This document shows, one piece after another, positions 1 to 64,000 of a stretch of 64,000 bases of DNA. This DNA is from Polaribacter sp. Lineage in GTDB: Bacteria > Bacteroidota > Bacteroidia > Flavobacteriales > Flavobacteriaceae. The notes beneath the pieces are model-generated. The model worked only from the letters and a program-made list of their open reading frames with translations, made no database searches and was not told the DNA's origin. The position numbers and the translations under genes were made by a program. The number at the start of each line of letters is the position of its first letter. The first letter of the stretch is position 1. Where the stretch lies: contig NZ_JAHEHX010000019.1 of assembly GCF_024639685.1 (NCBI RefSeq), positions 372,001 through 436,000 of the forward strand. The letters run 5' to 3'.

Positions 1-1172
1 TACTACCTGTTATTGTAATTTCTCAATTTTGTTGCACTTCTTTATGGTTTGCTACAAATGGTGTAATGAGTGCTGTAGTTTTAGAATATCAGTTAGAAAG
101 CAATGCTATTGGCTGGTTAACTTCTGCTGTACAATTTGGTTTCATTACGGGAACTTTACTTTTTGCTCTTTTTACAGTTAGTGATCGAGTTTCTCCTTTT
201 AAAGTATTTTTTACGAGTGCTTTATGTGCTGCCTTTTTCAATTTCTGTTTTATACTAGAAACCGAAAATTCTTCTTACTTGTTGATATTTAGATTTTTAA
301 CAGGATTTTTTTTTAGCAGGGATTTATCCTGTAGGAATGAAAATTGCTATGGATTATTTTGATAAAGGGTTGGGTAAATCTTTAGGTTTCTTAGTAGGTG
401 CTTTAGTTTTAGGCACAGCACTTCCCCATTTAATAAAAGATTTCTTTATTGATACTTCTTGGAAGTTTGTAATTATTTTAACCTCTATACTATCTGTTAT
501 TGGTGGTTTTCTTATTCTATTTTTCGTGAAAGATGGTCTATATAGGAAACGAAATAATAGTTTTGACATAACAACAATTTCAAATGTTTTTAAAAAAAAT
601 GAATTCAGAAAAGCAGCTTTTGGTTATTTTGGACATATGTGGGAGCTCTACACATTTTGGGCCTTTGTACCTATTATATTATCTTCATATAATGAAATAC
701 ATTCAAATTTAACCATTAATATCTCTCTACTGTCTTTTTTAATTATTGGTATTGGTAGTTTGTCTTGTATTTTTACAGGGTATATTTCTCAAAAATTAGG
801 AGAAAAAAAATAGCTTTTATTTTTTTATTTGGATCTTTCCTCTGTTGTTTAATAGCTCCTTTTTGTTTGCTTGTTGATAGCCAAACTCTGTTTATAGTAT
901 TTTTAATGATATGGAGCTTTTTAGTTATTGGTGATTCTCCCATGTTTTCCACCTTAGTAGCCCAAAATGTAGCTTCTAAAAACAAAGGTTCCGCCCTAAC
1001 TATAGTAAACTGTTTAGGATATTCTATAACTATTTTAAGTATCTTAATTATTACAGAAATAAATTTCACTTTTCAATCTAATTTCATATTCATGTTATTA
1101 GGCATTGGGCCTGCATTAGGACTTTTTACCTTTCGTAAAAAAAGGGATAACAAAACTGATATAGAAATTTAG
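1..1172 (+). pseudogene. MFS transporter, 5'-partial, two frameshifts
   Basis: Major facilitator superfamily permease, inner membrane, substrate unknown. The reading frame is open from the left edge (LPVIVISQFCCTSLWFATN), so the true start lies outside the window. Three ORF-track pieces (66-362, 337-813, 765-1172) are consecutive parts of one protein of about 390 residues made almost wholly of hydrophobic segments. The first junction is in a run of nine T near 306-314, where eight T would give FLAGIYPVGMKIAMDYF. The second is in a run of eight A near 803-810, where seven would give LGEKKIAFIFLFG. Both are +1 changes in homopolymers, so sequencing error, slippage or genuine decay are all possible. 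The family call is firm. The status of the gene is not. Confidence 0.8.
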
Positions 1173-1255
1173 TAGTTATTAAAATTTATTGATGGCTTTG
1201 TTTATTTAAAAAAAAGAAATAAATAAGATAAAATGATTATACTTATTTATAGCAT

Positions 1256-1290
1256 AAAAAAACCTAGATTAATCATCTAGGCTCTTTTTA
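1256..1290. terminator. Bidirectional intrinsic terminator
   Basis: The stem CCTAGAT/ATCTAGG has a 5-nt loop, with seven A on the left and CTCTTTTT on the right. It sits between the convergent MFS gene and acnB and can serve both. Confidence 0.8.
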
Positions 1291-1310
1291 CTATTTAATA
1301 AAATGAAAAT

Positions 1311-4088
1311 CTAACCTACTAACTGTTTTGTAGAAGGCTTAAACTTTGTTAAAATAATACCATCTACAGCAGCTTGATACTCTTCAATAGTTGGTGTTCT
1401 TCCTAAAATTGTTGATAGAACTACTACTGGTGTAGAAGATAATAATGATTCTCCTTTTTTCTCTTCAGAATCTCTTACTACTCTTCCTTGAAATAAACGT
1501 GTAGAAGTAGCCATTACAGTATCACCTGCTTCAGCTTTTTCTTGGTTACCCATACACAAGTTACATCCAGGGCGCTCTAAGTATAACATATTTTCATATT
1601 TAGTACGTGCCAACCCTTTTGGAGCATTATCGTCAAATTCGAAACCAGAATATTTTACTAAAACATCCCAATCTCCTTCTGCCTTTAACTCGTCAACAAT
1701 ATTATAGGTAGGTGGTGCAACAACTAAAGGAGCATTAAATTTAACTTCTCCTTTTTGTGCTTCAATGTTCTTCAACATTTGTGCTAATATTTTCATATCA
1801 CCTTTATGAATCATACAAGAACCTATGAAGCCTAAATCTACTTTTTTGGTTCCTCCATAGAAAGATAATGGTTGAATATTATCGTGTGTATAACGCTTAG
1901 AAACATCTTCATTATTAACGTCAGGGTCAGCAATCATTGGCTCTATGATCTTATCTAAATCAATAACTACTTCTTGATAGTATTTAGCATCAGCGTCTGG
2001 TTTTAAGGCAGATTTAGTCCCTGTATTTATTTCAATAATTCGTGTATTTGCTTTATCAACTAATCCTTTTAAATCTTGTTTTGGATTATCCATTCCTTTA
2101 TCAATCATAATTTGAATACGATCTCTAGAAATTTCTAATGATTCTATTAATGTTTCATCTTCAGAGATACAAATAGATGCTTTTGCTTTCATCTCTGCAG
2201 TCCAATCTGTAAATGTAAATGCTTGGTCTGAAGTTAATGTTCCAATATGAACTTCAATAATTTTACCTTGAAAAACATTTTCACCATCAAACTGATTTAA
2301 CATTTGTTGTTGTGTAGCATGAACTACATCTCTAAAATCCATGTAAGATTTCATTTCACCTTTAAAAGTAACTTTTACTGACTCTGGAATTGGCATAGTA
2401 GCTTCACCTGTGGCTAATGCAAGTGCAACTGTTCCTGAATCTGCTCCAAAGGCAACTCCTTTAGCCATACGTGTGTGAGAATCTCCACCTATAATCACAT
2501 CCCAATCATCAACAGCAAGATCATTTAATACCTTATGTATAACATCAGTCATTGCATGGTATTTTCCTTCTGGATGACGAGCTGTAACCAAGCCAAAATC
2601 ATTCATAAATTTCATTAACCTTGGAATGTTAGCTTTAGATTTATCATCCCAAACAGAAGCTGTATGACAACCTGATTGGTAACCACAATCTACAATTGGA
2701 GAAATTACGGTTGCAGCCATATTCTCTAATTCTTGAGAAGTCATTAAACCTGTAGTGTCCTGTGAACCAACAATATTTACTTCTACTCTAACATTTGAGC
2801 CTGCATGTAATGTTTTACCTGGAGTAGTACCTACTGCATTTCTATTGAATATTTTTTCAACTGCTGTCAATCCTTGTCCATCAATAGAAACTTCTTTTGC
2901 AGCTGCATAAACTTGAGGAACATCAACACCCAAAACTTTACAGGCAAAAGTTTGTAATTTTTTACCAAAGACAACAGCATAAGATCCCCCTGCTTTTATA
3001 AACTCCTTTTTAGGTGGTGTTAAGGCTTCAGAAATATCTTTAACTTCTTTTCCGTATTTATATAACTTTTTTGTTTTTGTATTTATAGTAAGAACAGTTC
3101 CTGTATTTACAGAATATTCTTCCTTTAAGATTGGTTCTCCTTCTTCATCTACAATTGTGTTACCATCTGCATCTTTTTGCTTTACCCAGTTTTTTAAGTC
3201 GATACCAATTCCACCAGTTACACCTACAGTAGTTAAGAAAATTGGTGCTATACCATTAGTACCCGCAATTACTGGAGCAATATTTATGAAAGGAACATAA
3301 GGACTCGATGGTATACCTGTCCATAATGCAACATTATTTACACCAGACATTCTAGATGAACCAACACCCATAGTACCTTTATCTGCAATTAACATTACAC
3401 GTTTATTTGGATGCTTTTCTTTTAATGCCAATAATTCATTTTGCATTTCTTTGTTATGCTCAAACATACACTGACCATGTAATTCACGATCTGATCTTGA
3501 ATGTGCATCTGCTCCTGGAGATAATAAATCTGTAGAAATATCTCCAATACCAGCAACAAATGTTACAATTTCTATTTCCTCTTCTATTTCTGGCAATTTT
3601 GTAAAGAATTCAGCCTGAGCGTAACTCTCTATTAAATCTTTAGCTATTGTATTTCCTGCTTGGTATGCTTTTTCTAATTGAGCAGTATCTGCTTCATATA
3701 AAAACACTTGAGTTTTTAATACTTTTGCAGCCTCTTTTGCTATTTCAATATCATTTCCTAATGCTAGATCTAATAAAACCTTTACAGAAGGACCACCTTT
3801 CATATGAGATAACTGCTCAAAAGCAAAACCTGGTGTAATTTCCTTTACAACTTCTTCTTTAAGAATAATTTCTTTTAAAAATTTAGCTTTTACTACTGCA
3901 GCACTTGTAGTTCCTGGTAAAACATTATAGATAAAGAAATTTAATGAATCTTCTCTAAATTCGTTTTCTAAGTCTTTTATCTGTTCAATTATTGTGCTTA
4001 ATAATTCTGCACCATCAATTGGCTTAGGGTTTAGCCCCATTAGTTTTCTCTCTTCAATTTCCTTTAGGTAGTCTTTGTAAATATTCAT
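1311..4088 (-). CDS. acnB: Aconitate hydratase B
   Basis: Bifunctional aconitate hydratase / 2-methylisocitrate dehydratase, a cytosolic [4Fe-4S] enzyme of the TCA cycle (citrate to isocitrate). The protein is 925 aa, longer than the roughly 865 aa of E. coli AcnB. It starts with the HEAT-like AcnB N-terminal domain, followed by the swivel and catalytic domains. The cluster-binding cysteines are visible in FIGSCMIHKGD and in GCNLCMGNQ, and the substrate region IIGGDSHTRMAKG is intact. The start ATG (MNIYKDYLKEIEERK) is well placed and a promoter-like element lies about 100 nt upstream. It is transcribed alone, facing the MFS pseudogene and sharing its terminator. Identification is secure. Confidence 0.97.
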   Translation of the reverse strand: MNIYKDYLKEIEERKLMGLNPKPIDGAELLSTIIEQIKDLENEFREDSLNFFIYNVLPGTTSAAVVKAKFLKEIILKEEVVKEITPGFAFEQLSHMKGGPSVKVLLDLALGNDIEIAKEAAKVLKTQVFLYEADTAQLEKAYQAGNTIAKDLIESYAQAEFFTKLPEIEEEIEIVTFVAGIGDISTDLLSPGADAHSRSDRELHGQCMFEHNKEMQNELLALKEKHPNKRVMLIADKGTMGVGSSRMSGVNNVALWTGIPSSPYVPFINIAPVIAGTNGIAPIFLTTVGVTGGIGIDLKNWVKQKDADGNTIVDEEGEPILKEEYSVNTGTVLTINTKTKKLYKYGKEVKDISEALTPPKKEFIKAGGSYAVVFGKKLQTFACKVLGVDVPQVYAAAKEVSIDGQGLTAVEKIFNRNAVGTTPGKTLHAGSNVRVEVNIVGSQDTTGLMTSQELENMAATVISPIVDCGYQSGCHTASVWDDKSKANIPRLMKFMNDFGLVTARHPEGKYHAMTDVIHKVLNDLAVDDWDVIIGGDSHTRMAKGVAFGADSGTVALALATGEATMPIPESVKVTFKGEMKSYMDFRDVVHATQQQMLNQFDGENVFQGKIIEVHIGTLTSDQAFTFTDWTAEMKAKASICISEDETLIESLEISRDRIQIMIDKGMDNPKQDLKGLVDKANTRIIEINTGTKSALKPDADAKYYQEVVIDLDKIIEPMIADPDVNNEDVSKRYTHDNIQPLSFYGGTKKVDLGFIGSCMIHKGDMKILAQMLKNIEAQKGEVKFNAPLVVAPPTYNIVDELKAEGDWDVLVKYSGFEFDDNAPKGLARTKYENMLYLERPGCNLCMGNQEKAEAGDTVMATSTRLFQGRVVRDSEEKKGESLLSSTPVVVLSTILGRTPTIEEYQAAVDGIILTKFKPSTKQLVG

Positions 4089-4186
4089 AAAATTATGTAA
4101 TAGAAATTTTTGGTTTATTAATTTTACTACTCTATAAAAGTTAATTTAAAAATTAAAGAAATAGACTAGTAATTATTGCAATTTAA

Positions 4187-4194
4187 CAAAGTTA
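4187..4194 (-). promoter_or_regulatory. Candidate -7 element for acnB
   Basis: On the minus strand TAACTTTG matches the Bacteroidota -7 consensus TAnnTTTG. It would give a leader of roughly 90 nt. No clear -33 TTG is seen at the right distance, so support is moderate. Confidence 0.45.
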
Positions 4195-4330
4195 AAGTAT
4201 TAAAATTAAATTTGAAAGATAAATAATAGATTCGAGTAATTAATAAATAAAAAAATGCTATTCTTTAGTTTTGTAGAATTATTCGAAATAAAAATAAAGA
4301 AAAAGGGAGTATTTTTAAATTAAACATAAA

Positions 4331-4634
4331 AAGCAGACTAATAAGCCGAATTCTGTTCCAATAAAATTGGTTCTTATCATTTATCTAGTTTTAAAATTAC
4401 TTTTAAAATCTATCTGCCTACCCTTTAGAATCGAGCGAGTAGCTCTCAAACTCTAATTTACATGACATTGCACCTCATAGAGTTTACCTGGTTTCACTAC
4501 AGCCGAACTGTACTTGCTTTCTGTTGCACTTGTCCTCAACTTACGCTGGACGGATGTTATCCGCTATGAATACTCTTTGGTGTCCGGACTTTCCTCTTTA
4601 AATAATTTAAAGCGATAAGATAAGTCTGCTTATT
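4331..4634 (-). ncRNA. rnpB: RNase P RNA, bacterial class A
   Basis: The catalytic RNA of RNase P, which matures tRNA 5' ends. Read on the minus strand, the region contains the signature GAGGAAAGTCCGGAC (4582-4596), then ACAGAAAGC, a GTGAAACCAGGTAAACTC segment, GGGTAGGCAGA, and near the 3' end AGAATTCGGCTTA (4342-4354). The outer ends AAGCAGACT and AGTCTGCTT pair as helix P1 and are followed by a short T run. The ends are set from that helix and may be off by a few bases. It fills most of the 706-nt gap between acnB and dnaJ. In the rest of that gap only the acnB -7 candidate is seen. Confidence 0.95.
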
Positions 4635-4794
4635 TTATGTTTAATCTTAAATCTTAAAATAAAACCCAATCAAATATAGTATGAGTAGGAAAAATTGCTA
4701 TGAAAAAGAAAAATGTTATTAAAATTATTTAATAACTGTACAAATTTAGTACAATTTCATGAAAAAAAATAATTTAACAACTTTTTGTAGATAT

Positions 4795-5919
4795 TTATGA
4801 GAACATATCTTTCACTTTCTCAAAAAAAGACTTGTCTGATGTATTTGGATTTGGAGAAAAGTTTTCGTCCTCTAACATATTTTCAAAAAAGTTTCTTTGT
4901 TCTTTATTTAGTTCTTGTGGTGTCCAAACATTTATATGAATTAAGAAATCCCCTGTTCCATATCTTTCAATGCTTGGTAGTCCTTTACCTTTTAGCCTTA
5001 ATATTTTTCCAGATTGCGTTCCAGCATCAATTTTTATTTTAACCTTACCTGTAACAGTTTCTACCTCTTTACTTGTTCCTAAAACAGCTTCAGAAAAATT
5101 GACATATAAATCATAATGAATATTAGTTCCCTCTCTCTTTAATTTTTCGTGAGAGATTTCTTCTATAAGAACCAGTAAATCTCCAGGAATAGAATTTTTA
5201 CCTGGAGCTTCATTTCCTTTACCTCCAACTTTTAATTGAACACCTTCTGTAACCCCAGCAGGTATATTTATAGAAACTGTCTCTTCTTTAACAACCAAAC
5301 CTTGAGCGTCCGAACCATTTGGTTTGCTGCTAATAATTTCACCGGCACCAGAACAAGTTGTACAAGTTGCTGCAGTTTGCATTCTACCTAAGATAGTATT
5401 TGTAACTCTCATTACTTGTCCAGATCCATTACAAGTAGAACATGTTTTATAAGTTACACCATCTGCCTGGACTTTTCTACGAACTTTTACTTTTTTCTCA
5501 AGACCCTTGGCAATTTCTTCTAAAGTTAATTTTACACGAATTCGCATATTACTTCCTTTAACTCTAGCTTGTCTTTGGCCTCCACCACCAAAGCCTCCCC
5601 CGAAACCACCACCTCCAAAGATGTCTCCAAACTGGCTAAAAATATCATCCATATTCATACCTCCACCTCCGAAGCCTCCTCCTCCTTGAGGTCCATCGAA
5701 AGCTGCATGACCATATTGATCATATCTTGCTTTTTTATTTTCGTCACTGAGTATTTCATAAGCTTCTGCTGCTTTCTTAAAGTTCTCCTCAGCTGTTTTA
5801 TCATCTGGATTTTTATCCGGATGATATTTAATTGCCATTTTTCTATAAGCTTTCTTTATTTCAGATTGTGATGCTGATTTAGAAATACCTAATATTTCGT
5901 AAAAGTCTTGTTTTGCCAT
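4795..5919 (-). CDS. dnaJ: Molecular chaperone DnaJ, two-motif zinc finger
   Basis: Hsp40 co-chaperone that delivers substrates to DnaK and stimulates its ATPase. 374 aa. The J domain carries HPD at residues 33-35. A Gly/Phe-rich linker follows (about 77-114), then a central cysteine region, the two C-terminal beta-sandwich domains and a dimerisation tail (SFFEKVKDMFS). The zinc finger is unusual: only two CxxCxGxG motifs are present (CSTCNGSG at 160 and CTTCSGAG at 186) instead of the canonical four, so only one zinc site can form. As I recall, other flavobacterial DnaJs share this. It lies 83 nt downstream of grpE in the same direction. dnaK is not in the window. Confidence 0.96.
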   Translation of the reverse strand: MAKQDFYEILGISKSASQSEIKKAYRKMAIKYHPDKNPDDKTAEENFKKAAEAYEILSDENKKARYDQYGHAAFDGPQGGGGFGGGGMNMDDIFSQFGDIFGGGGFGGGFGGGGQRQARVKGSNMRIRVKLTLEEIAKGLEKKVKVRRKVQADGVTYKTCSTCNGSGQVMRVTNTILGRMQTAATCTTCSGAGEIISSKPNGSDAQGLVVKEETVSINIPAGVTEGVQLKVGGKGNEAPGKNSIPGDLLVLIEEISHEKLKREGTNIHYDLYVNFSEAVLGTSKEVETVTGKVKIKIDAGTQSGKILRLKGKGLPSIERYGTGDFLIHINVWTPQELNKEQRNFFENMLEDENFSPNPNTSDKSFFEKVKDMFS

Positions 5920-6002
5920 GCTTTATTTTTTTGTCAATAGCTTTAATTCAAAATACAGATTAAAGTGATCTGAACTAATGATTAATTGCTAAATCTTCTT
6001 TA

Positions 6003-6551
6003 TTACTGTCCTATTACAACTTTTGGATAACGAATAACTTTGTCGCCAAGCTTATAGCCTTTTTCAACACAATCGATAACTTTACCTTTAAGATCTTCAG
6101 ATGGTGCAGGAATTTGAGTTATCGCCTCATGTATTTCTGCATCAAAAGCGTCTCCTGAGTTGGTTTCTATTTTTGATAATCCTTTTTGTTCTAAGGTATT
6201 ATAGAATTTATTATAGATTAGCATTACACCTTTACGAAGTTCTTCTGCTTCTTTATCATCTTCTATATGCGTTAAAGCACGTTCAAAATCATCTATAATT
6301 GGCAGTAAAGATGTCATTAATTCTTGACCAGCCGTTTTAAATAACTCAACGCGTTCTTTAGAAGTACGTTTTTTATAATTTTCATACTCTGCAAACAACC
6401 TTAGAAACTTATCTTTTTCTGCTTGAATTAGCTCTTCACTAGAAGGTTCTTCAACTTCTTTTTCTACTTCAACGTCTTGATTACCTTCAACTTGAACTTG
6501 CTCTTGCTCGTTATTTATTTCCTCTTCTTTAATTTTATCTTTTTTACTCAT
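6003..6551 (-). CDS. grpE: Nucleotide exchange factor GrpE
   Basis: Releases ADP from DnaK and completes the DnaK-DnaJ-GrpE cycle in the cytosol. 182 aa. A long acidic, charged N-terminus (residues 1-45) precedes a helical region with the family segment FAEYENYKKRTSKERVEL, and a beta domain ending VIRYPKVVIGQ. It starts with ATG and heads a two-gene unit with dnaJ 83 nt downstream. A good Bacteroidota promoter lies 35-66 nt upstream of the start, partly overlapping the murA terminator. I did not recognise a CIRCE element or other heat-shock operator. Confidence 0.97.
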   Translation of the reverse strand: MSKKDKIKEEEINNEQEQVQVEGNQDVEVEKEVEEPSSEELIQAEKDKFLRLFAEYENYKKRTSKERVELFKTAGQELMTSLLPIIDDFERALTHIEDDKEAEELRKGVMLIYNKFYNTLEQKGLSKIETNSGDAFDAEIHEAITQIPAPSEDLKGKVIDCVEKGYKLGDKVIRYPKVVIGQ

Positions 6552-6585
6552 TTTAGTATTATCATTTTTATTTTAACATTATATT

Positions 6586-6617
6586 CAAAAATATTGCCAA
6601 TAAAAAAATAGTGCCAA
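6586..6617 (-). promoter_or_regulatory. grpE promoter
   Basis: On the minus strand a -33 TTG (6617-6615), a 21-nt spacer and a -7 element TATTTTTG (6593-6586). The TTG falls in the loop region of the upstream murA terminator hairpin. Confidence 0.6.
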
Positions 6618-6630
6618 TTTGACACTATTT
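6602..6630 (-). terminator. murA terminator
   Basis: On the minus strand the stem AAATAGTG/CACTATTT has a 9-nt loop and is followed by a run of T. It lies 43 nt after the murA stop. Confidence 0.8.
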
Positions 6631-6672
6631 AATGTAAATGAAATTAGTAAATATTTTCACTAAACTAACGTC

Positions 6673-7977
6673 TTAAATTCTCTCGATCTTAGCACCAATA
6701 GATTTTAGTCTTGCCTCAATATTTTCGTACCCTCTATCTATTTGCTCTATATTATGTATAATGCTTGTGCCTTTTGCAGAAAGTGCAGCAATTAATAATG
6801 ATATTCCTGCTCTAATATCAGGAGAAGTCATTGTTGTTGCTTTTAATGAACTTTCAAAATTGTGGCCAATTACAGTTGCTCTATGTGGGTCACATAAAAT
6901 AACTTTTGCTCCCATATCTATTAATTTATCTACAAAAAACAGACGGCTTTCAAACATTTTTTGATGAATTAAAACAGTTCCTTTTGCTTGTGTTGCTATT
7001 ACTAATAAGATACTCAACAAGTCTGGAGTAAATCCTGGCCAAGGAGCATCTGCTACTGTTAGTACAGAACCATCTATATAACTTTGTATTTCATAAGAAT
7101 CTTGCTCAGGAATGTAAATATCATCATCTCTTTTTTCAAATTGAATTCCAAGTTTTCGAAAAACACTTGGTATTTGTCCTAAATTCTCCCAACTTACGTT
7201 CTTAATGGTAAGTTCAGATTTTGTCATCACAGCAACACCAATCCATGATCCGATTTCAATCATGTCTGGTAGAACACGATGTGTACAACCTCTTAATGAA
7301 TCTACGCCATTTATAATTAATAAATTAGAACCAACACCAGTAATATTGGCGCCCATTGAATTTAACATTTTACACAATTGCTGAATATATGGCTCACAGG
7401 CTGCATTGTAAATTCTTGTTATTCCTTTTGCTAAAACAGATGCCATCAAAATATTTGCAGTACCTGTTACAGAAGCTTCATCTAATAACATTTCTGTTCC
7501 TAAAAGTTCTTCTGCTTCTACACCATAGAAACGTTCTTCTTTATTATAACGAAATGTAGCACCAAGCTTTATAAAACCTTCAAAATGTGTATCTAATCTT
7601 CTACGGCCAATTTTATCTCCTCCAGGTCTTGGAATATATCCCCTTCCAAATCTGGCTAACAAAGGCCCAACGAGCATAATAGAACCTCTTAATGAACTTC
7701 CATCTTTTTTAAACTTTTCAGATTCCAAATACTCTAAGTTAAGATCATTAGCCTGAAAAGTATAAGAGTTAGTGTTGTGTTTTTCTATATTAACTCCTAA
7801 TTCTCCTAAAATAAAAATTAATTTATTTACATCTATAATATCAGGAACGTTCTGTACTGTAACTTTTTCTGGTGTTAGTAAAACAGCGCATAGAATCTGT
7901 AAGACTTCGTTTTTTGCTCCTTGAGGAGTTATTGTTCCATTTAGCTTATAACCTCCTTCTATTTTAAATGATGCCAT
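6673..7977 (-). CDS. murA: UDP-GlcNAc 1-carboxyvinyltransferase, Asp-type
   Basis: First committed step of peptidoglycan synthesis: transfer of enolpyruvate from PEP to UDP-N-acetylglucosamine, cytosolic. 434 aa with the duplicated EPSP-synthase-like fold. The flexible catalytic loop reads PGGDKIGRRRLDTH, aligned with the PGGCTIGARPVDLH loop of E. coli. Residue 121 is therefore Asp (codon at 7615-7617) where most MurA enzymes have the Cys attacked by fosfomycin. The enzyme should still work, as Asp-type MurAs are known, but should not be alkylated by fosfomycin. It lies 3 nt downstream of the DUF4290 gene, so the two are probably co-transcribed. Confidence 0.97.
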   Translation of the reverse strand: MASFKIEGGYKLNGTITPQGAKNEVLQILCAVLLTPEKVTVQNVPDIIDVNKLIFILGELGVNIEKHNTNSYTFQANDLNLEYLESEKFKKDGSSLRGSIMLVGPLLARFGRGYIPRPGGDKIGRRRLDTHFEGFIKLGATFRYNKEERFYGVEAEELLGTEMLLDEASVTGTANILMASVLAKGITRIYNAACEPYIQQLCKMLNSMGANITGVGSNLLIINGVDSLRGCTHRVLPDMIEIGSWIGVAVMTKSELTIKNVSWENLGQIPSVFRKLGIQFEKRDDDIYIPEQDSYEIQSYIDGSVLTVADAPWPGFTPDLLSILLVIATQAKGTVLIHQKMFESRLFFVDKLIDMGAKVILCDPHRATVIGHNFESSLKATTMTSPDIRAGISLLIAALSAKGTSIIHNIEQIDRGYENIEARLKSIGAKIERI

Positions 7978-7980
7978 AGT

Positions 7981-8628
7981 TTAATATCTTTTTCTGCCCT
8001 TATTGTTGTTGGCCTTTTTATGATTGTTCTTTGCTTGGCTTTGTCCCTGAGAATTTCTTTTCTTCAATAAATTTTTACTTTCAGAAAGTGTTTCTTCAGA
8101 ATCTCTTAAATCGATTTTATTGTTAGAAAGATCATATAAGTGTTTGTAAATAACAGCATCATCTACTGTATCTTTATTCCAATTCAGATAACATTTTTTC
8201 ATATGATTTGCAATTGTATACACAAGTGCATCCTTTTTATCACCATCTTCCCAGCTTAAAGCAACATCAATCATTGTTTGAATGTTATTCCCATAATAAC
8301 GATACCTTGAAGCATATTTTGGGTAAGGTAAACGTTCTGGTTTTTCATGTAGTTCTTCTTTTGAAGGAGTAGGATATGGAGAATCTACATCTAAATTGAA
8401 TTTAGACATTATAAATAATTGGTCCCATAATTTATGCTTAAAATCAGGTACATCTCTTAAGTGAGGTTGTAGGTTACCCATAACGTCAACAATTGCCAAT
8501 GCCATTTTGTTTCGCTCCTGTTTGGTTTCTAATGCCAAGCAGTGATCTATAAGTTTTTGAATATGTCTTCCATATTCTGGAATAATCATTAAAGTTCTTT
8601 CTGAATTGTATTCTAAGTCGAATGTCAT
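7981..8628 (-). CDS. DUF4290 family protein
   Basis: 215 aa, soluble, without signal peptide or membrane segment. I recognise it as the DUF4290 family, which is restricted to Bacteroidota and commonly found next to murA. The conserved N-terminus MTFDLEYNSERTLMIIPEYGRHIQKLI and the segment LPYPKYASRYRYYGNNIQTMI are typical. The C-terminus is a low-complexity basic tail rich in Asn, Lys and Gln (about residues 188-215), which could bind nucleic acid or a polyanion; that is inference. Its molecular function is unknown to me. Placement directly before murA suggests a role connected to cell-wall synthesis, or simply co-expression. Confidence 0.85.
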   Translation of the reverse strand: MTFDLEYNSERTLMIIPEYGRHIQKLIDHCLALETKQERNKMALAIVDVMGNLQPHLRDVPDFKHKLWDQLFIMSKFNLDVDSPYPTPSKEELHEKPERLPYPKYASRYRYYGNNIQTMIDVALSWEDGDKKDALVYTIANHMKKCYLNWNKDTVDDAVIYKHLYDLSNNKIDLRDSEETLSESKNLLKKRNSQGQSQAKNNHKKANNNKGRKRY

Positions 8629-8759
8629 TTATCTAATTTTGTGAAGTGTAATTTTAAAAAATATTCCACCTAGTTTGTGAGAAATAATTTTTCTAATAGT
8701 ACTTTTTTGTAGTTTAAAGCTGCAAAATAACATTTTATTTTTTACTTATGGTTAAATTT

Positions 8760-11081
8760 TTAGCCAATGACTCTTAATTTAGCAAATTGTAATAATAATT
8801 TCTTTTTTCCTACAGTACTAAATTTAATTTCAGCTTTCTGATTCGGGCCTTTTCCTTCTAATGCAACAACTTCACCAGCGCCAAATCTATTGTGTTCAAC
8901 TATATTCCCAACAACTACTTTGCTATCAAATAAATTAGTAGTAATTGTAGTTTGAGAAACTTTCTTAAGATTTTTAGGAATTATAATTTCTTTCTTTTTT
9001 GCCAAATCTCGTTCCATTTTTTTGCGCTGAATTGGTTTTTGAAAACGAATTCCTTTGGGAGCATCATCAAAAATACTTTTGTCAACAAAACGGTTAATAG
9101 ATGGTTCCGGAATTTTTGGTGCTATGTAATTTAAGAATTGATCATCTATTTCTTCTAAAAACCTACTAGGCTCTGCATCTACTAATTTACCCCATCTGTA
9201 ACGTGTTTGTGCATAGGACAAATACGCAACTTTTTCTGCTCTAGTTAGGGCTACATAAAAAAGTCTTCGTTCTTCTTCTAATTCGCTTCTTGTATTCATG
9301 CTCATTGCAGAAGGAAACAAATTTTCTTCTAAACCAACAATATATACATATAGGTACTCTAATCCTTTAGATTGATGAATAGTCATTAGAGACACAGTTG
9401 GCTTGTTATCGTTTTTTTTAGTATCAAAATCTGTAGCTAATGCAACATCTTCTAGGAATGTTGTTAGAGAGGCATCTTGGCCTTCTTCAATTTTATCTGT
9501 AATAAAATCTTTAATTCCATTTAAAAGTTCTTGTACATTTTCTACCTTACTTACAGCTTCTGGGGTTCCATCTTTTTCTAAATCTTTAATAAGTCTAGTC
9601 TCTTTAACAACAATTTCAGCAATTTCAAATGCATTTTTAGTTTGCGATTCTATTTGCAACCTAAGAATCATATTCATAAAGTTCTGCAACTTATTTTTTG
9701 TTCCACCATTTATTTTTACATCTATCTTATCAATGTACCTTATAATCTCAAAAATGGATTTTTTATAATGGTTTGCTGCAATAGTCAATCTATCTATTGT
9801 GGTTGCTCCTATGCCTCTAGCTGGGTAATTGATAATTCTTTTTAATGCTTCTTCATCATTAGGGTTTATAAGTATTCTTAAATAGGATAAAATATCTTTT
9901 ATTTCTTTTCTCTGATAAAAAGAAATCCCTCCATAGATTGTGTAGTCTATATTCTTTTTTCTTAATGCATCTTCAATAGCTCTAGATTGTGAATTTGTTC
10001 TATACAAAACACAAAAATTATCTTGTGTCATTTGATGATTCATCATATTTTCCCAAATAGACTGAGCTACAAAACGTCCTTCTTCACCATCAGATATAGT
10101 TCTCATTACTTGAATTGAATCTCCTGCATCATTAGAAGTCCATACTTCTTTATCTAGTTTTGTTTTATTTCTTGCAATAACAGAATTCGCTGCGTTTACA
10201 ATGTTTTTAGTAGATCTATAGTTTTGCTCTAATTTAAACGTTTTTACATCTGGGTAATCTTTCTGGAAATTTAAAATATTCTGAATATTTGCACCTCTAA
10301 AGCTATAAATACTCTGAGAATCATCTCCCACAACACAAATATTTTGGAAACGATCTGCTAATGCTCTTACAATAATGTATTGTGAGTGGTTTGTATCTTG
10401 GTACTCATCTACCATTATATATCGAAACCGATCTTGGTATTTTGCTAAAACGTCTGGAAAACGAGCTAATAACTCATTAGTTCTTAACAATAAATCATCA
10501 AAATCCATAGCTCCAGACTTAAAGCATCTGTCTACATATTCCTTATAAATATCACCTACTTTTGGTCTAGAAGCGTGCATGTCTGCTTCCTGTAAGTCAG
10601 AATTATTAAAGTAAGCTCTTACTGTAATTAAACTATTTTTAAATGAAGATATTCTACTTAAAATTTGTTTTGGTTTGTAACGCTCTTTATCTAAATTCGT
10701 TTCTTTAATAATTGAACTTATTAAACGAACTGAATCTTGAGTATCATAAATTGTAAAATTTGAAGGAAAACCGAGTTTATCTGCCTCTGCTCTTAAAATT
10801 CTTGCAAAAACGGAATGGAAGGTTCCCATCCATAAGTTTTTAGCTTCGCTTACACCTACAACTCCTGCTATTCTCTCTTTCATTTCTCGAGCAGCTTTGT
10901 TTGTAAATGTTAATGACAAAATATTAAAAGAATCTATACCAGATTGCATTAAATGAGCAATTCTAAAGGTTAAAACCCTTGTTTTTCCTGAACCAGCTCC
11001 TGCAATAATAATCATTGGTCCATCTTTTTGAAGGACTGCCTGTTTTTGAGCTTCGTTTAATGATTTTAAGTAAGTTGTCAA
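8760..11081 (-). CDS. UvrD/PcrA-type SF1A DNA helicase
   Basis: ATP-dependent 3'-5' DNA helicase used in excision and mismatch repair and in removing RecA or transcription roadblocks. 773 aa. Walker A is AGAGSGKTR at about residues 27-35, the Q-motif LNEAQKQAV precedes it, and Walker B is VDEYQDTNHSQ. Motifs QNYRSTKNI, SLMTIHQSKGLEYLYV and LFYVALTRAEK follow in order. The C-terminal segment GNIVEHNRFGAGEVVALEGKG is the Tudor-like tail of PcrA/UvrD. The start is TTG (MTTYLKSLNEAQK); an in-frame stop just upstream excludes a longer form. It is transcribed alone. Whether to call it uvrD or pcrA cannot be decided here. Confidence 0.95.
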   Translation of the reverse strand: MTTYLKSLNEAQKQAVLQKDGPMIIIAGAGSGKTRVLTFRIAHLMQSGIDSFNILSLTFTNKAAREMKERIAGVVGVSEAKNLWMGTFHSVFARILRAEADKLGFPSNFTIYDTQDSVRLISSIIKETNLDKERYKPKQILSRISSFKNSLITVRAYFNNSDLQEADMHASRPKVGDIYKEYVDRCFKSGAMDFDDLLLRTNELLARFPDVLAKYQDRFRYIMVDEYQDTNHSQYIIVRALADRFQNICVVGDDSQSIYSFRGANIQNILNFQKDYPDVKTFKLEQNYRSTKNIVNAANSVIARNKTKLDKEVWTSNDAGDSIQVMRTISDGEEGRFVAQSIWENMMNHQMTQDNFCVLYRTNSQSRAIEDALRKKNIDYTIYGGISFYQRKEIKDILSYLRILINPNDEEALKRIINYPARGIGATTIDRLTIAANHYKKSIFEIIRYIDKIDVKINGGTKNKLQNFMNMILRLQIESQTKNAFEIAEIVVKETRLIKDLEKDGTPEAVSKVENVQELLNGIKDFITDKIEEGQDASLTTFLEDVALATDFDTKKNDNKPTVSLMTIHQSKGLEYLYVYIVGLEENLFPSAMSMNTRSELEEERRLFYVALTRAEKVAYLSYAQTRYRWGKLVDAEPSRFLEEIDDQFLNYIAPKIPEPSINRFVDKSIFDDAPKGIRFQKPIQRKKMERDLAKKKEIIIPKNLKKVSQTTITTNLFDSKVVVGNIVEHNRFGAGEVVALEGKGPNQKAEIKFSTVGKKKLLLQFAKLRVIG

Positions 11082-11248
11082 AAGTTATTTTTAAAAATTA
11101 TAAAATGTGAATTTAACCAAAGTAATCGTTTTTGTAAAGCTAGAAGTATAGTTTTTATTCACATTTTTTTAATAAAGAAAATGAAATCATAATTAGCATT
11201 CAATTTATTTAATACATTAAAAACACATCAATTAATGACGGTATTTTA

Positions 11249-11256
11249 TATTTTTG
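11249..11256 (+). promoter_or_regulatory. Candidate -7 element for the 11273 gene
   Basis: TATTTTTG matches TAnnTTTG and lies 16 nt before the ATG, which would give a very short leader. Confidence 0.4.
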
Positions 11257-11272
11257 ATACAAATAAAAATAA

Positions 11273-11785
11273 ATGGAAGATATTTTATTAAAAAGCACAG
11301 CATATATATTACCTTCAGTTGTTACCGGTTTTGTTGCTTATTTTATGTTTAAAGGATTTTTACAGAAAAGTATAAAATTAAAAAAAATTGAATCTTTAGC
11401 GTTACAAAAAAAGGATTCTCTTTCTATAAAATTACAAGCTTACGAAAGAATGACTTTGTTTTGCGATCGTGTAAATCCTATAAAATTAGTAGTACGTATT
11501 GCTCCAAATTCAGATAATATATCAGATTACCTACAGCTTTTAATTGCGAGTGTAGAACAAGAATTAGAACATAACTTTGTGCAACAAATTTACATTTCTA
11601 AAGAGGCATGGATGGCTATAATTGCTACAAAAACAAACGTAATTAAAAAACTACAGTATATCTCTATAGAATCTATATCTGCTAGTAATTTTAGAGAAAA
11701 TGTACTTATAGAATTTGGAAAAACACCTCCTATTGTAGATACTGCTTTAGAAATTTTAAAAAAAGACGTAAAACAATTTATCTAA
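11273..11785 (+). CDS. Hypothetical membrane-anchored protein (DUF7935-like)
   Basis: 170 aa. One N-terminal transmembrane helix (about residues 10-30, YILPSVVTGFVAYFMF) is followed by a basic stretch and a soluble domain that probably faces the cytoplasm. I think it matches the Bacteroidota family DUF7935, known to me only as an uncharacterised group, so I assign no function. The soluble part has the segment LQAYERMTLFCDRVNPIKL and a helical pattern around YLQLLIASVEQELEHNFVQQIYISKEAW. It is a single gene with its own promoter candidate and a strong terminator directly after the stop, divergent from the helicase gene. Confidence 0.75.
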   Translation: MEDILLKSTAYILPSVVTGFVAYFMFKGFLQKSIKLKKIESLALQKKDSLSIKLQAYERMTLFCDRVNPIKLVVRIAPNSDNISDYLQLLIASVEQELEHNFVQQIYISKEAWMAIIATKTNVIKKLQYISIESISASNFRENVLIEFGKTPPIVDTALEILKKDVKQFI

Positions 11786-11790
11786 AAATA

Positions 11791-11817
11791 AAAGCCCTCT
11801 TAGATAGAGGGCTTTTT
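11791..11817 (+). terminator. Strong intrinsic terminator
   Basis: Ten-bp stem AAAGCCCTCT/AGAGGGCTTT with a 5-nt loop and a T run, starting 5 nt after the stop of the 11273 gene. The following 218 nt up to the btuB stop hold nothing I can recognise. Confidence 0.9.
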
Positions 11818-12035
11818 CACAGCTGACTTAACAACATACGTTGTGGGAATTAAAAAACTATAAATAATTTAAAACATAATTAATATGTAGCTGTAAATAT
11901 TGAATATTTAACAAATAATATTTTTTTAATATAAACTATTAATTAAATATAGTGAAAAAAAAAATCAAAAAATATGTAACATTTAAAAACTATCTCCTTT
12001 TTTGATTATTTTTTGACTTTTGTGTTTAAATTCAA

Positions 12036-13940
12036 TTATAGATTAATTTTTACACCTAGATTATAATTTCTTCCTCTTGTTGTAAAACCAGCAATCTCTT
12101 GAAAATCTTCATTTAAAATATTTGTTAAGCTACCATAAAAAACAACTTTATTGTCAAGAACACTATGATTTATAAAAAAATCAAAAAGCTTGTAAGACTC
12201 CAATTCTACAGCACCAAAATCTTTAGTTTCGTCTACCCATCTGTAACTTAAAGAAGTAAATGTATTTCTTGATAAATTGTAATTTGCTCTAATGAAAAAT
12301 TTATTTTGAGGTATTTTTAATAATAAACTCTCATCTCTATCAATAAAAGTATAGTTTGCAAACATATTTAAATTCTTAGAAACAGCACAAGTTATTTCAG
12401 TTTCAAATCCTTTAGCAGAAAAAGTACCTAAATCATTTATTGTTTGAAATGTAGCAAAATCATATCCAATTTTATTAGTTTCTTCTCTTTGAAAATAAGT
12501 TGCATTAATTGTTATCTTTTTACTCAAAGTAATATCAAAACCTCCTTCAATAGTTGTATTTTCTTCTGGTAGCAACTCCTCTACAGTTGGCAGTTTCGTA
12601 AATATTTCTGAAAGTGTTGGTGTTACAAAAGCTGTGCTATAAGAGGCAAATACTTTTACAGGAGTATCATTTATCGTAAAATTATAAGAAGGGTTAATAT
12701 TATACACGAAATTATTTCCATATTCGCTATGCATATTTAATCGACCTCCAATATTAAAATTTAGACCTGAAAGAGCAGTATAGTTTAGTGATAAATACGG
12801 ATCATAAAAGTGTTGTTTAACTGCACCTTCTTCAATAGTACTAAACGAAGTTCTTTGAATCATGTCTTGGTACTGTGAAGTTACCCCCACTAAAAAAGAA
12901 AAAACATTTGAAAATGAATAGTTATTATACACATCAAAACCGTATACTTCTCCGTTAAAGAAATTATTAGACGGTGTTTCAGTTCTGTTAATATCAGTAA
13001 AGAAAGTTCTAATTTTTAAAGCTCCATTGGTGTAAGTATAATCTGCATTAAGCCCTACTCGCTTTTGCACGCTATTCATATTATTATCTTTATTTGCAGG
13101 AATACTGGCAAACGTTACAGGATCATAATCAAATCCATCAAAATCTGTAGAAAATTTGTCGAAACTAGTTAGTAATCCAATTTTAAAATTATCATTTAAA
13201 GCATAATTTAATTTTAACATTACATTTTGCCTTGCAAAATTATCTTCTTCAAATTCATTAGATGACTCACTTTCCGCAGCAGACAAGCCAGAAGAACCAT
13301 TTGCATTTAAAGCTAATAGGTAATCTAACTTTCCTAGAGTACCATTGAAATTAAAGTTTGTTGAAAATTCTTCTGCAGATAAGTTACTATTTTCATTAGA
13401 ACTATTTGACCCTAAAGAAGTGGTGAGTGTTCCTCTAAATTTATCTTTAGAGGCTTTTTTTAGAATAATATTAATTACCCCTGTTGCTGCTCCAGTTCCG
13501 TATAAAGTAGAAGAAGCGCCTTTTAAAACTTCTATTTTTTCAACTTGATTAATATCAATCTGACGTAAATCAAAATCTCCATTAAAAGAACTTGGGTCAT
13601 TAACATTTACTCCATCTAATAAAATAGCGACTTGTCTATTTCTACCTCCTCTAATATAATACCCTAAATTTTGACCTTTTGTACTGAAATTACCATTTAT
13701 TTCAACTCCAGGGACATCATTTAGTAAGTCAACTATTGTTTTACCTTGACTATTTTGTATTGTTTCTTGTGTAATTTGATAAACTACTTTACCAACATTT
13801 TTTTTGTTAGTAGCAAATTTTGTAGCAGTTACTACAACTTCATTTAACGCTTGTACCTTCTCATTAACTTCTTGAGAAAATAGACTTGTGCTGACAAAAG
13901 TACATGACAAAACACCAAAAATTAAGAATTGTTTTTTCAT
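12036..13940 (-). CDS. btuB: TonB-dependent receptor, probable cobalamin transporter
   Basis: Outer-membrane receptor for energy-coupled uptake. 634 aa. A signal peptide MKKQFLIFGVLSCTFVSTSLFSQ is followed by a TonB-box-like segment (LNEVVVTAT), the plug domain (about 45-160, with LNDVPGVEING, YIRGGRNRQVAILLDGVNV and VEKIEVLKGASSTLYGTGA) and a beta-barrel ending in the aromatic-rich strand NYNLGVKINL. The length and the lack of an N-terminal carboxypeptidase-like domain fit BtuB rather than SusC. The substrate call rests on the cobalamin riboswitch in its leader and on the btuF-like gene on the other side. It is expected to be repressed when B12 is abundant. Confidence 0.9.
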   Translation of the reverse strand: MKKQFLIFGVLSCTFVSTSLFSQEVNEKVQALNEVVVTATKFATNKKNVGKVVYQITQETIQNSQGKTIVDLLNDVPGVEINGNFSTKGQNLGYYIRGGRNRQVAILLDGVNVNDPSSFNGDFDLRQIDINQVEKIEVLKGASSTLYGTGAATGVINIILKKASKDKFRGTLTTSLGSNSSNENSNLSAEEFSTNFNFNGTLGKLDYLLALNANGSSGLSAAESESSNEFEEDNFARQNVMLKLNYALNDNFKIGLLTSFDKFSTDFDGFDYDPVTFASIPANKDNNMNSVQKRVGLNADYTYTNGALKIRTFFTDINRTETPSNNFFNGEVYGFDVYNNYSFSNVFSFLVGVTSQYQDMIQRTSFSTIEEGAVKQHFYDPYLSLNYTALSGLNFNIGGRLNMHSEYGNNFVYNINPSYNFTINDTPVKVFASYSTAFVTPTLSEIFTKLPTVEELLPEENTTIEGGFDITLSKKITINATYFQREETNKIGYDFATFQTINDLGTFSAKGFETEITCAVSKNLNMFANYTFIDRDESLLLKIPQNKFFIRANYNLSRNTFTSLSYRWVDETKDFGAVELESYKLFDFFINHSVLDNKVVFYGSLTNILNEDFQEIAGFTTRGRNYNLGVKINL

Positions 13941-14035
13941 TTTTTAATAAATTTGATTTACAATAAATCAGGTAAATTTCGTGTACAGAAAATAACAGTA
14001 CATAAACTTTTATCCCGAAAGTTTTTAACTCGTGA

Positions 14036-14170
14036 TTAAGGGCAGGTCTCCTGACTTGCGTCTTGTAACAAAACCTTCCCAACAAATAGTCAGTGGTTAA
14101 AGAATTAGTTACAAGCTTTATAGCTTACAGTTGCGGGTACAGTTCTAGAGTTTAACTAGATTCCCTTTTA
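14036..14170 (-). promoter_or_regulatory. Cobalamin riboswitch
   Basis: Read on the minus strand, the region has the conserved core ACTGTACCCGCAACTGTA, then CCACTG, GGGAAGG and the B12 box AGTCAGGAGACCTGCC (14056-14041). AAGGG near 14167 and CCCTT near 14040 close helix P1. The leader between the aptamer and the btuB ATG is about 95 nt. It contains a weak hairpin (AAACTTT/AAAGTTT, 14004-14024) without a T run, so control may act on translation rather than termination; that is inference. It fills most of the 414-nt gap between btuB and btuF. The rest of the gap holds only promoter candidates. Confidence 0.95.
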
Positions 14171-14214
14171 ATTTAACGTAAAGTGATTAATTACATTAAA
14201 ACCAAAAATCAAAG

Positions 14215-14222
14215 CAAAGATA
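14215..14222 (-). promoter_or_regulatory. Candidate -7 element of the btuB riboswitch transcript
   Basis: TATCTTTG on the minus strand, about 45 nt upstream of the first aptamer helix. The position is right for a promoter driving the riboswitch leader. No -33 TTG is evident. Confidence 0.5.
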
Positions 14223-14330
14223 AGTGCTTCATTAGTAAAAATCTAATGATTATAGAAACAAATTATATATTCTTTAACAACAATAGCTTGTAAGACTATT
14301 TCATTCATAAAGAAATAAATTACTTTTGTA

Positions 14331-14338
14331 CTAGTTTT
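14331..14338 (+). promoter_or_regulatory. Candidate -7 element for btuF
   Basis: TACTTTTG matches TAnnTTTG and lies 16 nt before the btuF ATG. Confidence 0.45.
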
Positions 14339-14354
14339 TAAATAATCTGATAAG

Positions 14355-15482
14355 ATGCAAAAATTAATCTACTCTATACTATGCTTTATTCTTATAATTT
14401 TAAGTTGCACTAATAATAAAAAAGAGAACGAAACAAGTAAACCAAAATCAAGTTATATTAAGTATGCAAAAGGTTTTAAAGTTATAAGTAAAGATGACCA
14501 TAAAATATTACGTATTACATCTGCATATCAGAATGCAAATAAAAATTATGACTATTTTATTAGTAAAGACAAAAAGAAGGAAGATCGGTCTAAAAACGAA
14601 ATTATAGTTCCAGTAAAAAAAATGATTGTAACATCAACAACTCATATTCCAATGATAGAACTTTTAGAAGAAGAAAATTCAATAATTGGTTTTCCTTTTT
14701 CTAATTACATTTCTTCAGAAAGAACCAGAAAGCTTATTGATAATGGAAATGTCAAAGAAATAGGCAAAGCATCTTCTTTAAATACCGAAATTATTCTTAA
14801 TCTGATGCCAGAATTAGTGGTTGGCTATAGTATAGATACAGCAGACAAATCTTTAAATACAGTTCAAAAATCTGGTCTTCAAGTAATTTATAATGGTGAC
14901 TGGCTAGAAGAAACTCCATTAGGAAGAGCTGAATGGATTAAGTTTTTTGGAATTCTTTTTGATAAAGAAAAAGAGGCTGATAGTATTTTTTCTGCAATAG
15001 AAACTAACTATCTTAAGGCTAAAAACATAGCAAAAAAAATACGCAAACAGCAAACAGTTATTTCTGGTGCAATTATGAACAAGGAAATTTGGAATCTACC
15101 TGCTGGAGAAAGTTTTGTTGCTCAATTTTTAGAAGACTCTAACCTTAATTATTTGTATAAAAACACAAAAGGAAAAGGTAGTTTGTCTTTAAGTTTAGAA
15201 AGTGTTTTTGAGAAAGGAGCTAAAGCAGATTATTGGATTGCTCCAGGGTATTTTTCATCTAAAGCAGAAATGGTTTCTTACAATAAAATATATAAAGAGT
15301 TTAAAGCATTTAAAAAGAATACTATCTACAGCCCTTCTAAAAAAAAGGGGCCAACAGGTGGAATTATATATTATGAATTAGCTCCCACAAGACCTGATCT
15401 AGTATTAAAAGATATCATAAAAATAATAGATGGAACACTGTTGCCAAATTATGAACTAACCTTTTTTGAGCAAATGAAATAA
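14355..15482 (+). CDS. btuF: BtuF-like substrate-binding lipoprotein
   Basis: Periplasmic binding protein of the helical-backbone type (cobalamin/iron-siderophore family) that would pass ligand to an inner-membrane ABC importer. 375 aa. A lipoprotein signal ends in ILSCTN (Cys at about residue 18). The binding-protein domain shows VTSTTHIPMIELLEEENSIIGF, the paired LNTEIILNLMPELVVGY strand, and GRAEWIKFFGILFDKEKEAD. No BtuC or BtuD gene is adjacent, so the permease must lie elsewhere. It is divergent from the riboswitch-controlled receptor, and the riboswitch is on the other strand, so it is probably regulated separately. A cobalamin ligand is inferred from context; a heme or siderophore protein is the alternative. 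Confidence 0.8.
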   Translation: MQKLIYSILCFILIILSCTNNKKENETSKPKSSYIKYAKGFKVISKDDHKILRITSAYQNANKNYDYFISKDKKKEDRSKNEIIVPVKKMIVTSTTHIPMIELLEEENSIIGFPFSNYISSERTRKLIDNGNVKEIGKASSLNTEIILNLMPELVVGYSIDTADKSLNTVQKSGLQVIYNGDWLEETPLGRAEWIKFFGILFDKEKEADSIFSAIETNYLKAKNIAKKIRKQQTVISGAIMNKEIWNLPAGESFVAQFLEDSNLNYLYKNTKGKGSLSLSLESVFEKGAKADYWIAPGYFSSKAEMVSYNKIYKEFKAFKKNTIYSPSKKKGPTGGIIYYELAPTRPDLVLKDIIKIIDGTLLPNYELTFFEQMK

Positions 15483-15504
15483 TTCAAAATTAGAAATTGA
15501 TAAT

Positions 15505-15537
15505 AAAAAACGCTCACTTAGATTAAGCTTTTTTTTT
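15505..15537. terminator. Possible bidirectional terminator
   Basis: An A-run, then CGCT, a loop, AAGC and a run of T lie between the convergent btuF and parC genes. The stem is A/T-rich and imperfect, so support is modest. Confidence 0.5.
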
Positions 15538-15542
15538 AATTT

Positions 15543-18281
15543 CTAAAAAAGTGTTGTTTGATTTTCATCATCTAATTTCTTTTGTTCTGACTTTTTCTTA
15601 GCTATTGATTTTTGAAGCGCGAGTTTAGCCTTCTCTTCAGCTGACAGCTCTTCTACTACTGACTTTTTAATATCAGTTTCAGCGATTTCTAAGGGTAGTT
15701 TTTCCTCCAAAACCTCTTCATCTACAAACTCGATTTCCTCAGGTTTTTCTTCTTCTGGTTCTTCGAAAGGCAGTGGTGCTAATAAATTAACATTTTTAAT
15801 CTTATCTATCGTTAACTGGTTCCCTAAAGCCTTTATACCTTTAACAGCTATAAAATCCTCAAAATTCACTTTTTCATTCTCTAAGCTTCTTTTTGAAAAT
15901 TGAACCTCTGCAATTGGCCTATAATCTGTAGCAACAATTTCTAACTGACTTTTAGGATGATCTGAAATAAACTCCTCTTCCTTGTCTGGAGTTTCAATAA
16001 CAAAACGTTTCACATAATAACGTTCTTTTTCACCATCAAAATAAATTGCTGATATTGGTTTTGCTGGTTTCCACTTTTCCAATACTATCATATCATCTTC
16101 GAAATGCATGGCTAAATCTGGCTTTACAGCTTTTGCCTTTCCACTTTGAGTAATAATTAATAATTTATCTTCAGCTCTAAATTCACCTAAAAGCTCTCCT
16201 CTATTATCTACATTTAAACGCTGAACTGCATCATCAAACCAAATTTTTCTTGGTTTTAAAGTTGAAACTCCTTCAGATTTAAAATCTACACTTTTAATTG
16301 CATATTTGGTAATTGTATTTCCACGAACATCTCTACCTTTTAAAGCTAAATCTGCAAAATCAATATCCCATTTTAATTTCTTAACACTACCTACTTCTCT
16401 TAAATTAATGGTTACAATTTCTGCTTCTCCATTTGGATTTGCAGTAAAGTAATGAACTATAGATCCTTTATTTCCATTCGCTAAATTATACTCTTTATCT
16501 CTAGTTACAGAGGTTACATTAAAACGTTTCATGTAACTAGACCCACTTTTACCATCTCTGTACATCATATTATACACAGTACGTTTGTCTTTCTTTTTAA
16601 AGACAGCAATATGAATAATACCTTTACCTACAAAAGTTTTAGCATCTACTTTTGTAACCAACATCACTCCATCTTTTCTGAAAATAATAATATCATCTAT
16701 ATCAGAGCAATCAGTAACAAATTCATCTCTTTTTAAAGTGGTACCAATAAAACCTTCTGCTCTATTTACATATAACTTAGCATTATTCATTGCTACTTTA
16801 GAAGCCACAATGTCATCAAATATTCTTATTTCTGTTTTACGTTCTTTACCTTTTCCATAAGTATCTTTTAAACGTTTAAAATAATTTACAGCAAATTCAA
16901 TCAAATTGTCTAAATGATGCTTAACACCAGCAATTTTATCTTCTAAACTTTCTATAAATTGTTTTGCTTTATCAATATCAAACTTTGATATTTTTTTAAT
17001 TCTAATTTCTGTTAAACGAACAATATCTTCTTCTGTTATTGCTCTTTTTAAATGCTTTATATGTAGCTGTAATCCTTTATCAATAGCCTCAATAACTCCT
17101 TGCCAAGTTTCCTCTTCTTCAATATCCCTATAGATTCTATTCTCAATAAAAATTCGTTCTAAAGATGAAAAATGCCATTGTTCTTCTAATTCATTTAACT
17201 GAATTTTTAGTTCACGTTTTAACAATGCTACAGTTAAATCTGTAGAGTGTTTGAGCATACCTGAAACGCCTGTAAAAACAGGTGTATTATCTTTAATTGT
17301 ACAGGCTAAAGGCGAAATTGATGTTTCGCAATTTGTAAAAGCGTATAGAGCATCTATAGATTTATCTGGAGAAACATTTGGTGGCAAATGCACTAAAATT
17401 TCTACTTCTGCAGCTGTATTGTCTTCAATCTTTTTTATCTTGATTTTACCTTTATCATTGGCTTTAAGAATACTATCAATTAAAGAAGATGTGGTTGTAG
17501 AAAAAGGAATTTCTGTAATAACCAACGTCTTTTTATCTAGTTGAGATATTTTAGCTCTAATCCTTACCTTACCTCCTCTTTTACCATCATTATAATTGGT
17601 AAAATCTGCAATACCACCTGTTAAAAAATCGGGAACTATTTTAAAACTTCTACCTTTTAAATATTTAATAGAAGCATCTATCAACTCATTAAAATTATGT
17701 GGTAATATTTTAGTTGATAAACCGACTGCAATACCTTCTGCACCTTGAGCTAGTAATAATGGAAATTTTACTGGTAAATCTATAGGTTCTTTTCTACGAC
17801 CATCATAAGACAACTTCCAATCTGTAGTTTTTGGATTAAAAACAACATCTAAAGCAAACTTAGACAAACGTGCTTCAATATATCTTGATGCTGCAGCTCT
17901 ATCTCCTGTTAAGATATTACCCCAGTTTCCTTGCATATCAATCAGTAATTCTTTCTGACCAATTTGAACCATGGCATCTGCAATAGAAGCATCTCCATGA
18001 GGATGATACTGCATTGTATGCCCTACAATATTGGCAACTTTGTTGTAACGCCCATCATCCAAATCTTTCATAGAATGCATTATTCTACGTTGAACAGGTT
18101 TTAAACCATCTTCTAAAGAAGGTACAGCTCTTTCTAAAATCACATAAGAAGCATAGTCTAAAAACCAATCCTTATACATTCCTGTAACTTTGGTAATGGT
18201 TTCTTCTTGTTGCGAATCTTCATTAGAATCTAGATTCGTTAACTCTTCTTCGTGTTCGTTTTCGTTAATTTCTTCGCTCAT
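15543..18281 (-). CDS. parC: DNA topoisomerase IV subunit A
   Basis: DNA breakage-reunion subunit of topoisomerase IV, which decatenates daughter chromosomes. 912 aa with an acidic N-terminal extension of about 30 residues and a long charged C-terminal tail. The active-site Tyr is Y134 in AAASRYIEARL, and the region PVQRRIMHSM is intact. The quinolone-determining region reads HPHGDASIADAMV, so the usual Ser is Ala98 while the acidic residue (Asp102) is kept. I see no GyrA-box (QRRGGKG-like), which favours topoisomerase IV over gyrase. The gene begins 3 nt after the parE stop, so the pair is one operon. Confidence 0.93.
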   Translation of the reverse strand: MSEEINENEHEEELTNLDSNEDSQQEETITKVTGMYKDWFLDYASYVILERAVPSLEDGLKPVQRRIMHSMKDLDDGRYNKVANIVGHTMQYHPHGDASIADAMVQIGQKELLIDMQGNWGNILTGDRAAASRYIEARLSKFALDVVFNPKTTDWKLSYDGRRKEPIDLPVKFPLLLAQGAEGIAVGLSTKILPHNFNELIDASIKYLKGRSFKIVPDFLTGGIADFTNYNDGKRGGKVRIRAKISQLDKKTLVITEIPFSTTTSSLIDSILKANDKGKIKIKKIEDNTAAEVEILVHLPPNVSPDKSIDALYAFTNCETSISPLACTIKDNTPVFTGVSGMLKHSTDLTVALLKRELKIQLNELEEQWHFSSLERIFIENRIYRDIEEEETWQGVIEAIDKGLQLHIKHLKRAITEEDIVRLTEIRIKKISKFDIDKAKQFIESLEDKIAGVKHHLDNLIEFAVNYFKRLKDTYGKGKERKTEIRIFDDIVASKVAMNNAKLYVNRAEGFIGTTLKRDEFVTDCSDIDDIIIFRKDGVMLVTKVDAKTFVGKGIIHIAVFKKKDKRTVYNMMYRDGKSGSSYMKRFNVTSVTRDKEYNLANGNKGSIVHYFTANPNGEAEIVTINLREVGSVKKLKWDIDFADLALKGRDVRGNTITKYAIKSVDFKSEGVSTLKPRKIWFDDAVQRLNVDNRGELLGEFRAEDKLLIITQSGKAKAVKPDLAMHFEDDMIVLEKWKPAKPISAIYFDGEKERYYVKRFVIETPDKEEEFISDHPKSQLEIVATDYRPIAEVQFSKRSLENEKVNFEDFIAVKGIKALGNQLTIDKIKNVNLLAPLPFEEPEEEKPEEIEFVDEEVLEEKLPLEIAETDIKKSVVEELSAEEKAKLALQKSIAKKKSEQKKLDDENQTTLF

Positions 18282-18284
18282 GTT

Positions 18285-20144
18285 CTAAACTTCCTCTTCT
18301 ACGTAATCTAATTCAACCTTTAAATTATTGATGATAAATTTTTGTCTATCAGGTGTATTTTTACCCATATAGAATTGCAACATTTGTTCTATAGACATTT
18401 CTCTATCTAACATTACTGGATCTAAACGAATATCATCACCAATAAAATGAACAAATTCATTTGGTGATATTTCTCCTAAACCTTTAAATCTTGTAATTTC
18501 TGGCTTTCCTTTTAACTTTGTTATTGCTTCTCGTTTTTCTTCATCTGAGTAACAATAGAACGTTTGTTTTTTATTTCGTACTCTAAATAAGGGTGTTTCA
18601 AGTATATACAAGTGCCCTTCTTTTATTAATTCTGGGAAAAATTGTAGAAAAAATGTAATTAATAACAAACGAATGTGCATACCATCAACATCTGCGTCTG
18701 TTGCAATTACAATATTATTATATCTTAAATCTTCTAAACCATCTTCTATATTTAAAGCTGCCTGCAAAAGATTGAATTCCTCATTTTCGTAAACAATCTT
18801 CTTACTTAATCCATATGAATTTAAAGGTTTCCCTTTTAAACTAAAAACAGCTTGTGTATTTACATTTCTCGATTTTGTTATAGAACCAGAAGCAGAATCA
18901 CCCTCTGTTATGAATAGCGTAGTTTCTAAATAATTTTGTTTTTTAATATCACCTAAATGAATTCTACAATCACGTAATTTCTTATTGTGTAAACTTGCTT
19001 TTTTAGCTCTATCTCTCGCTAATTTTCGAATTCCTGAAAGTTCTTTACGCTCTTTTTCTGCTTGAACAATTTTCTTTAGAAGTTTATCTGCTACTTCTGT
19101 ATTTTTATGCAGAAAATTATCCAACTTAGTTTTTACAAAATCGTTTATGTAAGTTCTTACTGTAGGTAATTCTCCACCCATATCTGTAGAACCTAATTTT
19201 GTTTTTGTCTGACTTTCAAAAACAGGCTCCATAACTTTTATAGCAATTGCAGCAATAATAGATTTACGAATATCTGAGGCTTCAAAATTTTTACCATAAA
19301 ACTCACGAATGGTTTTTACAATAGCTTCTCTAAAAGCAGATTGATGAGTACCTCCTTGAGTTGTATGCTGCCCATTTACAAAAGAATAATACTCTTCTGA
19401 GTACTGTGTCTTGCTATGAGTTAGTGCAACTTCTATATCATCTCCTTTTAAATGGATGATAGAATACAGCATGTCATCTGTATTGTTATTATCTTCAAGT
19501 AGATCTTTTAAACCGTTTTTAGAAAAGAATTTTTCGCCGTTAAAAATTATGGTTAACCCTGGATTTAGGTATACATAGTTTTTTAACATTTTAGCCACAT
19601 ATTCGTTTCTAAACTTGTAGTTTTTAAATATAGCTTCATCTGGAACAAAAGAAACTTTAGTACCCTTTCTTCTAGAAGTTTCTTCTAAAAATTCTTCGTT
19701 TTCTAAATTTCCTTGACTAAATTCTGCTGATGCTGATTTTCCTTCTCTTGAAGATTCTACTCTAAAATAAGAGGATAATGCATTCACTGCTTTTGTACCC
19801 ACCCCATTTAAACCAACAGATTTCTTAAAGGCTTTAGAATCATATTTACCTCCAGTATTCATTTTAGAAACAACATCAACCACTTTTCCTAAAGGAATTC
19901 CACGTCCATAATCACGAACAGTAACTTTACTACCCTGTATAGAAATTTCGATGGTTTTACCTGCACCCATTACATATTCGTCTATAGAGTTATCTAAAAC
20001 CTCTTTAACTAGAATATAAATACCATCATCTGCGGAAGAACCATCACCTAATTTTCCAATATACATTCCTGGTCGCATTCTTATATGCTCTTTCCAGTCT
20101 AATGATCTAATATTATCTTCTGTATATTTTGTTTCTGTACTCAT
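18285..20144 (-). CDS. parE: DNA topoisomerase IV subunit B
   Basis: ATPase subunit of topoisomerase IV. 619 aa. The GHKL ATPase site is seen in [14 protein letters not shown] (Asn for Mg, about residue 51), [11 protein letters not shown] and [13 protein letters not shown]. The TOPRIM domain follows with [13 protein letters not shown] and [18 protein letters not shown], and the C-terminus has [13 protein letters not shown]. The short length, without the large gyrase-type insertion, fits ParE. It is first in the operon with parC. The 254-nt gap to the divergent lysA gene contains no clear minus-strand TAnnTTTG element. Confidence 0.93.
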
Positions 20145-20398
20145 GTAATCGCTTACTATTATTAAGATTGAAGTAATTGCAAGATAGGATTATCCTCCAA
20201 TAAATAAAATAACTAAATTAATTAGTTATCAACAGGATTTCAACGTTTTTTCAGAATAAAAACGCGTCAATTTTAAATCACTTACTTTAAATAATAAAGA
20301 CTAAAAATCACAAAAAAAAACAATATGTTGTATTTTTAAACAAATACTGCTTGGTTACTAATTTTAGTTACTTTTGAGCGGAATTAAAATGATTACTT

Positions 20399-21643
20399 GT
20401 GGAAAACACTCAACTTATAGAATTAGCAAATAAATATGGAAGCCCTTTATATGTTTATGATACAGATAAAATTGCTTCTCAATACAATAGATTAACAAGC
20501 GCTTTTAGCAACATAAAAAATCTAAAATTAAATTATGCTGTAAAAGCATTATCTAATGTAAATATTTTAAAATTCTTTAAAAACTTAGGTGCTGGTTTAG
20601 ATACTGTTTCTTATCAAGAAGTACAATTGGGTTTAACCACAGGAATTAACCCTAAAAATATTATTTATACACCTAATGGAGTTTCTTTACAAGAAATTGA
20701 ACAAGTAGCAAAATTGGGAGTTCAAATTAACATTGATAATTTATCAATTTTAGAAGTTTTTGGCCAAAAATATCCAGAAATTCCAGTTTGTGTAAGAATC
20801 AATCCACACATTATGGCTGGTGGAAATTCTAAAATATCTGTAGGTCATATAGATTCTAAATTCGGAATATCTATACATCAAGTACCTCATATTAAACGTG
20901 TTGTAGAAAACACAGGTATGAATATCAATGGTATTCACATGCATACTGGTTCTGACATTTTAGATATTGATACTTTTTTACGTGCTTCTGATATTTTGTT
21001 TGATGTAGCTCGTCAATTTAAAAATATTAATTTTATCGATTTTGGAAGTGGCTTTAAAGTGCCTTATAAAGAAGGTGATATTTCTACAGATATTGAACAA
21101 TTAGGGATTCAACTTTCTGAAAGGTTTAATGAGTTCTGTGCAGATTATGGTAAAGACATCACTCTAATGTTCGAACCTGGAAAATTCTTAGTTTCAGAGG
21201 CTGGTGTTTTCTTAGCAAAAGTAAATGTTGTAAAACAAACAACATCAACCGTTTTTGCGCATGTAGATTCAGGTTTTAATCATTTGGTAAGACCAATGAT
21301 GTATGATTCATATCATCATATTACAAACATCTCTAATCCAGAAGGAAGAGATCGTTATTACTCTGTTGTAGGTTACATTTGTGAAACAGATACGTTTGCA
21401 TCTAATAGAAGAATTGCAGAAATTTCTGAAGAAGACGTATTATGCTTCCATAATGCAGGTGCCTATTGTTTTTCTATGGCATCTAACTACAATTCGCGTT
21501 ATTTACCTGCAGAAGTTATGCTTGTAGATGGTAAAGATTATTTGATTAGAAAGAGACAAACCATTCAAGATATTTTAAACAATCAAGAAAATGTTGAGCT
21601 TCCATCAAAAAAAAAAGTAGAAAAGGCAGAAGTAACAGCTTAG
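20399..21643 (+). CDS. lysA: Diaminopimelate decarboxylase
   Basis: PLP-dependent decarboxylation of meso-diaminopimelate to L-lysine, cytosolic, the last step of lysine synthesis. 414 aa. The alanine-racemase-like barrel carries the PLP Lys in NYAVKALSN (about residue 49), the conserved IHMHTGSDI, the phosphate-binding FIDFGSGFKVPY, and FEPGKFLVSEAG. The C-terminal domain shows GYICETDTFA and FHNAGAYCFSMASNYNSR. The start is GTG at 20399; an in-frame stop shortly upstream rules out a longer form. TACTTTTG at 20369-20376 is a plausible -7 element. The gene ends in a clear terminator and is probably transcribed alone. Confidence 0.96.
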   Translation: MENTQLIELANKYGSPLYVYDTDKIASQYNRLTSAFSNIKNLKLNYAVKALSNVNILKFFKNLGAGLDTVSYQEVQLGLTTGINPKNIIYTPNGVSLQEIEQVAKLGVQINIDNLSILEVFGQKYPEIPVCVRINPHIMAGGNSKISVGHIDSKFGISIHQVPHIKRVVENTGMNINGIHMHTGSDILDIDTFLRASDILFDVARQFKNINFIDFGSGFKVPYKEGDISTDIEQLGIQLSERFNEFCADYGKDITLMFEPGKFLVSEAGVFLAKVNVVKQTTSTVFAHVDSGFNHLVRPMMYDSYHHITNISNPEGRDRYYSVVGYICETDTFASNRRIAEISEEDVLCFHNAGAYCFSMASNYNSRYLPAEVMLVDGKDYLIRKRQTIQDILNNQENVELPSKKKVEKAEVTA

Positions 21644-21666
21644 AACAACATCTCTAAATTTATAAA

Positions 21667-21706
21667 ATCCACTAAAAGAACATGTTTTTTTAGTGGATAT
21701 TTTTTT
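21667..21706 (+). terminator. lysA terminator
   Basis: Stem ATCCACTAAAA/TTTTAGTGGAT followed by a run of seven T, 24 nt after the lysA stop. Confidence 0.85.
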
Positions 21707-21735
21707 ATTTTTACTCTAATCAAAAAAAACAACAC

Positions 21736-22347
21736 ATGAAAATTCTAGGTATAGGTAGCAATTACGTAACAGACTTAAAAGACATTCCAAAAAAAAAGAA
21801 AGGTAAAAAGTTTATTTTTTCTAAACCAGAAAGTAGTTTAGCTGTAAATTGCGATGTTGAATATCCTTCTAAAATAACCAACGAATTAATTTATGAGGTT
21901 GAATTAGTAGTAAAAATTGGAAAGGAAGGTAAAAACATAACTAAAAAAAATGCAAATTCTTACATCTCCGAAATTGCTATCGGTATCGATTATACAGCCA
22001 AAGATATTTTAATGAATGCTAGAGAAACAAAACATCCTTGGGAATTTGCAAAAGGTTTTGATGGTGCTGCGCCTATTTCCGCTTTTAAATCTATTAAAAG
22101 CTATGATTTAAGTAACATAGATTTTGATTTAAAAATAAATGGAGAAGAAAAGCAAAAAAGCAATACAGCTTATATGATTAATGATTTTGCTGATATTATT
22201 TCTTTTATTTCTGAATATATGACTTTACAACCTGGTGATTTAATTTTTACAGGAACACCTGCCTTAGGTAAAGGTGAGATTTTTAAAGGTGATCAATTGC
22301 AATGTTCTATAAATGGTGAATTGCTATTGGATTTTAAAATGATATAA
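21736..22347 (+). CDS. Fumarylacetoacetate hydrolase family protein
   Basis: 203 aa, cytosolic, single FAH domain as in YcgM/FAHD1-type acylpyruvases or oxaloacetate decarboxylases. The metal-site region reads NELIYEVELVVKIGKEGKNI, and the family segments IAIGIDYTAKDI, PWEFAKGFDGAAPIS and LQPGDLIFTGTPALGKG are present. This supports metal-dependent hydrolysis of a C-C bond or decarboxylation of a small keto acid; the exact substrate cannot be read from sequence. It lies just after the lysA terminator and 11 nt before the GNAT gene, so it probably opens a small unit running towards topB. Confidence 0.9.
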   Translation: MKILGIGSNYVTDLKDIPKKKKGKKFIFSKPESSLAVNCDVEYPSKITNELIYEVELVVKIGKEGKNITKKNANSYISEIAIGIDYTAKDILMNARETKHPWEFAKGFDGAAPISAFKSIKSYDLSNIDFDLKINGEEKQKSNTAYMINDFADIISFISEYMTLQPGDLIFTGTPALGKGEIFKGDQLQCSINGELLLDFKMI

Positions 22348-22358
22348 TTCTAAAGTGG

Positions 22359-22874
22359 ATGAAGATTAGACAGTCTACCTTACAGGATGTACCAAACATT
22401 ATGACAATTATAAATGATGCAAAAGCATACTTAGCATCTCAAAATATTGATCAATGGCAAAATGGTTATCCTAATGAAGAGCAAGTTAAAAATGACATCG
22501 AAAAAGAGGAAAGTTATGTAGTTGTAAATGACGAAAATCAACTCATGGCAACTTCTATGTTTACCTTAAGAAAAGAACCAACTTATAAAGAAGTCATTGA
22601 TGGTAAATGGATTATTCCTGAAGAAGAAACTTATGGAGTTATACATAGATTAGCTATTAAAAAAGAATATAGAAAACTAGGTTTAGCTACTTTTTTATTT
22701 GATGAATTTCATCAACAATTAAAATATAAAAATATTAAAAGTTTAAAAATTGATACTCATGAAGAGAATTTGGGTATGCAATCTCTAATAAAGAAACTTG
22801 GTTATCAATATTGTGGAATTATTTACACAAGTTATAATGCAAAAAGATTGGCTTTTGAAAAAATAATTAGTTAA
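22359..22874 (+). CDS. GNAT family N-acetyltransferase
   Basis: 171 aa, cytosolic, acetyl-CoA-dependent acetyltransferase of unknown substrate. The fold starts with MKIRQSTLQDVPNIMTIINDAK. The acetyl-CoA site is at IHRLAIKKEYRKLGLATFLFDEF (about residues 91-113), where the usual Q/RxxGxG/A pattern reads RKLGLA. The segment LKIDTHEENLGMQSLIKKLGYQYCG is the standard last part. It lies 11 nt after the FAH gene and 23 nt before the lipoprotein gene, in the same direction. No substrate can be inferred from the neighbours. Confidence 0.9.
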   Translation: MKIRQSTLQDVPNIMTIINDAKAYLASQNIDQWQNGYPNEEQVKNDIEKEESYVVVNDENQLMATSMFTLRKEPTYKEVIDGKWIIPEEETYGVIHRLAIKKEYRKLGLATFLFDEFHQQLKYKNIKSLKIDTHEENLGMQSLIKKLGYQYCGIIYTSYNAKRLAFEKIIS

Positions 22875-22897
22875 TTTGGAAAATATAATTTTTCAGA

Positions 22898-23419
22898 ATG
22901 ACTCTCTTTAGAAAAGCATTATTATCGTTTATTTTAATTTTCATATTGTCTTGTAGTAGTTCTGAAGAGGATTGTGAAAAAACCATTATCGTTCAATATG
23001 GCTTTACAATTAGCTCTCCTACAGGAACCACAATTATACCAGAAATTTCTCAAGTTTTAGATTGTGATTTTCCAGAACCAGATGTAGCGGAAACTATCGA
23101 AGAATTTCAAAGGTTAAACGCTTTTTCTTATGAAGTTACCGAGTTAATTGTAATACCAGATACTGGTAATAATTTTAGTAGCGTGTCTTATAAAATAACC
23201 ATTAGTAATTTAAGTGATGCGAATGTCAAAGGCATTCCATATGTAACTACTAGAATCAATAATGATTCCTTTACTTCTACTAGTGCAAACACAAGCAATT
23301 GTTTAGAATTACAAGCTAATTCTAGTTGTGAAATTACTTATGATGTAGAAAGTTCTTTAAACTTAGGAAGTTTAACCAGCTTCGAAATTATAGATGTAAA
23401 TTATTTAATTACACAATAG
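22898..23419 (+). CDS. Hypothetical lipoprotein
   Basis: 173 aa. The N-terminus MTLFRKALLSFILIFILSCSSSEEDC is a lipoprotein signal (lipobox ILSC, Cys at about residue 19) with acidic residues after the Cys, so it should be anchored in the outer or inner membrane. The rest is a beta-rich domain with a pattern like DUF11/CARDB-type adhesion folds (VSYKITISNLSDANVKGIPYVTTRI), which is only a loose resemblance. Several Cys residues (23, and two later in SNCLELQANSSCEI) could form a disulfide. Function unknown. It sits between the GNAT gene and topB with tight spacing (3 nt to topB). Confidence 0.75.
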   Translation: MTLFRKALLSFILIFILSCSSSEEDCEKTIIVQYGFTISSPTGTTIIPEISQVLDCDFPEPDVAETIEEFQRLNAFSYEVTELIVIPDTGNNFSSVSYKITISNLSDANVKGIPYVTTRINNDSFTSTSANTSNCLELQANSSCEITYDVESSLNLGSLTSFEIIDVNYLITQ

Positions 23420-23422
23420 ATT

Positions 23423-25738
23423 TTGAAAGTTTGTATTGCAGAGAAACCAAGTGTAGCAAGAGAAATTGCAACCATTCTAGGGGCTAAAACAAAACGAGAT
23501 GGCTTTTATGAGGGTAATGGTTATGCAGTAACTTATACTTTTGGACATTTATGTACACTTTTAGAACCCAAAGATTATAAGCCTCATTGGAAAAGCTGGG
23601 ATTTAAACAACTTACCCATGCTTCCAGAACGTTTTGATACCAAGGTTACAGCCGATTCTGGAATTAAAAAACAATTTAATATTGTAAAATCTTTATTTGA
23701 AAAAGCAGATGTTGTTATCAATTGTGGTGATGCAGGAACAGAAGGAGAATTAATTCAAAGATGGGTAATTAATCAATGCAATTATAAAGGCAAAGTACAG
23801 CGTTTATGGATTTCTTCGTTAACTGAAGAAGCTATAAAAGATGGATTCAACAACCTAGAGTCTTCAGATAAATATGATAATCTCTATTATGCAGGCTATT
23901 CTAGAGCAATTGGAGATTGGCTTTTAGGTTTAAATGCAACTCGTTTATACACTGTTAAATTTGGTGGCTATAAGCAAGTTTTATCTGTTGGTAGAGTACA
24001 AACTCCTACGCTTGCAATGTTAGTGAATCGTTATTTTGAAATACAGAATTTTAAACCACAACCTTATTGGGAGTTACAAACTACATACAGAAACACGCTT
24101 TTTAATTTTGAAGATGGTCGTTTCTTAAAAAAGGAAGATGGACAAATTTTAGCTGATAAAGTTGCACAATCTGATTTTGAGATTGTTTCTGTTACCAAAA
24201 AGAAAGGAAAAGAATACGCACCTAAACTATTTGATTTAACTGGTTTACAGGTGTATTGTAATAATAAGTTCGGATTTTCTGCAGATGAAACTTTAAAAAT
24301 CATTCAGAAATTGTACGAAATGAAGGTAGTTACTTATCCAAGAGTTGATACTACCTTCTTACCTAACGATTTGTATCCTAAAATTCATGGAATTCTATCA
24401 AAATTGACCAATTATAGTGAGTTGACACAACCACTTTTGGGCAATAAAATAAAGAAAACCAAACGTGTTTTTGATGATAAAAAAGTTACAGATCACCATG
24501 CAATAATTCCTACTGGAATTCAAGGAAACTTACAAAACAATCAGCAACAAGTTTACGATGTAATTACTCGTAGATTTATTGCAGTTTTTTATCCTGATTC
24601 TGATGTTTCTAATACTTCTGTAATTGGTAAAGCTGCAGAAGTGCCATTTAAAACAACAGGAAAAGAAATCATCAATAAAGGTTGGCGAGTTGTTTTTGAA
24701 AAGAAAGAATCTACAGTAAAGAAAGAACTAAATACAGCTACAAGTTTACCTTCTTTTGTGAAAGGAGAAAAAGGGAAACACGAACCTTCATTTTTAGAAA
24801 AAGAAACTAAACCACCAAGATATTATACTGAAGCTAGTTTACTTAGAGCAATGGAAACTGCTGGTAAACAAGTAGATGATGATGAAATGCGTGAGTTGAT
24901 GAAAGAAAATGGTATTGGTAGACCATCAACCAGAGCAAGTATCATAGAAACTTTATTTCGAAGAAAATATATAGAGCGTAAGAAAAAGTTGGTTCTACCA
25001 ACACAAACTGGAATTGACCTTATCAATATTATTGATAATGAACTCCTAAAATCTGCTGAATTAACAGGTAGATGGGAAAAGCGTTTAAAAGAAATTGAAC
25101 GTGGAGAATTTAATGCAGGAACTTTCATTAACAATATGAAAAAAATGGTAGATGAATTGGTATATGAAGTACGTTCTAATAAAGTAAAAAAGAGAATATC
25201 ATCAGAAAATCAGAAATCTACCCAGCCTGAAAATATAACGAAAGCTAAAAGTAAAAAACAAGTTGTTGGCAAAGCCTGCCCAAAATGTAAAAAAGGAAAA
25301 TTATTAAAAGGGTCCTCTGCTTTTGGTTGTTCTGAGTATAAAAATAACTGCAATTTAAAAATTCCTTTTGTGTTATACAGCAAAAAAATATCTGAAAATC
25401 AAATTATTAGACTTTTAGACAAAGGTTGCACAACCAACTTAAAAGGTTTTGTTCTAGAGGACAAAAAAACGGAAGGTTTATTACGTTTTGATGATGATTA
25501 TAATATAAAATTAGAACCAAAGTTAAAGCCAACCAAAGAAACGAATAAATCAACTGTTAGCGATAAAATCAAATGTCCTAAATGTAGTACAGGAAATATT
25601 TTAAAAGGTAAAACTGCTTATGGGTGTTCTAATTATAAATCTGGCTGTAATTTTGTATTTTCATTTGATAACATAAAAAAAATCGCCAATGGTAAACCAT
25701 TGACGAAAGAGTTAGTTATAAAAATTATTTCTAATTAA
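23423..25738 (+). CDS. topB: DNA topoisomerase III
   Basis: Type IA topoisomerase that relaxes and decatenates DNA through a 5'-phosphotyrosine. 771 aa. The TOPRIM domain starts at the N-terminus ([16 protein letters not shown]) and contains [17 protein letters not shown]. The active-site Tyr lies in [12 protein letters not shown] (about residue 311). [23 protein letters not shown] and [22 protein letters not shown] are conserved. Two C-terminal zinc-ribbon-like modules follow, [21 protein letters not shown] and [21 protein letters not shown]. The start is TTG 3 nt after the previous stop, supported by the conserved KVCIAEKPS start. Its stop overlaps the stop of the convergent VF530 gene by 4 nt. 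Confidence 0.96.
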
Positions 25739-25956
25739 TTTATCATATTTTTTACATAAAATTGTTCTACTTTTTCTCTAGCCCAAGGTGTAGTTCTTAA
25801 AAATTTTAAAGACGATTTATAGGTAGGATTATTTTTAAATGCATAAATATTTAAGGCATAGCCTAATTCTTCCCAACCATACTCTAAATATAATTCTTCT
25901 AAAATTGTTGCTAATTTAATACCATGCAAAGGATTGTTTGGTTGCTCTTTACTCAT
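25735..25956 (-). CDS. VF530 family DNA-binding protein
   Basis: 73 aa. I recognise the VF530 (DUF2132) family from [25 protein letters not shown] and [16 protein letters not shown]; the family is a small helical fold with reported DNA binding. Cytosolic, no signal peptide. Its ATG overlaps the stop of the repaired upstream frame of the NAD(P)-binding gene (TAATG), so it is the third gene of a translationally coupled unit with the aminopeptidase. It converges on topB with a 4-nt overlap of stop regions. The biological role is unknown. Confidence 0.88.
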
Positions 25957-26619
25957 TATTTTGTATTTGCTATTTCTTGAATTTTATCTGAACTAAAAAT
26001 AATTTCATTAGGTTTTGTGTTGGCTAAAAATTGCATACAAGTAGCTATTTTTTTTTGGATGAATCATTTTATATTTCTCTAGACTCCCCAATAAAAGTGG
26101 ATTAAAAATACGCATAATTCCCTTTCCTATTTTTTCTCCTAACCTAAACTCATTTCGATCTCCACCTATTAAAGATGGTCTTAAAATATAAGTATTATTT
26201 ATACGCTGCTTTAAAACATCACGTTCCATTTCTCCCTTAGTTCTGTTATAAAAAACAGCACTATTTGCGTCTGCACCCATTGAAGACATCACTATAATAG
26301 TGGCAATGTCATTTTCTTTCGCAATTTTTGCTACAGTAACAGGAATTCCATAATCAATTGCTTTGTATAATTTTTTATCTTTTGTTTTGGAAGCTGTTGT
26401 TCCAATACAACAAAAGACTTCACCTGCAACAAAGTCTTTGGCTGAATCTTCTAATGCTAATAAATCGATTATAAATTCTTGAATTTTATCTGATGTAACA
26501 TTAACAGAATTTCTTGAAAATAATTTAATCTTTGAATAATTTTTATCGACTATTAATTGCTCTAGCAATAGATTTCCTGTTAAACCTGTAGCACCTAAGA
26601 CAATTGCAGTTTTGCCCAT
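25956..26619 (-). pseudogene. NAD(P)-binding Rossmann protein, 3' frameshift
   Basis: Atypical short-chain dehydrogenase/epimerase-like protein (HTATIP2/NmrA-like). The N-terminus MGKTAIVLGATGLTGNLLLEQL has the GxxGxxG dinucleotide site; VFCCIGTTASKTKDK and NTYILRPSLIGGDRNEFRLGEK are family segments. As read, the ORF ends at 26008 with 203 aa. A run of nine T at 26048-26056 (nine A on the coding strand) shifts the frame. With eight, the protein would continue PKKIATCMQFLANTKPNEII to a TAA at 25958-25956 (220 aa) that overlaps the ATG of the VF530 gene. That restored TAATG junction strongly suggests the original frame. The 5' end also overlaps the aminopeptidase stop by 1 nt. The substrate is unknown. 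Confidence 0.85.
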
Positions 26620-28241
26620 TATTTATCTAAATCTGGCAAAATAAATTCATCTAGAACCGATTTTTTAGCCATCATTGCTTCAATAGCTTCTGTTGTTCTA
26701 GGTGCTTCTGTAGATAGATTTACAGGTCCGTTTTTGGTTACTAAAATATCGTCTTCAATACGTATTCCTATTCCCCACCATTTTTTATCACATGGACTCC
26801 CATCAGGTATGTAAATTCCAGGTTCCATTGTAACTACCATATTTTCTTCAAATGTATTGTAATTCCCTGGATCGTGAACATCTAATCCAATGTGATGAGA
26901 CGTTCCATGAGGAAAGTAATTATGTCTTTCATCTACAGATTTTATGATACCTAATTTAAAAAGTCCTTCATTTACAATGTTTCTAGCTGCTTGATTAGGA
27001 GCACTCATTTTGCCACCTATTGTATATAAAGCAATACTAGCTTCTTGAGCCTCGTATACTAAATTGTAAATCTGTTTTTGTTCTTTTGTAAATTTTCCAT
27101 TTGCAGGTATTGTACGTGTTACATCAGCTGTAAAACCCCTATATTCTGCACCTAAATCCATTAAAACCAAATCGTTACCGACTTTAGTTTTATTATTCTC
27201 TATATAATGTAAAATACAACCATTATTTCCTGCTCCAACTATTGAAGGATACCCTTCATACTCTGCTCCATATTTTTTGTAAACAAATTCATGAATACCT
27301 TGTAATTCAGTTTCAGACATGTGAGGTTTCATCGCTTTCATTACCTCAATTTGTCCAACAGCAGAAATACGAATTGCTTTGGTTAATAATTTCACTTCCT
27401 CTGCTGTTTTAACTTCACGCATTGTAGCTAAACTAGTAGGTAAAAAATCTAAATCGATATTGGTTTTAAGTTTTAATACTAATGAAATTTTTTGTTGAAC
27501 TTCTTTTCTAATAGCATCTGACTCTGCAGTTTTATAAGCATTTAATAACTCATCATCTTTAATTTCTTCTGATCTAGTTCCTAAACGATCAATGATATTA
27601 ATAACATTCGCACTACTTTCTATGGACGTTTGCACGATATTACTATAGACATACTCTTTCATTCTAGAAAGGTATGCATTTGGGTTATATGCTGCTTTTA
27701 TTTTGAATGATTTTACCAAATCAAAAATATCTGCACCTCCTAAATTTCTATAATCGTCATTAAACTTTTCTATAAAAACTTTATCAAATTTCTTATAGTC
27801 AATATTCGCGCTTAAAAATTCTGAAGCATTAAATGCCATTTTAAACCCTAATTCATTTTTAGCCCCTTCTACTCCTAAACGTTTTCCATTCCATTGTTCT
27901 GCTCTAGCATCTCTTTTTTGTACATATAAAATTTCATTATAAGTATTGCCTTCTGCATCTGTCTGTTCTTCAGAAAAAAGAACTAAAACTCCATTTGGCT
28001 CTCTATAACCCGTTAAATAATAAAAATTAGGATCTTGATGAAACACATAATCTACGTCATTTGCTCTATTTCTTAATGGATTAGCAAAAACTACAGCCAC
28101 AGAATTCTTTGGCATCTTAGAACGTAACACCTCTCTCCTATCTTTATGAAAATCTTTTGATAAAAAATCTGTTGGAGCTTGAGCAATAGATTTTACAGAA
28201 AACATCAAACACAGAACAAATAAAAATTTAAAAAACTTCAT
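26619..28241 (-). CDS. Secreted aminopeptidase P family protein
   Basis: Metallopeptidase of family M24B that removes N-terminal residues preceding proline. 540 aa. A signal peptide MKFFKFLFVLCLMFSVKSIAQ directs it to the periplasm or beyond. An aminopeptidase P N-terminal domain (about 30-190, with PNSVAVVFANPLRNRANDVDY and YYLTGYREPNG) precedes the pita-bread catalytic domain. Metal ligands are visible in LVLMDLGAEYRGFTADVTRT, FPHGTSHHIGLDVHD, VVTMEPGIYIP and GIGIRIEDDILVT. A good Bacteroidota promoter lies about 27-58 nt upstream. It is first in a coupled unit with the frameshifted NAD(P)-binding gene (1-nt overlap) and VF530. Confidence 0.94.
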   Translation of the reverse strand: MKFFKFLFVLCLMFSVKSIAQAPTDFLSKDFHKDRREVLRSKMPKNSVAVVFANPLRNRANDVDYVFHQDPNFYYLTGYREPNGVLVLFSEEQTDAEGNTYNEILYVQKRDARAEQWNGKRLGVEGAKNELGFKMAFNASEFLSANIDYKKFDKVFIEKFNDDYRNLGGADIFDLVKSFKIKAAYNPNAYLSRMKEYVYSNIVQTSIESSANVINIIDRLGTRSEEIKDDELLNAYKTAESDAIRKEVQQKISLVLKLKTNIDLDFLPTSLATMREVKTAEEVKLLTKAIRISAVGQIEVMKAMKPHMSETELQGIHEFVYKKYGAEYEGYPSIVGAGNNGCILHYIENNKTKVGNDLVLMDLGAEYRGFTADVTRTIPANGKFTKEQKQIYNLVYEAQEASIALYTIGGKMSAPNQAARNIVNEGLFKLGIIKSVDERHNYFPHGTSHHIGLDVHDPGNYNTFEENMVVTMEPGIYIPDGSPCDKKWWGIGIRIEDDILVTKNGPVNLSTEAPRTTEAIEAMMAKKSVLDEFILPDLDK

Positions 28242-28267
28242 GAAAATTAATTTATAGATTATAAACT

Positions 28268-28299
28268 CAAATGTAAGATTAATTCTTTTTTAAGTACAA
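28268..28299 (-). promoter_or_regulatory. Promoter of the aminopeptidase P operon
   Basis: On the minus strand a -33 TTG (28299-28297), a 21-nt spacer and -7 TACATTTG (28275-28268), giving a leader of about 20 nt. Confidence 0.6.
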
Positions 28300-28373
28300 A
28301 TATTAACAGAAATTTAGTGCTTGGTTATTGCTGATTTTTCAATAATTTAGCCGAAAAATAAAGAAATCTACAA

Positions 28374-29459
28374 ATGAAAAATATTGCTTTACATCAAGTT
28401 CATGAGAAATTGGGAGCAAAAATGGTGCCTTTTGCTGGTTATAATATGCCTGTACAATATGAAGGAGTAACTGCAGAGCACTTAACAGTCAGAGAATCTG
28501 TTGGTGTTTTTGACGTAAGTCATATGGGTGAATTTTTAGTATCTGGAGAAAATGCGTTAGCCTTAATTCAGAAAGTAACCTCTAATGATGCTTCTAAATT
28601 AGCGATTGGTGATGCTCAATACAGTTGTTTCCCTAATACCGAGAATGGAATTGTAGATGATTTAATTTGTTACAGAATTAAAGAAAATGAATATTTATTA
28701 GTGGTAAATGCTTCTAATATTGAAAAAGATTGGAATTGGATTTCTAACTATAATGAAGAGTTTGGTGCTGATCTTAAAGATTTATCTGATGACTATTCTT
28801 TATTGGCAATACAAGGGCCTAAAGCTTTAGAAGCTATGCAGTCTTTATCTTCACTAGACTTAGCCGATATTCCTTTCTACAAATTTAAAGTCGGAGATTT
28901 TGCTGGAATAGAAAATGTAATTATTTCTGCAACTGGTTATACTGGTTCAGGTGGATTTGAGATTTACTGCAAGAACTCTCAAGTAGAACAAATTTGGGAA
29001 CGTGTATTTTTAGCTGGAGCTGAATTTGGAATTAAACCCATTGGTTTAGCAGCAAGAGATACTTTACGTTTAGAGATGGGATATTGCTTATATGGTAATG
29101 ATATTAATGATAACACTTCTCCTATTGAAGCTGGTTTAGGTTGGATTACAAAATTCACCAAAGATTTTGTAAATGCTGATGCATTAGCTAAACAAAAAGA
29201 AGAAAAATCTTTAAGAAAGCTAGTCGCTTTTGAACTAAATGAAAGAGGAATACCAAGACAAGGTTATGATATTGTTGATGAAGAAGGTAGTATCATTGGC
29301 AATGTAACTTCAGGAACTATGAGTCCTAGTTTAAGTAAAGGTATTGGTTTAGGCTATGTGCCTGTTGGTTCTGCAAAAACGGATACACAAATTCTAATCC
29401 AAATAAGAAAAAAAGCAATACCTGCTACAGTTGTAAAACTACCTTTTTATAAGGGGTAA
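28374..29459 (+). CDS. gcvT: Aminomethyltransferase, glycine cleavage T protein
   Basis: Transfers the methylene unit from the aminomethyl-lipoyl H protein to tetrahydrofolate, releasing ammonia, in the cytosolic glycine cleavage system. 361 aa, normal length. Conserved folate-binding segments are [35 protein letters not shown] (with the catalytic Asp), [13 protein letters not shown] and [42 protein letters not shown] is the C-terminal barrel. It starts with ATG and has a promoter-like TTG-N19-TAATTTAG about 24-53 nt upstream. It is transcribed alone, with a strong terminator shared with the converging ychF. gcvH and gcvP are not in the window. Confidence 0.96.
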
Positions 29460-29475
29460 TGAATTCTTAAATAGT

Positions 29476-29509
29476 AAAAGCCTCAATGATTAAATTCATT
29501 GAGGCTTTT
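29476..29509. terminator. Bidirectional terminator between gcvT and ychF
   Basis: Perfect 14-bp stem AAAAGCCTCAATGA/TCATTGAGGCTTTT with a 6-nt loop, between two convergent genes. Confidence 0.92.
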
Positions 29510-29528
29510 ATTTATGATTCAGTTTTTT

Positions 29529-30620
29529 TTAAACATTAAATCTAAAGTGCATAACATCTCCATCTTTAACTACATAATCCTTACCCTCTACTCTCATTTT
29601 ACCAGCTTCTTTTACTTTGGCTTCAGAACCGTAAGTAACATAATCTTCATAAGCAATAGTTTCAGCTCTAATGAATCCTTTTTCGAAATCTGTATGAATT
29701 ACTCCTGCAGCTTGAGGTGCAGTAGAACCAATAGGAATTGTCCATGCCCTTACCTCTTTAACTCCTGCAGTAAAATAGGTTTGTAAGCTTAATAGTTTAT
29801 ACGCAGAACGTATTAAACGTGAAACACCAGCTTCTTCTAAACCAATATCTGCTAAGAACATTTGACGCTCTTCATAATCATCCAATTCAGTAATATCTGC
29901 TTCTGTACCTACAGCTAAAACTATAACTTCTGCATCTTCTTCTTTTACAGCTTCTCTTACTTTTTCTACATATTCATTACCAGAAACTGCAGAGTTTTCA
30001 TCAACATTACAAACATATAAAACTGGCTTAGCAGTAATGAATTGTAATAATTGTACAAACTCGATTTCTTTTTCATTAAAATCTAAAGCTCTAACTGAAA
30101 TACCTTGTAATAAAGTTTCTTCTATTTTTAGTAAAACCACTAATTCTGCTTGTGCTTCTTTATTACCTGTTTTTGCTGTTCTTTTAACACGCTCTAAACG
30201 TTTTTGAACTGTTTCTAAATCTTTTAACTGCAGCTCAATATCAATAGTTTCTTTATCTCTAACAGGATCAATAGAATTATCAACATGAATGATATTATCG
30301 TTATCAAAACAACGTAAAACATGTAAAATTGCGTCAGTTTCTCTAATATTTGCTAAGAATTGATTTCCTAAACCTTCACCTTTACTTGCTCCTTTTACTA
30401 AACCAGCAATATCTACAATCTCTACTGTTGCAGGTACAACTTTTTCAGGATTAACAAGTTCTTCTAACTTTTCAATTCTTGTATCTGGTACATTTACAAC
30501 CCCTAAGTTTGGTTCTATTGTACAAAAAGGAAAGTTCGCACTTTGCGCTTTTGCATTAGATAAACAATTAAACAAAGTTGATTTACCTACGTTTGGTAAT
30601 CCTACAATTCCAGCTTTCAT
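29529..30620 (-). CDS. ychF: Redox-regulated ATPase YchF
   Basis: Obg-related ATPase (OLA1/YchF) that binds ribosomes and takes part in stress responses, cytosolic. 363 aa, standard length. Walker A is [12 protein letters not shown] at about residues 7-18; [28 protein letters not shown] is the G3/switch region, and the G4-equivalent VCNVDENS differs from NKxD as expected for this ATP-preferring family. The C-terminal TGS domain reads [17 protein letters not shown] with [27 protein letters not shown] at the end. A -7 element lies about 21-28 nt upstream. Single gene, converging on gcvT. Confidence 0.97.
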
Positions 30621-30640
30621 ATGATTTAATTTTGCGAGTG

Positions 30641-30648
30641 CAAATATA
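30641..30648 (-). promoter_or_regulatory. Candidate -7 element for ychF
   Basis: TATATTTG on the minus strand, 21 nt before the ATG. No good -33 TTG is seen. Confidence 0.45.
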
Positions 30649-30663
30649 GATGATTTAAAAACA

Positions 30664-30690
30664 AAAAATTCCGAATATAAATCGGAATTT
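30664..30690 (-). terminator. Ferredoxin gene terminator
   Basis: On the minus strand the stem AAATTCCGA/TCGGAATTT is followed by T residues, 25 nt after the ferredoxin stop and before the ychF promoter. Confidence 0.75.
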
Positions 30691-30714
30691 TAAGAATACT
30701 ACTTTAGTTTTTAT

Positions 30715-31065
30715 TTATGAATTGTGCATAAAAGCTTGTTTTTCTAACAAAACTTCTTCTGTTTCAACATTATCTTCATCTGATACACAACAATCTACAG
30801 GACAAACTGCTGCACATTGTGGCTCTTCATGAAATCCTTTACACTCTGTACATTTATCTGCAACAATGTAATAAATTTCATCAGAAACAGGCTCTTGGTC
30901 TTCCTCTGCATTTGCAGATTTTCCATTAGGTAATACAATATTTCCACTTAAGTCTGTACCATCTGCATATTTCCAATCATCTGCACCTTCGTAAATTGCA
31001 GTATTAGGACATTCAGGCTCACAAGCTCCACAATTTATACACTCATCTGTTATTATAATTGCCAT
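30715..31065 (-). CDS. 2[4Fe-4S] ferredoxin
   Basis: Small electron carrier. 116 aa from ATG at 31065 ([20 protein letters not shown]). I chose this start because it is the conserved ferredoxin N-terminus; the longer ORF-track form to 31149 would add 28 residues encoded across the promoter region. The first cluster motif is [12 protein letters not shown]. The second is [18 protein letters not shown] with an enlarged spacing, like the Allochromatium-type ferredoxins. An acidic insert of about 40 residues lies between the two. It is divergent from the acyl-CoA reductase gene; both promoters face each other over a short palindrome. The pairing suggests a shared redox role, which is inference. 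Confidence 0.95.
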
Positions 31066-31085
31066 AATTTTCTTTTCTGTTTTTG

Positions 31086-31107
31086 TACCTTTGCAATTGC
31101 AAAAATA
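31086..31107. promoter_or_regulatory. Face-to-face promoter pair on a palindrome
   Basis: TACCTTTG (plus strand, 31086-31093) and TATTTTTG (minus strand, 31107-31100) both fit TAnnTTTG. They flank and share the perfect palindrome TTTGCAATTGCAAA (31090-31103). The plus element serves the acyl-CoA reductase gene, the minus one the ferredoxin. A minus-strand -33 TTG lies at 31130-31128 (20-nt spacer). The two starts of transcription would be only a few bases apart. Confidence 0.55.
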
Positions 31108-31134
31108 AAGCCAAAATAATAGACAACCAAATAA

Positions 31135-32196
31135 ATGATTAGTATTCAAAATAGAATTACTGCATTCGCAAAATTAGGTAACTTTTTAAGTCAGTTTTCA
31201 TCAGATAAGATCGAGAAAAAACCAAATATTGAGCATAATGATTTATTTTTTGATGGGTTTCTGCATCAAATTAAATTAGCGCAAGAAAATAACTCTTGGT
31301 TTACCAAAGACAACATTTTATTTGCTTTACAAAGTTGGTCTAAAGCCTTATCTACAGAAAATTTAAATGATTTTGTTAAAGAATTTAATCTTACCAGTAA
31401 TTCAAATAAAAAGGTAGCCATAATAATGGCAGGAAACATACCTTTAGTTGGTTTCCATGATTTTTTATCGGTTTTAATTTCTGGTCATGAAGTTATCATA
31501 AAACAATCTTCTAATGACAAACATTTACTACCATTTTTGGCTAAATATTTAGAATACGTAGAAGAAAATTTTAAAGGTAAGATTGCATTTACTGATAAAA
31601 AATTGAGCAATTTTGATGCTGTAATAGCAACAGGAAGTAATAATACAGCTCGTTATTTTGAACACTATTTTAAAAACAAACCAAGCATCATTAGAAAAAG
31701 TAGAAACTCTGTAGCAGTGATAACTGGCAAAGAAGATGATAATGATTATATTGGTTTAGCAAATGATATTTTTCAATATTTTGGTTTAGGATGCAGATCT
31801 GTTTCTAAATTATATGTTCCTAAAAATTATAATTTTGATGCGTTTTTTAATGGGATGTACATCAAAAAAGATATTATAAATAACGCTAAATATGCAAACA
31901 ACTACGATTATAACAAGGCTGTTTATTTAATGAGTGAGTTTGATTTGTTAGAAAATGGTTTTTTAATGATAAAGGAAGACCAAAGTTATTCCTCACCTAT
32001 TGCAACTATTTTTTACGAATATTATGACAATGAAGTTGACTTAAAAATTAAATTACATGAAGACAGAGAAAAAATTCAGTGTATTGTAGCAAAAGACTTT
32101 CTAGAACATGAAATTACTTTTGGACAAACCCAACATCCACAATTAACAGATTATGCAGATGGTGTAAACACCTTAGAATTCTTGTCTAAATTATAA
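31135..32196 (+). CDS. Acyl-CoA reductase, LuxC-like
   Basis: 353 aa, cytosolic, aldehyde-dehydrogenase-superfamily protein related to LuxC, which reduces an activated acyl group to the aldehyde with NADPH. The cofactor region [33 protein letters not shown] and [17 protein letters not shown] are visible. The likely nucleophilic Cys is in [18 protein letters not shown] (about residue 221). No luxD, luxE or luciferase genes are nearby, so light production is not implied. A ferredoxin gene is divergent on the left and serC begins 3 nt downstream. The substrate is unknown; fatty aldehyde or a serine-pathway-linked acyl group are only guesses. Confidence 0.88.
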
Positions 32197-32199
32197 ATT

Positions 32200-33264
32200 A
32201 TGAAAAAACACAATTTTAGTGCTGGTCCTTGTATTTTACCTGAAGAAGTTCTACAAAAGGCATCTAAAGCAATTTTAAATTTTAATGATGACAATTTATC
32301 ATTAATAGAAATTTCGCATAGAAGTAAACCATTTGTAGATGTTATTGAAAAAGCGAGAGCCTTAGCTTTAGAACTTTTAGGATTGGATAATAAAGGATAC
32401 AAAGCCTTGTTTTTACATGGAGGTGCAAGCATGGAGTTTTTAATGGTGGCTTATAACCTATTGCATAAAAAAGCAACTTATTTAAATACAGGTACTTGGT
32501 CTGATAAAGCCATTAAAGAAGCTAAAGAATTTGGGAAAATTGTAGAAGTTGCCTCGTCAAAAGACAAAGGTTTCAATTACATACCAAAAGGATATTCAAT
32601 TCCTAAAGATGCTGATTATTTTCATTGCACTAGCAACAATACAGTTGCTGGAACACAAATGAAAGATTTTCCAGACACTGATGTTCCTCTAGTTTGTGAT
32701 ATGAGTTCAGATATCTTTTCACGCCAATTAGATTTTGAAAAGTTCGATTTGATTTACGCTGGTGCTCAAAAAAATATGGGGCCTGCAGGAACCACTTTAG
32801 TCATTATTAAAGAGTCTATTCTAGGAAAAGTAGAAAGACATATACCCTCTATGATGAACTATCAAGTTCACATAGAAAAAGACAGTATGTTTAATACACC
32901 AGCAGTTTTTCCTATTTATGTTTCTATGCTAACATTGGAATGGTTAAAAGATTTAGGAGGTATACCTTTCATCGAGAAAGTGAACAATAAAAAAGCTAAA
33001 CTTTTATATTCAGAGATTGATAGAAACCCATTATTTAAGGGAATTGTAGCTAAGGAAGATAGAAGTACAATGAATGCAACTTTTGTATTAACAGATGACT
33101 CATTAACTGAAAAGTTTGATAAAATGTGGCAAGATGCAAACATTAATGGTTTATATGGTCATAGATCTGTAGGTGGTTACAGAGCAAGTATGTACAATGC
33201 TTTGCCTTTATATAGTGTGCAAGCATTAGTAGATGTAATGCAAGAATTAGAGAAAAATAATTAA
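32200..33264 (+). CDS. serC: Phosphoserine aminotransferase
   Basis: PLP enzyme converting 3-phosphohydroxypyruvate and glutamate to O-phosphoserine; in organisms making PLP by the DXP-dependent route it also acts in B6 synthesis. Cytosolic. 354 aa, class V aminotransferase fold. The N-terminus MKKHNFSAGPCILPEEVL is the SerC signature. The PLP Lys lies in DLIYAGAQKNMGPAGTT (about residue 195), and HGGASMEFLMVAYNLL and CDMSSDIFSR are conserved. The C-terminus NGLYGHRSVGGYRASMYNALPL is complete. It lies 3 nt after the acyl-CoA reductase and 58 nt before the SerA-like gene. Confidence 0.97.
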   Translation: MKKHNFSAGPCILPEEVLQKASKAILNFNDDNLSLIEISHRSKPFVDVIEKARALALELLGLDNKGYKALFLHGGASMEFLMVAYNLLHKKATYLNTGTWSDKAIKEAKEFGKIVEVASSKDKGFNYIPKGYSIPKDADYFHCTSNNTVAGTQMKDFPDTDVPLVCDMSSDIFSRQLDFEKFDLIYAGAQKNMGPAGTTLVIIKESILGKVERHIPSMMNYQVHIEKDSMFNTPAVFPIYVSMLTLEWLKDLGGIPFIEKVNNKKAKLLYSEIDRNPLFKGIVAKEDRSTMNATFVLTDDSLTEKFDKMWQDANINGLYGHRSVGGYRASMYNALPLYSVQALVDVMQELEKNN

Positions 33265-33273
33265 GATAATAAA

Positions 33274-33300
33274 TTGAAAATCATAACCCAGGATTTTCAA
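33274..33300 (+). other. Hairpin between serC and the SerA-like gene
   Basis: Nine-bp stem TTGAAAATC/GATTTTCAA with a 9-nt loop but no T run. It could stabilise or process the operon mRNA, or mean nothing. Confidence 0.35.
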
Positions 33301-33322
33301 AATTTGAATTTGTAGATAAATA

Positions 33323-34273
33323 ATGATAATATTAGCAAACGACGGAATTACATTAAAAGGAATTGAAGCTTTAGAAAAAGTAGGTTTTGAGGTAAACATT
33401 ACAAAAGTTGCCCAAAATCAATTAGAAAATTTTATTAATGATAATAATATTGACGGAGTTTTAGTAAACTCAAACACTCAAATAAGACAAGAATTAATTG
33501 AAGCTTGTCCATCTTTAAAATTGATAGGAAACTCAAGCGTAAATATGGATAATATTGATGTTGATTTTGCCATAGATAATGGTTTACATGTTATCAACCC
33601 TAAAAATGCTTCAGCAAGTTCTGTAGCAGAACTGGTTTTTGCACATCTTTTTGGAATGGCTCGTTTTTTACATTCTTCTAACAGAGAAATGCCTCTAGAA
33701 GGAGATATGCGTTTTAAAGAATTGAATAAAGCATATGCCTTAGGTACAGAATTAAGAGAAAAAACAATAGGTGTTTTAGGTTTTGATAAAGTAGGTCAAG
33801 AAGTAGCTAAAATTGCTATTGGTTTAGGAATGCATGTTATGGCCTATGATGATTTTATTGAAGAAGCAACCATTACTTTAGACTTTTACAATCAGCAAAA
33901 AATAGATTTTACCATTCATACAGATGCAATTGATGATGTTTTAAAAGAATCAGATTTTATCTCTTTACATTTAACAAATCGTGAAGATTATATAATTACT
34001 GCTACTGAGTTCGATAAAATGAAAGATGATGTTGGTTTTATAAATACAGCAAAAGGGGGAATTGTAAACGAAGTAGATTTAATAAGTGCTATAGAAAGTG
34101 GTAAGGTACAATATGCAGGTTTAGATGTTTTTGAAACAGAACCAACACCTGCTGTTCAACTCTTAATGAACTCAGAAATTTCGCTTTCTCCAAATATAGC
34201 TTCATCAACAAAAGAGGCACAAGAAAGAGCTGGTTTAGAGTTAGCAAATCAAATTATTAAATTGTTAAACTAG
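33323..34273 (+). CDS. SerA-like D-2-hydroxyacid dehydrogenase homologue, active site lost
   Basis: 316 aa, full-length two-domain fold of the D-3-phosphoglycerate dehydrogenase type; position after serC and segments such as MPLEGD, GTELR and ALDVFETEP-like GLDVFETEP identify the family. The signature residues are changed throughout. Substrate loop VRSAT is VNSNT (N49), the RGGVG loop is NSSVN (70-74), the dinucleotide motif GFGRIG is GFDKVG (D155), the catalytic Arg in ARGG is Lys (K244), and the catalytic His of the PHIGA motif is Asn (N291). Only Glu273 remains. I infer it does not oxidise 3-phosphoglycerate. It may be a pseudoenzyme with a structural or regulatory role. It is followed by DUF1015 after 28 nt. 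Confidence 0.88.
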   Translation: MIILANDGITLKGIEALEKVGFEVNITKVAQNQLENFINDNNIDGVLVNSNTQIRQELIEACPSLKLIGNSSVNMDNIDVDFAIDNGLHVINPKNASASSVAELVFAHLFGMARFLHSSNREMPLEGDMRFKELNKAYALGTELREKTIGVLGFDKVGQEVAKIAIGLGMHVMAYDDFIEEATITLDFYNQQKIDFTIHTDAIDDVLKESDFISLHLTNREDYIITATEFDKMKDDVGFINTAKGGIVNEVDLISAIESGKVQYAGLDVFETEPTPAVQLLMNSEISLSPNIASSTKEAQERAGLELANQIIKLLN

Positions 34274-34301
34274 ATTTATTTTATAAAACTAATTTCAATT
34301 A

Positions 34302-35537
34302 ATGGCAATTGTAAAACCGTTTAAAGCTGTAAGACCAAGTAGAGATAAAGCTGCTTTAGTTTCCTCTAAATCTTATGAGGCTTATACTCCTGCAGAATTG
34401 GGTGCCAAACTAAATTTCAATCCTTTTAGTTTTTTGCATATTCTAAATCCAGATTACAAATACCATCAAGAAGTTTCTAGTGAACAACGTTTTCAATTAG
34501 TTCATAAAAAATATAACGAGTTTAAAAGCAATGGGTATTTCACTAAAGATAATAAGCCTGCTTTTTATATTTATCAAAACAATACTCCTACTAAATCTTA
34601 TTGTGGTATTATCTCTGCAACTGCAGCAGAAGATTATCATAATAATGTAATTAAGAAACACGAAGATACACTTCAAAAAAGAGAAGTTCTTTTCGAGAAA
34701 TACTTGAAAAAAACTGGATTTAATGCAGAGTCAGTTTTACTTACCTACCCCGATAATGATATTATTGAAAACATCATTAAAAAACACCAGTTAGAAAGAC
34801 CTGAGTATGAGTTTGCTACTACAGACAAAAACACGCATTTTCTTTGGGTTATAAATGATGAAGAAGAAATTAATTTAATTTCTAAAGCGTTTAAAAATGT
34901 TGCTACTTTATATATTGCAGATGGGCATCATAGAACAACATCTTCTTGTTTGCTAGCCAAAAAATTATCAGGAGAAAATAAAAATCATACAGGTAATGAA
35001 CCTTATAATTATTTTATGAGCTATTTGTTACCTGAAAGTCAAGTCGATATATATGAATTCAATAGATTTATTAGAGATTTAAACGGATTAACTTCTACTC
35101 AGCTTTTAAAAGAGTTAGGTAAAGTGTTTCAAATTAAAAAGAAGCATCAAGAAATATTTAAGCCATCAGAAAAAAATGAATTTAGCATGTATTTAGATGG
35201 CGAATTTTATGCTTTAAGTTTAAAAGAATCCGTTTATAAAATTACAGATGAATTAAGTAAATTAGATGCTCAAATTTTATTTACTACTGTTTTAAAACCA
35301 ATTTTAGGGATTAATGATATCAGAAATGATTCTAAAATTGTGTATTCTCAGAATAAAACTGGCAGTTTAGAACTAAAAACAAAGGTTGATACAGGAGAAT
35401 TTAAAGTATCTTTTGGCATGTTACCAGCTACAATTAATGAACTTAAAAATATTGTAGACGCAGATTTATTGATGCCTCCAAAAACAACCTTTATAGAGCC
35501 AAAATTAAGAAGTGCTTTAACCATATATGAACTATAA
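34302..35537 (+). CDS. DUF1015 family protein
   Basis: 411 aa, cytosolic, no signal peptide. I recognise DUF1015 from the start MAIVKPFKAVRPSRDKAALVSSKSYEAY, the segment NPFSFLHILNPDYK, and the motif LYIADGHHRTTSSCLLAKK, whose Asp and His residues could bind a metal or phosphate. The family is widespread and usually next to serA/serC in Bacteroidota and clostridia, so a link to serine or phosphoserine metabolism has been suggested by context; I know of no firmly established activity. A SerK-type serine kinase activity is known for related ParB/DUF1015-like proteins and is possible here. Spaced 28 nt from the SerA-like gene and 2 nt from yggS. Confidence 0.88.
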   Translation: MAIVKPFKAVRPSRDKAALVSSKSYEAYTPAELGAKLNFNPFSFLHILNPDYKYHQEVSSEQRFQLVHKKYNEFKSNGYFTKDNKPAFYIYQNNTPTKSYCGIISATAAEDYHNNVIKKHEDTLQKREVLFEKYLKKTGFNAESVLLTYPDNDIIENIIKKHQLERPEYEFATTDKNTHFLWVINDEEEINLISKAFKNVATLYIADGHHRTTSSCLLAKKLSGENKNHTGNEPYNYFMSYLLPESQVDIYEFNRFIRDLNGLTSTQLLKELGKVFQIKKKHQEIFKPSEKNEFSMYLDGEFYALSLKESVYKITDELSKLDAQILFTTVLKPILGINDIRNDSKIVYSQNKTGSLELKTKVDTGEFKVSFGMLPATINELKNIVDADLLMPPKTTFIEPKLRSALTIYEL

Positions 35538-35539
35538 AT

Positions 35540-36208
35540 ATGATTCAAGAAAACTTAGAGAAAATAAAAGCTACTTTACCCAAAAACGTAACATTGGTTG
35601 CTGTTTCTAAAACAAAACCTGTAGAAGATTTACAGGAAGCTTATAATGCAGGTCAGCGTGTTTTTGGTGAAAACAAAATTCAAGAAATGGTAGACAAGTT
35701 CGATGTTTTACCAAAAGACATTCAATGGCATATGATTGGTCATTTACAGAGCAATAAAGTAAAATACATGGCTCATTTTGTAGATTTAATTCATGGTGTT
35801 GATAAACTAAAAACTTTAAAAGTAATAAACAAAGAAGCCAAGAAACACAATAGAATAATCAATTGTTTATTACAGGCTAAAATAGCAGAAGAAGTTTCAA
35901 AATTTGGTTTATCTTTTGCTAATATTGAATCAATTTTACAATCAGATGACTTTGCAGTATTAGAAAACGTTAATATTGCTGGGTTTATGGGAATGGCTAC
36001 ATTTACTTCTGATGAAAATCAATTAAACAAAGAGTTTTCATCACTAAAAAAATTCTTTGATAAACAAAAAGAAGAAATAAATTTACCTAACTGTAATTTA
36101 AAGACTCTCTCAATGGGTATGAGCGGAGATTATCCACTAGCCGTTAAAAAAGGAAGCACTATGGTTAGAGTTGGTAGTGCAATATTTGGCAATCGGAATT
36201 ATTATTAG
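35540..36208 (+). CDS. YggS family PLP homeostasis protein
   Basis: PLP-binding protein (YggS/PLPBP) without known catalysis that helps maintain vitamin B6 and amino-acid balance, cytosolic. 222 aa, single alanine-racemase-like barrel. PLP Lys is in LVAVSKTKPVEDLQEAY (about residue 25). VFGENKIQEM, IQWHMIGHLQSNKVKYM and LSMGMSGDYPLAVKKGSTMVRVGSAIFG (phosphate site) are conserved. It begins 2 nt after the DUF1015 stop, so it is in the same operon as serC. The PLP-dependent SerC in that operon makes the grouping sensible. Confidence 0.95.
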   Translation: MIQENLEKIKATLPKNVTLVAVSKTKPVEDLQEAYNAGQRVFGENKIQEMVDKFDVLPKDIQWHMIGHLQSNKVKYMAHFVDLIHGVDKLKTLKVINKEAKKHNRIINCLLQAKIAEEVSKFGLSFANIESILQSDDFAVLENVNIAGFMGMATFTSDENQLNKEFSSLKKFFDKQKEEINLPNCNLKTLSMGMSGDYPLAVKKGSTMVRVGSAIFGNRNYY

Positions 36209-36230
36209 TAATTTTCAAAAAAAATAGAAA

Positions 36231-37310
36231 TTGTACGCAATATTAGATATTGAAACTACTGGAGGTAAATTTAATGAAGAAGGAATAACTGAAATTGCGA
36301 TCTACAAGTTCGACGGTCAAAAGATTGTAGACCAATTCATTTCTCTTGTTAATCCTGAAAAACCAATTCAAGAATTTGTTGTAAAACTTACAGGCATTAA
36401 TAACAAAATGCTAAGAAATGCACCTAAATTTTTTGAAGTTGCTAAGCGTATTGTAGAAATAACTAAAAATTGTATAATAGTTGCGCACAATTCTAGTTTT
36501 GATTATCGTATTTTAAGAACAGAGTATAATAGACTTGGTTTTGATTTTGAAAGAAATACGTTATGTACGGTAGAATTAAGTCAAGCTCTAATTCTAGATC
36601 AACCCTCGTATAGTTTAGGAAAACTTACTAAATCTTTAGGAATACCAATTTCAGATAGACATAGAGCTACTGGAGATGCTTTAGCTACCGTAAAGCTGTT
36701 TAAACTACTACTAGCTAAAGATGATAAAAAAACAATCATACAAAGTGCTATAAAATACTTTGATAAACGCTTAGAAAAAGAGAAACTAAAAAATTTAATT
36801 GAAGAAATACCATCTGTACTAGGTGTTTTTTATGTTCATGATACTAACGGAAAAGTTATCTATATTGGTAAGGGGAAAAATATTAAATCTGAAATAAATA
36901 ATCTTTTTGTAAAAACATCTAGAAGATCTGTAAAAATACAAGAAAGAGCAACATCTGTATCATTTGAAAAAACAGGCAATGAGTTATTTACACGATTAAA
37001 ATATTATCTTGAGTTAGAAAACTTAACCCCTAAATTCAATTTTAAAAAGAAATTTAACCTTAATGAATCCGCATTTAATAATGATCATTTTTTACTTTTT
37101 GACAAAGGAAGAGAGATTGAAGAACATGCAGTAATCCTTGTTGAAAACAACGAAATGTGTAGTTATGGTTACACAAATTTAGCGTATCAAGAAAACAATA
37201 TTGATATTCTAAAAAACGTTCTTACTAAAATAGAACACAAAGAGATTGCAAAAACAATTACAAAAAATTACTTAAAAAAAAATAACGTAAAAAAGATTAT
37301 TAGATTATGA
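36231..37310 (+). CDS. DEDDh exonuclease fused to a degenerate GIY-YIG domain
   Basis: 359 aa. Residues 1-165 form a DnaQ-like 3'-5' exonuclease with all DEDDh residues: D6 and E8 (LDIETTG), AHNSSFDYRIL, and HRATGD (144-149). Residues about 195-285 form a UvrC/Cho-like GIY-YIG domain (GVFYVHDTNGKVIYIGKGKNIKSEI). In that domain the catalytic Arg expected after YIGKxxN is missing (KSEI), and the later Glu region (TGNELFTRLKYYLE) is altered, so it is probably inactive as a nuclease. The fusion itself is common in the phylum (polymerase III epsilon-like plus UvrC N-terminus). The start is TTG; no ATG lies upstream in frame. It ends the serC operon, 22 nt after yggS. Confidence 0.92.
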   Translation: MYAILDIETTGGKFNEEGITEIAIYKFDGQKIVDQFISLVNPEKPIQEFVVKLTGINNKMLRNAPKFFEVAKRIVEITKNCIIVAHNSSFDYRILRTEYNRLGFDFERNTLCTVELSQALILDQPSYSLGKLTKSLGIPISDRHRATGDALATVKLFKLLLAKDDKKTIIQSAIKYFDKRLEKEKLKNLIEEIPSVLGVFYVHDTNGKVIYIGKGKNIKSEINNLFVKTSRRSVKIQERATSVSFEKTGNELFTRLKYYLELENLTPKFNFKKKFNLNESAFNNDHFLLFDKGREIEEHAVILVENNEMCSYGYTNLAYQENNIDILKNVLTKIEHKEIAKTITKNYLKKNNVKKIIRL

Positions 37311-37542
37311 TATTTAATAAATGATTTTTTCTTTATTGTTAAGAAAATTAATTCTAAAAAAGGGATCAATTTTGTTTTTATATTTTTTCATTTTGAATAA
37401 TTTATTTTTTATTACTTGGTGCTCATTATTACTTATGAGTTTTATTAAGATTCGGTTTTTAAAAACATGTCTTTTTTTAAAATTAATTTAAATTCCTTGT
37501 AATTACTTAGAATATAGAGGTAAAAAATAAAAAAACTAAGTA

Positions 37543-37550
37543 TATATTTG
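37543..37550 (+). promoter_or_regulatory. Candidate -7 element for the ion channel gene
   Basis: TATATTTG, 28 nt before the GTG start. No TTG at the -33 position. The rest of the 268-nt gap is very A/T-rich and shows nothing else convincing. Confidence 0.4.
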
Positions 37551-37578
37551 TAGTATTGTATTACAACAGAATGCTCTA

Positions 37579-38406
37579 GTGAATAAACAAAACCAAAGAA
37601 ATAACTGGAAATTTAAACTTCATGAAATTATTTATGAGGCAGACACAACTAAAGGAAAAATATTTGATGTCATTTTATTAATTGCTATAATTACGAGTAT
37701 AATTCTAGTTATGTTAGAAAGTGTGGATAGTTTTGATAAAAAATACCATGCTATCCTTTATTTTGGAGAATGGACTATTACAATTCTTTTTAGTCTAGAG
37801 TACATACTAAGAATTATAGCAATAAAAAAACCAAAAAAATATATTTTTAGTTTTTTTGGTATAATAGATTTTTTATCTACAATTCCATTTTATATATCTT
37901 TATTTTTTGCTGGATCTCAAGGTCTAATTGCTTTAAGAGCTTTGCGTTTGCTAAGAGTATTTAGGATTTTAAAATTAGCAAGATACATAGGTGCGAGTAA
38001 TAAGCTAATTTTAGCTCTAAAAGCTAGTAAAGCAAAAATTGCAGTATTTCTATTTTTTGTATTAATAGTGTGTATCATTCTAGGTACAGTAATGTATATG
38101 ATAGAGGGGGCAGAAAATGGGTTTACAAACATTCCAAAAAGTATATATTGGGCAATTGTTACCCTAACAACAGTAGGTTTTGGAGATATTGCTCCACAAA
38201 CACCTTTAGGTCAATTTATCTCTAGTATTATTATGATTTTAGGATATGCTATTATTGCAATACCAACTGGAATTGTAAGTGCTGAAATTACAAAAACATC
38301 AGATATCTTAGACACTAATACACAATCTTGCCCTAATTGCTTAAAAGAAAAGCACATAAACAATGCTCTTTATTGTCATCATTGTGGTAGTACTTTAAAT
38401 TCATGA
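37579..38406 (+). CDS. Voltage-gated potassium-type ion channel with zinc ribbon
   Basis: 275 aa inner-membrane channel subunit with six predicted transmembrane helices, expected to form a tetramer. The S4 voltage sensor is ALRALRLLRVFRILKLARYIG with an Arg/Lys every third position. The pore loop contains IVTLTTVGFGDIAPQT, the TVGFGD potassium selectivity filter (about residues 196-201). The cytosolic C-terminus ends in a zinc-ribbon-like module SCPNCLKEKHINN...YCHHCGSTL (two CxxC pairs). The start is GTG; there is no ATG upstream in frame. Its stop overlaps the miaA start (ATGA), which indicates translational coupling. Confidence 0.92.
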   Translation: MNKQNQRNNWKFKLHEIIYEADTTKGKIFDVILLIAIITSIILVMLESVDSFDKKYHAILYFGEWTITILFSLEYILRIIAIKKPKKYIFSFFGIIDFLSTIPFYISLFFAGSQGLIALRALRLLRVFRILKLARYIGASNKLILALKASKAKIAVFLFFVLIVCIILGTVMYMIEGAENGFTNIPKSIYWAIVTLTTVGFGDIAPQTPLGQFISSIIMILGYAIIAIPTGIVSAEITKTSDILDTNTQSCPNCLKEKHINNALYCHHCGSTLNS

Positions 38407-39326
38407 TACAAACACAAAAAAATATTTTAATAAATGTAGTTGGCCCTACTGCTATCGGAAAAACTTCGCTTAGTATAAAATTAGCCAATCACTTTAATTG
38501 TGATATTATTTCATCGGACTCAAGACAGTTTTTTAAAGAAATGGCTATTGGTACAGCAGTACCAGAATCTAATGAGTTGGCTGCAGCTAAACATCATTTT
38601 ATTCAAAACAAAAGTATTTTTGAGCCTTATAATGTAGGAGAATATGAACGAGATGCATTAACTAAATTAAATACACTTTTCACTAAAAATAATGTTCAAG
38701 TAATGGTTGGCGGTAGTGGTTTATACGTAGATGCTGTTTTAAAAGGGTTGGACTATTTCCCTGAAGTTAATACCTCAATAAGAGAAAAATTAACTGACAA
38801 TTTAGCCAAAGAGGGTATTGAATATTTACAACAAAAGCTAAAAGAATTAGATATAGAGACCTATAATAATATTGAGTTAGAAAACCCTCATAGAATAATG
38901 AGAGCTTTAGAAATTTGTATATGTACTAAAAAAAAATACTCCTCTTTTAAGAACAAACCAAAAGCAAAACGTAATTTTAAAGTTTTAACAGTGGGTTTAA
39001 CTGCAGAAAGACAAGTTATTTACGATCGTATAAATTTAAGAGTAGATTTAATGATTAAAAATGGTTTAATTAAAGAAGCCGAAAAACTTTACGAATACAA
39101 AGATTTAAATGCACTACAAACTGTTGGTTATAGAGAGTTATTTGAATATTTTGATGGAAATTTCTCAAAGGATTTTGCAATTTCAGAAATAAAAAAAAAT
39201 ACAAGAAGATTTGCAAAAAGACAACTAACTTGGTTTAAAAGAGATAAAAATACTGTTTGGTTTGATTTTAAAACAAAAAAAGAAACCATCATTAATTATT
39301 TAGAACTTAATATTAAGAATAGCTAA
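38403..39326 (+). CDS. miaA: tRNA dimethylallyltransferase
   Basis: Transfers a dimethylallyl group to N6 of A37 in tRNAs reading UNN codons, cytosolic, the first step of ms2i6A. 307 aa, normal length. P-loop VVGPTAIGKTSLSIKLA at about residues 11-27, then the conserved DIISSDSRQFFKEMAIGTA (general-base Asp), the lid MVGGSGLYVDAVLKGLDY and LENPHRIMRALEI. QTVGYRELFEYFDG and RRFAKRQLTWFKRD form the C-terminal tRNA-binding part. It overlaps the ion channel gene by 4 nt. mtaB, another tRNA position-37 enzyme, is further on in the window; miaB is not seen. Confidence 0.97.
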   Translation: MIQTQKNILINVVGPTAIGKTSLSIKLANHFNCDIISSDSRQFFKEMAIGTAVPESNELAAAKHHFIQNKSIFEPYNVGEYERDALTKLNTLFTKNNVQVMVGGSGLYVDAVLKGLDYFPEVNTSIREKLTDNLAKEGIEYLQQKLKELDIETYNNIELENPHRIMRALEICICTKKKYSSFKNKPKAKRNFKVLTVGLTAERQVIYDRINLRVDLMIKNGLIKEAEKLYEYKDLNALQTVGYRELFEYFDGNFSKDFAISEIKKNTRRFAKRQLTWFKRDKNTVWFDFKTKKETIINYLELNIKNS

Positions 39327-39356
39327 AAAACATAATTATTTAAGTAGTATTCATTT

Positions 39357-39384
39357 TTGTAGAACATTCAGTTTAATATCTTTG
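39357..39384 (+). promoter_or_regulatory. Promoter of the OmpH-like gene
   Basis: -33 TTG (39357-39359), 17-nt spacer, -7 TATCTTTG (39377-39384), leader about 15-20 nt. Confidence 0.6.
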
Positions 39385-39403
39385 CTAAAACTAAACATTT
39401 ATT

Positions 39404-39922
39404 ATGAAATTAAAACTTACAATTATCCTTATTACTTTAATTAGTAGTATTTCTATAGCACAAACAAAAACAGGCACAATAGACAGTGATTATATTATTA
39501 ATCTTATGCCAGAAGCAAAAGTGGTTATAAAAAGATCTCAGTCTTATGGGACTAGATTAGATTCTTTATTCTATATTAAAATGAAAGATTACCAAACTAG
39601 AGTTGCCGACTTTAGAGATAAAGAACCAGAGATGGGAGAATTAATGAAAAAAACATTAATAAAAGAGCTAACTGCATTAGAACAAGACATAAAAAAATAC
39701 CAGGAAAATGGTAGTAAACTTATGCAACTAAAGCAAGACGAATTAATGAGACCATTATATAAAAAATTAAATACTGCTATAGATGAAATAGCTAAAGCAA
39801 ACGGGTATACCTTAATATTAACTATAGGGGGTAATCAATTTGCTTATTTAGATGATAATCATGATATTACTAAAAAAGTAATGGAAAAACTAGGCGTTAA
39901 AGAACCTGCAATTAAAAAGTAA
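39404..39922 (+). CDS. OmpH/Skp family periplasmic chaperone-like protein
   Basis: 172 aa. The signal peptide MKLKLTIILITLISSISIAQ targets it to the periplasm. The mature part begins KTGTIDSDYIINLMPEAKVVI, the OmpH/Skp start strand, followed by a long charged coiled coil (about residues 55-115) and a closing strand segment (YKKLNTAIDEIAKANGYTLILTIGGNQFAYLDD). By family it should bind unfolded outer-membrane proteins as a trimer and bring them to the BAM complex. It is monocistronic with a clear promoter and terminator; bamA and lpxD are not adjacent, unlike in many other genomes. Confidence 0.9.
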   Translation: MKLKLTIILITLISSISIAQTKTGTIDSDYIINLMPEAKVVIKRSQSYGTRLDSLFYIKMKDYQTRVADFRDKEPEMGELMKKTLIKELTALEQDIKKYQENGSKLMQLKQDELMRPLYKKLNTAIDEIAKANGYTLILTIGGNQFAYLDDNHDITKKVMEKLGVKEPAIKK

Positions 39923-39944
39923 TTCTTTATATATAAAATCTATA

Positions 39945-39971
39945 AAAGCTTCACTTTTGTGAGGCTTTTTT
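39945..39971. terminator. Terminator after the OmpH-like gene
   Basis: Ten-bp stem AAAGCTTCAC/GTGAGGCTTT (one G-U) with a TTTT loop and a following T run. It lies between convergent genes and its A-run side could also serve the lysE-like gene. Confidence 0.8.
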
Positions 39972-40582
39972 TATATCAAAATAAAAATAGAAATACTTAC
40001 AAAAACAACAATTTGTGTCCATTTTAAGTAAAGGCCAATTTTAGCATTCTCTTTAATGTTGGTTGATATTACTCCTGCTAAAATGGCAAAAGACGAAAAT
40101 ATAACCAAAGAAACGAACATAAAAATAAAGCCCAAAATATAGAATTGCAGTACAGAGGATAACGTTTCCGAAAATAAAAAACCAGGAAAAAAAGCCAAAA
40201 AAAATATAGAAACTTTAGGGTTTAATACATTCATAATAAAACCTTGTTTAAACAACTGTTTTGTAGTTTTTTGCTTTATATTTTCATTAGATAATAAAAT
40301 TGCTGTATCAGATCTATACACTTTATAAGCTAAATAAAGTAAATAAAAAGCGCCAAACAGCTTAATAATAAAGAAAAGTGTTTCTGACTGTTTAATTATC
40401 AGAGATACACCAAATGCAAGTAATGTTGTATGCACCAAACATCCAGAGATTAGTCCAAAAACAGTAGCTAAACCATATTTTTTACCATTTACAATACTTT
40501 GTGTTACCACAAAAATATTATCAGGACCAGGAGAAATGGCTAAGATAGATGTTGCTAAAGCAAAAGAAAGTAACGTTTCTAT
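39971..40582 (-). CDS. LysE family exporter, no canonical start codon
   Basis: Inner-membrane exporter of the LysE/RhtB family (amino acids or related solutes), five to six transmembrane helices. The ORF track starts at an internal GTG (40510, 179 aa), but the same frame continues upstream with ETLLSFALATSILAISPGPDNIFV, the family N-terminus and hallmark SPGPDN. So the protein should start near 40582-40585 (about 203 aa). No ATG, GTG or TTG exists there: codons run ATT CCT TTT AGT ATA GAA ACG directly after the pyrD stop. ATA or ATT initiation, or a lost start codon, are the options. It starts within about 10-15 nt of the pyrD stop and is probably in that operon. Confidence 0.8.
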   Translation of the reverse strand: METLLSFALATSILAISPGPDNIFVVTQSIVNGKKYGLATVFGLISGCLVHTTLLAFGVSLIIKQSETLFFIIKLFGAFYLLYLAYKVYRSDTAILLSNENIKQKTTKQLFKQGFIMNVLNPKVSIFFLAFFPGFLFSETLSSVLQFYILGFIFMFVSLVIFSSFAILAGVISTNIKENAKIGLYLKWTQIVVFVSISIFILI

Positions 40583-40594
40583 ACTAAAAGGAAT

Positions 40595-41629
40595 TTAAAG
40601 TGATTTTAAAATAGCCTTATTAATTTTTTTAATTAAACTTGGACCTTCATAAATAAAACCTGTATAAATCTGTACTAAATCTGCACCAGCTTCAATTTTT
40701 TCTAAAGCATCTTCTGCAGAATGTATACCTCCTACTCCAATAATTGGAAATGCTTTATTTGATTTTTCTGATAAATAACGAATAACTTTAGTGCTCTGAT
40801 TTTTAATTGGCTGTCCACTAACTCCTCCATTACCAATTTCTTTTAATCTTTCTTCAGAAGCCTTTAAATTGGCTCTAGTAGTAGATGTATTTGAAGCAAT
40901 TACACCATCAATTTTAGTTTCAGCAACCAACTCTATAATTTCATCTAATTGAATATCATTTAAATCTGGTGCAATTTTTAATAAAATTGGCTTTTCTACA
41001 TCTTTAGAATTATTCAATTTTTGACATGTAGTAATTAATTCTAATAAGTAATCCTTATCATTTAATTTTGCATGACTTCCAACATTAGGACAACTTACAT
41101 TTAAAACAAAATAGTCTACATAAGGATGTAAACCTTTAAAACATTCAATATAATCTGCCGTGTAGTTTTCAGGTGAAGTTTGCGTATTCTTCCCAATATT
41201 TCCACCTATAATTAACTTTCCTTTATTTCCTTTCAGTTTTTCAATAGCAGCCACTAATCCTTCATTATTGAAACCCATTCTATTAATGATACCTTTATCA
41301 TCTTTTAAGCGAAACAACCTTTTCTTAGGATTACCTACTTGAGCTTTAGGAGTTACTGTACCAATTTCTATAAAACCAAAACCAAAATTGGCCAATTCAT
41401 TATAGAGCACTGCATTTTTATCAAAACCAGCAGCTAAACCTACAGGATTTTTAAAAGTTAATCCAAATAAATTTTTCTCTAGTTTTTTATCATTTACTTG
41501 ATATAAACTTCTAAAAACACCAATGATACCTGGTATTTTAGATAAAGTACGTATTAAAGAAAAAGTGAAATAATGTATTTTTTCTGGATCAAAAAGAAAA
41601 AACATGGGTCTTATTATGGCTTTGTACAT
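40595..41629 (-). CDS. pyrD: Quinone-dependent dihydroorotate dehydrogenase
   Basis: Class 2 DHODH: oxidises dihydroorotate to orotate in pyrimidine synthesis, passing electrons to membrane quinone; peripheral on the inner membrane. 344 aa, FMN barrel. The N-terminal amphipathic helix ([27 protein letters not shown]) fits the class 2 quinone tunnel. [53 protein letters not shown] (catalytic Ser region) and ASNTSTTRA are conserved; [29 protein letters not shown] binds FMN phosphate. It follows pheT after a terminator and has its own -7 element very close to the ATG. Confidence 0.97.
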
Positions 41630-41635
41630 AGTTTA

Positions 41636-41643
41636 CAAATATA
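41636..41643 (-). promoter_or_regulatory. Candidate -7 element for pyrD
   Basis: TATATTTG on the minus strand ends only 6 nt before the pyrD ATG and abuts the T run of the pheT terminator. Transcripts from it would be leaderless or nearly so. No -33 TTG is seen. Confidence 0.35.
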
Positions 41644-41669
41644 AAAAAAGCTCCATAAATGGAGCTTTT
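41643..41669 (-). terminator. pheT terminator
   Basis: Ten-bp stem AAAAGCTCCA/TGGAGCTTTT, 4-nt loop, then seven T on the minus strand, just after the pheT stop and before pyrD. Confidence 0.88.
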
Positions 41670-41672
41670 AGA

Positions 41673-44099
41673 TTATCTTAATACAGCTTCTAAATTTTTT
41701 TCAAAGCTTGCTTGTAATTTTTGCATAATTTTATCTATCTGTTTGTCTTCTAAAGTTTTGTTTTCATCTTGTAACACAAAACTAACTGCGTATGATTTTT
41801 TACCTTCAGGTAACTTATCACCTTCATAAACATCAAATAAATCTACTTCTTTTAAAAGTTTTCTTTCTGATTGAAAGGCTAAATTATAAACTTCTTTAAA
41901 CTCAGTTTTATTATTTAATAATAATGCTAAATCTCTTTTTACTGAAGGAAATTTAGACAGTTCAGATACCTTAATTGATTTTTTACTAGCTAATTGTAAA
42001 ATATTTTCCCAATTTAAATCTGCAAATAAAACCTCTTGCTTAATACCAAACTCTTTTAAAATACTTCTTTTTACTACTCCAAAATCTGCTAATTTGATTT
42101 TGCCTAAACTAAAAGATAATCCTTCAGAAAATACATCATTTTTAGATGGTGTACTTATTAGTTTATTAATACCTAATCTTTCTAATACAAAAGTTAGCAC
42201 TCCTTTTAAATAAAAGAAACCAGATTGAGCAACATTTGTATTCCATGAATCTTTAGTTCTGTTTCCAGTAACAAAGAGTGTTAAGTGTTTGTCTTCATGA
42301 TATTTATCTGAATATTTATGGTATGTTTTACCAAACTCATAAAATTTCAATGCGTTATTTTTTCTATTTAAATTATATGAAACAGACTCTAAACCACTAA
42401 ATAATAAAGACTGACGTAGCACACCTAGATCATTACTTAAAGGGTTTAACATTGCCACATTAGCTTCTTCGTTAATATTTTCAGACAACTTAGTATAATC
42501 TGGTTTTGTAAGCGAATTTGCCATAGTTTCATTAAAACCTAAAGCACTTAATTGCTCTGCTACAACATTTTCTATTTTAGTTTCTTTATTAGAATCAAAT
42601 GAAATTGAAGTATTTAATTTATGAGAAAATTCGATATTATTATAACCGTAAACTCTTAAAATTTCTTCAATAATGTCAGCTTCTCTTTGTACATCTGTTC
42701 TGTAAGAAGGTATAGTTAAACCAAGCCCTCCCTCTGTTTCACTATTAATTTTTATTTCTAAAGAAGCTAAAATGTTTTTAATAGTTTCTTTTGGAATTTC
42801 TTGCCCTATTAATCGATATACATTTTCATAAGAAAGAAATACTTGAAAATCTTCTAATTTTATTGGATAAAAATCTGATATATCTGAAGCCATTTTACCT
42901 CCAGCATATTCTTCAATTAACAAAGCAGCTCTCTTTAAAGCATATTTGGTTAAATTAATATCAATTCCTCTTTCAAAACGAAAAGAAGCATCCGTGTTTA
43001 ACGCGTGCCTTTTTGCTGTTTTTCTAACAGAAACTGGATTAAAATAAGCAGATTCTAGGAAAATTGAATTTGTACTTTTAGAGACACCTGACTCTAATCC
43101 TCCAAAAACACCAGCGATACATAAAGGGTTTTCTTCTGCATCACAAATCATGATGTCTTCTGATGACAGTGTTCTTTCAACTTCGTCTAGTGTAGTAAAC
43201 TTTGTCCCCTCTTTTAATGTTTTTGCAACTATTTTATTTCCTTTAATACGTTGCGCATCAAAAGCATGTAATGGTTGTCCGAGTTCATGTAAAACATAAT
43301 TAGTAATATCTATAATATTATTCTTTGGTGTTAAGCCAATAGCTTTTAATCTATTCTTTATCCATTCTGGAGAATCTTGTACAGTGATATCTGTAATAGA
43401 AATACCACAATAACGAGGCACTAAGTCTTTATTTTCAACTTCTACATCAAAACGTAGCGTTCTTTCATCTACATGGAAATTACTAACAGATGGAGAAATT
43501 AATTCTAAATTTTTTTCTTGTTGTATGAGACCAGCTCTTAAATCACGAGCAACTCCAAAATGACTCATTGCGTCAGATCTATTTGGTGTTAATCCAATTT
43601 CGAATACATGATCTTTTTCAATATTAAAAACATCAGCACCTAAAGTTCCTTCTTTAATAGTATCATCTAAAACTAAAATTCCATCATGGCCACTCCCCAA
43701 ACCAAGCTCATCTTCAGCACAAATCATTCCATGACTCTCTTCTCCTCTAATTTTACCTTTTTTAATTTTAAAACTTTCTCCTTTATCATCATATAGTAGA
43801 GTTCCAATTGTTGCTACAGGTACCTTTTGTCCGGCTGAAACATTTGGTGCTCCACATACAATTTGTACAGGATTTCCATCTCCTAAGTCTACAGTCGTAA
43901 CTTTTAGTCTATCTGCATTTGGGTGCTGTACACAAGTTAGTACTTTACCTACAACAATTCCCTCTAAACTTCCTTTTATAGATTCTTTTGTTTCTATACC
44001 TTCAACTTCTAAACCTAAATCAGTTAACAACTCACCTGTTTTGGCTGCATCCCAATCTATTTGAAGAAATTGCTGTAACCAATTGTAAGAAATTTTCAT
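41673..44099 (-). CDS. pheT: Phenylalanyl-tRNA synthetase beta subunit
   Basis: Beta subunit of the alpha2-beta2 phenylalanyl-tRNA synthetase, cytosolic. 808 aa, typical length. The N-terminal region MKISYNWLQQFLQID leads into the OB-fold/tRNA-binding domain (GIVVGKVLTCVQHPNADRLKVTTVDLGDG), with IVCGAPNVSAGQKVPVA. The B3/4 editing region contains GLTPNRSDAMSHFGVARDL and the core has HALNTDASFRFERGIDI and GGLTIPSYRTDVQREADIIEEI-like motifs. The C-terminal ferredoxin-fold anticodon-binding domain (KFPSVKRDLALLLNNKTEF ... ENKTLEDKQIDKIM) is complete. pheS is not adjacent, as in other Bacteroidota. Confidence 0.97.
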   Translation of the reverse strand: MKISYNWLQQFLQIDWDAAKTGELLTDLGLEVEGIETKESIKGSLEGIVVGKVLTCVQHPNADRLKVTTVDLGDGNPVQIVCGAPNVSAGQKVPVATIGTLLYDDKGESFKIKKGKIRGEESHGMICAEDELGLGSGHDGILVLDDTIKEGTLGADVFNIEKDHVFEIGLTPNRSDAMSHFGVARDLRAGLIQQEKNLELISPSVSNFHVDERTLRFDVEVENKDLVPRYCGISITDITVQDSPEWIKNRLKAIGLTPKNNIIDITNYVLHELGQPLHAFDAQRIKGNKIVAKTLKEGTKFTTLDEVERTLSSEDIMICDAEENPLCIAGVFGGLESGVSKSTNSIFLESAYFNPVSVRKTAKRHALNTDASFRFERGIDINLTKYALKRAALLIEEYAGGKMASDISDFYPIKLEDFQVFLSYENVYRLIGQEIPKETIKNILASLEIKINSETEGGLGLTIPSYRTDVQREADIIEEILRVYGYNNIEFSHKLNTSISFDSNKETKIENVVAEQLSALGFNETMANSLTKPDYTKLSENINEEANVAMLNPLSNDLGVLRQSLLFSGLESVSYNLNRKNNALKFYEFGKTYHKYSDKYHEDKHLTLFVTGNRTKDSWNTNVAQSGFFYLKGVLTFVLERLGINKLISTPSKNDVFSEGLSFSLGKIKLADFGVVKRSILKEFGIKQEVLFADLNWENILQLASKKSIKVSELSKFPSVKRDLALLLNNKTEFKEVYNLAFQSERKLLKEVDLFDVYEGDKLPEGKKSYAVSFVLQDENKTLEDKQIDKIMQKLQASFEKNLEAVLR

Positions 44100-44272
44100 T
44101 TTTTTATCTTGATTTTTTCAACCGCTAAATTAAACTTTTTTCAGGATTTTATTAAATAATACACGAAGTATTTTAGCTTAAATTTAACCTCATTTAGATG
44201 AAAAACAAATCATAATTTAGTGGTTAAATTACTTCTAGAAATATTGAAATGAGAATAGATATTTAGATGGAT

Positions 44273-44848
44273 TTACTTCAAAAAACTTCCAAATATTTTT
44301 TTAAATGTAAATCCTATAACCTTATAATAAAGAGTTGCAAAGAAAAAGCCTATACTAAGTCCTGTAAGTACATCTAGTGGAAAATGAACCCCTAAATATA
44401 ATCTTGAATATGAAAATACTAATGGAAATAATAATAGGAAAAAAATATAATTTTTAAAATTATTTTTTAATACGAGTAAAATATAAATTGTAAAAAAAGT
44501 AGAAGTAGTTGCATGACCAGACATAAAACTAAATCCTTTAGGACTATAAATTGTTCTTAAAAGATGGTTTATAGTGGGGTCATTATTTGGCCTTAATCTT
44601 TGAGTTGTATTCTTGATTAAATTTGTAAATTGATCAGAAAAGGCAACTAAAACAATCATTGATAAAATTAGAAAACCACCACGTTTCCACCCATACGTTT
44701 TTATCACTAAAAAAATAACTAATAAAAACAATGGAATCCAATTGAATTGATTTGTAATAGCCATCCAAAAAGGATCCCATTGTTTACTTCCTAAATTATT
44801 TAGATAGATTAAAATTTCTTGGTCTATATGTAGTATTGATTCAAACAA
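44273..44848 (-). CDS. PAP2 family phosphatase
   Basis: 191 aa integral inner-membrane phosphatase of the type 2 phosphatidic-acid-phosphatase superfamily, likely acting on undecaprenyl diphosphate or another lipid phosphate. Five to six transmembrane helices. The three-part active site is complete: NTTQRLRPNNDP (KxxxxxxRP-like motif 1), SGHATTS (motif 2, catalytic His) and SRLYLGVHFPLDVLTG (motif 3). The start is TTG one base after the upstream PPIase stop (TAA-A-TTG), so it is coupled to that gene. It is last in the gldI operon. Whether it is a UppP-like or a lipid-A-related phosphatase cannot be told. Confidence 0.92.
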   Translation of the reverse strand: MFESILHIDQEILIYLNNLGSKQWDPFWMAITNQFNWIPLFLLVIFLVIKTYGWKRGGFLILSMIVLVAFSDQFTNLIKNTTQRLRPNNDPTINHLLRTIYSPKGFSFMSGHATTSTFFTIYILLVLKNNFKNYIFFLLLFPLVFSYSRLYLGVHFPLDVLTGLSIGFFFATLYYKVIGFTFKKIFGSFLK

Positions 44849-44849
44849 T

Positions 44850-46007
44850 TTATACGCCTATTTTTAATATTTCAACCTCAAAAACTAAATCAGATTTTGC
44901 TGGAAATGGCCCATATTTAGCTGCACCAAAACCAATGTAATAAGGAATAAAAAGTCTAACTTTCTCTCCTTCTCTTAAATTTTTAACTCCTTCTTTAAAA
45001 CCTGTAATCATAGGCTTCTTAGTATCATTTAGTTGAAAAATAAAAGGTTGCCCACTCTCTTCCGTACTTTGAATTTTTTTACCATCTGCAGTGTAGAGTG
45101 TAAAGTGAGCTTTTATTGGTTTAAAGTCTACAACTTTTTTTCCAGAGGAGTTTTGTTTTAGTTTTAATATTTGTAAACCCGATTCAGTTTTGGTTGCTTT
45201 TTGCACCCCCATTTTTTCATGAAAAATAGATTTATTGGTTAAATAAGTAGAATACCTAGCTATTTCCAAATCTTTTTCTTCTTGAAGACGATCTTTCTCA
45301 GTCTTTGTAAATTTTGCTAGTTCTGAATCAAAAATAGCTCCTTCATCAAATGAATTGGCTTTTTCACCAATTCTAATTATTTTAATGTGATGTATTGTAT
45401 CTAATTTTTGAATTTTATTTACAACTAACATTCTAAGAGAATCTTTTGCTTTTTTAAAAAGTAAAGAATCTTTAATGTTCTTCTTTAAAAGTTTAAACTG
45501 TTTAGCATTCAGAATTGTTTTACCAAAAACAGTATGTTTTCCATCTAAATGAGGAATAGCCCTATGAGTAATAAAAAACTGACTTCCATTAGAGTTTGGT
45601 CCTCCATTTGCCATGGATAACATTCCTGCATCATCGTGTTTGTATAATAAGTCTCCTTCTTTATTCTTAGTAAACTCATCTCCAAATCGATATCCGGCAG
45701 CACCTCTCCCTGTTTCTGTTGGATCTCCTCCTTGTATGATAAAATTATCTACAACTCTATGAAAGCGAATACCATCATAAAACTTATTTCCAATAATAGA
45801 ATCTGTAACCCTATTGTTCGTTCCTTCTGATAGAGCAACAAAGTTAGCAACAGTCATTGGTACATCTTCCTCATAAAGTTTTAAAAAGATATCTCCTTTA
45901 TTTGTTTGTACTTCTGCATAAAGACCGTCTTGTAAATCTTTATATTTTGCAGAAGTACAATTGTAAAATAAAAAGGATATTAATATAAAATAAACTATAA
46001 ATCTCAT
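44850..46007 (-). CDS. Lipoprotein peptidyl-prolyl isomerase, cyclophilin-FKBP fusion
   Basis: 385 aa. The lipoprotein signal MRFIVYFILISFLFYNC anchors it in the envelope. Residues about 30-180 are a cyclophilin domain (TVANFVALSEG, FYDGIRFHRVVDNFIIQGGDPTETGRG, GMLSMANGGPNSNGSQFFIT, LDGKHTVFG). A linker of about 80 residues follows. Residues about 275-385 form an FKBP domain (GKKIQSTEESGQPFIFQLNDTKKPMITGFKEGVKNLREGEKVRLFIPYYIGFG). Two different PPIase folds in one chain would catalyse prolyl isomerisation of exported proteins. It follows the FKBP gene without any gap (stop and ATG adjacent) and precedes the PAP2 gene. Confidence 0.93.
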   Translation of the reverse strand: MRFIVYFILISFLFYNCTSAKYKDLQDGLYAEVQTNKGDIFLKLYEEDVPMTVANFVALSEGTNNRVTDSIIGNKFYDGIRFHRVVDNFIIQGGDPTETGRGAAGYRFGDEFTKNKEGDLLYKHDDAGMLSMANGGPNSNGSQFFITHRAIPHLDGKHTVFGKTILNAKQFKLLKKNIKDSLLFKKAKDSLRMLVVNKIQKLDTIHHIKIIRIGEKANSFDEGAIFDSELAKFTKTEKDRLQEEKDLEIARYSTYLTNKSIFHEKMGVQKATKTESGLQILKLKQNSSGKKVVDFKPIKAHFTLYTADGKKIQSTEESGQPFIFQLNDTKKPMITGFKEGVKNLREGEKVRLFIPYYIGFGAAKYGPFPAKSDLVFEVEILKIGV

Positions 46008-46715
46008 TTATTCTTCTAATAACTCCAAAATTTCTACTTCAAAAATTAATGCTGAATAAGGCTTAATTAATTCTCCTCTTTGTTGAACACCATATGCTAA
46101 TTCTTGAGGTATAAAAAACTTATATTTATCACCAACATGCATCATAGCTAAGCCTTCATTAAAACCAGGTATAAAAATATTAGCTCTAGATTCATATGGT
46201 TCATTTCTATCTACACTACTATCAAAAACTTCTCCATCTATTGTGGTTCCGTGATAGTGTAACTTTATTTTGCTATCTGGTTTTATAGCTGCTCCATTTC
46301 CTTCTTTTAAAATAGTAAACTGTAAACCACTTTCTGTTGTAGTTACTCCTTCTTTTGTTTTATTTTCTGCTAAAAACTTTTCTCCTGCTTCTTTTACAGC
46401 TGCAAACTTCTTTTTAGCGTCTTTCTCGGCTTGTTGCATTTGTTGCTTTTGGAAAAAAGTTCTTAAAAAACCTGCAATATCATCTTCTTTCATTAACATA
46501 TTAGTAGAATCGATTACGTTTTTGTACCCCTGAATAAAGGCTGACGTTTTTGCATCAGTAAAATTTGATTTAACTTTTAATGCCATATCCATTCCTAACG
46601 CATAACTAGCAGAATCTAATTCTGTTTCTAGAGAAGTCACGCTAACGTTTTCATTATTACAAGATACTATTGCTAAGAAACTTGTGGCCATTGCTAAATT
46701 TTTAATTGTTTTCAT
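46008..46715 (-). CDS. FKBP-type peptidyl-prolyl isomerase lipoprotein
   Basis: 235 aa, FkpA/Mip-like. The lipobox is AIVSCNNENV (Cys at about residue 19). A helical dimerisation region with an N-terminal FKBP_N domain (ELDSASYALGMDMALKVK, about 30-110) precedes the catalytic FKBP domain (DSKIKLHYHGTTIDGEVFDSSVDRNEPYE ... IPGFNEGLAMMHVGDKYKFFIPQELAYG). It should fold exported proteins in the periplasm. Its ATG overlaps the gldI stop by 1 nt (TAATG), and the next gene begins immediately after its stop. It is the middle member of a three-PPIase cluster. Confidence 0.94.
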   Translation of the reverse strand: MKTIKNLAMATSFLAIVSCNNENVSVTSLETELDSASYALGMDMALKVKSNFTDAKTSAFIQGYKNVIDSTNMLMKEDDIAGFLRTFFQKQQMQQAEKDAKKKFAAVKEAGEKFLAENKTKEGVTTTESGLQFTILKEGNGAAIKPDSKIKLHYHGTTIDGEVFDSSVDRNEPYESRANIFIPGFNEGLAMMHVGDKYKFFIPQELAYGVQQRGELIKPYSALIFEVEILELLEE

Positions 46716-47254
46716 TACTTTTTGTTTAATTTAATTAATGTTACTGTACTTTTAATGGATTGATTAGGTTTAATTTTATTTTGATCTCCTGATATACCAT
46801 AGGCATTATATGGAGGTATTATAAAGGTTACGGTTTCACCCTCTTTCATGAGCTTTATTCCCTTTTGCAAACCAGTAATAAAATTTTCTTTATCAACGAG
46901 ATAACTCTTAATACCTAAATCCTTTTTACTATAAATAATAGAGTCATTTAAATTTTTAATTGAATACGATATAATTACTTCATCAGCTATTTTTGGAAAA
47001 GGCAATTCACTATTAATTTTATGATTGTATGTATACCAAAAACCTTCTGTAGATTGAATATAGGTGTTTAATGAATCATTTTTCACAAGAGCTACAATCT
47101 TTTCATCATTTTTCTTATTGATTAATTTACTCTTTTTTAAAGCATCTGCATAAACAGTAGTTGATGGCTTTGGTTGTATAGGTCTTCTTACTTTTCTTTT
47201 TGAGCAAGAAATCGTTATTAAAAATAAAAAAATTAACAATAAGTTATATTTCAT
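46715..47254 (-). CDS. gldI: Gliding-motility PPIase lipoprotein GldI
   Basis: 179 aa from the ATG at 47254 (MKYNLLLIFLFLITISCSKRK); the ORF track begins 12 nt earlier at a TTG, which I reject because the ATG gives a standard lipoprotein signal. The lipobox is ITISC. The mature protein has a basic N-terminus and an FKBP domain (EVIISYSIKNLNDSIIYSKKDLGIKSYLVDKENFITGLQKGIKLMKEGETVTFIIPPYNAYG). By similarity this is GldI, required for gliding in Flavobacterium johnsoniae and thought to fold components of the motility / type IX secretion machinery. It overlaps the DHH phosphoesterase gene by 11 nt. That specific call is based on family memory and context. Confidence 0.85.
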   Translation of the reverse strand: MKYNLLLIFLFLITISCSKRKVRRPIQPKPSTTVYADALKKSKLINKKNDEKIVALVKNDSLNTYIQSTEGFWYTYNHKINSELPFPKIADEVIISYSIKNLNDSIIYSKKDLGIKSYLVDKENFITGLQKGIKLMKEGETVTFIIPPYNAYGISGDQNKIKPNQSIKSTVTLIKLNKK

Positions 47255-48272
47255 AAGAAACTTCAAGCTCTGTTTTATAGTCTTTTAATAATGAACAAAA
47301 ATTATCTACAGTTTCTTGCATAGTAGATTCAGATCTACCTCCTGCAGCATTATCATGTCCACCTCCATTATAATGATTTCTTGAAAATTTATTTACAGAG
47401 AAGGTACCTTTAGATCTAAACGATATCTTTACGATACTTTGTTCTTTATCTTCAATAAAAATTGCTGCAAAAATAATTCCTTTTAAGGACAATGCATAAT
47501 TTACAACACCTTCTGTATCGCCTTTTTGAAAATCAAAACGTTTTTTTTCTTCATCAGTCAAGGTGATAAAAGCAGTTTTATACTCTGGCAAAATCTGTAA
47601 ATTGCTTAAAGCTTGCCCTAACAATAGAAGTCTATTATATGAATTAGAATCATAAACATTGTTATGTATTCTATCATTTTGAGCTCCTTTATCTATTAAA
47701 TCTGCAATAATTCTGTGTGTTTTACTTGTAGTAGAACGAAATCTAAAAGAACCTGTATCTGTCATGATACCTGTATATAAGCAAGTAGCAATATCTTTAT
47801 CAATAAGTGATAAATCATTATTCATTTCTATATATTGGTAAATCATTTGTGAGGTAGAGCAAACGTTAACATCAGAATACATAAACTTAACATCATCTGG
47901 CTGTTGATGGTGATCTATCATAACAAAATCATTCTGATATTTCTCTAAGGTATTTTGCATATCAGAGCCTACTCTGTGCAGTGTGTTAAAATCTAAAAGA
48001 AATATAATTTCTGATTTCTGTATGGCCTTTTGTGATTGGCTATTTTGCCAATCAAAACGAAAAGTATTTTCAGATCCAGGCAACCATTGAAGAAAGTCTG
48101 GGTAGTCATTTGGCATTACAACAGTAGCATGATGTCCTTTTTTAGTTAGGTAATGTTTTAGTGCTAATGAAGCGCCAATAGCATCTCCATCAGGATTTCT
48201 GTGCCCTACAATAACTACGTTTTTAGGAGTTTCTAAAAAAGCGCTTAAATCATTAAATCCTTTTAAAATCAT
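47244..48272 (-). CDS. DHH/DHHA1 phosphoesterase (nanoRNase/pAp phosphatase type)
   Basis: 342 aa from ATG at 48272 (MILKGFNDLSAF); the ORF track starts two codons earlier at TTG. Cytosolic bifunctional oligoribonuclease / 3'-phosphoadenosine-5'-phosphate phosphatase (NrnA-like) by family. Metal-binding motifs are VGHRNPDGDAIGASLAL (motif I), LLDFNTL (II), FVMIDHHQQPD (III, DHH) and YTGIMTDTGSFRF (IV). The DHHA1 domain ends with KGTFSVNKFSRNHYNGGGHDNAAGG, the nucleotide-binding GGGHxxAAG motif. It is first in the operon with gldI and the PPIases, as in other Flavobacteriaceae. Confidence 0.94.
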   Translation of the reverse strand: MILKGFNDLSAFLETPKNVVIVGHRNPDGDAIGASLALKHYLTKKGHHATVVMPNDYPDFLQWLPGSENTFRFDWQNSQSQKAIQKSEIIFLLDFNTLHRVGSDMQNTLEKYQNDFVMIDHHQQPDDVKFMYSDVNVCSTSQMIYQYIEMNNDLSLIDKDIATCLYTGIMTDTGSFRFRSTTSKTHRIIADLIDKGAQNDRIHNNVYDSNSYNRLLLLGQALSNLQILPEYKTAFITLTDEEKKRFDFQKGDTEGVVNYALSLKGIIFAAIFIEDKEQSIVKISFRSKGTFSVNKFSRNHYNGGGHDNAAGGRSESTMQETVDNFCSLLKDYKTELEVSYEI

Positions 48273-48321
48273 AGGCAACGAAGATACAATTTAATAATAT
48301 TGATTGAAGCTTTTTTTTAAG

Positions 48322-48329
48322 TACATTTG
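48322..48329 (+). promoter_or_regulatory. Candidate -7 element for the phoD-like gene
   Basis: TACATTTG, 30 nt before the ATG. A TTG lies 15 nt upstream, shorter than the usual spacer. Confidence 0.4.
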
Positions 48330-48359
48330 AAAAAAAAACTACTTATTTAACTATAATTT

Positions 48360-49388
48360 ATGAGAAATTATTTACTTGTTGGAATTATAACCTTAAATTT
48401 TTTCCATTGCGCTACTAAAATAGAAAAACAAAACACAAAAAAAACTATTGAAAGTGATTATACTATTGCATTTGGTTCTTGCAATAAACAAAATAAAAAA
48501 AATATACTTTGGAAAGAAATTAGTAAAAACAACCCTGATTTATGGGTGTGGGGTGGAGATATTATTTATTCAGACACAGAAGACATGAATAAGATGAAAG
48601 AAGACTATGACACTCAAATTAATCAAGAAGGTTATAAAGTGTTAAGAAAAAACACACCTATTTTAGCAACCTGGGATGATCATGATTATGGAGTTAATGA
48701 TGGTGGAACTGAATTCCCTAAAAAAAAACAAGCACAAGAGTTATTTTTAAATTTTTTAGGAGTTGCTAAAGATAGTCCAAGAAGAAATAAAGAAGGCATA
48801 TACCATTCAGAACTTATAAAAACCCAAAAAGGAGATATTAAAATTATACTATTAGATACGCGTTATTTTAGGACACCTCTTAAAAAGGCAGAAGGTAAAA
48901 AAAGGTATGTACCAAATGCATACGGAGAGGGGACACTTTTAGGACAAAAACAGTGGACGTGGTTAAAAAATGAGTTGAAAAACTCTTCAGCAGAATTTAA
49001 CATTATTGTTAGCAGCATTCAAGTGCTTTCTTCAGAACATGGTTTTGAAACTTGGGGAAACTTCCCTCATGAAGTAGATCAATTAAAAAATACAATTCTC
49101 AACTCTAAAGCAAAAGGAGTACTTTTACTTTCTGGTGATAGACATATTTCTGAATTCTCACAAACTACAGTAAATGATTTACCGTATTTTTTAACGGATT
49201 TTACTTCAAGTGGACTTACACATTCTTACTCAAAATTCAGCGGAGAACCTAATCAGTACAGAAAACAAGAGGTAGTGCATGAAATTAGTTTTGGGGTTTT
49301 ATATTTTAATTTTAATGAGAAAAACATTACCCTAGAGATGAGAGGAAAAAACAATAAACTTCAGCAAAAAATGAAACAAACATATTAA
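48360..49388 (+). CDS. PhoD-like metallophosphoesterase lipoprotein
   Basis: 342 aa. The N-terminus MRNYLLVGIITLNFFHCATK is a lipoprotein signal (Cys at about residue 17), so the enzyme is envelope-anchored. The metallophosphoesterase core is of the alkaline phosphatase D type: FGSCNKQNKKNILW, DLWVWGGDIIYSD, ILATWDDHDYGVNDGG, VLLLSGDRHISEF and DFTSSGLTHS. This supports a calcium/iron-dependent phosphodiesterase or phosphatase releasing phosphate from organic esters; the substrate is unknown. It is transcribed alone between the divergent DHH gene and ndk. Confidence 0.9.
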   Translation: MRNYLLVGIITLNFFHCATKIEKQNTKKTIESDYTIAFGSCNKQNKKNILWKEISKNNPDLWVWGGDIIYSDTEDMNKMKEDYDTQINQEGYKVLRKNTPILATWDDHDYGVNDGGTEFPKKKQAQELFLNFLGVAKDSPRRNKEGIYHSELIKTQKGDIKIILLDTRYFRTPLKKAEGKKRYVPNAYGEGTLLGQKQWTWLKNELKNSSAEFNIIVSSIQVLSSEHGFETWGNFPHEVDQLKNTILNSKAKGVLLLSGDRHISEFSQTTVNDLPYFLTDFTSSGLTHSYSKFSGEPNQYRKQEVVHEISFGVLYFNFNEKNITLEMRGKNNKLQQKMKQTY

Positions 49389-49389
49389 C

Positions 49390-49419
49390 TTGTGAATACC
49401 AATAAAAGCCGTACTTTTG
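49390..49419 (+). promoter_or_regulatory. ndk promoter
   Basis: -33 TTG (49390-49392), 19-nt spacer, -7 TACTTTTG (49412-49419), leader about 15 nt. The best match to the Bacteroidota consensus in the window. The TTG begins 2 nt after the end of the phoD-like gene. Confidence 0.7.
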
Positions 49420-49439
49420 CAAAAATTTTATAAAATAAA

Positions 49440-49859
49440 ATGGCAACAAACAGAACATTTACAATGCTTAAGCCTGATGCTGTAGAAAACGGACATACAG
49501 GAGCTATCTTAGAAAAAATTAATGCAGCAGGTTTCAGAATCGTAGCGTTAAAGAAAACTCAAATGACTAAAGCAGACGCAGAATCATTTTATGCAGTGCA
49601 TAATGAGCGTCCTTTTTTTGGAGAACTAGTAGAATTCATGACACGTGGACCAATAATTGCAGCAGTGTTAGAGAAAGATAATGCAGTTAATGACTTTAGA
49701 ACTTTAATTGGGGCTACAAACCCAGCTGATGCAGCAGAAGGAACAATTAGAAAATTGTATGCAACTTCTATGGGCGAAAATGCAGTACATGGTTCTGACT
49801 CTGATGAAAATGCAACAATTGAAAGTAATTTTCATTTTTCTGGTAGAGAAATGTTTTAA
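49440..49859 (+). CDS. ndk: Nucleoside diphosphate kinase
   Basis: Transfers the gamma-phosphate of ATP to nucleoside diphosphates through a phosphohistidine, cytosolic hexamer or tetramer. 139 aa, normal length. The N-terminus [20 protein letters not shown] carries the nucleotide-binding Lys. The active-site His is in [18 protein letters not shown] (about residue 117). The segment [18 protein letters not shown] and the final [11 protein letters not shown] are conserved. It has a near-consensus promoter and its own terminator. Confidence 0.98.
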
Positions 49860-49883
49860 ATTACTTTATAAAAATGTATTTGA

Positions 49884-49914
49884 AGGCCTGTATTTTAATG
49901 CAGGTCTTTTTTTA
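49884..49914. terminator. ndk terminator
   Basis: Ten-bp stem AGGCCTGTAT/ATGCAGGTCT (two G-U pairs), 4-nt loop and a T run. The 3' end slightly overlaps the stop of the convergent DUF721 gene. Confidence 0.85.
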
Positions 49915-50208
49915 TACCAACATCAATTTAGAAATTAATTCATTCCCTAATTCTTCATTCATCATTTTAATAATTTTTTCTTTGCCATAACTCAACTCCT
50001 CACGTAATACAGATGAAGTTAATTGCACTATTAACGTTCTATTTTGTAATTTAACAGAAGAAGTATGATTAGAAATTCCAGGCCCCATCATCTTTGCCCA
50101 AGTTTCAGCTACTTTAATTTTTTGCATTCCTTTACTTAAGTTGTTTTCTTTAATAAATAATTGCATTAAATCTTCTATTGAAAAAGAATCATTTTCTCTT
50201 TTAGCCAT
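49912..50208 (-). CDS. DUF721 (DciA-like) protein
   Basis: 98 aa, cytosolic. The DUF721 family contains DciA, the replicative-helicase loader/recruiter in many bacteria without DnaC. Core segments are KVAETWAKMMGPGISNHTSSVKLQNRTLIVQLTSSVLREELSYGKEKIIKMMNEELG. The KH-like domain makes up nearly the whole protein; the N-terminus is a short helix (SIEDLMQLFIKENNLSKGM). It lies 10 nt after recF in the same direction, a replication-repair context that fits a DciA role. That role is inferred for this protein. Confidence 0.88.
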   Translation of the reverse strand: MAKRENDSFSIEDLMQLFIKENNLSKGMQKIKVAETWAKMMGPGISNHTSSVKLQNRTLIVQLTSSVLREELSYGKEKIIKMMNEELGNELISKLMLV

Positions 50209-50218
50209 TCTCTAAATT

Positions 50219-51298
50219 TTAAAGTTTAAATAACTGATACTTTTTATCACCTTGCTTTAAAATTCGTTCAGTACGCTCTGCATGAGTATCAGTAATAAAA
50301 ATTTGTCCAAATTTGTCATTATTTACTAGATCAATAATATGGGCTACTCTACTTTCATCCAATTTATCAAAAATATCATCTAGCAATAAAATTGGTGTTA
50401 TTCCCGCTTGTTGTTTTATAAATTCAAATTGAGCAAACTTTAGCGCTATTAAAAAAGATTTTTGTTGTCCTTGAGAACCAAATTTTTTTATTGGGTATTC
50501 ACTAATTTCAAAATTTAAATCATCCTTATGGATTCCGGCTGTACTATACTGTAATAAACGATCTTTTTCTAATGATTTTACCAAAAGATCTTTCATTGTA
50601 AAGTCATGTAATTGACTTTTATAATTTAAATAAACAACCTCATTGTCACCAGATATTATTTTATATTTTTCGTTGAATATTGGAATAAATGTATTTAAAA
50701 AATCCTTTCTAACCTCATAAATTCTAGTTCCATACTCTGCAAGCTGATCATCATAAATATTTAAATTTACAGCATCAAAAGTCCTGTTAGCAGCAAAATA
50801 TTTTAATAAAGAATTACGTTGCGTTACTACCTTATTGTAACTTATTAAATCTTTTAAATAATTTTTATTTTGCTGAGAAATTACTCCATCTATAAACTTT
50901 CTTCTAAAATCACTTCCCTCAGTCACTAAATCTCTATCTGCAGGCGAAATGATAACAAGTGGAAATTGCCCAATATGATCAGAAAAACGATCATACATTT
51001 TGTCATTTCTTTTTAAGATTTTTTTTTGGCCTTTTTTAAGACTACATACTAGTGTTTCATTTCTATTATTTAAAAGGTAATTTCCCTCAATCATAAAAAA
51101 AGGCTCATGATGCTTTATGTTTTGTATTGCTACTGCATTAAAATAACTTTTTGTAAACGACAAGTAATAAATAGCATCAAGTACATTTGTTTTGCCAACA
51201 CCATTGTTTCCTACAAAGCAGTTTATTTTCTCTTGAAAATCAAAAGATTGAGAACTTATGTTCTTAAAATTCACCAATGAGAGCTGCTGTAAATACAT
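50219..51298 (-). CDS. recF: DNA replication and repair protein RecF
   Basis: SMC-like ATPase that, with RecO and RecR, loads RecA at gaps. Cytosolic. 359 aa, normal length. The N-terminus [21 protein letters not shown] precedes Walker A in [22 protein letters not shown] (about 28-42). The signature motif region is [18 protein letters not shown] and Walker B is [18 protein letters not shown], followed by [13 protein letters not shown]. It is first in a two-gene unit with the DUF721 gene. The divergent TPR gene starts 114 nt away. Confidence 0.97.
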
Positions 51299-51381
51299 AA
51301 CAAATTTTTTAAATTAAAAAACGTCTGCAAATTATTGAAATTTTTGGGAATTAACCGCTTTTAAAATCCAATTAAAAAAAC

Positions 51382-51389
51382 TATTTTTG
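51382..51389 (+). promoter_or_regulatory. Candidate -7 element for the TPR gene
   Basis: TATTTTTG, 23 nt before the ATG. The upstream -33 is only T-rich. Confidence 0.45.
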
Positions 51390-51412
51390 TCGCCACTAAT
51401 TTTTAAGTAAAT

Positions 51413-52180
51413 ATGGCAACATACAAGAAGAAATATAAACCAGAAGGTAAAAAAGCAGAACAGCAAGTAGAAGAAATGGACAGTACAACTGCAGAAGTAT
51501 TTAATACTTTAGACGAAACTGCTTCTAAATCTGAACAATGGATTGAAAAGAATAGTAAAGTTTTATTTGGTAGTCTAATAGCTATAGTCGTATTTTTTCT
51601 AGTATTTTTAGGGTACAATAAATATGTTGTTACACCAAACGAACTAGAAGCTTCTAATGAATTGGCTTTTCCAAGAAAATATTTTGATGAGGCTGCAACA
51701 GCTGGATCTGGTATAGATTCTTTATTAAATTTAGGGTTAGAAGGAGCCGATGGTAATTATGGTTTTTTAGATATAGCTGAGGCCTATAATGGAACAAGCG
51801 CAGGAAATTTAGCAAATTACTATGCAGGCATATCATATTTACAAATGAAAGAATATGATAAAGGAATAGAATTTTTAGGAAAATTTAATTCTGATAATGC
51901 TATTTTAAATGCTGTTGCTTTGGGCGCAATTGGTGATGCCTTCTCTGACATAGATCAACAAAATGATGCATTAGACTATTATGAAAAAGCTGCAAATGTA
52001 GAAAGTAACGATTTTACAACTCCTCTTTTTTTGTTTAAAGGAGGGCAAACTGCATTGTTGTTAAATGAATTCGACAAAGCTGTAGCAATGTTTTCTATAA
52101 TTAAAGAAAAATACTCTAAATCTGAACAAGGCAGAGATATAGATAAATTCATTAATGCAGCAAAATATGCAAAAGATTAG
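51413..52180 (+). CDS. TPR membrane protein, YfgM-like
   Basis: 255 aa. A charged N-terminus of about 45 residues (cytosolic) precedes a transmembrane helix (about 50-70, VLFGSLIAIVVFFLVFLGYN). The C-terminal part carries tetratricopeptide-like repeats (NLANYYAGISYLQMKEYDKGIEFLGKF, ALGAIGDAFSDIDQQNDALDYYEKAA, FKGGQTALLLNEFDKAVAMFSIIKEKY) that would face the periplasm. The layout resembles YfgM, a periplasmic chaperone-network protein near the SecYEG translocon; the family match is by topology only. Placed directly before ribH, divergent from recF. Confidence 0.85.
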   Translation: MATYKKKYKPEGKKAEQQVEEMDSTTAEVFNTLDETASKSEQWIEKNSKVLFGSLIAIVVFFLVFLGYNKYVVTPNELEASNELAFPRKYFDEAATAGSGIDSLLNLGLEGADGNYGFLDIAEAYNGTSAGNLANYYAGISYLQMKEYDKGIEFLGKFNSDNAILNAVALGAIGDAFSDIDQQNDALDYYEKAANVESNDFTTPLFLFKGGQTALLLNEFDKAVAMFSIIKEKYSKSEQGRDIDKFINAAKYAKD

Positions 52181-52241
52181 TTGTTAGATTGTAATTGTAG
52201 GTCAAAAAATATAAATGTACTATCTATAAAAAGAACTTAAA

Positions 52242-52748
52242 ATGGCTACAACTAACTTATCTTATTACGATAAAACAGTAATCCCAAATGCGAAATCTCT
52301 TCGATTTGGGATTGTTGTTTCAGAATGGAATCCTGAAATTACACAGAATTTAAAAAAAGGGGCGATAGATACTCTCCTAGACTGTGGCACAACAACTAAT
52401 AATATTATTAGCTGGGATGTTCCTGGTAGTTTTGAATTAGTATATGGTTGTAAGAAAATGATTCAAAGTGAAAAACTAGACGCCATTATAGCTATTGGAA
52501 ATGTTATACAGGGGGAAACCAAACATTTCGACTTTGTTTGCGAAGGTGTTACTCAGGGAATTATTGATTTAAACGTAAAATATGATGTACCTGTCATATT
52601 TTGTGTATTAACAGACAACACAAAACAACAATCTTTAGACAGATCTGGAGGTAAATTAGGTAATAAAGGAATTGAATGTGCTGTAGCTGCTATAAAAATG
52701 GCAGCGCTTAAAAACATTGATAGGGCATCTGAGCATATTGGCTTTTAG
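52242..52748 (+). CDS. ribH: 6,7-dimethyl-8-ribityllumazine synthase
   Basis: Penultimate step of riboflavin synthesis: condenses 5-amino-6-ribitylamino-uracil with 3,4-dihydroxy-2-butanone-4-phosphate. Cytosolic; forms pentamers or 60-mers. 168 aa. RFGIVVSEWNPEITQNLKKGAIDTL starts the fold; DVPGSFELVYGCKKM, IAIGNVIQGETKHFDFVCEGVTQGI (catalytic His) and PVIFCVLTDNTKQQSLDRSGGKLGNKG are conserved. It lies 61 nt after the TPR gene. The other rib genes are not in the window and no FMN riboswitch is seen upstream. Confidence 0.97.
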   Translation: MATTNLSYYDKTVIPNAKSLRFGIVVSEWNPEITQNLKKGAIDTLLDCGTTTNNIISWDVPGSFELVYGCKKMIQSEKLDAIIAIGNVIQGETKHFDFVCEGVTQGIIDLNVKYDVPVIFCVLTDNTKQQSLDRSGGKLGNKGIECAVAAIKMAALKNIDRASEHIGF

Positions 52749-52957
52749 TTATTACACTTTAAAAAATAGAAACTATTTATTTATAAAATTTCTTTCACTA
52801 CTTTTTAAGGTTTTAAGCACACTAAAATTAATCTTTATTTTTTTTAAGAATACTTTTAACTTCTTTATTTGATGCATTCCTTTAATTTCTTTAAATTTGA
52901 TTTGGTTAAAAAGTAATTACTCAACCTTTCTTTAAAGTACTATCTTTACTTGATATT

Positions 52958-53227
52958 ATGGGATTTTTTAAAAAAACAAATAAGAAATTTGATTATCAAC
53001 CTCGTTATTATAAAGGTGAAGGAAGCCCTTATAAAATTGAGCATAAACTTGATAAATTTAGGACTACTACAGGTAAGAGTAAAGGATTGAAATCTAAGTT
53101 TTCTGATGCTGTAAACGACCTAAAGACCTCAGATAAAGTTACCAACAAAACAATTATTTATATAATACTGATACTACTATTTGTTTTTTTGTATGTTATC
53201 GATTTTGATTTATCAATTTTTTTATAA
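52958..53227 (+). CDS. Small membrane protein between ribH and mutL
   Basis: 89 aa. A basic, soluble N-terminus (MGFFKKTNKKFDYQPRYYKGEGSPYKIEHKLDKFR) is followed by a linker and one C-terminal transmembrane helix (about 65-87, IIYIILILLFVFLYVIDFDL), so it is probably a tail-anchored inner-membrane protein. It resembles a small protein conserved in this place in Flavobacteriia that databases often call riboflavin synthase subunit beta; I think that name is carried over from the neighbour ribH and is unsupported. It starts at ATG 52958, 2 nt before mutL, and has a TATCTTTA -7-like element upstream. Function unknown. Confidence 0.8.
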   Translation: MGFFKKTNKKFDYQPRYYKGEGSPYKIEHKLDKFRTTTGKSKGLKSKFSDAVNDLKTSDKVTNKTIIYIILILLFVFLYVIDFDLSIFL

Positions 53228-53229
53228 TA

Positions 53230-55044
53230 ATGTCAGATATAATTCAGCTTTTGCCCGATCACGTAGCCAATCAAATTGCAGCTGGAGAAGTTGTACAGAG
53301 ACCCGCTTCTGTTGTTAAAGAATTATTGGAAAATGCTATTGATGCAGGCGCAACCAATATAAAACTGTTACTAAAAGATGCAGGTAAAACTTTAATTCAG
53401 GTTATTGACGATGGAAAAGGCATGAGTACTACAGATGCCAGAATGTGTTTTGAAAGACATGCAACTTCAAAAATTGAAAAAGCCGAAGATTTATTTAATT
53501 TAAATACAAAAGGATTTAGAGGTGAGGCACTAGCTTCTATAGCTGCGATTGCACACGTAGAACTAAAAACTAAACCAGAAGGTGAGGAACTAGGAACTTG
53601 GATTAAAATTGAGGGAAGTACTTTAATTTCTCAAGAGTTTACAGCTACAGGAAAAGGAGCTAGTATTGCAGTTAAAAATTTATTTTATAACATTCCTGCA
53701 AGAAGAAATTTCTTAAAATCAGAGACTGTAGAAACAAGACATATCATCGACGAATTTCAACGTGTTTCTTTAGCTCACCCAAACATCTCTTTTTTACTAA
53801 ACCATAATAATAGTGAAGTGTATCATTTAAGAAGCACTAACTTAAGACAAAGAATTGTTGCTCTTTTTGGTGCTAAGATGAACGAGAAATTAGTTCCTAT
53901 AGAAGAACAAACAGATATCTTAAATATAGAGGGATTTGTTGCAAAACCTGAATTCTCTAAACGCAAAAGAGGTGAGCAATTTTTTTTTGTGAATAACCGT
54001 TTTATAAAAAGCTCTTACTTAAATCATGCTGTTGTAAGTGCATTTGATGGTTTGTTAGAACAAGGCTCACATCCATCTTACTTTTTGTATTTAAAAGTTC
54101 CAGCAAATACCATTGACATAAATATTCATCCTACAAAAACCGAAATAAAATTCGATAATGAAAAGGCATTATATGCCATGTTAAGAGCAACTGTAAAACA
54201 TAGTTTAGGACAATATAGTGTAGCTCCTGTGCTAGATTTTAATAGAGATGCTAATTTAGATACATCTTATCATCAAAATAAAAGAACTTTAAAAAGTAGT
54301 ACTCCAAAAATTACAGTTGATCCAGATTTTAACCCTTTTAATGAAATAAAACAGAAAGAAGTTAATTATCCCTATCAGAAAGAACAAAAACCCAAAAATT
54401 GGAAGACTTTATATACTTCTGCAACTATTGCAGATGAGCAAAAACAAGATGAATTATTTGCAGATCAGCAAGAAGTTAAAACTCAAAAAACATTTCAAAT
54501 TCAGCGTAAATACGTAATGAGCTTAATAAAATCTGGTGTTGTGTTAATACACCAGTCCTTAGCACATCAACGTATTTTGTATGAAGAGTTTTTAGAAAGT
54601 ATTACAGTTAAAGAAGCTAATAGTCAACAATTATTATTCCCTGTGAAAATAAGCTTTTCATCAGCAGAAATAGAAATGATTTATACATTAAAATCTGATT
54701 TAGAAAATGCAGGATTTTCTTTTGACACATTTACAAAAGATAGTGTTACCATAAAAGGAATTCCAATTTCTGTAACTGAGAGTAAAATTACAATAATTCT
54801 AGAGGAGCTTTTAAATGACATAAATTTAGAGGTACCAGATGCTAGTTTTAGTCATTTTGACATAATGGCAAAGTCATTTGCAAAAACATTATGTATTAAA
54901 ACAGGTACACAATTGACTGAAAAAGAACAAGAAAGTTTAGTAAATAATTTGTTTTCTTGTAAAGAACCTAATATTTCTCCTTTTGGAAAATCTACCTTTA
55001 AAACATTAACTTTAAATGAGATAGATCATTTATTTACACGTTAA
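53230..55044 (+). CDS. mutL: DNA mismatch repair protein MutL
   Basis: Coordinates mismatch repair between MutS and downstream nucleases, cytosolic. 604 aa. The GHKL ATPase domain is complete: LPDHVANQIAAGEVVQRPASVVKELLENAIDAGA (Asn/Glu site), IDDGKGM, HATSKI and FRGEALASIAAIA. The C-terminal dimerisation domain is present (about 420-604). The endonuclease motif DQHA(X)2E(X)4E reads HQSLAHQRILYE at 441-452, so the key Asp and Glu are replaced, and the CPHGRP region reads SPFGKS. It therefore looks nuclease-free. It starts 2 nt after the small membrane gene and precedes the rhomboid pair by 2 nt. Confidence 0.96.
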   Translation: MSDIIQLLPDHVANQIAAGEVVQRPASVVKELLENAIDAGATNIKLLLKDAGKTLIQVIDDGKGMSTTDARMCFERHATSKIEKAEDLFNLNTKGFRGEALASIAAIAHVELKTKPEGEELGTWIKIEGSTLISQEFTATGKGASIAVKNLFYNIPARRNFLKSETVETRHIIDEFQRVSLAHPNISFLLNHNNSEVYHLRSTNLRQRIVALFGAKMNEKLVPIEEQTDILNIEGFVAKPEFSKRKRGEQFFFVNNRFIKSSYLNHAVVSAFDGLLEQGSHPSYFLYLKVPANTIDINIHPTKTEIKFDNEKALYAMLRATVKHSLGQYSVAPVLDFNRDANLDTSYHQNKRTLKSSTPKITVDPDFNPFNEIKQKEVNYPYQKEQKPKNWKTLYTSATIADEQKQDELFADQQEVKTQKTFQIQRKYVMSLIKSGVVLIHQSLAHQRILYEEFLESITVKEANSQQLLFPVKISFSSAEIEMIYTLKSDLENAGFSFDTFTKDSVTIKGIPISVTESKITIILEELLNDINLEVPDASFSHFDIMAKSFAKTLCIKTGTQLTEKEQESLVNNLFSCKEPNISPFGKSTFKTLTLNEIDHLFTR

Positions 55045-55046
55045 AA

Positions 55047-55781
55047 ATGAATAAACTTACAGATGCCATAAAACACTTAATTATTATAAACGTTATTGTT
55101 TTTATTGCTCCGCAATTATTACAATTAGACTTTACAAACGTATTAGCCTTACATTTTCCAAAAAATGAAAACTTCGGATTTTGGCAATACTTTACCCATT
55201 TATTTATGCATGGAAGTTTTGCCCATATATTATTTAATATGTATGGACTATGGGCTTTTGGAACTCCTTTAGAACAAATGTGGGGGGAAAAAAAGTTTTT
55301 GTTTTTCTACTTTTCAGCTGGGCTTGGGGCTGGTCTTATTTATAGTCTAGTAAATTACTGTCAGTTTAGTAGTCTATTTGATTTATTTACAAATGCTGGT
55401 TTAAGTAATCTAGAAATAAGTTCGATTTTAAAATCTGGTTCTACTAATGATCCAAGAGTTATTAATGCTGTAACCCAAGAAGAATTTAATAAAATAACCT
55501 CATTGTATAACACTCCTGCAGTAGGTGCTTCTGGAGCTGTATATGGTGTTTTAGTTGCTTTTGGATTGTACTTTAAAGATGCAAAATTAGCGCTATTATT
55601 CTTTCCTGTTCCAATAGCTGCAAAATATTTTATTCCAATAATGATTATAGGTGACTTGTTCTTTGGAATGACCAAATACTCAGTTGGAAATATTGCTCAT
55701 TTTGCACACGTAGGAGGAGCATTAATTGGTTTTATTATAGCTTATTATTGGAAAAATAATCAGTTTAAATACACTATATAA
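55047..55781 (+). CDS. Rhomboid intramembrane serine protease (first)
   Basis: 244 aa, inner membrane, six predicted helices. Cleaves transmembrane substrates inside the membrane. The start HLIIINVIVFIAPQL and the segment FTHLFMHGSFAHILFNMYGLWAFG are the rhomboid L1/helix 2 region. The catalytic Ser is in VGASGAVYGVLVAFG (GxSG, about residue 158) and the His in HFAHVGGALIGFIIAYY. A loop of about 50 residues before the Ser (FDLFTNAGLSNLEISSIL ...) is longer than in GlpG. It begins 2 nt after mutL and is followed by a second rhomboid after 1 nt. Substrate unknown. Confidence 0.93.
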   Translation: MNKLTDAIKHLIIINVIVFIAPQLLQLDFTNVLALHFPKNENFGFWQYFTHLFMHGSFAHILFNMYGLWAFGTPLEQMWGEKKFLFFYFSAGLGAGLIYSLVNYCQFSSLFDLFTNAGLSNLEISSILKSGSTNDPRVINAVTQEEFNKITSLYNTPAVGASGAVYGVLVAFGLYFKDAKLALLFFPVPIAAKYFIPIMIIGDLFFGMTKYSVGNIAHFAHVGGALIGFIIAYYWKNNQFKYTI

Positions 55782-55782
55782 T

Positions 55783-56634
55783 ATGACTCTTCTAGACAGG
55801 ATAAAAAATCGTTTTAGGAATGGGAATATTGTAGAAAAATTAATCTATATTAATTGTTTTATTTTTTTTAGTACACTGCTTACAAGAGTATTCCAAGGTT
55901 TGTATATAAACGAATACAATTTTATTATAGAATGGTTTTCTTTAAATGGAGATACAAATTCACTACTCATAAAACCATGGTCTTTAATTAGTTACGGTTT
56001 TTTACATGCGGATTTCATTCACATTTTAATGAACTTAATTGTATTTTACTACATTGGCAACCTATTTTTAGAATATTTTACTCATAAACAATTACTTAAT
56101 TTTTATTTTTTAGGAACATTTTTTGGTGGTATTCTATTTGTATTCAGTCAAAATTATTTTCCTTTATTTAATGGAAAAACAGCTACCCTTGTTGGTGCAT
56201 CAGCTGGAATATCTGCCATTTTTATTGGTATTGCTACCTACATTCCAAACTATCAGATAAAATTACGTTTTATTGGATTTGTAAAACTTTCTTACCTGGC
56301 TGCTATATGGATTGGTTTAGACCTATTAGGATTAATTGGCAATAATTCAGGAGGTCATTTTGCACATCTAGGTGGCGCATTATTTGGTTTTTTATTTAAT
56401 AGTAAACCAAAAACTAAAAAAAGTAATCTTTCGAAATATTTTAGAAATATATTAAAAAGAGATAAAAAACCACTAAAAACAGTCTATAACTCAAATAAGA
56501 AGAGAAAAACTACTTCAAATACAGACTTAACACAAAAACAAATAGATGTAATTTTAGATAAAATAAGTAAATCTGGTTACGACACACTAACAAAATCAGA
56601 AAAAGAGTTTTTATTTAAACAAGGAAAAAATTAA
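55783..56634 (+). CDS. Rhomboid intramembrane serine protease (second)
   Basis: 283 aa, inner membrane. A divergent paralogue or tandem partner of the preceding gene. FLHADFIHILMNLIVFYYIGNLF is the helix 2 region, the catalytic Ser is in VGASAGISAIFIGIATYI (GASAG, about residue 149) and the His in HFAHLGGALFGFLF. A cytosolic, Lys-rich C-terminal tail of about 75 residues follows, ending in TQKQIDVILDKISKSGYDTLTKSEKEFLFKQGKN; this tail is a family segment often seen on Bacteroidota rhomboids, probably for interaction. It starts 1 nt after the first rhomboid stop and is followed after 10 nt by the EEP gene. Confidence 0.92.
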   Translation: MTLLDRIKNRFRNGNIVEKLIYINCFIFFSTLLTRVFQGLYINEYNFIIEWFSLNGDTNSLLIKPWSLISYGFLHADFIHILMNLIVFYYIGNLFLEYFTHKQLLNFYFLGTFFGGILFVFSQNYFPLFNGKTATLVGASAGISAIFIGIATYIPNYQIKLRFIGFVKLSYLAAIWIGLDLLGLIGNNSGGHFAHLGGALFGFLFNSKPKTKKSNLSKYFRNILKRDKKPLKTVYNSNKKRKTTSNTDLTQKQIDVILDKISKSGYDTLTKSEKEFLFKQGKN

Positions 56635-56644
56635 AAGCAGCTCA

Positions 56645-57655
56645 TTGAAAAGGTTATCATTTACTAACAAACTACTTTACCTTGTAAACTGTTTACTAGC
56701 AATAAGTCTACTCCTCTCCTATCTTTTACCTTGGGTATCACCAAAAATAGTTCCAAGCTTTGCAATATTTAGCTTGCTAGAGCCAGTTCTACTACTGTTA
56801 AACTTATTGTTTATTGGATATTGGATTTTACAGTTAAAAAAACAATTTTTATTATCAAGTCTTGCTTTATGTATTGGTTATTTTATAATATCTCCACTTT
56901 ATAAATTTGAAGAAAAAAACACTTCAAATAACAACGATTTAAAAATAATGACCTATAATGTTAGAATGTTTAATCATTGGAGATGGATTCCAGATGAAAA
57001 TATTCCCAATAAAATAAAAACATTTATAGAAGAAAAAAATCCAGATGTTCTGCTTTTTCAAGAATTTCATGGCTTAGAGGATCCTGACTTTAATTATCCT
57101 TATAAGTATATCAAAATAAAAAACAAAAAATCTAAAATAGGGTTGGCCATTTATTCTAAATTTAAAATAATCAGTAAAGGATCTTTAGAACTAAAAAATA
57201 CAGCTAACAACATAATTTTTGCTGATATACTAAAAGAAAAAGATACAATAAGAGTTTACAACTTACACCTACAATCTTTAGAATTAAATACCAACGCCAA
57301 AAACTTTGGCCAAGAAAATTCTGAGAAATTAATTGCAAGATTAAGAGATGGGTTTAAAATTCAGGCAGAACAAACTACTGCTTTTTTAAATCATGAAATT
57401 AAATGGAAAGGAAAAAAAATTATTTCAGGAGACTTTAATAACACAGCGTATTCTTGGGTGTATAAAAAAATTCTTGACAGTAAAAAAGATGCTTTTTTAG
57501 AAGCGGGCAAAGGTTTTGGAAAAACTTTTAATTACTGGTTTCCGTTAAGAATTGACTTTATTCTTACCGATAAAGATGCTAACGTTAATAAATTTACAGT
57601 ATTTGATAAAAAGTATTCAGATCATTTCCCTGTACAGGCTCGTATACATTGGTAA
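56645..57655 (+). CDS. Membrane-anchored endonuclease/exonuclease/phosphatase family protein
   Basis: 336 aa. Three N-terminal hydrophobic helices (about 8-85, LLYLVNCLLAISLLLSYLLPWV and following) anchor it in the inner membrane. The rest is an EEP domain (DNase I/sphingomyelinase fold): KIMTYNVRMFNHW, ILLFQEFHGL, VYNLHLQSLELN, ISGDFNNTAYSWVYK and YSDHFPVQARIHW. These carry the metal, catalytic Asp and His residues. Substrate (nucleic acid, lipid or inositol phosphate) cannot be told. The start is TTG 10 nt after the second rhomboid; no ATG fits. It converges on the ABM gene. Confidence 0.87.
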   Translation: MKRLSFTNKLLYLVNCLLAISLLLSYLLPWVSPKIVPSFAIFSLLEPVLLLLNLLFIGYWILQLKKQFLLSSLALCIGYFIISPLYKFEEKNTSNNNDLKIMTYNVRMFNHWRWIPDENIPNKIKTFIEEKNPDVLLFQEFHGLEDPDFNYPYKYIKIKNKKSKIGLAIYSKFKIISKGSLELKNTANNIIFADILKEKDTIRVYNLHLQSLELNTNAKNFGQENSEKLIARLRDGFKIQAEQTTAFLNHEIKWKGKKIISGDFNNTAYSWVYKKILDSKKDAFLEAGKGFGKTFNYWFPLRIDFILTDKDANVNKFTVFDKKYSDHFPVQARIHW

Positions 57656-57678
57656 ATGAATATACAATTGTAAATAAA

Positions 57679-57996
57679 CTACTTCTTAAAACCATATTCA
57701 TGCTCTACTTTACAAATTCTGAGTTGATATTGTGCATACCACTTTTCTTTACCTAATATTCTTGCTTCTGTATGTTCTATATTTTCTCTCCATTTCTGAA
57801 TATCAGCTAAACTTTGCCAATAAGAAACTGTAATACCTAAATCAGCCCTAGCAGACTCTATTCCTAAAAAACCATCTTGTTTTTTGGCTAAAGACCCCAT
57901 TCGCAATGCTGTTTGGTCGTAACCACTTGTATTATCTGCTTTAATTGTTGTAAATATTACAGCATAGTATGGTGGTTTTAAATGAGCTACTATCAT
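57679..57996 (-). CDS. Antibiotic biosynthesis monooxygenase-fold protein
   Basis: 105 aa, cytosolic, single ABM/dimeric alpha-beta barrel domain. Core segments are PPYYAVIFTTIKADNTSGYDQTALRMGSLAKKQDGFLGIESARADLGITVSYWQSLADIQKWRENIEHTEAR. The family includes oxygenases that act without cofactor and heme-degrading IsdG-like proteins; the pattern here (YWQSLADIQKW, HTEARILGKEKWY) is the general stress or unknown type. No substrate can be assigned. It is transcribed alone, convergent with the EEP gene (24-nt gap) and divergent from mtaB (39 nt). Confidence 0.9.
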   Translation of the reverse strand: MIVAHLKPPYYAVIFTTIKADNTSGYDQTALRMGSLAKKQDGFLGIESARADLGITVSYWQSLADIQKWRENIEHTEARILGKEKWYAQYQLRICKVEHEYGFKK

Positions 57997-58007
57997 AATT
58001 AAATTTG

Positions 58008-58015
58008 TAAATTTG
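58008..58015 (+). promoter_or_regulatory. Candidate -7 element for mtaB
   Basis: TAAATTTG, 20 nt before the mtaB ATG. No clear -33. Confidence 0.4.
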
Positions 58016-58035
58016 CGCTCGATAAAAGTAATGGA

Positions 58036-59352
58036 ATGATGTCAGATAAAAAAGTCGCTTTTTATACTTTAGGGTGTAAATTAAATTTTTCTGAAACCTC
58101 AACAATTGCAAGAAACTTTGTAAATGAAGGATATGAAAAAGTTCCCTTTGAACAAGCTGCAGATATATATGTAATAAATACTTGTTCTGTAACAGACAAT
58201 GCAGATAAACGCTTTAAATCTATTGTAAAAAACGCATTAAAGAAAAATGAAAGTGCTTTTTTAATAGCTGTTGGTTGTTATGCACAATTAAAACCAGAAG
58301 AATTGGCTGCTGTAGATGGTGTAGATTTGGTTTTAGGAGCAACTGAAAAGTTTAAAGTAACTAGTTATTTAAATGATTTAAGTAAAAATGATTTAGGTGA
58401 AGTACATTCTTGCGAAATTGTAGATGTCGATTTTTATGTAGGGTCTTATTCAATTGGAGACAGAACTCGTGCTTTTCTGAAAGTACAGGATGGCTGTGAT
58501 TACAAATGTACCTATTGCACTATACCTTTAGCTAGAGGTATCTCTAGAAGTGATAAATTACAAAATGTTATAGAAAATGCTAAGGAAATATCATCTAAAG
58601 GCATTAAAGAAATTGTATTAACTGGAGTTAATATTGGTGATTATGGTAAAGGTGAATTTGGCAACAAAAAACATGAACATACTTTTTTAGATTTGGTGAA
58701 AGAATTAGATCAGGTAAAAGGTATTCATCGTTTAAGAATATCTTCTATAGAACCCAATTTATTAAAAGACGAAACAATCGATTTTGTCTCTAAATCAAAT
58801 TCTTTTGTTCCTCATTTTCATATTCCTTTACAATCTGGAAGTGATGAACTATTGAAAAAAATGAAGCGTAGGTATCTAAAAAATACTTATACAAATAGAG
58901 TTCATAGAATTAAAAAAGTAATGCCAAATGCTTGTATTGGTGTAGATGTAATAGTAGGTTTCCCTGGTGAAACAGATGAATTATTTCTAGAAACTTACAA
59001 TTATTTAAATGATTTAGACGTTTCATATTTACATGTTTTTACTTACTCTGAAAGACCAAATACTGAAGCTGTAGATTTTAAAGATGTTGTGCCTAAGAAA
59101 ATAAGAGCAAAACGTAGTAAAATGTTAAGGGGCTTATCTGCAAAAAAACGCAGAGCTTTTTACGAATCACAACTTGGAAATACAAGTACTGTTTTGTTTG
59201 AAAATGAAAATAAGGAAGGATACATTCAAGGGTTTACAGAAAATTATGTAAAAGTTAAAACACCTTGGAACCCTAAATTAAAAAACACGCTACATTCAAT
59301 TACTTTAACAGAAATAGATGAAGACGGTCTGGTTCGTTTTAATTTTAAATAA
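58036..59352 (+). CDS. mtaB: tRNA t6A37 methylthiotransferase MtaB
   Basis: Radical SAM enzyme that adds a methylthio group to t6A37 in tRNA (ms2t6A). Cytosolic. 438 aa. The UPF0004 domain binds a second [4Fe-4S] cluster through Cys residues in TLGCKLNFSETST, NTCSVTDNADKR and IAVGCYAQ. The radical SAM motif is VQDGCDYKCTYCTIPLARG (CxxxCxxC, about residues 156-163). A TRAM-like C-terminal region follows. I prefer MtaB to MiaB or RimO because of the CKLN signature and the SVT motif. It starts at MMSDKKVAFYTLG; either ATG is possible. Confidence 0.94.
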   Translation: MMSDKKVAFYTLGCKLNFSETSTIARNFVNEGYEKVPFEQAADIYVINTCSVTDNADKRFKSIVKNALKKNESAFLIAVGCYAQLKPEELAAVDGVDLVLGATEKFKVTSYLNDLSKNDLGEVHSCEIVDVDFYVGSYSIGDRTRAFLKVQDGCDYKCTYCTIPLARGISRSDKLQNVIENAKEISSKGIKEIVLTGVNIGDYGKGEFGNKKHEHTFLDLVKELDQVKGIHRLRISSIEPNLLKDETIDFVSKSNSFVPHFHIPLQSGSDELLKKMKRRYLKNTYTNRVHRIKKVMPNACIGVDVIVGFPGETDELFLETYNYLNDLDVSYLHVFTYSERPNTEAVDFKDVVPKKIRAKRSKMLRGLSAKKRRAFYESQLGNTSTVLFENENKEGYIQGFTENYVKVKTPWNPKLKNTLHSITLTEIDEDGLVRFNFK

Positions 59353-59373
59353 AAAAGTAAATCGTTAGGAAAA

Positions 59374-60042
59374 ATGAACAAAGGCAAAATTAATATCTAT
59401 TTTATGCCTGGTTTAGCTGCTGGACCTGAAATTTTTGATAACTTATATTTAAATAGCAATAGGTTTAACTGTCATTATCTCACATGGATAGACCCTATAG
59501 ATGTAGAGGAAAGTATTCAAAGTTATGCTTTACGATTATCAAAAAACATAAAGCATAAAAACCCAGTTTTAATAGGTGTATCTTTTGGAGGTATTATTAT
59601 ACAAGAGATTAGTAAATTAATTACCACACAAAAAATTATAATTATTTCTAGTGTAAAATCTACCTCAGAATTACCTACTTCGTTTACAATTGCGAGTAAA
59701 AGCAGGATTTACAAGTTATTTCCAACAAAAATTATCACCAACTTTGATGATTATAGCAAGTTTTTTATAGGAAAAACATTAGAAAAGAAAGCAAAGTTGT
59801 ACAAAAAATATTTATCAGTTAGAAATGAAACATATCTAAAATGGTCTTTAGAAAATGTGATTAATTGGCAACAAGAAAATGTGATTCGTGATATACTTCA
59901 TATACATGGAAGTAAAGATGAAATCTTTCCTATTAAAAATATAAAAAACTGCATTATTATTGAAGGAGCAAATCACTCTATGATAATTTTAAAAGCAAAA
60001 GAAATTTTAAAAATAATTGAAGGTGTTTTCTTTTCTTTATAG
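59374..60042 (+). CDS. Alpha/beta hydrolase family protein
   Basis: 222 aa, small cytosolic alpha/beta hydrolase-like protein. The nucleophile elbow is VLIGVSFGGIIIQEIS (GVSFGG, Ser at about residue 70). A later ILHIHGSKDEIFPI supplies the acid residue and EGANHSMIILK the His, so the Ser-Asp-His triad looks complete. The N-terminus KINIYFMPGLAAGPEIFDNL has the usual oxyanion region. Substrate unknown; it may be an esterase or a thioesterase. It lies 21 nt after mtaB and 41 nt before the transglycosylase in the same direction. Confidence 0.85.
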   Translation: MNKGKINIYFMPGLAAGPEIFDNLYLNSNRFNCHYLTWIDPIDVEESIQSYALRLSKNIKHKNPVLIGVSFGGIIIQEISKLITTQKIIIISSVKSTSELPTSFTIASKSRIYKLFPTKIITNFDDYSKFFIGKTLEKKAKLYKKYLSVRNETYLKWSLENVINWQQENVIRDILHIHGSKDEIFPIKNIKNCIIIEGANHSMIILKAKEILKIIEGVFFSL

Positions 60043-60083
60043 GATTTTATTTTAGTATTTTTAAGCTAAATTTATTAATTAAA

Positions 60084-60986
60084 ATGAAAAAAATACTACC
60101 CTTTTTATACATACTAGCTTGTTTAACAATTTTAATGATTTTTTTTTATGGTACTCATGAAAATGAAGTACAATCAATTACTAATACTCATAAAAACTAC
60201 AAAGTTAAAGCACTAGAACTTCCTTTAAACTTAAATTTAGCAGGAGAAAAAGTACCTATTGAAATTACAGATGTTAGAGAAAGAATGGATAGAGAATTGT
60301 TAGTAAATACATATTGGCAATCTAATGGATTATTGCTACTAAAAAGAGCTAACAAATACTTTCCTATTTTAGAACCTTTGCTAAAAAAATATGGTCTCCC
60401 AGATGATTTTAAATATTTAGCATTGGCAGAAAGTGGTTTTATTGACGAAACGTCTTCTGCTGGAGCAGCTGGTATGTGGCATTTTATGAAAACTACTGGT
60501 AAAGAATATGGATTAGAAATTAATAAAAATGTCGATGAACGCTACCATATAGAAAAATCTACAAAAGTAGCGGCTGAGTACTTAAAAAAATCTAAAGAAA
60601 GATTGGGTTCTTGGACTCTAGCAGCAGCAGCTTACAATGCAGGTAATTATGGTATTTCTAAAAGGTTGGACACCCAGCAAGTTACCTCTTACTACGACGC
60701 CTTGCTGCCCGATGAAACAGAACGATATGTCTTTAGAATATTAGCGTTAAAAGAAGTGATTTCTAACCCAAAAAAATATGGATTTATTTTTGAAGAAAGC
60801 GATTTATATACCTCAGAAAAAACGAAAGAAGTAAAAGTGGATACTGCTATTACAAATATTGCTTCTTTTGCTAAAGGATTTGGGTTAAATTATAAAGAAT
60901 TAAAAAAAAATAACCCTTGGTTAAGAGAAAATCATTTAAATAACAAAAGTAGAAAAGAATACACAATAAAAATTCCTGTAAAATAG
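60084..60986 (+). CDS. Lytic transglycosylase, MltD-like
   Basis: 300 aa. One N-terminal hydrophobic segment (about 5-22, LPFLYILACLTILMIFF) is a signal anchor. The SLT domain (about 100-220) cleaves peptidoglycan beta-1,4 bonds with formation of anhydro-MurNAc: FKYLALAESGFIDETSSAGAAGMWHFMKTTGKEYGL (catalytic Glu in AESG, about residue 118), SWTLAAAAYNAG and LPDETERYVFRIL. The C-terminal 50 residues (TAITNIASFAKGFGLNYKELKKNNPWLRENHL) resemble a divergent LysM-like module. It acts in cell-wall remodelling. The preceding hydrolase gene is in the same direction. Confidence 0.92.
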   Translation: MKKILPFLYILACLTILMIFFYGTHENEVQSITNTHKNYKVKALELPLNLNLAGEKVPIEITDVRERMDRELLVNTYWQSNGLLLLKRANKYFPILEPLLKKYGLPDDFKYLALAESGFIDETSSAGAAGMWHFMKTTGKEYGLEINKNVDERYHIEKSTKVAAEYLKKSKERLGSWTLAAAAYNAGNYGISKRLDTQQVTSYYDALLPDETERYVFRILALKEVISNPKKYGFIFEESDLYTSEKTKEVKVDTAITNIASFAKGFGLNYKELKKNNPWLRENHLNNKSRKEYTIKIPVK

Positions 60987-60990
60987 TAAA

Positions 60991-61188
60991 CTATATTATT
61001 ATATTTTTTACTCTACCTACAATACCTGTTTCTAATTGAACTTTAATTCCATGTGAGTGTTGAATTGATTTTGTAAGAATTTTTGCAACAATTCCAGATG
61101 TAATTTTTCCTGACCTTTGATTTGGTTTTTGAACAATTTCTACATAAGCTCCAACTGTTATATTTCGTCTTTTTCTTCCATCTAGCAT
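60991..61188 (-). CDS. YwbE family protein
   Basis: 65 aa, cytosolic. I recognise the YwbE family from GRKRRNITVGAYVEIVQKPNQRSGKITSGIVAKILTKSIQHSHGIKVQLETGIVGRVKNI, a compact KOW/SH3-like beta fold that covers the whole protein. The function is not established; the fold and basic charge suggest RNA or ribosome contact (inference). It converges on the transglycosylase with a 4-nt gap and lies downstream of the cold-shock gene in the same direction, behind a terminator. Confidence 0.88.
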   Translation of the reverse strand: MLDGRKRRNITVGAYVEIVQKPNQRSGKITSGIVAKILTKSIQHSHGIKVQLETGIVGRVKNIII

Positions 61189-61233
61189 ACTGTAAATTTA
61201 TAAAAAAATAAACACACTATTTTATTACATAAA

Positions 61234-61260
61234 AAAAGCCTCGCAAATAGCGAGGCTTTT
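61234..61260. terminator. Cold-shock gene terminator
   Basis: Perfect 11-bp stem AAAAGCCTCGC/GCGAGGCTTTT with a 5-nt loop and A/T runs on both sides. It ends the cold-shock gene on the minus strand and can act in both directions. Confidence 0.9.
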
Positions 61261-61289
61261 AGATAAAAATTTAACTAGTAATAAATATA

Positions 61290-61481
61290 TTATAATACTT
61301 TTACGTTTACTGCGTTTAATCCTTTTCTTCCATCTTGTAATTCGAATTCAACTTCGTCGTTTTCACGAATTTCGTCAATTAATCCTGACACGTGTACAAA
61401 ATGTTCTTTGTTTGATCCTTCTTCAGTGATAAATCCAAATCCTTTAGATTCGTTGAAAAATTTTACGGTACCTTTATTCAT
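61290..61481 (-). CDS. Cold-shock domain protein
   Basis: 63 aa from ATG at 61481 (MNKGTVKFFNESKGFGFITEE); the ORF-track version adds 13 residues that do not belong to the domain. Single-stranded nucleic-acid-binding OB fold with RNP1 (KGFGFI) and RNP2-like (HFVHVS). By family it acts as RNA chaperone or antiterminator in cold or general growth. The minus-strand TATCTTTG lies about 55-62 nt upstream, giving a leader of roughly 45-50 nt, shorter than the E. coli cspA leader. Single gene with its own strong terminator. Confidence 0.96.
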   Translation of the reverse strand: MNKGTVKFFNESKGFGFITEEGSNKEHFVHVSGLIDEIRENDEVEFELQDGRKGLNAVNVKVL

Positions 61482-61535
61482 TATAAAAAAATTATGTGTT
61501 GTTAAATTTATTCCTAACAACGTTTATTTGAGTCA

Positions 61536-61543
61536 CAAAGATA
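61536..61543 (-). promoter_or_regulatory. Candidate -7 element for the cold-shock gene
   Basis: TATCTTTG on the minus strand. -33 is only A/T-rich. Confidence 0.5.
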
Positions 61544-61596
61544 CTGCCATTTATTTTAGAATAGCCTATAAGAAGCATATTCTTTTAAAAATCATG

Positions 61597-62538
61597 TTAA
61601 AGCCTAACTATATTAGCTTTTGCTTGTTCAAAATCACTAATAATATCTTCTAAAACCTTTTTAGCCGGTAAAATATTATGTATTAGACCTGCAATTTGAC
61701 CGATTTCTAGCTCTCCATTTTCTAAATCTCCCTCAAACATCCCTTTTTTTGCTCTTGCTCTGCCTAATAATTCTTTCAAATCTTCAATAGTTGGTTTTTG
61801 CAGATATAGTTCTTGTACTTCTTGATAAAATTTATTTTTTACCAAACGAACAGGAGCCAATTCCTTTAAAGTTAAATGTGTATCACCATCTTTAACGTTT
61901 ACAATGGTATCTTTAAAGTTGTTGTGTGCAGAGGATTCTTTAGTAGCTGCAAACCTACTCCCTATTTGCACAGCATCTGCTCCTAAAACCATAGCTGCTA
62001 ACATTCCTTTACCAGAACCAATTCCTCCTGCAGCAATTACAGGTATTTTAACTTGTTCTTTAACCATAGGTATTAAAGTAAAAGTGGTAGTTTCTTCACG
62101 TCCATTATGACCTCCAGCCTCAAAACCTTCACAAACAACAGCATCTACACCTGCTGCTTGTGCTTTTAAAGCAAACTTTACAGAACTTACAACATGAACT
62201 ACAGTTATGCCTTTAGATTTTAAATGTGCAGTCCATGTTTTTGGATTACCTGCAGAAATAAATACAATTTTTACACCTTCTTCTATAATAATATTCAAGA
62301 TTTCCTCTATTTGAGGATACAGCATAGGAACGTTAACCCCAAAAGGTTTATCTGTTGCTTTTTTACATTTCTGAATATGTTCTCTTAAGACTTCTGGGTA
62401 CATAGAACCAGCACCAATTAAACCTAAACCTCCTGCATTTGAAACTGCAGAAGCTAGCTTCCAACCAGAAACCCAAATCATTCCACCTTGAATAATTGGA
62501 TATTGTATATTAAAAAGCTGTGTGATTTTATTTGTCAT
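61597..62538 (-). CDS. FabK / nitronate monooxygenase family protein
   Basis: 313 aa, cytosolic FMN-dependent TIM barrel of the nitronate monooxygenase / enoyl-ACP reductase II family. The N-terminus ITQLFNIQYPIIQGGMIWVSGWKLASAVSNAGGLGLIGAGSM, the FMN phosphate region VIAAGGIGSGKGMLAAMVLGADAVQIGSRFAAT and the segment VDAVVCEGFEAGGHNGRE (GGHxG) are typical. NMO and FabK cannot be separated safely by eye; the lack of the NMO substrate loop residues and the length of 313 make FabK or a general 2-nitropropane dioxygenase name equally possible. It lies 2 nt downstream of the disrupted YwqK/TonB-C gene. Confidence 0.88.
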   Translation of the reverse strand: MTNKITQLFNIQYPIIQGGMIWVSGWKLASAVSNAGGLGLIGAGSMYPEVLREHIQKCKKATDKPFGVNVPMLYPQIEEILNIIIEEGVKIVFISAGNPKTWTAHLKSKGITVVHVVSSVKFALKAQAAGVDAVVCEGFEAGGHNGREETTTFTLIPMVKEQVKIPVIAAGGIGSGKGMLAAMVLGADAVQIGSRFAATKESSAHNNFKDTIVNVKDGDTHLTLKELAPVRLVKNKFYQEVQELYLQKPTIEDLKELLGRARAKKGMFEGDLENGELEIGQIAGLIHNILPAKKVLEDIISDFEQAKANIVRL

Positions 62539-62540
62539 AA

Positions 62541-63338
62541 TTATTTAAAATATAACGTAAATGAGTTTTGTATAGGCACCTCTCTTCCACCAGAAAAACC
62601 TGGTTGCCATCCTTTTATATTACTAAAGAAATCAATTATTTTATTTTTTAATTCAAGAAGTAAAACATCATAAACTCTAACGTTTCTTAGTTTGCCATCT
62701 ACACCAATTGTATAATCAACTGTAATACTACCTTTGATGTTATAATTTAAACCCAATACAAATTTTTGGACAAGTTTTTTATATTTCTTTGTTCCACCTT
62801 TAAACTCTGGCTTACTGTTGCAACAGTTTTTATTTATTTTTTTCTGATTTCCGTTTTTCTCATAAAATCTTTCATTCAATAATGAATCATTCTTAAATAA
62901 AGCCATTGCAGCTAATTCACCTGAGTAATAATAACGTCTCCAAAGCCCCTCTCTTTTACCATTAATATATCTTCCTTCAAAATTTTTATTACGATTATCA
63001 AACCAAGAGGAAAATTTTCCGTTTTTCAAGCCTTTTTTATTAAAGTATAATATACTTGAAATACTGTCATTGATATCGTAAGTAACCATTTGACCAATCT
63101 TATTCTTAGAATCTTTTGTTTTAGAATGCCAATAAACAGCCAATTGATTGTTTCTTCTAAATCTTCTAAATAACCAAAGAGAATCGTTCTCTTTTGTCAG
63201 TTTTTGTATAATTCTAGTTTTTAATGGATCTTTAGTGACATTACCTTTAGAGTCATAAAGCGTAGTGATTTCTTAATTTTGAGAGAAACCTAAGAAAGAG
63301 AGAAACAAAGGAATAATAAAGCAATATTTTTTCATCAT
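62541..63338 (-). pseudogene. Secreted YwqK-like/TonB C-terminal protein with in-frame stop
   Basis: The track shows 200 aa from an internal TTG, but the frame extends upstream to MMKKYCFIIPLFLSFLGFSQN, a clear signal peptide, then a TAA (63275-63273, codon 22) and EITTLYDSKGNVTKDPLKTRI. So the gene was about 265 aa with one nonsense codon exactly after the signal peptide. The body has MORN/YwqK-type repeats (GKFSSWFDNRNKNFEGRYINGKREGLWRRYYYSGE) and a TonB C-terminal-like domain (GSITVDYTIGVDGKLRNVRVYD ... FSNIKGWQPG). Repeat proteins of this type are common in Bacteroidota; the role is unknown. It lies 16 nt downstream of mnmA and 2 nt upstream of the FabK-like gene. Confidence 0.8.
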
Positions 63339-63354
63339 AAGATTTTCTATAAAT

Positions 63355-64000
63355 CTACGAAATTACTCCAGAACCTAACAACTCTTCATTTTTATACCAG
63401 GCTACAAATTGCCCTTCTTGAATGGCAGATTGTTTGTTTTTAAATTCAACATACAGCCCTGTATCTACTTTATGTAACGTGGCTTTTTCTAATGCTTGTC
63501 TGTATCTTATTCTAGCATCAACCTTCATGGTTTCACCAGATTTTAGTCTTAAATCTTCACGAACCAAATGTATTTCGTCATTAGCAACAAACAACACATT
63601 TCTATACAAACCTTGGTGTTGTTTACCTTCTCCTGTATAAATTAGATTGTCTATTACATCAGTTTCAATTACATATAATGCTTCTTTTGTGCCACCTACA
63701 TTTAAGCCTTTACGTTGTCCTTTTGTAAAATAATGTGCTCCTTGATGTGAACCTACAATTTTACCATCGGTTTTATGATATACAAATTTGGTTGATAGGT
63801 GGTTTAACTCCTCTTCTTTAGTTTTAAACTGTGGTTGTTCTTTTACATACTCAGAAAAATCAGCAGGAATTGTAACTATATCTCCTTTTTTAGGCTGTAG
63901 TTTTTGTTGTAAAAATTCTGGCAAACGTACTTTACCAATAAAACATAAACCTTGAGAATCTTTCTTTTCTGCAGTAATTAAATCTGCTTCTTTTGCAATT
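63355..64000 (-). CDS. mnmA: tRNA-specific 2-thiouridylase MnmA, 3' part
   Basis: Inserts sulfur at C2 of U34 in tRNAs for Lys, Glu and Gln, using ATP and a persulfide relay; cytosolic. The track shows 189 aa from an internal TTG, but the frame is open to the window edge (IAKEADLITAEKKDSQGLCFIGKVRLPEFLQQKL). The visible part therefore carries the second catalytic Cys in SQGLCFIG and the C-terminal beta domain (VSHVRE-like HLVREDLRL, RIRYRQALEKATL, EGQFVAWYKNEELLGSGVI). About half of the protein, with the PP-loop, lies beyond the right edge. Confidence 0.93.
   Translation of the reverse strand, partial: IAKEADLITAEKKDSQGLCFIGKVRLPEFLQQKLQPKKGDIVTIPADFSEYVKEQPQFKTKEEELNHLSTKFVYHKTDGKIVGSHQGAHYFTKGQRKGLNVGGTKEALYVIETDVIDNLIYTGEGKQHQGLYRNVLFVANDEIHLVREDLRLKSGETMKVDARIRYRQALEKATLHKVDTGLYVEFKNKQSAIQEGQFVAWYKNEELLGSGVIS

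Follow-up and report, generated by a model that had tools for sequence, protein, structure and literature searches.

The short SerA-like protein encoded downstream of serC in the window (the whole stretch of 64,000 nucleotides of Polaribacter sp. DNA that was analyzed) preserves the frame and the predicted fold of a D-3-phosphoglycerate dehydrogenase (PGDH), and has lost catalytic, substrate-binding and cofactor-binding residues of that enzyme. Purifying selection on this degenerate gene is well supported, and so is, as read from its residues, the absence of PGDH activity that we infer for its product. The explanation we put forward, with evenly balanced confidence, is that the protein is a PGDH-derived pseudoenzyme that was freed by a SerB-SerA fusion and is retained, as a non-catalytic partner or regulator, within a module of serC and a serine-kinase-like gene; the partnership could be physical or regulatory. 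As a rule, a pseudoenzyme is known from one ancient event, whereas here catalysis has seemingly been lost a dozen or so times in close relatives. Because these repeated losses come with intact sister species as controls, it becomes testable why a dead enzyme should be kept. In annotation pipelines and pathway models the degenerate gene will be named SerA, and serine synthesis will thereby be credited to the wrong protein.

Active-site residues and predicted fold of the window SerA

The frame is free of stop codons, and its product was matched by the Pfam families 2-Hacid_dh (PF00389; 75.6 bits, gathering score 24.6) and 2-Hacid_dh_C (PF02826; 130.4 bits, gathering score 25.1). The predicted structure, which was built on an alignment that includes intact relatives, has a mean pLDDT of 90.3 and a pTM of 0.84; its top PDB match is 1wwk, the PGDH of P. 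horikoshii (E=2e-28), and PGDHs are the closest relatives of solved structure. Pfam and fold matches together place the protein in the D-2-hydroxyacid dehydrogenase (2HADH) fold family, and bear out the statement of the preliminary description that the fold and length of a PGDH have been kept. Identity to intact orthologues is 50–72%. The score against the NCBIfam equivalog TIGR01327 (PGDH) was 239.9 bits, below the curated cut-off of 454, which a short SerA may miss on length alone against a model of 525 positions. The features of the locus are collected in Table 1; the position of the LuxC-like gene before serC is conserved in related genomes.

Table 1. Features of the serC-serA-DUF1015 locus, in window coordinates
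Feature	Position	Strand	Basis or remark
LuxC-like acyl-CoA reductase-type protein, directly upstream of serC	31135-32196		PF05893, weak match
serC, phosphoserine aminotransferase, 354 aa, upstream of serA	32200..33264	+	conserved with serA
Short SerA-like protein with degenerate active site (pseudo-SerA), 316 aa	33323..34273	+	ORF, Pfam, alignment, predicted fold
Codon 49, Asn for substrate-binding Arg of VRS	33467..33469	+	alignment
Codons 70-74, NSSVN for RGGVG (substrate phosphate Arg, carboxylate-binding Gly)	33530..33544	+	alignment
Codon 155, Asp for middle Gly of NAD GxGxxG	33785..33787	+	alignment
Codon 244, Lys for catalytic Arg	34052..34054	+	alignment
Codon 273, catalytic Glu kept (FETEP)	34139..34141	+	alignment
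Codon 291, Asn for catalytic His	34193..34195	+	alignment
DUF1015 protein (PF06245), 411 aa	34302..35537	+	predicted fold matches SerK/SbnI
DGHHR motif of DUF1015, residues 207-211	34920..34934	+	20-orthologue alignment
yggS-like PLP-binding protein (Ala_racemase_N), next gene of the run	35540..36208	+	

Alignment with intact orthologues confirmed all the motif changes that had been quoted: VRSAT to VNSNT, GRGGVG to GNSSVN, GFGRIG to GFDKVG, NTARGG to NTAKGG and TPHIGA to SPNIAS. N49, N70, N74, D155, K244 and N291 of the window SerA thus occupy the places of R, R, G, G, R and H, respectively, in active relatives. The protein therefore lacks the catalytic Arg of N-x-x-R-G-G (Lys244), the catalytic His of PHxG (Asn291), the carboxylate-binding Gly (Asn74), the NAD-binding GxGxxG (GFDKVG, with Asp155) and, at Asn49 and Asn70, the Arg residues of VRS and RGGVG, both of which bind substrate in PGDH structures. 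The earlier claim that the whole active-site signature had been lost was nevertheless slightly overstated, since catalytic Glu273 as well as Asn241, Asp176 and Asn92 are unchanged. What Arg, Glu, His and the Val-Gly amides do in 2HADH enzymes has been reviewed (PMC6303947). When the 147 positions that are near-invariant in intact orthologues were considered, 18 were changed in the window SerA, and 12 of these 18 fell among 25 substrate, cofactor or catalytic positions (Fisher p=4e-7), a site list drawn from family knowledge after the finding was known.

Errors at several of these codons had been named as a possible refutation; four relatives that are 88–96% identical (G024, G104, G086 and G166) carry the same residue pattern, so that the pattern is not a sequence error. 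Clade-wide conservation together with the dN/dS values given below rules out both a sequence error and a pseudogene. That the protein is a working PGDH with an unrecognized variant of the active site is, in our judgment, very unlikely. Type IIIK enzymes do function with Lys replacing the His, but they retain the Arg (PMC6303947), and in the window SerA the Arg, the His and both substrate Arg are missing; furthermore, the genomes in which the fused PGDH has been deleted (see below) all hold canonical residues in their short SerA. A type IIIK active site as such was rejected on the residues, which are Asn291 and Lys244 here and, in type IIIK, Lys at the His place with the Arg kept (PMC6303947).

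Recurrence of degeneracy and selection in the genus

A total of 169 SerA orthologues were gathered from the genus group (Polaribacter/Tenacibaculum) and the wider order, resulting in 95 intact sequences, 13 in which the catalytic triad was kept and substrate residues were lost, and 61 missing at least one triad residue. All 74 degenerate orthologues and 76 of the 95 intact ones belong to the genus, in which 74 of 150 have accordingly lost substrate or catalytic residues; all of them still lie beside serC. Arg244 is still present in four of the 61 triad-lost sequences (G069, G143, G083 and G160), in which Glu273 or His291 is the only triad residue missing. Replacements vary by lineage, the Arg having become K, Q, H, I, G, N, Y, A or T and the His N, K or R, and Ser50 has repeatedly become Asn. 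Outside the genus, the site is kept in 46 of the 48 family sequences read, where readable, the split gene of G323 described below being one of the 46. Degenerate short SerA proteins were seen there in two family members (G251 and G291) and in another genus, where G244 encodes a very divergent, degenerate SerA (36% identity; motifs YHPR and SPNIAN) directly behind serC (L405 1498-2457).

Some sampled genomes are incomplete and the tree backbones are weak. On a SerA tree from which the active-site columns had been removed, the split between intact and non-intact sequences needs at least 12 changes, of which well-supported branches force only 3 for the intact group; on the neighbor tree (serC+DUF1015) it needs 18, and the changes forced by well-supported branches number 7 when the intact group is scored and 9 when the triad-lost group is. 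A single origin of the degeneracy is disfavored by both trees, within the limits of their weak backbones, and catalysis has apparently been lost many separate times among these related marine bacteria.

Two arrangements in other genomes were recorded alongside. An otherwise canonical short SerA in G323 (L407 1501-2452) is split in two overlapping frames by a frameshift or an assembly error. In the flavobacterium G319 (L409), unlike in its relatives, a type IIIK-looking SerA whose His place holds Lys (TPKK) is encoded between DUF1015 and serC.

Pairwise codon models gave dN/dS values for the window serA of 0.028 against G024, 0.019 against G104 and 0.031 against G086. The median over 19 degenerate serA pairs was 0.043 (range 0.013-0.111), compared with 0.030 over 19 intact pairs, and the values for the neighboring serC (0.036-0.037) are close to those of degenerate serA; dS is saturated in some of the pairs. 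Each of the 130 near-complete genus genomes has a short SerA orthologue. Among the 147 near-invariant positions, 88 remain at least 90% conserved in degenerate orthologues. A further 13 have disappeared from most of these sequences, and 12 of the 13 have a part in substrate binding, cofactor binding or catalysis (Fisher p=5e-10, with a site list likewise drawn up once the finding was known). These data agree with the preliminary description, which had argued against random decay and had suggested that selection maintains a role without catalysis or an altered one. The window SerA has lost catalytic residues and kept its frame, its predicted fold and its purifying selection, as expected of a pseudoenzyme. 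Relaxed selection, by which a redundant gene is drifting toward loss and its frame is open only through recent origin, is scarcely credible to us. The fusion would indeed make the PGDH activity of the short SerA redundant, and the family includes the split gene of G323 and a fusion-bearing genome (G255) with no short SerA found at the threshold used, but dN/dS of about 0.04 over dS of up to 2 and above contradicts drift, as do the retention of the orthologue in all near-complete genomes of the genus and the confinement of the losses to the active site.

The main rival to a non-catalytic partner is an enzyme with a changed substrate, acting on another ligand whose phosphate or carboxylate is not in the usual place and perhaps using Lys244 as base; we regard it as rather unlikely. 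The 13 orthologues with Arg, Glu and His in place, frequently together with the NAD loop, lack the substrate-phosphate Arg or the carboxylate Gly, so that the change at the substrate site seemingly came first; these sequences fit a changed substrate and have to be counted against our preferred explanation. The retention of E273, N241 and D176 in the window protein also favors a neofunctionalized enzyme, as does the Lys catalysis known in type IIIK PGDH (PMC6303947), and Lys and Asn at the places of Arg and His might support weak or different catalysis. However, in the window clade the Arg, the His and the NAD-loop Gly have all been replaced, and the varied replacements, with no newly conserved position among the degenerate sequences, speak against one new active site. 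The same 13 orthologues, with the triad kept and the substrate site gone, also point to substrate binding as the function that tends to be lost first.

The SerB-SerA fusion and the DUF1015 neighbor

The window genome encodes five complete 2-hydroxyacid dehydrogenase homologues, one of which, at 630 aa and located outside the serC operon, is a HAD-phosphatase-PGDH-ACT-like fusion (SerB-SerA) with all catalytic residues present. It had been reasoned beforehand that the first step of serine synthesis would need another enzyme and that a second intact serA should be sought in the genome; this fusion provides both. Fusions of this kind occur in 161 of 168 genus genomes; among family members of other genera the count is 27 of 149 genomes, and both G251 and G291 have one. 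In a sample of 68 fusions, most of them from genomes whose short SerA is degenerate, every PGDH and PSP catalytic residue checked was kept in all 68.

Loss of the fused PGDH was also observed. In four related genomes (G076, G148, G169 and G138) the fusion is without its NAD domain, with the same junction in 4/4, leaving a 430-aa SerB-remnant-ACT protein (L270, L271, L272 and L273), and in G144 no fusion was found; the short SerA is canonical in 5/5 of these genomes. Such a reciprocal loss, with the fused PGDH gone and the short SerA intact, is what would be expected of two redundant PGDHs; since the five genomes are close kin, it perhaps represents one or two events only. The recurrence of the losses, this reciprocal pattern and the tracking by DUF1015 described below go beyond the earlier note, which was made from a single sequence.

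A strict rule that a degenerate short SerA needs an intact fusion is broken in the genus by G130 and G030, and outside it by G244. In G130 (L292 1504-1611 and L286; 1.6 Mb, 96% complete), the short SerA is degenerate and all that is left of the fusion is a 36-residue relic between a glycine dehydrogenase-like gene and tpiA; serC, pseudo-SerA and DUF1015 are still open frames there, and the organism is possibly a serine auxotroph. No fusion was found in G244 at E<=1e-100 or in G030 (53% complete), both with degenerate SerA. Either these three organisms need external serine or another PGDH was missed. G130 also bears on the proposal that the degenerate SerA is a non-catalytic subunit that tunes the active fusion in mixed oligomers, which we consider distinctly unlikely. 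Both proteins are of the dimer-forming PGDH kind and a full fusion is found in nearly all genomes with a degenerate SerA; yet the two PGDH domains share only about 28-31% identity, so that mixed dimers are unlikely, the degenerate SerA is retained in G130 where the fusion is a relic, and the association with DUF1015 is left unexplained.

That association is evident within the genus, where DUF1015 directly follows serA in 69 of 74 degenerate and 25 of 76 intact genes; genus genomes without it at this place mostly have no DUF1015 at all. In 17-18 independent pairs on the neighbor tree, DUF1015 tracked degeneracy in about 10-11 and opposed it in 1 (sign test p~0.01); limited to well-supported branches, the association is not significant, the pairs being too few. 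G181, G176 and G163 have a degenerate serA without DUF1015, and in G251 and G291 DUF1015 lies elsewhere in the genome. At four loci from several Polaribacter (L064, L065, L066 and L078), DUF1015 is cleanly absent between serA and yggS, an absence that nearly always coincides with an intact serA.

An AlphaFold2 model of DUF1015 (pLDDT 85) had as its nine top PDB matches SerK of Thermococcus, a Pyrococcus furiosus homologue or SbnI (E 9e-9 to 4e-7). The following match had E=0.03, which leaves the SerK/SbnI group as the only significant one; TM-scores by query of 0.33-0.37 indicate that the SerK/SbnI-like fold of the predicted model covers part of the chain. The DGHHR motif is invariant in 20 of 20 aligned orthologues, including those of Clostridiaceae and Chryseobacterium. 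DUF1015 is therefore likely, on its predicted fold, to be a bacterial serine kinase family, and would gain a putative function as a free serine kinase-like protein; earlier work on such a kinase role of DUF1015 may exist. In Desulfurococcales, serK adjoins PGDH and aminotransferase genes, and a route from serine to 3-phosphoglycerate has been proposed (Makino et al., 2016; PMC5120207). The fold and the gene order suggest that serC, serA and DUF1015 form a serine/phosphoserine module.

According to the explanation that we prefer, a SerB-SerA-ACT fusion would already have supplied PGDH activity in ancestral Polaribacter/Tenacibaculum, and the short (type III) SerA beside serC, freed from PGDH duty thereby, could have lost catalysis repeatedly. 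A folded, probably dimeric pseudo-SerA would have been retained as a non-catalytic partner or regulator of the serC/DUF1015 module. Given the predicted free-serine-kinase fold of DUF1015, this module would handle serine, O-phosphoserine and phosphohydroxypyruvate, while the fusion would perform the 3-PG step. That a PGDH-derived pseudoenzyme arose repeatedly in one genus as the obligate non-catalytic partner of the DUF1015 serine-kinase-like protein, once the fusion had taken over, is a more specific proposal, which we offer tentatively and on balance doubt.

Comparison with known systems

In a search of incomplete coverage we found no literature that treats PGDH pseudoenzymes, SerB-SerA fusions of flavobacteria or a serine kinase function of DUF1015; given that coverage, this silence is weak evidence of novelty. 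With the short (type III) PGDH of Bacteroidota (2HADH family SERA), the window SerA has in common its length, fold, serC linkage and catalytic Glu; it differs in that the catalytic Arg and His, both substrate Arg, the carboxylate Gly and the NAD-loop Gly have been replaced. The type IIIK PGDH of Bacteroidetes and Entamoeba likewise deviates from the Arg/His/Glu triad, but it keeps the Arg and has Lys at the His place, whereas the window SerA has Lys for Arg and Asn for His. Eukaryotic CtBP shares the 2HADH fold with the window SerA and was among its sequence matches, and the role of CtBP lies outside simple metabolic catalysis. CtBP is a separate subfamily, whereas the pseudo-SerA would have arisen repeatedly inside PGDH and stays in the serC operon.

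The serK/PGDH/aminotransferase clusters of Desulfurococcales (PMC5120207) resemble the present locus in that a gene for a serine-kinase-like protein stands beside PGDH-like and aminotransferase genes. The PGDH homologue there is taken to be a part of serine assimilation, while here the SerA is a degenerate one and DUF1015 stands as the kinase-like protein. Within the same genome, the PGDH domain of the 630-aa SerB-SerA fusion belongs to the same family as the window SerA and has a complete set of catalytic residues; unlike the window SerA, it is joined to a phosphoserine phosphatase and an ACT-like domain, is intact and is encoded outside the operon.
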